33,901 bases of DNA, from NCBI GenBank assembly GCA_040905475.1, contig JBBDRM010000161.1, positions 3,527 to 37,427 on the forward strand, read 5' to 3'. This stretch comes from Actinomycetota bacterium (lineage in GTDB: Bacteria; Actinomycetota; AC-67). Under the pieces are notes generated by a model, which worked only from the letters and a program-made list of their open reading frames with translations, was not told where the DNA came from and did no database searches. A program made the position numbers and the translations under genes. Position 1 is the stretch's first letter; the number at the start of each line of letters is the position of its first letter. This document shows positions 1-33,901 of the stretch, in pieces.

Positions 1-205
1 CGAACGTCACATCATGCGTCGCATCGAAATCATCGTTCAGGAACCACACGTTCCCCCGAACAACCCCCGGCGTGAAAACGCCGTCGTTATCCCAATCCCC
101 GACCACCGGGAAATCAGTCGACCGCCCGAACGCGAACGTCACATCATGCGTCGCATCGAAATCATCGTTCAGGAACCACACGTTCCCGCGGACCACGCCG
201 GGAGT
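1..205 (-). repeat. Tandem coding repeat, 132-bp (44-aa) period
   Basis: Positions 1-55 and 133-187 are identical over 55 bp, exactly 132 bp apart. Each falls at the same phase of the 44-residue protein repeat in the secreted protein. Only the first unit is complete; the array continues past the left edge. Identity at the DNA level, including wobble bases, points to recent duplication or gene conversion. Confidence 0.85.
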
Positions 206-1129
206 GAATCCGATGTCGGCCTGGGTGAAGTCGGCCTGCGTAGTGGCGACGGGATTGCCGGCCTCGTCGGTTACGAGCGAAGGCGCTCCGGTAGGGTTGA
301 CGAACGTGTCGTAGGGGGCCCCGGGCGTCAACGGGGCGTCGGGGTCGATCGTTGCCGTCAACGTGGGAGTCGTCGGGCCGGGGGTGACCGCGGAGCTGAG
401 GTTCGCGCCCGCCCCGTCTGCTCGTAGTACCACGTTGTCTTCCGTTACTCCGACGACCTCCTCGCTGAAGGTCCACACGACGTTGCCGGTCTGCGTCGAA
501 GGGGTCGCGGTCAATTGAGCGGTCGGCGCGCTTGTCTCGGCGGTGATGGTCTCTGTTGTATCGGGGGCGGGGCACGCCAGAACGGAAGTCGCCGGAGTCG
601 TCTCGAACGCGCATCCGAGGAGAATGCTGGGAATCCCCACGGTGAAGTCGTCCGCTTCCTCGACCAGGCTAGAGGTCTCGACCGCCAGGAAGTACGTGTA
701 GGACCCTTCGGCTGCGGCCGGGATCGTCGAAGAGACTCCGACCGTAACGCCTCCGGCTCCGTCGTGGCCGAACGTGCTGACCAGGTCGTCGTCGCCGTCG
801 AGCACGTCGTTCACCGCGCCGTCGTCTCGATAGACCGCCACCCCGGCCGGACTCGCCTGGAGATCTTCGAGCGTCGTGAGGTCGAAGTCCCCGTCCCCAC
901 CGACGTCCGCGAGCCGCACCGAGAGACCATCGAACGTCGCGGTGCCACCGGAATCGGTCATATTGATGCCGAAGACCGCTTTTCGGACCTCGGTCCCGAT
1001 GAGGAACCCGGGCTGCGTGAGATCGGTCACGGTTATCGACGCTGCCAGCGCCGCGGGTGCGGCGAGCATGACCGCAGCGATGGTCCCGACCAGAAGAACC
1101 GCCAGCCGGCGGCTACGCACCGAACTCAT
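1..1129 (-). CDS. Large secreted repeat protein, 3' end beyond window
   Basis: This reading frame is open from an ATG at 1129 to the left edge, giving 376 visible codons. A GGAGG Shine-Dalgarno lies 4 nt before the ATG. Residues 1-30 form a signal peptide: an Arg-rich start, a hydrophobic core and an AxA-type site near APAALAA. Residues 31-190 are an acidic, Gly/Asp-rich extracellular-looking region with no family I recognise. Residues about 197-300 resemble an Ig-like SbsA/Big_5 domain (VVWTFSEEVVGVTEDNVVL). From residue 309 the protein is made of 44-residue repeats carrying RGNVWFLNDDFDATHDVTF and GDWDNDG. The same repeat family appears in the secreted protein at 10026. GDWDNDG resembles Ca-binding DxDxDG loops of FG-GAP/VCBS repeats. 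The protein is probably exported to the surface; its function is unknown. Confidence 0.8.
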   Translation of the reverse strand, partial: MSSVRSRRLAVLLVGTIAAVMLAAPAALAASITVTDLTQPGFLIGTEVRKAVFGINMTDSGGTATFDGLSVRLADVGGDGDFDLTTLEDLQASPAGVAVYRDDGAVNDVLDGDDDLVSTFGHDGAGGVTVGVSSTIPAAAEGSYTYFLAVETSSLVEEADDFTVGIPSILLGCAFETTPATSVLACPAPDTTETITAETSAPTAQLTATPSTQTGNVVWTFSEEVVGVTEDNVVLRADGAGANLSSAVTPGPTTPTLTATIDPDAPLTPGAPYDTFVNPTGAPSLVTDEAGNPVATTQADFTQADIGFTPGVVRGNVWFLNDDFDATHDVTFAFGRSTDFPVVGDWDNDGVFTPGVVRGNVWFLNDDFDATHDVTF

Positions 1130-1210
1130 CGAACCTCCAGCCCCGCGCCCCTGTCACCCGTCTCCGCGATGGAGTCCTAAGCGAGGTCTCGTCCGCTGGC
1201 CCGACGTCCT

Positions 1211-2641
1211 TTAGCGTTCGGCGAACCGGCGGAACAAGCCCTCATTGGCGTCCAGACGTTGCCGGAGCTCTTCCTCGGTCGCGAGGACGATCTGTGTGGG
1301 AGCCGTGCCCCAGCGCTCGAGTTCCTCGAAGAGCTCGATCAACGGCGACGGGTCGTCCGTCCGTGGGCGGATGTAGACGAAAAGCATGCTTTCGTCTCCT
1401 GCGATGAGCTCGACCTGGAACTCCAGCGCCCTCGGGACCGCCGAGGCCGCCGCGTAGCGGAAGTCGAAGCGGACCGCGCGGCCGTTGAGCCGGACCCGGC
1501 GCTGCCACGCGTTCCGGCGCACGCTCGGCCCGACACGGGGGACGGTGCGTCCACAGTTGGGACACGGCTGGCTCGTGACGCCGCCGAGCGCAAGATCGCC
1601 GGAGCGCCAGCGCGGCACACCGCCGCCGCGGAAGCCGAGCGGGGTGATCGTGATCTCGCCGGGCGTCTGCTCGCCGAGCGACTGAGCCGTGTCCGGCGAA
1701 AGGACCTCGACCAACTCGAGATCGGGGTACGTGTGGAACCCGAAGGTCTCGGATTTTCCGACCGGGACCGCGCACTCGCCCCAAAGGACGCGGCCTTCCG
1801 CCGGGCCGTACGCCGCGGCGATGCGAGCGTCGGTCGCTCCGGCCGCTAGGAGCGCTTCGCCGAGTTGCTCCCGCTCGGCTTTGGTCAGCGAGCGTCCGAC
1901 CACGAGCAAGGCTCGGATCTCGCTCAGATCGAGGCCGGCGCTCCGGGCGGCTTCCGGGAATTCCCCCACCTCGTCCGCGGGGATAGCGATCGCCGTCGGG
2001 CGCATCGCGTCGAACGCGACCAAAGCGCGAACGATGTCGCCGCCCTCGCGTCGCGAATGGACCGCGCTCATCCCGACCCCGTGGGCCATGTAGAAGACGC
2101 CCCAGAAGTCGAGCGTCGGGCCGAACGGGATCAGGTTGAGAAGCCGATCCTCGCGGTCGATGCCGGTGAGCGCCGCGAGCCGTGAGCCGGCACGCGCGAA
2201 CAGATCCAGGTCGTCCCGGGTGTACGCGATCGGGATCGGGCCGCCGGGCCCGAACGCGAGGTGCTGGTGGATCGGCCGGGACGCCGCCTCGATGGCGAGC
2301 TGCTGGACGTCCTCGCCGCCGAGAAGCCGGGCCGTCGCGACCCGTCTCAACGTGCTGCGGTCGCTGAACCGGCGAACGCCCTCCGCGGTGCCCTGCAGGA
2401 CGAGCCCACGGGCGCCCTCCGGGTTTCGCACGGGGTCGAGGACCTCCGCCCGCGTCGCCGTCGGGATCTTGGTCAGCTCGTCGAGCCCCTTGAACGTGCG
2501 CGCGTCGAGGCCCGCTGCGAGCAGCCGCGCACGGGCCGTGGGCACATGCGCCAGCTGCATCTGAAGCAGGGTTTGGCGCAGCAATTGATCCTGCGAGCGC
2601 CGATTGTCCTTGGAGGAAACCTGATCCCAGGGGCGAGCCAC
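1211..2641 (-). CDS. PaaK-like adenylate-forming protein with degenerate P-loop
   Basis: A 476-residue protein of the phenylacetate-CoA ligase (PaaK) branch of the ANL superfamily, whose members activate a carboxylate with ATP and pass it to CoA. Recognisable parts are AYTRDDL (139-145), AAYGPAEG (276-283, the A5 motif with its Glu), GEITITPLG (328-336), RWRSGDLA (344-351, with the A7 Asp) and CPNCGRTVPRVG (360-371), which matches the PaaK zinc/cysteine region. The usual Ser/Thr-Gly-rich P-loop (SSGTTGKP) is replaced by AFGPGGPIP (129-137), without Lys, Ser or Thr. ATP binding may therefore be altered or lost. The GTG start at 2641 has a TAGAAT box 7 nt upstream and no Shine-Dalgarno. The neighbours give no clear pathway. 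Confidence 0.75.
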   Translation of the reverse strand: MARPWDQVSSKDNRRSQDQLLRQTLLQMQLAHVPTARARLLAAGLDARTFKGLDELTKIPTATRAEVLDPVRNPEGARGLVLQGTAEGVRRFSDRSTLRRVATARLLGGEDVQQLAIEAASRPIHQHLAFGPGGPIPIAYTRDDLDLFARAGSRLAALTGIDREDRLLNLIPFGPTLDFWGVFYMAHGVGMSAVHSRREGGDIVRALVAFDAMRPTAIAIPADEVGEFPEAARSAGLDLSEIRALLVVGRSLTKAEREQLGEALLAAGATDARIAAAYGPAEGRVLWGECAVPVGKSETFGFHTYPDLELVEVLSPDTAQSLGEQTPGEITITPLGFRGGGVPRWRSGDLALGGVTSQPCPNCGRTVPRVGPSVRRNAWQRRVRLNGRAVRFDFRYAAASAVPRALEFQVELIAGDESMLFVYIRPRTDDPSPLIELFEELERWGTAPTQIVLATEEELRQRLDANEGLFRRFAER

Positions 2642-2648
2642 GGCGCCT

Positions 2649-2654
2649 ATTCTA
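2649..2654 (-). promoter_or_regulatory. -10 box (TAGAAT) of leaderless PaaK-like gene
   Basis: On the minus strand TAGAAT is followed by 7 nt and then the GTG start at 2641, so a start site at the normal distance would fall on the first base of the start codon. I see no convincing -35. Confidence 0.5.
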
Positions 2655-2687
2655 CGGACGCACCGCTTCCGCGCCTCGCGGCCGGAA

Positions 2688-3473
2688 ATGGCTCGGCAAA
2701 GGCCGGCCCGCTACCATCCGCACGCTGTGGAAGAGATCGCACGGACCCCGGCCAGGCTCATAATCACCGGTGAGCGGACGCTGCCCGGCATCCCCGAGGA
2801 GAATTACTGGTTCCAACGGCACGTCGTCGCGTACCGGTTCGCCGCCGAACGCGTCGCGGATATGGACGTCCTCGACGCCGGGTGCGGCGAAGGGTACGGC
2901 GCCTCGATCCTCGCCGGACGGGCCTCCAAAGTCCTCGGCATCGACCTCGAGAGCGATGTGATCGACCACGCGTCCGAGCGCTATCCGAACGTGCGCTTCG
3001 AGGCCGGCGACCTCTCGACGCTTGCGTTCCCGGAAGGATCGTTCGATGCGATCGTGTCGTTCCAGGTGATCGAGCACCTCCAGAGCCCGCGCGGGTTCGC
3101 GACCGAATGCGCGCACGTGCTTCGACCGGGTGGTCTCCTCGTGCTGTCCACACCGAACCGGCTCACGTTCTCCCCTGAAGGCGTCCGCAACCCATTCCAC
3201 ACCGTCGAGTTCGCTCCCGAGGAGCTTCGCGGCGTGCTCGAGGAGAGCTTCGACGTCCAGATGCTCGGCGGCACGTTCCACAAGTGGCGCCTGTCCCTGG
3301 TCGAAAGCGGCATGCGCAGCAGCATTCCCGAGCGGCTCATCGCCCAGCCGGCCCCGGAGTGGCCGGCCTGGCTCCGCCGGGTCGTTGCAGCGGTCAAACC
3401 ACGTGACTTCCGGATCAGCCAGAAGCACGTGGAGCGCTCGCTGGACCTGGTCGCCGTCGCGCGCCGTCGGTAG
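2688..3473 (+). CDS. Class I SAM methyltransferase, Rv3030-like
   Basis: A 261-residue protein with SAM-binding motif I VLDAGCGEGYGA (61-72), an acidic residue closing strand 2 (LGIDLES), and post-motifs FDAIVSFQVIEHL and LRPGGLLVLSTPN. ITGERTLPGIPEENYWFQRH near the N terminus resembles the mycobacterial Rv3030 family, proposed to methylate glucose in methylglucose lipopolysaccharide. It lies 9 bp before a GH57 branching enzyme and near an Rv3032-like glucosyltransferase, which reproduces the mycobacterial gene set. The substrate is therefore inferred to be an intracellular alpha-glucan. The ATG at 2688 has only a weak ribosome site. A GTG at 2727, just before the conserved part, is a plausible alternative. 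Confidence 0.8.
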   Translation: MARQRPARYHPHAVEEIARTPARLIITGERTLPGIPEENYWFQRHVVAYRFAAERVADMDVLDAGCGEGYGASILAGRASKVLGIDLESDVIDHASERYPNVRFEAGDLSTLAFPEGSFDAIVSFQVIEHLQSPRGFATECAHVLRPGGLLVLSTPNRLTFSPEGVRNPFHTVEFAPEELRGVLEESFDVQMLGGTFHKWRLSLVESGMRSSIPERLIAQPAPEWPAWLRRVVAAVKPRDFRISQKHVERSLDLVAVARRR

Positions 3474-3482
3474 CGGCGGCCC

Positions 3483-5021
3483 GTGGGCGTCTTCTCGCTC
3501 GTCCTTCACACGCATCTACCGTATGTGCGGCGCAACGGCGTCTGGCCGTCCGGTGAGGACTTCTTCCACCAAGCCGCGACCGAGAGCTACCTGCCGATGC
3601 TCTCCACGCTCGAGCGCATCGCCGAACGGAACGACGGCGATCCGGCGCTGACCGTCGGCATCACGCCGCTGATCGCGCACCAACTCCAAGACCCCTACAT
3701 GCTCCGCGAACTTGCCCTGTACCTCGGCCGGTACGAGCTGCGCGCCTGGTGGCAGGTCGCCAACTACAACGACGTCTACACCGAGGAGTTCAAAGACATC
3801 GCCGCGTTCTACGCGCGCCACGCGCGCCGCCAGCTTGCCCGGCTGGAATCGCTCCCGAACGGCATCGCCGGCGCCTTCGGGGCGCTCGAGCGCGCCGGCG
3901 TCATCGAGATCGCCGGAGGACCCGCCTCGCACCCGGTCCTGCCCGAGATCGGCGAGCCGAGCATCATGCGCGCGCAGGTCTTCCACGGCGTGGCCGAGCT
4001 CGAGCGTCACTTCGGGGTGCGTCCCCGCGGGATGTGGCTCCCGGAGTGTGCTTACCGGCCGGGCCTCGGGATCGAGGAGCTCCTCGAGGAGGCGGGCGTC
4101 ACGCACGTCGTCGTGGACGGTCCGACGATGCTGCGGAGCGACGGTCCTGACGCCACGTTCCGTCCGCGCCGGATCGGCGCGAGCAACGTCGCCGCGTTCG
4201 CGCGCAACCTCGACGTCACCTACCGCGTCTGGTCTCCGACGGGCGGCTACCCGGGCAACAAGTGGTACCGCGAATACTTCGCCTACGACATGACGGCCGG
4301 ATTCAAGAACTGGCGCGTGACATCGGTCCACACGCCGATCGCAGGCAAGAAGCCGTACGACCCGGCCCGCGGAGCCGAAAGAGCCGCCAAGGACGCCGAG
4401 GATTTCGTCGCCCTCGTCGATCGGTCGTTGACCGAGCACGAGGAACGCACCGGCGCAGAGGGCATCGTGGTGGCGTGCTACGACACCGAGCTCTTCGGCC
4501 ACTGGTGGTTCGAGGGCCCGGCGTTCCTCGAGAAGGTCTACGCCCTGCTCGAGGGCCACCCGCGCATCAGGCCGATGTCGCTCGGCCGTGCCCTCGAGGA
4601 AGTGCCGCCCGAGCGCTCCGTGGAACTGGCTGAGGGCTCGTGGGGTTTCCGCAAGGACCTCCGCTCGTGGGTCGCCCCGGAGACCGAGGACATGTGGCGG
4701 GTGCTCGCCGAGACCGAGTCGGAGACCGTGCGCCTCGCTCGCAAGTTCGCCGAGCCGGGCCCCTCTCAGGGACGCGCGATGTCACAGCTCGCCCGCGAGC
4801 TCTTCCTGCTCCAATCGAGCGACTGGCCGTTCATGGTGCTGCGCGGGAAGAACGCCGGCTACGCGCGCGAGCGCTTCGAGGGCCACCGGGAGCGCTGGTC
4901 GCGGCTCGCCGACGCGCTGCTCCGACGGATGCCGGCCGCGCCGCTCGATCGCCTCACCGCGGAGCTGGCCGAGATCGACAATGCGTTCCCGGACCTCAGC
5001 TACAGCGCGTTCAGCTCGTAA
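3483..5021 (+). CDS. GH57 1,4-alpha-glucan branching enzyme
   Basis: A 512-residue family GH57 protein, the usual size for the branching-enzyme subgroup. These enzymes cut an alpha-1,4 chain and rejoin it as an alpha-1,6 branch. HTHLPYV (9-15) is the first conserved motif. MWLPECAY carries the predicted nucleophile Glu188, and YDTELFGHWWFEG carries the predicted acid/base Asp334. The C-terminal helical region (DWPFMVLRGKNAGYARERFEGH) is typical of branching members rather than GH57 amylases. The start is a GTG 9 bp after the methyltransferase stop, so the two are co-transcribed. It matches mycobacterial Rv3031 by order and family. Its 3' end overlaps the convergent protease gene by 22 bp. Confidence 0.88.
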   Translation: MGVFSLVLHTHLPYVRRNGVWPSGEDFFHQAATESYLPMLSTLERIAERNDGDPALTVGITPLIAHQLQDPYMLRELALYLGRYELRAWWQVANYNDVYTEEFKDIAAFYARHARRQLARLESLPNGIAGAFGALERAGVIEIAGGPASHPVLPEIGEPSIMRAQVFHGVAELERHFGVRPRGMWLPECAYRPGLGIEELLEEAGVTHVVVDGPTMLRSDGPDATFRPRRIGASNVAAFARNLDVTYRVWSPTGGYPGNKWYREYFAYDMTAGFKNWRVTSVHTPIAGKKPYDPARGAERAAKDAEDFVALVDRSLTEHEERTGAEGIVVACYDTELFGHWWFEGPAFLEKVYALLEGHPRIRPMSLGRALEEVPPERSVELAEGSWGFRKDLRSWVAPETEDMWRVLAETESETVRLARKFAEPGPSQGRAMSQLARELFLLQSSDWPFMVLRGKNAGYARERFEGHRERWSRLADALLRRMPAAPLDRLTAELAEIDNAFPDLSYSAFSS

Positions 5022-5776
5022 GGCCTCGGCCAGGGGTTCGGCTTGCACGTATTGCCGTTCGTGGTCATGCCCTTGGACTGCTGCATCATCACCGGCGCGT
5101 ACGCCCCGTCCTTCGAGCATCCGCGGTGATGCTGGCCGAGCGTGTGGCCGATCTCGTGGTTGACGAGCATCTGCCGGTAGACGGGCACCGCTCCGGGCCA
5201 ATGGTCCGACCCCTTGAACCATCGGTCGGAGTTGAGCACGACCTCTTTGGAGCCGGCGCACGAGTAGTAGTAGTTCACGCTCAGCCCGATCAGCTGCATG
5301 CAGCGCTTCTCCGCCGAGGCCGGCTTGCGCAGACCGACCAGCAGCGAGCCGTTCGGGTCGTATCGGAACCGGACCTTGCCGCTCCCGATCCACGAGCGCT
5401 CGTCGCAGAGCACCGACAGCAAGTCCTCCACGAACCGCGACGGCGTGGTAGCCAGCCCGTCCTCGACCAGAACCCGGAACCGAACCAGCTTCGCACCCGG
5501 CGTCCCGCAGGTCTTGCTCGGCTGCGCGGGCCCGGAGCTGGCGAGGAATGACGGAGCGACGACCGACTTCTTGACCGGCACCGGGGTCGGCTTCGCGGTG
5601 GTCTTGGCGGAAGGCATCGTCGTGGGAGCGGCCCCGACATTCGGCGGCAGAAGGGCTACGGCTCGGGTTTGCGGCCGCCCGGCCTCCGCGAGGATCGCGG
5701 TACCGGCGCCGCCTCCGAAGCCGAAAAGCAAGCCGACGAGTGCGCCGAACCACACCGGCCGCCATCCGATCTTCAA
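5000..5776 (-). CDS. DUF3152-type membrane-anchored zinc metalloprotease
   Basis: A 258-residue protein. Residues 1-30 form a hydrophobic signal or anchor segment, 35-85 a Thr/Pro/Ala-rich linker, and 90-258 the catalytic domain. VNHEIGHTLGQHHRGC holds an extended HExxHxxGxxH zinc site (His207, Glu208, His211, His217), followed by a Met-turn candidate YAPVMMQQSKGM (226-237). Five or more cysteines suggest disulfides outside the cell. This arrangement fits the actinobacterial DUF3152 family, whose substrates are not known to me. The start appears to be TTG at 5776; a GTG at codon 8 is possible. It is antisense between the branching enzyme and the glucosyltransferase and overlaps the former's 3' end by 22 bp. 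Confidence 0.78.
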   Translation of the reverse strand: MKIGWRPVWFGALVGLLFGFGGGAGTAILAEAGRPQTRAVALLPPNVGAAPTTMPSAKTTAKPTPVPVKKSVVAPSFLASSGPAQPSKTCGTPGAKLVRFRVLVEDGLATTPSRFVEDLLSVLCDERSWIGSGKVRFRYDPNGSLLVGLRKPASAEKRCMQLIGLSVNYYYSCAGSKEVVLNSDRWFKGSDHWPGAVPVYRQMLVNHEIGHTLGQHHRGCSKDGAYAPVMMQQSKGMTTNGNTCKPNPWPRPYELNAL

Positions 5777-5918
5777 CCTGCTCAGGAGACCCCCCTACGA
5801 GCCGAATCTCGAAAGGATATTCAGGGCGACTCTCGATAGCGACTCGCCGCGGAACGATCACCGTTTTGCCCGGTAGTGGACGCGCGTGAAAGGATTCGCC
5901 GACCTCAGGGGCTGGCTC

Positions 5919-7193
5919 ATGCGGATCCTCATCCTTTCGTGGGAGTACCCGCCGCGCATCGTCGGCGGCTTGGGGAAGCACGTCCACCGACTGTCGCTCG
6001 CCCTCGCCGAGGCCGGGCACACCGTCCACGTGGTCACCCGAGATCACCCGGACGCGCCGCCCGAGGAAGAGATCGACGGCGTCCACGTCGTTCGCGTCGG
6101 CGAATACCCGCCGATGGTTCCCTTCGACGAGCTGATCCCCTGGGTGATGCAGTTCAACGTGGGCGTCCTCGAGCGGGCGACCAAGATCCTGCTCGAGGAG
6201 GAGGTCGATCTCGTCCACGCGCACGACTGGCTCGTCGGATACGCGGCCGCGGGAGTGAAGAACCTCTTCGACCTTCCCCTCGTGTCGACCGTCCACGCGA
6301 CCGAGTACGGCCGCCATCAGGGGTACCTCCCGGGCCCGATGAACAAGCTGATCCACCAGATCGAGTGGTGGCTCACCTACGAGTCACGCCGCACGATCAC
6401 CTGCTCGCGCTACATGCACGACCAGATCCAGGAGATCTTCCAGCTCCCCGCGGACAAACTCGACGTGATCTCGAACGGCGTCGATCTGGACGCGGTGCAC
6501 AAGCCCGATGGGATCGAGGAGTTCCGCGCCGAGCGCCTCGCCGACGGCGAGAAGATGATCTTCTTCGCCGGACGCCTCGAGTACGAGAAGGGCGTGCAGA
6601 CGGTCCTCGACGCGCTGCCGCTCGTAGACCAGCAGGTTCCGGTCCGCTTCTTCGTGGCCGGCGTCGGCACGCACGAGCAGGCGTTGCGCGAGCACGTCGA
6701 GCGCGACGGCCTCGACGGGCGCGTCGAGTTCCTCGGCTTCGTTCCCGACGAGGAGCTGGCCATGTTCTATGCCGCGGCCGACCTCGCCGTGGTGCCGTCC
6801 TTGTACGAGCCGTTCGGCATGGTCGCGCTCGAGACTATGGCCGCCGGCACGCCGTGTATCGCCGCCGACACCGGCGGCCTGCGCGAGCTCGTCGTGCACG
6901 ACGCGACGGGGTTGCGATTCGAGCCCGGCGACCCCGCCTCGCTCGCCGGCGCGATCCTGCGCTTGCTCACCGACGCGCGGCTCGACCGGCGCCTCACCTT
7001 GGACGCGCGGCGGATGCTCAACGACCAGTTCTCTTGGACGTCCATCGCCGATCGGACGGTGGACGTCTACGAGCGGGCGATCCGCGAAGAGCGCCGCCTC
7101 CGCCGGACCCACCGGCGCGAGGAGCGCGCTCCGCTCCGCGTCATCCTCGGCCGGTCCGAGATCCTCGGGCTGGCCGGCGAACCCGCAGGCTAG
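5919..7193 (+). CDS. GT4 alpha-glucosyltransferase, Rv3032-like
   Basis: A 424-residue GT-B glycosyltransferase of family GT4. The N-terminal Rossmann domain opens with MRILILSWEYPPRIVGGLGK, containing the GGLG acceptor/phosphate loop. The C-terminal donor domain has AGRLEYEKG (Arg219, Lys224) and the EX7E motif EPFGMVALE (Glu297, Glu305), then GTPCIAADTGGLREL. Family members extend alpha-1,4-glucans from ADP- or UDP-glucose, and Rv3032 builds the backbone of mycobacterial methylglucose lipopolysaccharide. I chose the ATG at 5919 because conserved homology starts there and AGGGG precedes it; a GTG at 5886 would add 11 residues. With the branching enzyme and methyltransferase it forms a glucan-building set. 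Confidence 0.85.
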   Translation: MRILILSWEYPPRIVGGLGKHVHRLSLALAEAGHTVHVVTRDHPDAPPEEEIDGVHVVRVGEYPPMVPFDELIPWVMQFNVGVLERATKILLEEEVDLVHAHDWLVGYAAAGVKNLFDLPLVSTVHATEYGRHQGYLPGPMNKLIHQIEWWLTYESRRTITCSRYMHDQIQEIFQLPADKLDVISNGVDLDAVHKPDGIEEFRAERLADGEKMIFFAGRLEYEKGVQTVLDALPLVDQQVPVRFFVAGVGTHEQALREHVERDGLDGRVEFLGFVPDEELAMFYAAADLAVVPSLYEPFGMVALETMAAGTPCIAADTGGLRELVVHDATGLRFEPGDPASLAGAILRLLTDARLDRRLTLDARRMLNDQFSWTSIADRTVDVYERAIREERRLRRTHRREERAPLRVILGRSEILGLAGEPAG

Positions 7194-7261
7194 GACCCCG
7201 GCCGGAAGTCGGGACTCCGGGCTCCTCAAGCGCCCGGCCGGCGCGGGCGACAATCGTAGAG

Positions 7262-7417
7262 ATGATCGCCTTCCTAGCCGGCATCTGCCTCAAGGGCGAC
7301 CACACGATCTGCCCTCCCGGCAGCACGGAGATCCCCGCCATCTTCGCCGCGTCCGCGGGCTTCCTCGCGCTGGCCCTCATCGGATTCATCTGGCTCGGCA
7401 CCCACACCAGGCGGTAA
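7262..7417 (+). CDS. Possible 51-aa single-span membrane protein
   Basis: A 51-residue ORF with one hydrophobic helix (about 27-46, IFAASAGFLALALIGFIWLG) and a short segment with two cysteines (KGDHTICPPGS) before it. The ATG at 7262 lies 7 nt after GACAAT, a weak -10-like hexamer, matching the leaderless pattern of nearby genes. It sits 68 bp after the glucosyltransferase gene and ends 9 bp before the convergent sulfotransferase stop. I recognise no family. It could be a real small membrane protein or chance coding. Confidence 0.45.
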   Translation: MIAFLAGICLKGDHTICPPGSTEIPAIFAASAGFLALALIGFIWLGTHTRR

Positions 7418-7426
7418 CGGCTCGCC

Positions 7427-8128
7427 TCAGAACCGATAGCCGAACCGCTCCATGTCGGGCCGGAAGACCTGCTCGACGAGCTTGCGCGCCGCATCCGTGT
7501 AGTACGACCGGTAGTCCTTGTCGCGTGGGGTGGGATTAAGGTTCGGCATCTCGAGGCCGGTCGGCGCACCGAGCTTCCGCAACACCTCGTCGAGATCCTC
7601 GTGGAGCCGCTCGAACTGCATCACGTGATCCATGCCGGCGAGGTAGCGTCCGTACATGTGCTGCGGCCGGACGGGGACGCGCTCACCGCTTCGCCACGGA
7701 CGGACCCGGCTCGGATGCGTGTACCGCTCGGTCACCCATTCGCTGAAGCTCATGTCGGCCGACCTCCGGACGTCCTCGAGCGCGCGCGGCTTCCGGTGAA
7801 GGAACGAATCCTTGTCGTCGACCAGCTCGGCGTAGGTCGTCTTGTTCTTCACGTACAGGGACACCAGCGAGTCGAACGGGTTCCGCACCGCGCAGAACTT
7901 GAAGAGCTGCGCCGGCTTCTCCTTGGCGATCAACCCGTAGTCGAGGAGGTCGGCCAGCGTGCTGTGCTTCGAGTCGACGAGCAGCCGGCCGTTCTCGTCG
8001 AGGATGTCCTTCCACGGCACCCGCGCGACCTTCAGATGCGGAACGAGGATCCCGTACGCGATCGAAGTGCAGCCCGTCCTCGGGGACATCACGAACAGGA
8101 ACTTGTACGCCTCGGAGATGTACGCCAT
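7427..8128 (-). CDS. PAPS-dependent sulfotransferase (Sulfotransfer_2-like)
   Basis: A 233-residue protein. VMSPRTGCTSIAYGI (13-27) matches the 5'-phosphosulfate loop of PAPS sulfotransferases, and FCAVRNPFDSLVSLY (78-92; Arg82, Ser87) the 3'-phosphate-binding motif. These enzymes move sulfate from PAPS to a hydroxyl or amine, and family 2 members usually act on carbohydrates. The gene is third in a minus-strand operon, 17 bp after the acyltransferase stop. The acceptor is unknown; next to a glucan cluster a polysaccharide or glycolipid is the natural guess. No signal peptide is visible, so it is likely cytoplasmic. Confidence 0.78.
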   Translation of the reverse strand: MAYISEAYKFLFVMSPRTGCTSIAYGILVPHLKVARVPWKDILDENGRLLVDSKHSTLADLLDYGLIAKEKPAQLFKFCAVRNPFDSLVSLYVKNKTTYAELVDDKDSFLHRKPRALEDVRRSADMSFSEWVTERYTHPSRVRPWRSGERVPVRPQHMYGRYLAGMDHVMQFERLHEDLDEVLRKLGAPTGLEMPNLNPTPRDKDYRSYYTDAARKLVEQVFRPDMERFGYRF

Positions 8129-8145
8129 CGCTCGCTGTGGCTCGA

Positions 8146-8889
8146 TCAGGTTCCGCGTTGCCCGGTGCCGACCCGCGTCTTGAGGACCTTCGCCGGGACC
8201 CCGCCCACGATCGACCGCGGCGGGACGTCGCGGTTGACGAGCGCGTGCGATGCCACGACCGAGCCCTCACCGACCGTCACGCCTCGGAGGATCGTCGATT
8301 TCTCCCCGATCCAGCAGTCGCGCCCGATCACCACCGGCGATTTCACGATCCCCTGCTTCTTGATCGTCACGTTGAGGTCTTCGTACTTGTGGTCGAAGTC
8401 GCAGACGTAGATCCAGTCCGCGAAGATGCAGTCGTCTCCGATGTCGATGTCGAGGTAGCAGTTGATCGTGTTCTTGGCTCCGAACACCACTTTGTTGCCG
8501 ATGCGCAGATTCCCTTCGTGGCAACGGATCGCGTTCCCCTTGCCGATCCAGACCCATCGCCCGAGGGTCAGCCGTCCGTAGCCGCGACGCGCGTACACCT
8601 CTACCTTCGGCCCGAGGAACACGAAGCCCTCGGTCTTGATGTGGGGGTGCGTGATCTTGAATCTCAGGAACCGGATCCCGAGGACCCAGTATCGCCAGGT
8701 GTAGAGCCGGTGCGACCAGATGAAACGCAGCGTCCGCCCGACCCGGACCGGGAACGAGCGCCCGAGCGCGGGGGGCGGCGGAACCGGCGCGAGCTCCGGC
8801 CCGCTGGCGGGGATGACTTCGGCGGCTTCGGGGACGACGGGCTCGGGGCCCGCGTCGGCCTCAGCGACGAACGGTCTCGGGTCCTCCAT
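8146..8889 (-). CDS. Left-handed beta-helix (hexapeptide) acyltransferase
   Basis: A 247-residue protein. Residues 1-45 are Pro/Ala/Glu-rich and probably disordered; 50-80 is a basic, aromatic segment. From about 105 there are hexapeptide repeats (LTLGRWVWIGKGN, LRIGNKVVFGAKN, IDIGDDCIFADWI, VVIGRDCWIGEKS, VTVGEGSVVASHA). DFDHKY contains the predicted catalytic His167 in the loop where xenobiotic and sugar acetyltransferases place it. IVGGVPAKVLK near the end is the usual family finish. It should transfer acetyl or another short acyl group from CoA to a sugar hydroxyl. The ATG at 8889 is 11 bp after the methyltransferase stop, so the genes are operonic. Acylation of the methylated glucan is an inference from context. 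Confidence 0.8.
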   Translation of the reverse strand: MEDPRPFVAEADAGPEPVVPEAAEVIPASGPELAPVPPPPALGRSFPVRVGRTLRFIWSHRLYTWRYWVLGIRFLRFKITHPHIKTEGFVFLGPKVEVYARRGYGRLTLGRWVWIGKGNAIRCHEGNLRIGNKVVFGAKNTINCYLDIDIGDDCIFADWIYVCDFDHKYEDLNVTIKKQGIVKSPVVIGRDCWIGEKSTILRGVTVGEGSVVASHALVNRDVPPRSIVGGVPAKVLKTRVGTGQRGT

Positions 8890-8900
8890 CGGGTGCGAGA

Positions 8901-9842
8901 TTACCGCGCCGCCGAAGGCTTCTCCGCATAGAAGAGCAGGTTGTAGAACAGGGGCTTGGGCACGAGGTGGCGCGTCACCGCGTCGTCCAGCCGGTACAAC
9001 CGCAGGTAGTTCCGGTACGCCCAGTACGCCCACCGCTCGCCGAGCAGGCCGGGAGCGGCCAGCGCCTCGACGGTCCGCACGCTCCAGCCGAAGAAGCCCG
9101 ACACGAACTCCTCGGTGCGTATCCGGAGCGAGCCGAAGCCGGCGTCGCGCAGCCACCCCTCCACCATGTGCGGGTGGAACTCGTGCAGATCGACGTGTCG
9201 CTCCAGGGCGGCGGCGGGATCGTCGTGCTGCGTGACGGCGCGATCGGGGTTCACGAGACCGGGCCGTACGCGCCCGATCGCTTTGAACGCGGTGGCCGTC
9301 GCCCGCCGCGCGACCTTGTTGACCGCGTGGCCGATGCGGGTGGGCTCGCCCGCGATGACGAGCACCCCGCCCGGCTTCAGCACCCGGTAGCACTCGGCGA
9401 GCGCCGCCGGCACGTCGGGGAGGTGGTGGAGTACCGCGTGCCCCACGACCAGATCGAATGAGCCGGTCTTGTACGGCAGCGCCTCCGCGTCCGCGTCCCT
9501 CCCCTCGAGGTTCTTGAGCCCTACCAGGCGTGCGTTGCGCTTGCAGACCTCGACCATGCCGGGAGAGATGTCGGTCGCGAACGCCTGACGGACGAGCCCC
9601 GCCTGCCAGAGATTGACGATGAAGAACCCCGTCCCGCAACCGATCTCAAGAACCTTGTCGTACTTGCGGACCGGCGCGACCTTGGTGAACTTCTCCTTCG
9701 CGTACGAGATGCAGCGCTCGTCGAACGAGATCGACCACTTGTCGTCGTACTGGGTGGCCTCCCAGTCGTGGTAGAGGATGTTCCTGGTCTTGGCGTCGAG
9801 CTCGGCCGGGTCGTGGCGCAGATCCGTTCGCACGGTGCTCAT
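8901..9842 (-). CDS. Class I SAM methyltransferase
   Basis: A 313-residue protein with KVLEIGCGTGFF (63-74) as motif I, ATDISPGM as motif II, and FDLVVGHAVLHHL and LKPGGVLVIAGEP as motifs IV-V. The C-terminal 110 residues (FGWSVRTVEALAAPGLLGERW onward) extend beyond the core and probably shape the acceptor site. The class is certain; the substrate is not. It is the first gene of the minus-strand operon with the acyltransferase and sulfotransferase, suggesting all three modify the same surface or storage glycan or lipid. It starts with ATG at 9842, head-to-head with the secreted repeat protein at 10026 across 183 bp. Confidence 0.8.
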   Translation of the reverse strand: MSTVRTDLRHDPAELDAKTRNILYHDWEATQYDDKWSISFDERCISYAKEKFTKVAPVRKYDKVLEIGCGTGFFIVNLWQAGLVRQAFATDISPGMVEVCKRNARLVGLKNLEGRDADAEALPYKTGSFDLVVGHAVLHHLPDVPAALAECYRVLKPGGVLVIAGEPTRIGHAVNKVARRATATAFKAIGRVRPGLVNPDRAVTQHDDPAAALERHVDLHEFHPHMVEGWLRDAGFGSLRIRTEEFVSGFFGWSVRTVEALAAPGLLGERWAYWAYRNYLRLYRLDDAVTRHLVPKPLFYNLLFYAEKPSAAR

Positions 9843-9918
9843 AGGCGCACAGCATTAGCGGCCGGCTCCGGAAGAGCAAACCTGGCGCAGGTCATGATCG
9901 GTGGGGCTCTTGGACCCA

Positions 9919-9948
9919 TGGACAATCCGGGACGAACGCGGGTAGTAT
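9919..9948 (+). promoter_or_regulatory. Sigma-70-type promoter of secreted repeat gene
   Basis: TGGACA (9919-9924) and TAGTAT (9943-9948) are separated by 18 bp and lie about 70 bp before the GTG at 10026. This is one of only two places in the window where a clear -35 and -10 pair was found. The rest of the divergent gap (9843-10025) shows nothing else distinctive. Confidence 0.55.
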
Positions 9949-10025
9949 TCGCGCTCACACTGTCCGTAGCAAACCTAGCACTGAACGCGGCCGCATCCGT
10001 CGTCGTAGAGGACTTGGGGGGACAC

Positions 10026-11192
10026 GTGAGACGCTTCATCCTGATCGCTCTCGTCGTGGTCATGTTCGCCGGGCTGCTGGGGTCGCCGGCGCGGGCCGCG
10101 GCGTGCACCAACGACAACTTCGCCGACGCCCTCGAGGTCGCCGGCCTCGACCACGGGGACTCCTGCGACTCGACCGCCGCGACCACCGAGTCGCCCGCGG
10201 GCGAGCCGGGACCCAGCTGCGCGGCCGGCAAGGGCTTCGGCAAGACCCTTTGGTGGAAGTACACGCCGAGCGTCGCCACACAGAGCCACGTCAAGATCAA
10301 CACCTACGACAGCAGCTACAACACGCTGATCGCGCTCTGGGAACAGACGGGCAGCGGGTTCGGCGGCCTCGTGGAGCGGGCGTGCAACGACCAGCTCGCG
10401 ATCCACAAGACCTCGCGGGTCACCCAGGCGCTCACGCTCGGGAAGACCTACTACATCCAGGCCGGCGGGGTGAACAACGCCGGCGGCACCTTGAACCTTC
10501 GGGTGAAACCGCGGATCTGGAAGGTGGGCGTCGTGCGCGGCGACGACTGGTACTTCAACAACACCTTCGATGCCTTCGCCGAGTACCACATCGTGTACGG
10601 AGCCAGCTCGGACGCGAAGCTCGTCGGCGGCTGGGGCGGTCACGGGGTCGACACGCCGTGGGTTCGGCGCGGCAACCTGTGGATCGCCAACGACTGGTTC
10701 GACAGCGGATTCGCGAAGCAGTTCGGCTTCGGGAAAGCGAGCGACTTCCCCATGCTGGGCGACTGGAACGGCGACGAGATCTTCACGCCGGCCGTCCGCC
10801 GGAACAACACGTGGTACTTCAACAACGGTCACGATGGCCTCCACGATTTCAGCACGCTCTACGGTAAGAGCACCGACTTCCCGCTGGTCGGCGACTGGAA
10901 CGGCGACGGGATCTGGACGCCGGGCGTCCGGCGCGGCAACGTCTACTACCTGAACAACGGCTTCGACGCGACCCACGACATCCCCGCCTTCGCGTTCGGG
11001 AAGTCGACCGACTTCCCCGTCTTCGGCGACTGGGACGCCGATGGCAAGATGACGCCGGGGCTCGTTCGAGGCAACGTCTGGTACCTGAGCAACGGCTTCA
11101 ACGGCGTGCAGAACGTGGGGACCTTCGCCTTCGGCCAGGCTTCGGATCGCAAGGTCGTCGGGGACTGGAACGGCATCGTCGAGATCGAGTAG
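10026..11192 (+). CDS. Secreted protein with five GDWNGDG-type repeats
   Basis: A 388-residue protein from GTG at 10026, preceded by a GGGGGGA ribosome site. Residues 1-25 are a signal peptide (hydrophobic core, SPARAAA cleavage region). Residues 26-162 form a globular domain reminiscent of pre-peptidase C-terminal or CBM-like beta-sandwiches (YNTLIALWEQTG, LTLGKTYYIQAGGVNNAGG). Residues 167-388 are five repeats of 44-46 residues, each with RRGNxWYxNNGxD, FGKxSDFPxxGDW and NGDG. The protein ends inside the fifth repeat and has no anchor or sortase signal. Related repeats end the visible part of the protein at 1-1129. Five such blades could make a beta-propeller with Ca-binding turns; that is inference. 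No catalytic residues are evident. Confidence 0.82.
   Translation: MRRFILIALVVVMFAGLLGSPARAAACTNDNFADALEVAGLDHGDSCDSTAATTESPAGEPGPSCAAGKGFGKTLWWKYTPSVATQSHVKINTYDSSYNTLIALWEQTGSGFGGLVERACNDQLAIHKTSRVTQALTLGKTYYIQAGGVNNAGGTLNLRVKPRIWKVGVVRGDDWYFNNTFDAFAEYHIVYGASSDAKLVGGWGGHGVDTPWVRRGNLWIANDWFDSGFAKQFGFGKASDFPMLGDWNGDEIFTPAVRRNNTWYFNNGHDGLHDFSTLYGKSTDFPLVGDWNGDGIWTPGVRRGNVYYLNNGFDATHDIPAFAFGKSTDFPVFGDWDADGKMTPGLVRGNVWYLSNGFNGVQNVGTFAFGQASDRKVVGDWNGIVEIE
10524..11189 (+). repeat. Five tandem 44-46-aa protein repeats
   Basis: Approximate residue blocks are 167-209, 210-253, 254-297, 298-342 and 343-388 of the host protein. Repeats 3-5 are best conserved, and repeat 1 has lost most Asp residues of the turn (GGWGGHG in place of GDWNGDG). 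Unlike the array at 1-205, the DNA copies have diverged, so this array is older. Confidence 0.8.
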
Positions 11193-11204
11193 CAGCGGAG
11201 CGAC

Positions 11205-11233
11205 CCGGAGGCCACCCGGCGGGTGGCCTCCGG
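11205..11233. terminator. Perfect 13-bp hairpin between convergent genes
   Basis: CCGGAGGCCACCC (11205-11217) pairs perfectly with 11221-11233 around a GGC loop, then CCTTTC follows on the plus strand. It starts 12 bp after the secreted protein's stop and ends 4 bp before the enoyl-CoA hydratase stop, so it can serve both strands. The U-tract is short, which is common in high-GC genomes. Confidence 0.75.
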
Positions 11234-11237
11234 CCTT

Positions 11238-12023
11238 TCAGCGTCCTGTGAACGTCGCTTTGCCGGGACCCTCTTCGATGAACGAGCGCATCCCCGCCTT
11301 CTGGTCCTGGGTCGAGAACAGGCCGACGAACAGCTCCCGCTCGATCAGCATGCCGTTCTGTAGATCGACCTGGAGCCCGCGGTTGATCGCGATCTTCGCG
11401 GCGCGCAGAGCCACCGTCGGGCCGCGCGCGTAGCGCGCAGCGATCTCGACCGCCTTGGCGTAGACCGCGTCTTGCGGAACGACCAGGTCGACCAGTCCTA
11501 TCTCGAGCGCCTCGACGCATTCGAGGAACCGTCCGGAGAAGATGATGTCCTTGGCGCGGGCCGGCCCCACCAGGCGCGGCAGCCGTTGCGTCCCCCCCGC
11601 TCCGGGGATGATGCCGAGCAGGATCTCGGGCTGACCGATCTTGGCGTTGTCGGCCATGACCCGGAAGTCGCACGCGAGCGACAGCTCGCAGCCGCCGCCG
11701 AGTGCGAAGCCCGTGATCGCCGCGATGACGACCTTTGGGATCTCTTCGACCTGGCTGAAGACCGCCTGGAGGCCGCCCATCCGCGCCATCATGTCGAGCG
11801 GCTCGGCTTCGGCCATCTGCTTGATGTCCGCCCCGGCGGCGAAGAGCTTGTCCCCGCCGAACACGACGACGGCCCGCACGCGTGGATCGGTGGAGGCATC
11901 TCGGGCGGCGACCTCGAGCTCGGCAACGACCTGATCGTTGATCGCGTTCATCGGCGGCCGGTCGAGACGGATCGTGCCGACCCCGTTCGCTTCGTCGACG
12001 AGCAGATTGACGAACTCACCCAC
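11238..12023 (-). CDS. Enoyl-CoA hydratase/isomerase (crotonase family)
   Basis: A 261-residue crotonase-fold protein. FAAGADIKQM (61-70) supplies the first oxyanion-hole region. ALGGGCELSLACDF carries Glu113 and GQPEILLGIIPGAGGTQRL carries Glu133, spaced 20 residues apart as the two catalytic glutamates of true enoyl-CoA hydratases. It should hydrate trans-2-enoyl-CoA in fatty-acid or branched-chain amino-acid breakdown. The GTG at 12023 follows GTGAGGT, a good ribosome site; an earlier GTG at 12035 adds four residues. No other beta-oxidation gene is adjacent, but the acyl-CoA mutase lies 2.4 kb away. Confidence 0.88.
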   Translation of the reverse strand: MGEFVNLLVDEANGVGTIRLDRPPMNAINDQVVAELEVAARDASTDPRVRAVVVFGGDKLFAAGADIKQMAEAEPLDMMARMGGLQAVFSQVEEIPKVVIAAITGFALGGGCELSLACDFRVMADNAKIGQPEILLGIIPGAGGTQRLPRLVGPARAKDIIFSGRFLECVEALEIGLVDLVVPQDAVYAKAVEIAARYARGPTVALRAAKIAINRGLQVDLQNGMLIERELFVGLFSTQDQKAGMRSFIEEGPGKATFTGR

Positions 12024-12056
12024 GACGCACCTCACTTGGTCTCGAGAGAGCGCCGG

Positions 12057-12062
12057 ATTCTA
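12057..12062 (-). promoter_or_regulatory. -10 box (TAGAAT) upstream of enoyl-CoA hydratase
   Basis: TAGAAT lies 33 nt before the GTG at 12023, leaving room for a leader of about 27 nt with its own ribosome site. It abuts the stop codon of the upstream gene. No clear -35 is visible. Confidence 0.4.
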
Positions 12063-12551
12063 TCAAGGGTGCGCAGCGAGCCAGTCCTGGAACTCGGCCG
12101 CGAGCGATTCCCCTCCGCGGGGCGGCTGCTTCTCTTCCAGCCACGAGGCACGCTTGGCATCGTCGTCGAGAACCACCCACTCGTACCCGTACGTTCGGGG
12201 GCCGGCCCAGAACGGCGCGGGGAGCCAACGTTCCTGCACGAGCTCCGCGACCGCCGCGTAGCCGACCCGCGACCGGCCGGCCCAGAACGCGTCGACGTCG
12301 TACAGCGGGCTGCCTTTGGTTCGAGCACGCACCTCGTCGACGCCGAAGTATTCGCCGATCCAGCCGATCTTGACGACGGCGCGCGCAACGTATAGCCCGC
12401 CGTTGAGCTGAACGTGAACGATGTCGCCCTCGAACGCGCCGGCCTTGTGCGCGGGACCACGTCGATCGCGGGTCTCGACCGCGAATCCGAGACGCGGTCC
12501 CTTGGACGAGCCCGTCAGGTGCTCGAGCTTACGGATGACGACTTGGTCCAC
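12063..12551 (-). CDS. Hypothetical protein, possibly PUA/EVE-like fold
   Basis: About 162 residues from GTG at 12551, 4 bp after the lipoprotein stop. An upstream start at 12590 would add an Arg/Trp-rich stretch that looks non-coding and would overlap the lipoprotein gene. The protein is rich in aromatics. GAFEGDIVHVQLNGGLYVARAVVKIGWIG is beta-strand-like, and later motifs are FWAGRSRVGYAAVAELVQ and YGYEWVVLDDDAKR. The pattern of a small beta-barrel that handles a ligand or nucleic acid (PUA, ASCH or EVE type) is suggested but not proven. I do not recognise a named family. Confidence 0.6.
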   Translation of the reverse strand: MDQVVIRKLEHLTGSSKGPRLGFAVETRDRRGPAHKAGAFEGDIVHVQLNGGLYVARAVVKIGWIGEYFGVDEVRARTKGSPLYDVDAFWAGRSRVGYAAVAELVQERWLPAPFWAGPRTYGYEWVVLDDDAKRASWLEEKQPPRGGESLAAEFQDWLAAHP

Positions 12552-12555
12552 GGTG

Positions 12556-13059
12556 TCAGGAGGGTACCGCCACCGCGCCCACCTCGACATCGTCGAGCAG
12601 GAACCGGATCCGCTCCGCTCCGCGAACCGTGCCGAGGTCGAGGGCGAGGAACGATTCCAGCCCGCCGAGCGCCGACGCGCAGAACTCGGCGGCAGGAGAC
12701 GACTCGGTCGCGGTGACGGTGATCACATCTCCGTCGCTCTTGATCTGAGTCGTCTTCACGCTGTAACCGAGACACCCCTCGACCCTCCACCACGCAGCGA
12801 CGCCGGCTTCGGTTGGGAGCAACGGCGGCAGCGCGTTGGCGGAGCCGGCCTGGCACGCGTTCTGCCGGGCCCAGATCGCCTGCCATTCGCCGGCGTTCAT
12901 CGCCAGCGCGAACTCCGGCCCGCGCACGCACATGCCCGCATTCTGTTTCTCGGAGATCGCGCGGAACGAAACGTCGACCGGTCCCCCGCCGGGCAGGATC
13001 GCATCGTCCCCGCAGGCGGCAAGCAGCAGGAGAGAAACCACGACGAGGACCCGTCTCAT
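12556..13059 (-). CDS. Secreted lipoprotein of unknown function
   Basis: A 167-residue protein with an Arg-Arg start, a hydrophobic core and the lipobox LLAAC at residues 12-16, so the mature protein would be lipid-anchored at Cys16. Three further cysteine positions in the body could form disulfides outside the cell. WWRVEGCLGYSVKTTQIKSDGD and the following strand (VITVTATESSPAA) faintly recall the C-terminal domain of PrcB-like protease-complex proteins; this is weak. It is co-directional with the PUA-like gene and diverges from the TPR gene. Confidence 0.65.
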   Translation of the reverse strand: MRRVLVVVSLLLLAACGDDAILPGGGPVDVSFRAISEKQNAGMCVRGPEFALAMNAGEWQAIWARQNACQAGSANALPPLLPTEAGVAAWWRVEGCLGYSVKTTQIKSDGDVITVTATESSPAAEFCASALGGLESFLALDLGTVRGAERIRFLLDDVEVGAVAVPS

Positions 13060-13099
13060 GGCGTTCAGACGCTAGCCGACCCGAGCCGGTTCCGCCCGC

Positions 13100-13105
13100 T
13101 AGGAT
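13100..13105 (+). promoter_or_regulatory. -10 box (TAGGAT) of leaderless TPR gene
   Basis: TAGGAT is followed by exactly 7 nt and the GTG at 13113, with no Shine-Dalgarno between them. This favours GTG 13113 as the start over the ATG at 13104, which overlaps the box. Confidence 0.5.
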
Positions 13106-13112
13106 GCGCGGC

Positions 13113-13607
13113 GTGCGACTCCCTGGACGCCTCGGGAATCGCCGGCGGATCGATGAGGCCGGCGAGCTGCGCCGCGACGGCGACGCCCCCGGCGCCATCG
13201 ATCTTCTCGCGCCCGTGCTCCTGGCCGACCCCGAGAACGCCGCGGCGAACGTCGAGATGGCTCGGGCACTGCACGTCCTCGGCGACCTCGAAGGGGCGGA
13301 AGAGCACTACCGGCGCGCGATCCGCGAAGAGCTCGAGTACGCCCTCGTCGTCGAGCTCGCGGGCGTCGTGGGTGCCGCCGGCCGCGTCACCGAGGCCGAG
13401 GAGCTGCTCGGCGCCGCGCTGCAGATGACGCAGGTCGAGGAAGGGCTCGACCCCGGCGAGGCTCTGCTCGTCAGCGCGACGCTCGCGGCCGGCCAGGGCC
13501 GTCCCGACGACGCTCGCGCGATCCTCGACGAGATCGAAGCGGGATCGCCGGGGCCGAACGTTCGCGAGTACGCGTCCCGGCTTCGCGCCAAGCTGCCCGT
13601 GCGCTAG
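13113..13607 (+). CDS. Small TPR-repeat protein
   Basis: About 164 residues, almost wholly alpha-helical. Tetratricopeptide-like pairs include DAPGAIDLLAPVLLADPENAA and ALHVLGDLEGAEEHYRRAI, followed by GRVTEAEELLGAALQ and GRPDDARAILDEIEA. TPR domains hold protein partners, and no enzymatic motif is present. No signal peptide or membrane span is visible, so it is probably cytoplasmic. Its stop codon TAG overlaps the stop of the convergent NmrA-type gene in a shared CTAG. The partner is unknown. Confidence 0.65.
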   Translation: MRLPGRLGNRRRIDEAGELRRDGDAPGAIDLLAPVLLADPENAAANVEMARALHVLGDLEGAEEHYRRAIREELEYALVVELAGVVGAAGRVTEAEELLGAALQMTQVEEGLDPGEALLVSATLAAGQGRPDDARAILDEIEAGSPGPNVREYASRLRAKLPVR

Positions 13608-14371
13608 GTAAGCGGAGACGGCTGGAGCCCGAACTGCGCGATCGCTTCGCTCGGATCGGCCAGCTGATCTCGCCCGTAGAGGGCCGAGAGCTCCTTCGGG
13701 ACGCCGCGCAAGACTCGCCCGAGCGCTCCTCCACGTATGCCGAGACGTGCCGACAGCTCGGCGACGGTTAGGGCCTCGGGGCCGCCGAGCTCCCAGGCAT
13801 CGCGCAATTCAGCGTCGCGGGTATCGGCCGAGACGAGCATCGCCGCCACATCGCCTACCGCGATCGGGTTGATCCGCGCGTTCGTCGACAGGCCACGCTC
13901 CAGAGCGAACGAAAGCGCCGACCCCTGGCCGAGTATCGGCGCGCACCGGAAGATCGCATGCTCGAGCTTCGAGGCGCGGATCGCTTTCTCGGCCCGCCCC
14001 TTCGCGGCGAGATACGGATGCTCCGACGCGGGATCGGCGCCGAGCGGCGACAGGAACAGGATCCGCCGAACCTCGGCGTTCTCGGCCGCGCGCAGCGCGA
14101 CCTCCGTCGTGTCGAGATTCAGCCACTCAACGCTCACATCGCCCTCCGGCAAGGGCCTACCGATCAGATGGACGAGTGTGTGCACCTGCTCGAGCGCGGA
14201 CTCGAGCCGGCCTTCATGGTCGGCCTCTCCGATCGCGACCTTCACGCCGAGCTCTCGGTACTCGGGGACGTCCTGGCGCACGTAGACGCGGACCTGACCG
14301 CCGGCGTCGACGAGCATAGGGATGAGCGCGCGCCCGACGCAGCCGGTGGCGCCGGTAACGAGGACGGGCAT
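13604..14371 (-). CDS. NmrA-like NAD(P)-binding atypical SDR
   Basis: A 255-residue protein that begins with the dinucleotide-binding motif VLVTGATGCVGRAL (3-16, GxxGxxG). HLIGRP and RILFLSPLGAD follow, and YLAAKGRAEKAIRASKLEHAIFR contains a YxxxK pair, as in extended or atypical SDRs. Proteins of this NmrA/NDUFA9-like type act as quinone- or NAD(P)-linked reductases or as redox sensors; the substrate cannot be read from the sequence. The ATG at 14371 is 13 bp after the mutase stop, so it may ride on the mutase operon. Confidence 0.75.
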   Translation of the reverse strand: MPVLVTGATGCVGRALIPMLVDAGGQVRVYVRQDVPEYRELGVKVAIGEADHEGRLESALEQVHTLVHLIGRPLPEGDVSVEWLNLDTTEVALRAAENAEVRRILFLSPLGADPASEHPYLAAKGRAEKAIRASKLEHAIFRCAPILGQGSALSFALERGLSTNARINPIAVGDVAAMLVSADTRDAELRDAWELGGPEALTVAELSARLGIRGGALGRVLRGVPKELSALYGRDQLADPSEAIAQFGLQPSPLT

Positions 14372-14384
14372 GCGACCGGTCGCG

Positions 14385-16049
14385 CTAGAAGCGCGGAGCC
14401 TCGCGGTACTCGCCGAACGCCTCGCGCATCGCCCCGATGATCTCCCCCTCGCTGGCGGACGCGCGCGCGGCGTCGATGATGAGCGGGATGAGGTTTTCGG
14501 TGCCACGGGATGCGTCCGCGAGCGCCCCGAGCGCCTTGTCGACCGCTTCGCGGTCCCGGGTAGCGCGCCGTTCGCCGAGCGACCGGACCTGCTCACGCTC
14601 GACGTCTTTGCTGATGCGGAGGATCTCGAGCTCGGGCTCGTCGTGGTGGACGAACTCGTTGACGCCGATGATGAGACGCCGTCGCTTCTCGACTTGAACC
14701 TGCTGCCGCCACGCGGCGTCGGCGATCTCTTGTTGGAACCAGCCCTGCTCGATCCCGGCCAGGACGCCGGGAAGCACGCCCTTGTTGCCGCCGAGGCGCT
14801 CGATCTGGCTGAAGTACTCCTCCGCCCGCGCTTCGATCCTGTTGGTGAGCGACTCGATGAACCAGGAACCACCCAGCGGATCGATCACCGCGTCGGCACC
14901 GGTCTCGTACGCGATCACCAGCTGGGTCCGGAGCGCGATCGAGGCCGCCTCCTCCGACGGGAGCGCCAGCACCTCGTCCAGCGCGTTGGTGTGGAGGGAC
15001 TGCGTTCCGCCGAGCACGGCCGCGAGCGCCTCGATCGCGGTGCGGACGACGTTGTTCATCGGCTGCTGCGCCGTGAGCGAGACGCCCGCGGTCTGGGTGT
15101 GGAACTTCAGCTGCATGGCCTTGGGGTTCGTCGCCCCGAACCGCTCCTTCATCCATCGCGCCCAGATCCTGCGCGCCGCGCGGAATTTGGCGATCTCCTC
15201 GAAGAAGTCGATGTGCGCGTCGAAGAAGAACGAAAGCATCGGACCGAAGTCGTCGGGCGATATCCCTCGCTGCTGCGCCAGCTCGACGTACGCGAACCCG
15301 TCGGCCAGCGTGAACGCGAGCTCTTGCGCGGCCGTCGATCCCGCCTCGCGGATGTGGTAGCCCGACACCGAAACGGGGTGGTACTTGGGCATCTCGCGCG
15401 CGCAGAATTCGAAGAGGTCGCCCATCAGCCTCAGATGCGGCTCGGGCGGGAACACCCACTCCTTCTGCGCGATGTACTCCTTGAGGATGTCGGTCTGCAG
15501 CGTCCCGTCGAGATCCTTCCACGCCACGCCTTGCCGCTCGGCCGCGACGAGGTACATCGCGAACAGCACGACCGCCGGGCCGGAGATGGTCATCGAGGTC
15601 GTCGTCTCGCCGAGCGGGATCCCCTCGAACAGCGTCTGCATGTCGTCGACCGAGTCGACCGCGACGCCGCAATGACCCACCTCGCCGAGCGATCGCGGGT
15701 CGTCTGAGTCCCGGCCCATCAGCGTCGGCATGTCGTAGGCGACCGACAACCCGGTGCCGCCCGAGGACAGCAACATCTTGTAGCGCTCGTTGGTGTCGCG
15801 GGCGCTGCCGAATCCGGAGAACTGTCTGATCGTCCACAGCCGGCCGCGATACATCGTCGGATAGACGCCGCGCGTGTACGGATACTCGCCGGGATGCCCG
15901 AGCTCGCGGTCGTGGTCGATCTCGGTGTTGGCCGGAGAATAGAGCGGCTCGAGGTCCTCGCCCGAGATCGTCTCGAAGTCGGCGTCGCGCTTCTGCAGGC
16001 GCTCGTACTCGGCGCGCCAGCGCTCGTATGCTTCGCGGTCTTCGGTCAT
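14385..16049 (-). CDS. B12-dependent acyl-CoA mutase large subunit, isobutyryl type
   Basis: A 554-residue methylmalonyl-CoA mutase-family catalytic subunit without the cobalamin-binding domain, so it needs a separate small subunit not present in this window. YPYTRGVYPTMYRGRLWTIR (56-75) and GYHIREAGSTAAQELAF (His232) are hallmarks. The residues that separate methylmalonyl- from isobutyryl-CoA mutase (Tyr89 and Arg207 in the former, Phe80 and Gln198 in the latter) appear here as Phe77 and Gln195 (RQFSGF, YIAQKEWVFPP). This favours an unbranched or branched C4-type acyl-CoA over methylmalonyl-CoA. A GGTGGAG ribosome site precedes the ATG, which overlaps the MeaB stop by 4 bp (ATGA), so the two are translationally coupled. 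Confidence 0.85.
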   Translation of the reverse strand: MTEDREAYERWRAEYERLQKRDADFETISGEDLEPLYSPANTEIDHDRELGHPGEYPYTRGVYPTMYRGRLWTIRQFSGFGSARDTNERYKMLLSSGGTGLSVAYDMPTLMGRDSDDPRSLGEVGHCGVAVDSVDDMQTLFEGIPLGETTTSMTISGPAVVLFAMYLVAAERQGVAWKDLDGTLQTDILKEYIAQKEWVFPPEPHLRLMGDLFEFCAREMPKYHPVSVSGYHIREAGSTAAQELAFTLADGFAYVELAQQRGISPDDFGPMLSFFFDAHIDFFEEIAKFRAARRIWARWMKERFGATNPKAMQLKFHTQTAGVSLTAQQPMNNVVRTAIEALAAVLGGTQSLHTNALDEVLALPSEEAASIALRTQLVIAYETGADAVIDPLGGSWFIESLTNRIEARAEEYFSQIERLGGNKGVLPGVLAGIEQGWFQQEIADAAWRQQVQVEKRRRLIIGVNEFVHHDEPELEILRISKDVEREQVRSLGERRATRDREAVDKALGALADASRGTENLIPLIIDAARASASEGEIIGAMREAFGEYREAPRF

Positions 16050-16999
16050 GGCTCCACCTGCGCAAGCAGTTTATCGGCAGCCGTGTACGGGTCGAGGCCG
16101 TGCTCGGTCACCTGGGCTGCCAGGCTGTCCAGCAGCTCCTGGTCCCCCACCTCGTCGATCGCCCGCCGTATCCGTCCGAGAGCTATCTCCACGATCTCGT
16201 GCGCGTTGCGCGCGATCCGCCGGCGGCGAAGCTCCCCCGAAGCCTCGATGTGCGCCCGGTGCTGCTCCACCGCGTCCCACAGCTCCTCGACGCCCTTGCT
16301 CTCGGTGGCTTGCGTCAGGAGCACCGGCGGCTCCCACTCCCGGGCGGCGCCGAGATGCAGCATCTGCTTGATCTCGCGCGCGGCGCCGCCCGCGCCCTCG
16401 CGGTCGGCCTTGTTGACGACGTAGATGTCGGCGATCTCCAGCAAGCCCGCCTTGTTCGCCTGGATCGCATCCCCGAAGCCGGGCGCGAGAACGACCACCG
16501 TCGTGTCGGCCTCGCGCGCGACGTCGACCTCCGCCTGACCCACCCCCACCGTCTCGACGATCATCACATCGGTCCCGATCGCGTCGAGGATGCGCAGGGC
16601 GTGCGGCGCAGCCCACGCAAGGCCGCCCAGCTGCCCGCGCGTTGCCATCGAGCGGATGAACACGCCGGGGTCGGTCGCGTGCTCCTGCATCCGCAGGCGA
16701 TCCCCGAGCAGCGCTCCGCCGGAGAACGGCGACGTCGGATCGATGGCCAGCACGCTGACCGTGAGGTTCCGGGCCCGCAACACGCCGACCAACGCCGAGA
16801 CGAGCGTCGACTTTCCGGCGCCCGGCGGTCCGGTGATCCCGACCGTGTACGCGCCGCCGTGCAGCGCCGATACGGCCCGGATCACCTCGGGCAGCTCCTC
16901 GGCCGCATCCTCGACGAGCGAGATCAAGCGGGCGATGGTGCGACGGTCCCGCGCCTCGAGTTTCGCGACGAGCTCGACCAGATCGATGGGGGCACCCAC
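16046..16999 (-). CDS. meaB: MeaB/ArgK-type GTPase chaperone of B12 mutase
   Basis: A 317-residue G3E-type P-loop GTPase. GITGPPGAGKST (54-65) is the Walker A motif, AIDPTSPFSGGALLGDRLRM is the family signature, IVETVGVGQAEVDV contains the Walker B/switch region, and VNKADREG is the NKxD base-recognition motif. MeaB proteins gate cobalamin loading and guard the mutase against inactivation, using GTP. Coupling to the mutase gene by ATGA supports this role. The GTG at 16999 has a TATCAT hexamer 6 nt upstream and no Shine-Dalgarno, so the mRNA is likely leaderless. Confidence 0.88.
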   Translation of the reverse strand: MGAPIDLVELVAKLEARDRRTIARLISLVEDAAEELPEVIRAVSALHGGAYTVGITGPPGAGKSTLVSALVGVLRARNLTVSVLAIDPTSPFSGGALLGDRLRMQEHATDPGVFIRSMATRGQLGGLAWAAPHALRILDAIGTDVMIVETVGVGQAEVDVAREADTTVVVLAPGFGDAIQANKAGLLEIADIYVVNKADREGAGGAAREIKQMLHLGAAREWEPPVLLTQATESKGVEELWDAVEQHRAHIEASGELRRRRIARNAHEIVEIALGRIRRAIDEVGDQELLDSLAAQVTEHGLDPYTAADKLLAQVEP

Positions 17000-17005
17000 G
17001 TGGTC

Positions 17006-17050
17006 ATGATATCCGCGGCAGTGCGGGCGGCAGGGCTGTTGCGATAGAAC
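17006..17050. promoter_or_regulatory. Divergent pair of leaderless -10 boxes
   Basis: On the minus strand TATCAT (17006-17011) is 6 nt before the meaB GTG at 16999. On the plus strand TAGAAC (17045-17050) is 6 nt before the methyltransferase ATG at 17057. The whole gap between the two start codons is 57 bp, so each gene's promoter elements occupy the same short stretch. No convincing -35 hexamers were found. Confidence 0.5.
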
Positions 17051-17056
17051 CTGCGT

Positions 17057-17758
17057 ATGACCTCCGCCCGAGCATCCCACGCACGAGGCTTGTTCGATTC
17101 CATCGCGGGAGCATACGAATTGCCGGCCGAGATCTTGGGCCTGGGCCAATACCACCGGTGGCGTCGCGAGATGGCGGCCGGCCTCGACCTCACCCCGAAG
17201 TCCTTGGTGCTCGACGTGGCGACCGGTACCGGGCTCGTCGCGCGGGAGATCCTCAAGACGTTCGACGTCCGGGTCGTCGGCTTGGATCAGAGTGCGGAGA
17301 TGATCCGAGAGGCGTCGGCCCGGGCGGTCGACAACTTCATGCTCGTCCGCGGCGACGGCCAGCGCCTCCCCTTCGCCGACGAACGGTTCGACGCCGTGAC
17401 GTTCACCTACCTTCTCCGCTACGTCGACGACCCGGCCGCAACCCTCGCCGAGCTCGTCCGCGTGCTGCGCCCGGGCGGCCATATGGCTTCGATCGAGTTC
17501 GGCGTGCCGTCGAACAAACTCGTCCGCAAGGCGTGGGAGGCGTACGCGCTCCTGCTGTTCCCCGCCGCGGCACGAGCGGTTTCACCCGGATGGAGGCAGG
17601 TTGGGACCTTCCTCGGCGGAAGCATCGCCACGTTCGACCACCACTTCCCCCCCGAGCAGCTCGAGTCGCTGTGGCGTGCCGCCGGGATGCACGGCGTGCG
17701 CACGAAACGGATGAGTCTCGGCGGAGGCGTGGTGACCTGGGGTCGCAAGCGTGGCTGA
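17057..17758 (+). CDS. UbiE/MenG-like SAM methyltransferase
   Basis: A 233-residue class I methyltransferase. FDSIAGAYE (13-21), LVLDVATGTGLVAREI (50-65), VVGLDQSAEMI and LPFADERFDAVTFTYLLRYV match the order and wording of the UbiE/MenG C-methyltransferase family, which methylates demethylmenaquinone or ubiquinone precursors. LRPGGHMASIEFGVP is also typical. The gene overlaps the downstream membrane-protein gene by 8 bp, so the two proteins probably act together. Without other men genes nearby the quinone assignment is likely but not certain; it could methylate another polyketide-like or lipid ring. Confidence 0.75.
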   Translation: MTSARASHARGLFDSIAGAYELPAEILGLGQYHRWRREMAAGLDLTPKSLVLDVATGTGLVAREILKTFDVRVVGLDQSAEMIREASARAVDNFMLVRGDGQRLPFADERFDAVTFTYLLRYVDDPAATLAELVRVLRPGGHMASIEFGVPSNKLVRKAWEAYALLLFPAAARAVSPGWRQVGTFLGGSIATFDHHFPPEQLESLWRAAGMHGVRTKRMSLGGGVVTWGRKRG

Positions 17759-18476
17759 GCGACCCGCCTTCTACGCGCTGCGCACCGGAGGATGGCGCGA
17801 CTACATCTCGCTCCTGCATCCGCCCTACACGCTTTGGCATCTGTCGTATGTGGCGCTCGGCTGGGCGGCGGCGCCCGCCGCGCACACCGACCGGCTGTGG
17901 TGGGCGCTGGCTGCGTTCTTCCTTGCCGTCGGGATCGGGGCGCACGCGCTCGACGAACTGAACGGCAGGCCGCTCGGCACCCAGATCCCCACGCCGATCC
18001 TGGTGACGATCGCGAGCGGGTCGATCTCGCTCGCAGGCGTGATCGGCATCGCGGCGGCTGAGCGAACATCGTGGTGGCTCCTCGCGTTCGTCGCATTCGG
18101 ATGCTTCATCGTCTGCGCCTACAACCTCGAATGGTTCGGCGGCCGAGTCCACACCGATGCGTGGTTCGCGCTCGCATGGGGGGCATTCCCCGCGCTGACC
18201 GCGTCGTACGCGAACGCGTTGGAGATCACGCCGGAGGGCCTCCTGGTCGCGGGCGGCTGCTTCGCCCTCTCAGCCGCGCAACGAACGCTTTCGACCCCGG
18301 TTCGGGACCTGCGCCGCCGTATCCGGCGGGTCGAAGGGTCGCTCGAGAGGACCGATGGCACGATCCAACAGATCGACGCATCGACCCTGCGAGCGCCTGC
18401 GGAAACCGCGCTCCGATGGCTCAGCCTGGCCCTGCCGCTTCTGTCTGCGGGCGCCGTCTTGGTCCGGCTCGGCTGA
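17751..18476 (+). CDS. Polytopic membrane protein, possible distant UbiA relative
   Basis: A 241-residue protein with about six hydrophobic segments. Between spans two and three is HALDELNGRPLGTQIP (65-80), a polar Asp/Glu/Arg loop at the position where UbiA prenyltransferases have their NDxxDxxxD diphosphate site. A second polar loop, YNLEWFGGRVHTD, follows span four, where UbiA has its second Asp motif. The canonical motifs are not intact, so membership in the UbiA superfamily is an inference. The GTG start overlaps the UbiE-like gene's end by 8 bp, which would suit a prenyl-quinone or aromatic-lipid pathway. Confidence 0.6.
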   Translation: MAERPAFYALRTGGWRDYISLLHPPYTLWHLSYVALGWAAAPAAHTDRLWWALAAFFLAVGIGAHALDELNGRPLGTQIPTPILVTIASGSISLAGVIGIAAAERTSWWLLAFVAFGCFIVCAYNLEWFGGRVHTDAWFALAWGAFPALTASYANALEITPEGLLVAGGCFALSAAQRTLSTPVRDLRRRIRRVEGSLERTDGTIQQIDASTLRAPAETALRWLSLALPLLSAGAVLVRLG

Positions 18477-18538
18477 CTTGGGCTGGTGGGACATGAGACA
18501 CGCACACTCACCATGCTCGTCGACGCAAGAACCGTTCT

Positions 18539-18577
18539 TGCTGTGGATAGCGACCGTATCTGTCTCGATTCACAGCA
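18539..18577. repeat. Imperfect inverted repeat in convergent gap
   Basis: TGCTGTGGAT (18539-18548) and ATTCACAGCA (18568-18577) are inverted copies matching at 9 of 10 positions around a 19-nt loop. They lie in the gap 18477-18622 between two convergent genes. A weak termination or processing hairpin is more likely than an operator. Nothing else distinctive was seen in this gap. Confidence 0.4.
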
Positions 18578-18622
18578 GGAAGTCGTACCCCGCCGCCCAG
18601 ACGCGACCCCAGAGCCCTGCCG

Positions 18623-19285
18623 CTACATGTCCTCCGGCAATCCGGTGATGCGGATCGACGTGCCGGCCTTGTATCGGAAGTTGATCGAGATGAGCACCGC
18701 GACGAAACCCTCGACGAAACGGGTGTTCGAGAGCCTGCCGCCGTCCACGGGCCTCACGCCCTCGACGTGGCGGGCGAGCCGCATGACCTCTTGCTTCGCA
18801 TCATCGTCGCCCGCGGTCACAACCGTATCGGAATCGATCGGCCGGTCGAGCTTGACGAAGCGGCGGGCGTGGATCTCGTGGAACGCGCCGACCACCCGAG
18901 CGGTCGGGACGACCTCCTGAACCTCCTCCGCGAGCGATCCGGCGGCGGGGAACCAGGTGGATACCTCACCGCCCGTCACGGTAAGCGGGTTCGCCATACT
19001 GACGACGATCTTGCCGGCGAGCGCGGCCGCCAACCCTTCGACGCTCTCCCGCTGCGCGACGGGCGGCATCGTCAGGAACACGACATCTCCGGCAGCGACG
19101 GCGTCGGCGTTCTCCATCGCGCGCACACGCGCGCCGGGCACGTGCTGGAGGACCATCGCCTGTGCTTCTTCGGCGCGCGCGATCGCTCGGGAGCCGATCA
19201 CGACCTCGTCGCCCGCGCGGGCGAAACGCGCCGCAAGGCCGAACCCGGCCGGCCCCGTCCCGCTCGCGAACGACACGATCGTCAT
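18623..19285 (-). CDS. F420H2:NADP oxidoreductase family protein (NpdG-like)
   Basis: A 220-residue protein. The N-terminal SFASGTGPAGFGLAARFARA (5-24) is a dinucleotide fold and EVVIGSRAIARAEE places the Arg that contacts the NADP phosphate; both are typical of F420-dependent NADP reductases. DVVFLTMPP and IVVSMANPLT follow, and the C-terminal part has VGAFHEIHARRF. The enzyme passes hydride between F420 and NADP. This implies that the host makes coenzyme F420, which fits Actinomycetota. It starts 25 bp after an SCP2-like gene and likely belongs to that operon. Confidence 0.8.
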   Translation of the reverse strand: MTIVSFASGTGPAGFGLAARFARAGDEVVIGSRAIARAEEAQAMVLQHVPGARVRAMENADAVAAGDVVFLTMPPVAQRESVEGLAAALAGKIVVSMANPLTVTGGEVSTWFPAAGSLAEEVQEVVPTARVVGAFHEIHARRFVKLDRPIDSDTVVTAGDDDAKQEVMRLARHVEGVRPVDGGRLSNTRFVEGFVAVLISINFRYKAGTSIRITGLPEDM

Positions 19286-19310
19286 AGCGTTTGCCAGGTC
19301 CTCCGGTCCG

Positions 19311-19724
19311 TCAGACGACGGAGAGCAGCTTCTGAAGGCGGACCATCAGGGGCAACCCGCGGATCATGCCGCGAACCTTGAGGTCGCCGCGGAGCATCTT
19401 CTTGACGACGGTGCGGCCGTCGGCCTGGGCGACGTCGGGCATCCCGAAGCGCAACGGCACGGTCGACATCCCCATGAGCGTGTCCGCGTCGCACTCGATC
19501 TTTAGATCGGCGTCGGGGAACGGCGCCGCGCCAACGTGGAGCTGCCCTCCTCGGAACTCCAAGCCCACCTCAACCTCGGCGTCACGCGCGCGGACGTTGA
19601 CCTTGCCGGAGACACCCTGCAGCAAGAGCGCTCGAGAGGGATCGGCTTCGATGTTCGCTCGCACGAGGTCCGCCAGCATCGCCCCGAGACCGCCCAACTC
19701 GGGGTGGGTTACGACGAAGCTCAC
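19311..19724 (-). CDS. SCP2-like lipid-binding protein (second of tandem pair)
   Basis: A 137-residue protein from GTG at 19724, only 2 bp after the preceding SCP2-like stop. The C-terminal half (DADLKIECDADTLMGMSTVP, then RTVVKKMLRGDLKVRGMIRG and LPLMVRLQKLLSV) has the sterol-carrier-protein-2 pattern: a hydrophobic-pocket strand, the residues around TLMGM, and the G(D/K)LKVxG motif. SCP2 domains bind acyl-CoA or sterol-like lipids. Its sequence differs clearly from its neighbour, so the pair is not a recent duplication. Confidence 0.7.
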   Translation of the reverse strand: MSFVVTHPELGGLGAMLADLVRANIEADPSRALLLQGVSGKVNVRARDAEVEVGLEFRGGQLHVGAAPFPDADLKIECDADTLMGMSTVPLRFGMPDVAQADGRTVVKKMLRGDLKVRGMIRGLPLMVRLQKLLSVV

Positions 19725-19726
19725 CG

Positions 19727-20161
19727 TTAGGATTGGTCGTCTACGAACTCGGCATCGACGCTGCCCGAGATGTTGACCAGCTCGTTCGCGGCCTTCACGT
19801 AGCGAACGATCGTCGGGAGGTCGCCCTTGAGCTTGAGCTTCCCCTGCATCATGCCCTTGATGGGGTCGAGCTCTTTGTTGATGACCTGCTTCCACCGCGA
19901 GTAGGGCGCGCGGATGATGAACTTCGCCTTCTCGCCCTCTTCGGTCGTCACGTCGTACTTGTAACCGCGGCACTTGCCGTGCCAAAGATCGACCCACACC
20001 CATACGTCGTTCGGGACGCCCTTATCGGGCTCCGCCTCGAAGACGTAGCAGAGGTCCCCCTCCCACGTGGCAGCGGCCTCCTCGTATTCCTTAGAGGAGT
20101 TGATCTTGTCGACGTACTCCTTGAGCCATTGCTCACTGGGGAACAGCGCCACGTCCTCCAC
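19727..20161 (-). CDS. SCP2-like lipid-binding protein (first of tandem pair)
   Basis: A 144-residue protein starting at GTG 20161 behind a GGGAG ribosome site. It begins LFPSEQWLKEYVDKINSSKEY, as many actinobacterial SCP2-family proteins do, and ends with the family motif GMMQGKLKLKGDLPTIVRYV (104-123). The middle part is aromatic-rich (VWVWVDLWHGKCRGYKYD). It probably binds a hydrophobic ligand such as an acyl-CoA in the cytoplasm. It heads the operon with the second SCP2-like gene and the F420 reductase, which may mean reduction of a bound lipid. That pathway is speculative. Confidence 0.75.
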   Translation of the reverse strand: MEDVALFPSEQWLKEYVDKINSSKEYEEAAATWEGDLCYVFEAEPDKGVPNDVWVWVDLWHGKCRGYKYDVTTEEGEKAKFIIRAPYSRWKQVINKELDPIKGMMQGKLKLKGDLPTIVRYVKAANELVNISGSVDAEFVDDQS

Positions 20162-20253
20162 CTCCCGAGTTCTTACGCTTGTGCAAGCCGGAGTAAATCA
20201 CAGCGTGACCGGGCCCTCCAATCGCTCGAGGTCGCCGCCACAGCCTCCCCGGG

Positions 20254-20991
20254 TCAAGACGTGACCACGATGATGATGAAGCCGATCAGGTTGTAGGCCA
20301 TGTGCGCCGCGATGCATGCCACGACCGACCCTCGTTTCTCGAACAGGTACGCAAGGATCACGCCGAGCGCGAAGATCGACGGCATGATCACCGGGCTGAT
20401 GTGCGCCAGCGAGAAGACGAAGGCCGAGATGAACATCGCCTGCGTCGGTCCTCGCCAGCGTCGGAACGCCTGATACAGGAACCCCCTGAAGAACAGCTCC
20501 TCCGCGATCGGAGCGACGATCACCACGGCGATGCCGGCGAGGAAGAGCTCCGTGCCATGCTGGATATCGGGCAGCTGCTGGGGTGTTTCCACGGGACGAT
20601 CGGTGACGTTGTTGGCGATCGAGAGGACGATCTGCGTGATGACCGCGCCGGCACCGAGACCGATCAATGCGGCGAGCGCCCCGCTTCCTATGTCCCCCCG
20701 CTTCGGCTGCAGGCGGAGCTGGGCCGCGCCGGCTCGATGGCGCAACTTCACCCACAGGAAGACCCAAGCGCCCAGGGAAGCCTCGATCAGCAGTGTTGCC
20801 ATGAGGGCCGCGAGCGTTTCGTCCTCGGTCGCGGTGACGGCGAGCATGGTGAAGAAGCCGCCGGTAACCAGGGCCAGCAGGACGATGAGGAAGGCTTCAC
20901 GCGCTCGCCACGGAACCTCGGTCAGTTCGGGGGCGAGCTCGGGCTCGGGGAGTTGCGGGACGGGAGGCGGCGGGGGCCGAAGGTCGTCCAT
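20254..20991 (-). CDS. CPBP (CAAX/Abi-type) intramembrane metalloprotease
   Basis: A 245-residue membrane protein with a Pro-rich cytoplasmic N terminus (about 1-28) and roughly seven hydrophobic spans. The three family motifs are present: EELFFRG (Glu164, Glu165, Arg169), FSLAH (Phe193, His197) and a late His/Asn motif in AAHMAYN. This is the CPBP/Rce1-like glutamic or metalloprotease family, which in bacteria includes bacteriocin-immunity and stress-signal proteases. The substrate is unknown. The ATG at 20991 has TATCCT 8 nt upstream. About 92 bp separates it from the SCP2-like operon downstream. Confidence 0.82.
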   Translation of the reverse strand: MDDLRPPPPPVPQLPEPELAPELTEVPWRAREAFLIVLLALVTGGFFTMLAVTATEDETLAALMATLLIEASLGAWVFLWVKLRHRAGAAQLRLQPKRGDIGSGALAALIGLGAGAVITQIVLSIANNVTDRPVETPQQLPDIQHGTELFLAGIAVVIVAPIAEELFFRGFLYQAFRRWRGPTQAMFISAFVFSLAHISPVIMPSIFALGVILAYLFEKRGSVVACIAAHMAYNLIGFIIIVVTS

Positions 20992-20999
20992 CGAGCTAG

Positions 21000-21005
21000 A
21001 GGATA
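21000..21005 (-). promoter_or_regulatory. -10 box (TATCCT) upstream of CPBP protease
   Basis: TATCCT is 8 nt before the ATG at 20991, so a start site would give a leader of at most two nt. No Shine-Dalgarno and no clear -35 are visible. Confidence 0.4.
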
Positions 21006-21045
21006 CGAGAGGGCGGAACCGTTCGCCGGAGCCCGGCGAGGCGCG

Positions 21046-22293
21046 TCACGCGCGGCGGATCCGGCCGCCGAGCGCCGCCAGCTTCCACTCGAGGCCCTCG
21101 TAGCCTCGATCGATGTAACCGACGCCGGAGATCTCGGTCGTGCCGGCAGCGACGAGGCCCGCGATCACGAGCGCGGCGCCGGCGCGGATATCGGGCGCGT
21201 GTACCTGCGCCGCCTCGAGCGTGGGCCGTCCGCGGATCACCGCGTGATGGCCCTCGGTACGGATCTCGGCACCCATGCGGGCGAGCTCGTCGGTGAACAT
21301 GAACCGGCTTTCGAACACGTTCTCGGTGGCGATGCTCGTGCCGTCGGCGACGGAAAGCAGCACCATCATCTGCGGCTGCAGGTCCGTCGGGAATCCGGGG
21401 TACGGCAGTGTCACGAAGTCCACGGGTCGCGGACGATCTTCCATCGAGACGCGGACGTTGGAGATCCCCGCGTCCACGCCGGCGCCTGCATCGGAAAGCT
21501 TCGAGAGCACGAGGTCGAGATGGTCCGGCTCCACGCCGGTCACGGTCACGTCGCCGCGCGTCGCCGCGCCTCCGATCAGCATCGTCCCCGCCTCGACGCG
21601 GTCACCCACGACGCGGTGGTCGGCCGGCCGGAGCCCCTCGACGCCGGCCACCTCGATCGTTGGGGTCCCCTCTCCCGAGATCTCCGCGCCCATCGCACGA
21701 AGGAAGCGCGCGAGATCCTGGATCTCAGGTTCGCGCGCGGCGTTCTCGATAACGCTCGTCCCTTTGGCGAGACAGGCCGCCATGAGAAGGTTCTCGGTCG
21801 CGCCGACAGAAGGGAAGTCCAACGAGATCTGCGTGGCGATCAAGCCTGAGGCCCGTGCCTCGAGGTAGCCGTGATCGAAGGAGATCTCGGCGCCCATGCG
21901 CTCGAGCCCGCGCAGGTGGAGATCGATCTTGCGCGAGCCGATGTTGCAGCCGCCCGGCATCGCCACCCGGGCGCGACCGGCGCGGGCGAGGAGCGGCCCC
22001 AGAACGATGATCGAGGCGCGCATCTGCCGCACGAGATCGTACGGAGCTTCGGTGCCGATCGCGTCGGGAACCGCGATCGTTGCGGTGTCGCCTTCGAAAT
22101 CCGCCCGAGCGCCGAGCCGGCCGAGCACCCGCCGCATCGTCTCGACGTCGGCGATACGCGGCACGCGCTCGATCCGATAGGTACCGGGCGCGAGCAGCGT
22201 GGCCGCGAGGATCTTCAGCGCGGAGTTCTTGGCGCCGGACGCCGCGACCGACCCCCGGAGAGGAGTGCCGCCTTCGACGAGATAGCGCTCCAT
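21046..22293 (-). CDS. murA: UDP-GlcNAc 1-carboxyvinyltransferase MurA
   Basis: A 415-residue EPSP-synthase-fold enzyme for the first committed step of peptidoglycan synthesis: transfer of enolpyruvate from PEP to UDP-GlcNAc. SGAKNSALKILAA carries Lys22 and Asn23. PGGCNIGSRKIDLHLRGLE carries Cys116, the residue that binds fosfomycin in sensitive enzymes; the Asp-substituted resistant form of mycobacteria is not present here. Later motifs include ENVFESRFMFTDELARMGA and DIRAGAALVIAGL. It follows atpC by 64 bp, the usual actinobacterial order, but has its own TAGAAT box 9 nt upstream. Confidence 0.95.
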   Translation of the reverse strand: MERYLVEGGTPLRGSVAASGAKNSALKILAATLLAPGTYRIERVPRIADVETMRRVLGRLGARADFEGDTATIAVPDAIGTEAPYDLVRQMRASIIVLGPLLARAGRARVAMPGGCNIGSRKIDLHLRGLERMGAEISFDHGYLEARASGLIATQISLDFPSVGATENLLMAACLAKGTSVIENAAREPEIQDLARFLRAMGAEISGEGTPTIEVAGVEGLRPADHRVVGDRVEAGTMLIGGAATRGDVTVTGVEPDHLDLVLSKLSDAGAGVDAGISNVRVSMEDRPRPVDFVTLPYPGFPTDLQPQMMVLLSVADGTSIATENVFESRFMFTDELARMGAEIRTEGHHAVIRGRPTLEAAQVHAPDIRAGAALVIAGLVAAGTTEISGVGYIDRGYEGLEWKLAALGGRIRRA

Positions 22294-22302
22294 GGTGCGC
22301 GG

Positions 22303-22329
22303 ATTCTACCCACGAACAGCAGAGTTCAA
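22303..22329 (-). promoter_or_regulatory. Putative murA promoter
   Basis: On the minus strand TTGAAC (22324-22329) and TAGAAT (22303-22308) are 15 bp apart, a short spacer, with TAGAAT 9 nt before the ATG at 22293. murA may therefore be transcribed separately as well as by read-through from atpC. Confidence 0.4.
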
Positions 22330-22357
22330 GGGGACCCTATGGCCATGGCCTTTGTGG

Positions 22358-22750
22358 CTAGAGACGCGCGACGGTCTGGACGAGCTCGGCGCGTGCCAGC
22401 TCGCGCTTGAAGTCTTCGGCGTCCGCCTCCGCCTCGATGCGGCGTTTGAGGTCGTCGATCTTCGCCTCGGTGGCCGCGACGTCGATCTCCGACGGCCGGG
22501 CGGCGAACTCGGCGAGGACGATCACCTGGTCGCGGGACACCTGAAGGAAACCGCCGTCCACGGCGAGCACCTCGCGTCGGCCCCCTTCGTGCACGATGGC
22601 GAGCGGCCCGACCCCAAGCGCGATCAGCAACGGGGCGTGGCCGGGCATGATGCCGACCTCGCCCTCGGTGCCGCGCGCGACGACCAGCTCGGCATCGTCG
22701 GCGACTTCGACCTCTCGCTCGGGCGTGACGACCTGGACGGTCAGCGGCAC
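22358..22750 (-). CDS. atpC: F1Fo ATP synthase epsilon subunit
   Basis: A 130-residue subunit with the N-terminal beta-sandwich (LTVQVVTPEREVEVADDAELV, then GTEGEVGIMPGHAPLL) and a C-terminal helical hairpin (EAKIDDLKRRIEAEADAEDF onward). It sits on the central stalk of F1 and links gamma to the c-ring; its C-terminal helices can inhibit ATP hydrolysis. Start GTG 22750, 6 bp after the atpD stop. It is the last gene of the atp operon. No clear terminator follows; a GGCCATGGCC palindrome in the next gap is too short. Confidence 0.93.
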   Translation of the reverse strand: MPLTVQVVTPEREVEVADDAELVVARGTEGEVGIMPGHAPLLIALGVGPLAIVHEGGRREVLAVDGGFLQVSRDQVIVLAEFAARPSEIDVAATEAKIDDLKRRIEAEADAEDFKRELARAELVQTVARL

Positions 22751-22756
22751 GTCGCG

Positions 22757-25128
<2,372 letters not shown>

Positions 25129-25132
25129 AAGC

Positions 25133-26800
25133 CTACCCCTCCGGCAGGACCTCGCCGGAGCCCGGTGCAGGAGGCTCGCCGGCCCCCTCCGCCGGCTCGT
25201 CCTGCGCAGCGGTGCGTTCCCACCCGACGTTCTTCTGTACCGCGGCAGGGCCGACCTCGGTTGCGACGAAGCTGCGCTTGAACTCCTCGATCGCCTGTTT
25301 CAGGGTCGCCGCCATGTCCTCCGCAAGCGCGCCGGACTCGACGATCGTGCGCGGGATGTCCGGGTGGCGGGAATGGACGAACTCGAGGAGTTCCTGCTCG
25401 AAGCGCTTCACGTCCGAGACCGGGATGTCGTCGATATACCCGTTGGTCGCCGCGAAGATCGCGATCACCTGGTCTTCAACCGCGATCGGCGAGAACTGCT
25501 TCTGCTTGAGCAGCTCGACGAGACGCGCGCCGCGCTCGAGCTGGCGCTGCGATGACTTGTCGAGCTCGGAGCCGAACGCGGCGAACGACTCGAGCTCACG
25601 GTAGGCGGCCAGGTCGAGCCGGAGCGAGCCGGAGACGCCCTTCATGGCCTTGATCTGCGCGTTGCCGCCGACGCGCGAGACCGACTTGCCGACGTTGATG
25701 GCGGGTCGCACGCCGGCGTTGAAGAGTCCTTCTTCGAGGTAGATCTGGCCGTCGGTGATCGAGATCACGTTGGTCGGGATGTAGCCGGAGATGTCGCCGC
25801 CCTTGGTCTCGACGATCGGGAGCGCCGTAAGTGAGCCGGCGCCCAGGTCGTCGGAGAGCTTCGCTCCTCGCTCGAGCAAGCGCGAGTGAAGGTAGAAGAC
25901 GTCGCCGGGATACGCCTCGCGTCCGGCCGGACGCCGGAGGAGCAGCGAGATCTCGCGATACGCCTCGGCCTGCTTCGAGAGGTCGTCGTAGACGATCAGC
26001 GCGTGCTCGCCGTTGTACATCCAGTGCTGACCGATAGCGGAGCCGGCGTACGGCGCGAGGTATTTGAACGGCGCCGGGCGCGCGCCGCCGGCAACGACGA
26101 CGACCGTGAACTCCATGGCGCCCTCGTCCTTGAGGGCCTGCACCACCTGCGCGACGGTCGAGTCCTTCTGACCGACCGCAACGTAGATGCACTTGACCGC
26201 GCGGTCGGTCCCCCAGAACCGCTTCTGGTTGATGATGGCATCGACGGCGATCGCGGTCTTGCCGGTCTTCATGTCGCCGATGATCAGCTCGCGCTGGCCC
26301 CGGCCGACCGCGGTCATCGCGTCGACCGCCTTGATCCCGAAGTAGAGGGGCTCCTTGACCGGCTGCCGTTGGACGACCGACGGGGCCTGGACCTCGAGCG
26401 GCCGGCGGCCGGCGATCTTCGACTCGTCGAGCGGCGGGCCGCCGTCGAGCGGATTGCCGAGCACGTCGATCACTCGTCCGAGCAGGGCGTCGCCGACCGG
26501 CACGGACAGGATCTCGCCGGTGAGCTTGACCGGGTCGCCTTCCTCCACGTCGGCGGGATCACCGAGGATCACCGCGCCGATCTGATTCTCCTCGAGGTTC
26601 AGCGCCACGCCGGAAACGCCGTTCGGGAACTCCAAGCGCTCGTTGGCCATGCACTGGGGGAGCCCCGCGATGCGCGCGATGCCGTCCCCCGAGTACAGGA
26701 CGCGGCCGACCTGCTCACGCTCGACCGTCGGCTTGAACTCCTCGACGTACCGCCGTAGAACCGAGGAGATCTCGTTCGGATCGATCAACAGCTCAGCCAT
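25133..26800 (-). CDS. atpA: F1Fo ATP synthase alpha subunit with C-terminal tail
   Basis: A 555-residue non-catalytic nucleotide-binding subunit. Walker A reads GDMKTGKT (175-182). Most bacteria have GDRQTGKT, and from memory the mycobacterial form is GDRKTGKT, so the Met is the unusual position. [20 protein letters not shown] and [20 protein letters not shown] are textbook alpha-subunit segments. The last 40 or so residues, after FVATEVGP, are an acidic Pro/Gly/Glu tail beyond the usual end near 510; mycobacterial alpha also has a tail, but Lys-rich, that damps ATP hydrolysis. The ATG at 26800 has GGGAGAG upstream and overlaps atpH by 8 bp; a TTG at 26806 is unlikely. Confidence 0.97.
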
Positions 26801-27335
26801 TTTCAACTCTCCCGATGCGTTCCTTGGCCAGTTGGAGCCGGCGCTTCACCGTTCCATCGAAGACCTGGTCGTCGACGCGGACCAGAAGCCCCCCGATCAT
26901 GTCGGGGTCGATGATCACCTTGAGGTCGACGTGCTTACCGGTCGCCTTGGTGATCGCGTCGATGAGCTTCTTGCGATCCTCGTCGTCGAGCGGCACAGCG
27001 GTCCGGACCTCGGCCACCGCCCGTTCCCGTTCCTCCGCCGCGAGCTGCACGAGCGAATCGATGATCTTGGGGAGATCGCGCGCGCGGCCCTGCTGAACGA
27101 GGAACGAGATGATGTTGACGGTGTGCGGCGCCGCCTTCTTCCCGAGCAGCTCCTCAACCATCTTCGCGCGGTGCTCCGGCGGCAGGGAGATGTCCGAGAG
27201 GGCCTCGCGGAACCGGTTCTCGTTCTCGAGCAGGCGCGCGAAGCGCAACAGCTCGTCCTCGACCCGCTCCAGGGCGCCTTCGGCTCTGGCGATCTGGAAC
27301 AGGGCTTGGGCGTAGCCGCGCGCGAGGTCGCTCAT
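26793..27335 (-). CDS. atpH: F1Fo ATP synthase delta subunit
   Basis: A 180-residue OSCP/delta protein, of standard length, which joins the top of F1 to the peripheral stalk. The N-terminal helical domain ([20 protein letters not shown]) and the C-terminal signature ([20 protein letters not shown]) are both typical. It is separate from atpF, so the delta-b fusion seen in mycobacteria is absent. Its ATG shares one base with the atpF stop (TGATG), and its end overlaps atpA by 8 bp. Confidence 0.95.
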
Positions 27336-27907
27336 CAGTTCGACCCGTTCCCGTTTCCGGTAGCGGCCAGCTCGGTGATCGTACGCTCGACGAACTGCTT
27401 CGCCACGTCCGGCTGCGACAGTTCCCGCTCGATCACACGAGAAGCGAGCGTCAGCGCGAGGCTGACCAGCTCGGCCTGGAGCTGCTGGCGCGCACGATCG
27501 GCCTCGCCCGCGACGTCCTGGCGTGCGCGCTGGACGATCTCTTGCGCCTCCTGCTCTGCCTTGGCTATAAGGTCGCCCCGGAGCGACTCCGCGGTGCGCT
27601 TCGCCTCCTCGATGATCTTGGCCGCCTCACCGCGAGCTTCGTCGAGCTGCTTCCGGTACTGCCCGACCAGCTTGTCGGCCTCGACCTTGGCCTCCTCCGC
27701 CGACTCGAGCCCGGAACGGATCTTGGCCTGACGCTCGGCGAGCATCTTGTTGATGCTCGGGAACGCGACCTTCCATAGAAGGGCGAAGAGGATGACGAAG
27801 GCGATCGAGCCCCAGATCAGCTCGTCGGCATGGGGCAGGACGAAGCGCGCCGGATCCGCCTCTTCCGCGGCGTGCTCCTGCGCGAGGAACGTCAGTATCG
27901 CAAGCAT
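27335..27907 (-). CDS. atpF: F1Fo ATP synthase b subunit
   Basis: A 190-residue peripheral-stalk subunit with one N-terminal membrane span (ELIWGSIAFVILFALLWKVA, about 29-48), then a long charged coiled coil rich in Ala, Glu, Lys and Arg (INKMLAERQAKIRSGLESAE onward). The end is low-complexity Gly/Asn. The coiled coil dimerises and holds delta and alpha in place against rotation. It lies 14 bp after atpE and is joined to atpH by a 1-bp stop/start overlap. Confidence 0.95.
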   Translation of the reverse strand: MLAILTFLAQEHAAEEADPARFVLPHADELIWGSIAFVILFALLWKVAFPSINKMLAERQAKIRSGLESAEEAKVEADKLVGQYRKQLDEARGEAAKIIEEAKRTAESLRGDLIAKAEQEAQEIVQRARQDVAGEADRARQQLQAELVSLALTLASRVIERELSQPDVAKQFVERTITELAATGNGNGSN

Positions 27908-27921
27908 CGTCGTCGCCTCTT

Positions 27922-29085
<1,164 letters not shown>

Positions 29086-29089
<4 letters not shown>

Positions 29090-29490
29090 GAGCGCTCCTT
29101 ACCGAACTCGATGGCCAGCCAAGGTGTGCGGGCCCACAGAAGGCATTCGTAGAAAAGGATCACGGTCAGCCCGACCGCGAACGCGACCGTGAAGGCCGCC
29201 TCGTCGATGCGGGGACTCGCGTACGCGGCGCCCATGGCCCCGAAGACGGCCATCATGCGCACCGCGTAGGACGGAAGCGCGACCGCCGGAAATCCCAGCG
29301 GCGAGCGTTTCGCCGCGATCATCAGGGCAAGGCCGGCGATGGCGAGGTTACCGACGACGATGACGAGAGCTGCCACGACCGCAAGGGCCCCTTCGGTCCC
29401 GCGGACGACGCCGGCGATAGCGGTTCCCGGAACCAGAAGGAGCGCGCCTGCGCGCAACGCTCCCCAGACAAGACGTCCTTCTGCCTTCAC
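29086..29490 (-). CDS. Small membrane protein upstream of atpB (AtpI-type position)
   Basis: A 134-residue protein with four hydrophobic stretches (ALRAGALLLVPGTAIAGVV, AVVAALVIVVGNLAIAGLAL, MMAVFGAMGAAYA, AFTVAFAVGLTVILFYECLL). It occupies the position of Rv1303-like and AtpI proteins between the AtpZ-like gene and atpB. AtpI-type proteins help to assemble the c-ring or carry Mg2+; no residue here proves that role. The GTG start at 29490 follows a GGTGGGGGT tract, and the 3' end overlaps atpB by 4 bp. Confidence 0.75.
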
Positions 29491-29523
29491 AACACCCCCA
29501 CCGAACGGCAGGGAGGAGGCTAC

Positions 29524-29778
29524 CTACCGAACGTCTCGCTCGTCACCTTCGGTACGACCACGCACCCAGATCCACACGTGGTACACGCCGCCCGCATACC
29601 CGACGATCATCAGCGTGGCCAAGAACCAAGGCCGGGTGCCGAGGGCCTTGTCGAGCCGGTATCCCGCGTAGGCGAAGAGGCCGATGATGGCCCCCAACTC
29701 GACGAGGATCATCCACCCCTGGCTGAACCCCACCCCGGCTCGCGACCACGGCGTGCCCCTCCTCTCAGGCGGGTCCAC
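29524..29778 (-). CDS. AtpZ/AtpI-family protein, first gene of atp operon
   Basis: An 84-residue protein with two membrane helices (WMILVELGAIIGLFAYAGYR and WFLATLMIVGYAGGVYHVWI) joined by the short loop LDKALGTRP. Helix-GYxLDxxxGTxPW-helix is the signature of the AtpZ/AtpI family encoded ahead of many atp operons and thought to supply Mg2+/Ca2+ or aid Fo assembly. The N terminus (about 15 residues) is polar and cytoplasmic. The GTG at 29778 lies exactly at the expected transcription start, so the whole operon is probably transcribed as a leaderless mRNA. Confidence 0.82.
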   Translation of the reverse strand: MDPPERRGTPWSRAGVGFSQGWMILVELGAIIGLFAYAGYRLDKALGTRPWFLATLMIVGYAGGVYHVWIWVRGRTEGDERDVR

Positions 29779-29784
29779 ACGGGG

Positions 29785-29814
29785 ATCCTACCATCCATGT
29801 GAAAGATTTCGCAA
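29785..29814 (-). promoter_or_regulatory. Promoter of the atp operon (leaderless)
   Basis: On the minus strand TTGCGA (29809-29814), 18 bp, TAGGAT (29785-29790), then 6 nt and the GTG at 29778. The gap between the wecA stop (29849) and this start holds this promoter; no terminator is evident in it. Confidence 0.65.
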
Positions 29815-29848
29815 AGTCGGCCGGAGGGACGTCCGCGCAGGTCAGAGG

Positions 29849-30994
29849 CTATGTTTGGCCTGGGTCGCCGGAGAGATTGTGAATCCGCTCACTAGCTTCC
29901 GGAGTGCCCCAGGCGCTCCCCCGCCGGAGGGCTCGAGGCACGAAGATGATCGTCAGAACGAGCGCTCCACCGAGCGCGAAACCGATGACCTTGCCGGCGC
30001 TTCCGCGCCACAGCGAGAGCACCACCGTTGCCCCGGCGAGCATGCCGCTCCACATGTACATCACGAGCACGGCCTGCCGGTGGCTCCCCGCCATGTCGAA
30101 GAGCCAATGATGGATGTGTCGCTTGTCGGGCATCGCGAGTGGTCTTCGGTCGCGCACGCGGCGAAGGACCGCGAGCGACGTGTCGGCGAGGGGCACCGCC
30201 AGCACGAAGAACGGCAGCAGAACGGGGACGATCAAGCCGGCGACGTCCGACAGGTCGGGCTCGATCGTCCTGCCGACGCCGCTGATCGTCGAGGAGGCGA
30301 GCAGGAGACCGAGGAGCATGCTGCCGGAGTCGCCCATGAATATCTTGGCCGGGTTGAAGTTGTACGGAAGGAACCCCAGGCAAGAGCCGACGACCAGCGC
30401 GGCGAGCAAGGCTGCGGTCGTCGGGACGCCGCCGCTCGTCCGATACGCGTACGCGAAGAGCGCCATCGCCGCGATCGCGGAAACCCCGGCGGCGAGACCG
30501 TCGAGCCCGTCGATCAGGTTCACCGCGTTGATCAGCAGGACCGTCCAGACGACCGTGAGCAGCGCCGACATGTCCGGCGACAGTGAGATGAGGCCCGCGC
30601 CCGGCAGCCAGAAATAGAGAACCTGGACACCGGCGAGGATCAGCGCGCCGGTCGCGACGACTTGGCCCGCCAGCTTGGTTGAGGCTTTCAGGCCGCGGAT
30701 GTCGTCCAGCGCCCCCAGCGCAACGACGGCGACCGCTCCGACGATGACGCCGGTCGGCTCGGACGAGAAGCTGAACAACTCTTTGAAGTCGCCGAGCAGC
30801 CAAGCGGTTCCAAGACCGCAAGCGAAGCCAAAGAAGATCGCGATGCCGCCGAGCGTCGCCTGCGGAGTGCTGTGAACCTTGCGGTCGTCGGGAACGTCGA
30901 CCGCGCCGACCTTGGAGGCGAGGTGCTTCACGAGGGGTGTGGCGAGGAACGAAACGCCTGCCGCTACCGCGAAAACGACGAGGTACGGCAGCAC
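29849..30994 (-). CDS. wecA: Polyprenyl-phosphate GlcNAc-1-phosphate transferase (WecA/TagO)
   Basis: A 381-residue PNPT-family membrane enzyme with about ten spans. It has GALDDIRGL (Asp97-Asp98, Mg2+ site), NAVNLIDGLDGLAAG (156-170), KIFMGDSGSM and DKRHIHHWL (the HIHH loop of WecA/TagO types). It loads a sugar-1-phosphate, usually GlcNAc-1-P, onto decaprenyl phosphate; in mycobacteria the Rv1302 homologue starts arabinogalactan linker synthesis. The position between glyA and the atp genes is close to that in mycobacteria (sua5-wecA-atp). GTG start 30994, 7 bp after the glyA stop. Confidence 0.92.
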   Translation of the reverse strand: MLPYLVVFAVAAGVSFLATPLVKHLASKVGAVDVPDDRKVHSTPQATLGGIAIFFGFACGLGTAWLLGDFKELFSFSSEPTGVIVGAVAVVALGALDDIRGLKASTKLAGQVVATGALILAGVQVLYFWLPGAGLISLSPDMSALLTVVWTVLLINAVNLIDGLDGLAAGVSAIAAMALFAYAYRTSGGVPTTAALLAALVVGSCLGFLPYNFNPAKIFMGDSGSMLLGLLLASSTISGVGRTIEPDLSDVAGLIVPVLLPFFVLAVPLADTSLAVLRRVRDRRPLAMPDKRHIHHWLFDMAGSHRQAVLVMYMWSGMLAGATVVLSLWRGSAGKVIGFALGGALVLTIIFVPRALRRGSAWGTPEASERIHNLSGDPGQT

Positions 30995-31001
30995 GCTGGG
31001 A

Positions 31002-32269
<1,268 letters not shown>

Positions 32270-32273
<4 letters not shown>

Positions 32274-32734
32274 CCTCCGTACTCCTTCTTCAATCGCTCC
32301 TCGAGCGCACCGATGTTGGCGATGCGGGCCGCGTGCCGGCCGCCGTCGAACGGCGTGGCGAGCCAGATCTCGAGGATCTTCAGCGCGACCGCGTCGCCGC
32401 ACGCGCGCTGGCCGACGCAGAGGACGTTGGCGTCGTTGTGACGGCGCGCCATCTCGGCCGTGTACAGGTCGTTACAGACCGAAGCACGCACGCCGTGAAT
32501 CTTGTTGGCGACGATCGCCTCGCCGTTGCCCGAGCCGGCGACGATGATGCCGCGATCGGCGCGGTTCTCCGAGACGGCTCTGGCGACTGCTTCGGAGACC
32601 TCGGTGTAGTCGAAGGGCTCGTCCTCACTCGTCGCGCCGAGGATCGTCACGTCGTGCTTGCGGTCGCGGAGCGCTCGCTCGAAGAGGCCGCGGTACCGGA
32701 AGCCGGCGTGATCGGATCCGAGGACGATCTTCAT
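32270..32734 (-). CDS. rpiB: Ribose-5-phosphate isomerase B
   Basis: A 154-residue RpiB/LacAB-family isomerase (ribose-5-P to ribulose-5-P; some members act on allose-6-P). It has KIVLGSDHAGF at the start, GIIVAGSGNGEAIVANKIHG in the active-site loop (Ser, not Cys, as in the M. tuberculosis type) and RRHNDANVLCVGQR. The context with glyA and a phosphatase is often seen in Actinomycetota. Both ends overlap neighbours by 4 bp (ATGA), so phosphatase, rpiB and glyA are translationally coupled. Confidence 0.93.
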
Positions 32735-33177
32735 GCATCCGCCTCGTCCAGGAGCTTCCCAACGACACCGGCGATGTGGCTCTCGATGAGTGCCGCGGTC
32801 TTCTCATAGAGCTCGGGCCCGGCGCCGATGGGGTCGGGGACGCCCTCGCCGAGCAAGACCACTTTGTCCGGGTCGTCGACCATGCGGCGGACCTGCTCGA
32901 CCTGCATCTCCTCCATGCAGACGAGCAGCGCCGCATTTCGCGCGATGGCTGGGGTCAGATAGCGCGCCCGGTGGCGTCGGAAGTCGATCCCGCGGGCTGC
33001 GAGGACGTCCTTGGTGCCTCGGCTGGCCGGGGTGCCGTCGGTCGCTCCGACGCCTGCCGAGGTCACGGTCCAGTCGTGGCCGGACCCGAGACGCTCGTCC
33101 AGGGCCCGTTGCAGCATGGCCTCACCCATGGGGCTGCGACAGATGTTTCCGTAGCAGACGAAGACGACCTCCGGCAT
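32731..33177 (-). CDS. Low-molecular-weight protein tyrosine phosphatase
   Basis: A 148-residue LMW-PTP/arsenate-reductase-fold protein. VCYGNICRSPMGEAM (7-21) holds the CX5R phosphate loop (Cys8, Arg14, Ser15) and VPDPIGAG supplies the general acid Asp. The wording fits a tyrosine or sugar-phosphate phosphatase more than an arsenate reductase, which would need extra cysteines; Cys13 sits inside the P-loop. Substrates may include tyrosine-phosphorylated polysaccharide enzymes or small phosphates; the neighbours do not decide. The ATG at 33177 follows TATCAT by 8 nt. Confidence 0.88.
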   Translation of the reverse strand: MPEVVFVCYGNICRSPMGEAMLQRALDERLGSGHDWTVTSAGVGATDGTPASRGTKDVLAARGIDFRRHRARYLTPAIARNAALLVCMEEMQVEQVRRMVDDPDKVVLLGEGVPDPIGAGPELYEKTAALIESHIAGVVGKLLDEADA

Positions 33178-33185
33178 CGGCTTCG

Positions 33186-33191
33186 ATGATA
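33186..33191 (-). promoter_or_regulatory. -10 box (TATCAT) before phosphatase-rpiB-glyA-wecA
   Basis: TATCAT lies 8 nt upstream of the ATG at 33177, within the 51-bp gap after sua5. It would begin a new four-gene transcript with a leader of two nt or fewer. No Shine-Dalgarno was found. Confidence 0.4.
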
Positions 33192-33228
33192 GCCGAGGCC
33201 CCCAAGGCCGACCCGCTGGTTTGAGCCC

Positions 33229-33870
33229 CTAGGCCCGGCCTTCCTCGAGGGCTCGATCGACCTCAGCCCGAGGGATGGCGCCCTCCCGCGTGACCTTGGG
33301 GCGCCAGCGCGTCAGGTCCACGATCGTGCTCGGAACGTCCCCCGCCGACGACCCACCGTCGACGTACAGCGAGACCGAGTCCCCGAGCCGCTCGGCGATA
33401 CCCGCAACGGTGGCGGGGGTCGGTTCCCCGGTGAGGTTGGCGCTCGTGGTCGCCAGGGGTCCGATCATCATGATCAGATCCAGCAGGTCGTCGTGCGCAG
33501 GCATCCGCACGGCAACCCCACCTCGGGTCTCGCCGAGGTCCCACGAAAGCCCCTCCGCCGCGGGGAGGATGAGCGTCAACGGCCCCGGCCAGAACGCGGC
33601 GACGAGTATCTGGGCCGAGCTGGGGACCTCCGAGCACAACGCCCACGCCTGACGAGGTCGACCGACGAGCACCGGCAAAGGCATCGACCGCGGCCGGCCC
33701 TTCGCTTCGAAGATGCGAGCCGTGGCTTCCGGGTTGAAGGCGTCGGCGCCGACCCCGTAGACGGTGTCGGTCGGGAACACCACGACTCCCCCGGCGTCGA
33801 GCTCCTTGGCGGCGGCTTCGAGCGCCGCCTCTCGATCGTCGGCGAGCGACACGATGGGTGAGCTAGACAC
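33229..33870 (-). CDS. Threonylcarbamoyl-AMP synthase (Sua5/TsaC family)
   Basis: A 213-residue YrdC-domain protein that makes threonylcarbamoyl-AMP from Thr, bicarbonate and ATP for the t6A37 modification of ANN-decoding tRNAs. GGVVVFPTDTVYGVGADAFN (27-46), then FEAKGRPRSMPLPVLV with the KGRP motif, FWPGPLTLIL and TTSANLTGEPTP are all present. It lacks the Sua5 C-terminal domain, so it is the short form. The GTG at 33870 overlaps the end of a gene I read as prmC by 8 bp. prmC-sua5 is a conserved actinobacterial pair. Confidence 0.9.
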   Translation of the reverse strand: MSSSPIVSLADDREAALEAAAKELDAGGVVVFPTDTVYGVGADAFNPEATARIFEAKGRPRSMPLPVLVGRPRQAWALCSEVPSSAQILVAAFWPGPLTLILPAAEGLSWDLGETRGGVAVRMPAHDDLLDLIMMIGPLATTSANLTGEPTPATVAGIAERLGDSVSLYVDGGSSAGDVPSTIVDLTRWRPKVTREGAIPRAEVDRALEEGRA

Positions 33871-33901
33871 CGATCCACCGTCCTTCCACGACGCGGTCGC
33901 G
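33863..33901 (-). CDS. prmC: C-terminal tail of probable PrmC/HemK
   Basis: The last 12 codons of a minus-strand gene enter from the right edge and stop with TAG at 33863-33865. They read RDRVVEGRWIGV. PrmC, the N5-glutamine methyltransferase of release factors, commonly ends with a similar (D)RVVxGR tail, and prmC precedes sua5 in mycobacteria. The reading frame is open to the window edge. Twelve residues cannot prove the assignment. Confidence 0.5.
   Translation of the reverse strand, partial: RDRVVEGRWIGV

Follow-up and report, generated by a model that had tools for sequence, protein, structure and literature searches.

The DNA analyzed here (33,901 nucleotides, hereafter the window) encodes a homologue of phenylacetate-CoA ligase (PaaK) whose clade appears to have lost ATP chemistry, a conclusion well supported by sequence comparison, and probably does a different, non-ATP job. 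We lean toward the explanation that the window protein is a conserved member of the PaaK (ANL) fold that would no longer adenylate acids, would have a re-made charged pocket and would act by binding. The annotation of ANL enzymes often rests on the fold alone, so that the protein would be named a phenylacetate-CoA ligase. Its clade, in which the ATP loop has been lost and invariant residues of its own have been gained, offers an example, open to testing, of a ligase fold apparently put to another use, and a warning that the gene should not be named from its fold.

The gene is a single intact ORF of 476 aa on the minus strand (2641–1211), with a GTG start at position 2641 and a stop at 1211–1213; these are exactly the limits given by the original prediction, which had named no strand. 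Read on the plus strand, the interval contains in-frame stops, and the codon-position G+C of the ORF is 0.74/0.51/0.87. In the translation, AFGPGGPIP and then IAYTRDDL (aa 129–145) are followed by AAYGPAEGR (A5), RWRSGDL (A7) and CPNCGR. The features of the gene are as follows:

1211..2641, minus strand: PaaK-like protein with degenerate P-loop, 476 aa (ORF, PaaK 4r1l alignment, codon-position G+C)
2231..2257, minus strand: degenerate A3/P-loop, aa 129–137, AFGPGGPIP versus SSGTTGxPx (alignment)
2051..2059, minus strand: His195-Ser-Arg197 (conservation in clade versus sister group)
1970..1972, minus strand: Glu224 (conservation in clade versus sister group and PaaK-type sequences)
1793..1810, minus strand: A5-like YGPAEG, aa 278–283, Glu282 retained (alignment)
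1595..1612, minus strand: A7-like RWRSGD, aa 344–349, Asp349 retained (alignment)
1547..1564, minus strand: CPNCGR, aa 360–365, cysteine pair of the PaaK CPCGR region (alignment)
1214..1252, minus strand: C-terminal tail DANEGLFRRFAER, aa 464–476, without lysine where PaaK has GK (A10 lysine) (alignment)

The original prediction had described a protein that keeps the A5, A7 and CPNCG regions of PaaK ligases and carries AFGPGGPIP as its ATP loop, and the translation bears out both statements, with AFGPGGPIP lying opposite SSGTTGNPT of PaaK 4r1l. It had also argued from the normal alignment of the flanking AYTRDDL that the loop is no frame error. Indeed, YTRDDLDLFAR aligns with 4r1l (phmmer E 3.1e-9), and the corresponding loops of genomes G001, G002 and G004 are likewise degenerate, in genes without internal stops.

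Judged by its search scores, the window protein is a remote homologue of PaaK that lies outside PaaK proper. The PDB search that returned 4r1l also returned 2y4o, and a profile built from 14 clade members matched 4r1l (E 3.2e-19) and seven other PDB sequences, mostly PaaK-type ligases. Nothing in Pfam rose above its cut-off for the window protein, with AMP-binding (PF00501) at 18.2 bits against a gathering cut-off of 29.9 bits; other clade members also stayed below this value (L036, 27.7 bits; L041, 24.5 bits) or had no PF00501 match listed (L082 and L018), and three sister-group members (see below) scored 50.0–57.9 bits. The PaaK cut-offs of NCBIfam were also missed: the best score of the window protein was 61.1 of 700 bits (NF041878), and TIGR02155 reached 29.3 of 646.3 bits. 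The second- and third-best NCBIfam matches were FlxY, a putative acyl-CoA ligase of flexirubin biosynthesis (NF053551, only 42.7/520 bits), and the DVU_1553-family AMP-dependent CoA ligases (NF045666, only 30.2/300 bits). Compared with PaaK ligases (4r1l, 2y27/2y4n and 2y4o; TIGR02155 and NF041878), the window protein is homologous across the large domain, and its family, f1, has A5- and A7-like motifs and the cysteine pair in common with them; however, PaaK ligases keep the P-loop Ser/Thr residues and the A10 lysine, both of which the window protein has lost. An AlphaFold2 model computed from a two-sequence alignment had a mean pLDDT of 35, and no structural claim rests on it.

We found 20 members of the clade. 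Its profile matched in all five genomes of the window's class and, within a second actinobacterial class, in 15 of 66. In the phylum sample, 44 of 396 genomes had a match at E ≤ 1e-30, 13 of which were clade members and 31 of which scored lower. Among the 50 matches listed for this sample, 34 were read (30 with loci and four read earlier), and the lower-scoring matches whose sequences were read belong to the sister group. This actinobacterial group (L009–L012, L014–L016, L064–L070, L072 and L074–L079), with the typical loop TxGRTALPTP, shows profile homology to the clade end to end (hhalign of the two profiles, 458 columns, E 5e-70); because the trees described below are unrooted, it is the nearest, or 'sister', group if PaaK is the outgroup.

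The dataset comprised 52 distinct sequences after 10 duplicates, L005 and L034 (the G001 gene, 66% identical to the window protein) had been set aside, and seven sequences were added later. The maximum-likelihood tree of 48 rows, which leaves out the partial rows L007, L008, L016 and L074, has the 11 degenerate-loop sequences on one side of a branch with support of 100/99, and the 19 sister rows and 15 PaaK-type rows were supported at 99/95 and 100/99, respectively. A tree of 50 rows computed without the motif columns, leaving out six partial rows and three own-genome paralogues, still placed the 16 degenerate rows in one clade (100/99). The stem of the clade was long (0.7–0.8). Thus, full-length homologues that share the degenerate loop form one clade, with and without the motif columns, which the original prediction had asked to be checked. 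An intact loop within this clade, named there as evidence against the proposal, was absent from all 19 members that cover the loop.

In these 19 members, we counted hydroxyls at four positions where the PaaK loop has Ser or Thr. No hydroxyl was found in 16 and only one in three, compared with two to four in all 21 sister sequences and three or four in all 15 PaaK-type sequences. The f1 loops read AFGPGG-PIP (window), AGGLGG-PIP (G001), VPGAGG-TIP (G002) and AAGPGG-RLP (G004); all four have lost every loop hydroxyl and have a glycine-rich GxGG in common. A review describes hydrogen bonds from Ser94, Thr96 and Thr97 of PaaK1 to the ATP phosphates, and one of the motif mutants that it tabulates, changed at a Thr of the P-loop, is 2,000-fold less active (excerpts of PMC8388817).

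The Glu of the A5 site was present in nine of the 19 clade members covering it, five of which belong to f1; outside f1 it was kept in 4/14 and lost in 10/14, and six of the ten members without it have a Glu one residue before the site. The A7 Asp was found in 5/18 members (four of f1, and G288) and lost in 13, that is, in 13 of the 14 members outside f1. The sister group, unlike the clade, keeps both A5 Glu and A7 Asp, together with at least two loop hydroxyls, in all 21 sequences. An Arg at the A8 site occurred in 4/17 clade members, all of them f1, and the counts for the cysteine pair were 13/18 and 12/17, including all four f1 members that reach the pair. The window protein itself retains Glu282 (A5), Asp349 (A7), Arg376 (A8 site) and the cysteine pair.

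The A10 lysine is termed the key catalytic residue in the excerpted text of PMC8388817. This lysine was seen in none of the 17 complete clade tails, and in all 13 PaaK-type tails readable by the tail pattern. However, at this site the 19 complete sister-group tails carry Lys (7), Arg (11) or Leu (1). Because only 7 of these 19 carry Lys, leaving 12 that lack it as the clade does, we downgraded the loss of the A10 lysine as evidence for a dead ligase, from strong to weak when taken alone, and shifted a little probability from the explanation that we favor to a ligase with a different phosphate grip. From this distribution, the lysine loss in part predates the loop loss or is independent of it. 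The 12 sister sequences in question all belong to family f15 (L009–L011, L064, L065, L067, L069, L070, L075–L077 and L079); they keep the P-loop hydroxyls, the A5 Glu and the A7 Asp, and have Arg (11) or Leu (1) at the A10 site.

The source genome (G000, 173 contigs) has a second PaaK-like gene, L003:281-1627 (+) on contig C52, in which VSPGPMFYASQ stands opposite SSGTTGNPT of PaaK. It is nearer to PaaK (4r1l, E 7e-42) and retains GRTDE and a lysine near the C-terminus, and its loop change looks independent of the degenerate-loop clade.

Several residues are particular to the clade. Arg197 was found in all 19 members covering the site, compared with Gly in all 21 sister sequences. The Glu224 site, at which Glu replaces the Tyr of the PaaK TPSY segment, had Glu in 17 and Asp in one of the 18 members covering it, compared with Tyr in 20/21 sister and 15/15 PaaK-type sequences. 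Trp379 and Arg395 were each invariant (17/17). His195 was also invariant in the clade (19/19), yet it occurred in 17/21 sister sequences, and Arg284 and Glu289, from which few or no clade members deviate, are common in the sister group too. The fixation of clade-specific residues alongside the disappearance of the ATP motifs speaks for a new function under selection.

The gene has the following neighbors in the window:

2688..3473, plus strand: SAM-dependent methyltransferase, divergent neighbor (Pfam Methyltransf_11, E 1.4e-24); similarity to homologues begins near aa 24–27, and the true start may be later
3483..5021, plus strand: GH57 branching-enzyme-like protein (Pfam Glyco_hydro_57, BE_C)
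5003–5776, minus strand: DUF3152 gene between the GH57 and GT4 genes, on the strand opposite to both
5886..7193, plus strand: GT4 glycosyltransferase (Pfam Glycos_transf_1)

Across the clade, the chromosomal address of the gene, between the methyltransferase/GH57 genes and nifS-mnmA, is kept, and its neighbors are not obligatory. In 14 of the 20 clade genomes, the methyltransferase (E ≤ 1e-20) shares the contig with the gene and lies no more than 15 kb away. It is on another contig in two (G246 and G411) and gave no match in G003, G041, G414 and G415; the G003 contig ends inside the gene, and G414 is 59% complete. The mnmA gene was on the same contig in 11 of the 13 clade genomes searched, in each case downstream of the PaaK-like gene, on its strand and no more than 15 kb away. 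Among the eight non-f1 genomes of the first sample, EtfBA genes lie immediately upstream in six (G013, G074, G225, G288, G246 and G257) and some 11 kb upstream in G161, and no EtfB match was obtained in G041; in the f1 genomes, EtfB matches sit on other contigs. We accordingly rejected an obligatory link to EtfBA, given that G041 has the gene without EtfB and given the position of the f1 matches. A strict link to the methyltransferase and GH57 genes was also rejected, since there are carriers without the pair and loci without the gene. G041 (2.1 Mb, 96% complete) keeps the gene with no EtfB, GH57 or methyltransferase match, and G415 similarly has it with no match to GH57 (E ≤ 1e-3) or the methyltransferase (E ≤ 1e-20). 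Conversely, profile searches of the stretch and the genome found no copy of the gene in G052, G027 and G063, which have the locus; G052 has both the methyltransferase and GH57. G096, whose locus is split over two contigs, is left out of this count. The address is thus inherited and the gene can be lost; because the neighbors are not obligatory, no pathway can be assigned from them.

In G041, the stop of the PaaK-like gene directly adjoins the nifS start (L043:8985-8986). The neighborhoods of seven sister-group members contained no methyltransferase, GH57, nifS, mnmA or ligA genes; one had an EtfAB pair (35% identity) and two had weak glycosyltransferase matches. Near two sister members, the ORFs L046:14740-16662 and L048:14032-15918 have starts that presumably resemble aldehyde ferredoxin oxidoreductase.

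The adjacency of methyltransferase, GH57 and GT4 genes at the window locus is also that of the mycobacterial MGLP cluster Rv3030–Rv3032, to which the three neighbors correspond in Pfam type and order only (excerpts of PMC2674218 and PMC4555173). However, the cluster and the gene do not co-occur exclusively: G041 and G415 have the gene without a GH57 or methyltransferase match, and G052 has matches to both without the gene. Excerpts of the MGLP cluster descriptions (PMC2674218, PMC4555173) name no PaaK-like gene.

The gene is under purifying selection in f1. For nine of the ten f1 genome pairs (all but G003/G004), dN was 0.27–0.34 and dS, which is near saturation, 0.9–1.9; dN/dS of the gene in f1 was about 0.17–0.33. 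This ratio is no higher than those of the neighboring methyltransferase (0.29–0.50, three pairs) and GH57 (0.33, one pair) genes. The G003/G004 pair, with an overlap of 43 codons, had a dN of 0.011 and a dS of 0.27. These values bear on the possibility that the gene is a decaying copy heading for loss, which would be in keeping with its absence from the locus in some relatives, such as G052 (of the genus of G013 and G074), where it is dispensable. However, the listed clade members, some of them truncated by contig ends, are free of internal stops, dN/dS is about 0.2–0.3, the same loop loss runs throughout a clade spanning two classes, and Arg197, Trp379 and Arg395 are invariant in every member covering them. 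Decay of a single copy was therefore rejected on dN/dS, the loop loss shared in one clade and clade-wide conservation, and we consider a gene on its way to loss extremely improbable.

According to the explanation that we favor, the loss of the P-loop hydroxyls that hold the ATP phosphates, together with that of the A10 lysine, would leave no ligase reaction, and the former substrate pocket would now accommodate a ligand that is polar or charged, perhaps an acyl-CoA or some other phosphorylated metabolite; the charged pocket is inferred from the clade-invariant Arg197 and Glu224. The protein would then owe its role to binding instead of catalysis, serving as a sensor, a carrier or a partner without catalytic activity. 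Of the three options raised in the original prediction (a pseudoenzyme, a regulator or a ligase that grips phosphate differently), this corresponds to the pseudoenzyme, which the clade as a whole favors, with the A7 Asp lost in 13 of the 14 members outside f1. The window protein itself is likely inactive as a ligase, although this is less sure than for the clade because it retains the A5 Glu, the A7 Asp and the A8-site Arg. Against the favored explanation stand the frequent lack of the A10 lysine in sister tails and the Glu found one residue before the A5 site in six of the ten clade members without Glu at that site. Against it, too, f1 keeps the A5 Glu, the A7 Asp, the A8-site Arg, the cysteine pair and a glycine-rich loop. 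In particular, the backbone amides of GxGG might still hold ATP or some other nucleotide. This leads to the alternative of a still-active ligase with a different phosphate grip, in which backbone amides of the f1 loop would hold the phosphates and some other basic residue would stand in for the A10 lysine. The occurrence of Glu282, Asp349, Arg376 and the cysteine pair in every f1 sequence covering them and of GxGG in all four f1 loops is consistent with such an enzyme, and the 12 of 19 sister tails that lack the A10 lysine belong to proteins that keep the other motifs, so that a ligase without it may be possible. However, every loop hydroxyl is gone in f1, and the members outside f1 have lost the A7 Asp (13/14) and the A5-site Glu (10/14) and yet are conserved elsewhere, which points to a function of the clade that is independent of ATP chemistry. 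We therefore regard the different grip as unlikely.

It is less probable again that the protein is an ATP-free catalyst, for example an acyltransferase or thioesterase, that would act on ready-made acyl-CoA at a new site made of His195-x-Arg197, Glu224, Arg284 and Glu289. The clade keeps these charged residues with few or no exceptions. Arg197 and Glu224 set it apart from the sister group, whereas His195, Arg284 and Glu289 are common there too; all are known from the alignment rather than placed in a structure. The adjacent methyltransferase, GH57 and GT4 genes, being of the MGLP-cluster Pfam types, would suit such a role, since MGLP bears acyl groups and acyltransferases other than OctT had not been identified as of 2015 (excerpts of PMC4555173). 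However, G041 carries the gene with no methyltransferase, GH57 or EtfB match, and three genomes have the locus without the gene. We hold as slightly more doubtful still the proposal that the protein senses acyl-CoA or acts on it catalytically without ATP, by a new charged site at His195-x-Arg197 and Glu224, and that in most carriers it serves the adjacent methylated-polysaccharide-type genes. PaaK enzymes dimerize via the N-terminal domain, which bears the P-loop. The window protein could accordingly be a non-catalytic subunit in a dimer whose other half is an active PaaK paralogue from the same cell; three other PaaK-like matches were found in G000, and PaaK dimerization is described in the excerpted text of PMC8388817, but the paralogues lie on other contigs, and we consider this quite improbable. 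Term searches of an open-licence library brought up no paper on such a clade, and several sets of terms aimed at a PaaK or ANL pseudoenzyme returned none at all; DIP2 has ANL domains that retain ancestral motifs (excerpts of PMC9342972).

Further observations concern the surroundings of the gene. At window positions 8146–9639 (minus strand), an ORF has a C-terminal hexapeptide acetyltransferase part, with WbbJ- and Vat-type matches below cut-off, and adjoins a sulfotransferase gene at 7427–8128 (minus strand); the gene call at 8146–9639 is unsure, and codon bias picks another frame at 8901–9842. Downstream of the PaaK-like gene are two long ORFs with N-termini that are signal-like by eye, L035:1088-3223 (−) and L035:3108-4655 (−), the latter extending into the window at positions 2–1129. 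One of the two has an Amidase_2 domain, and the C-terminal part of this ORF resembles a stretch of the other and also L035:14053-14700.
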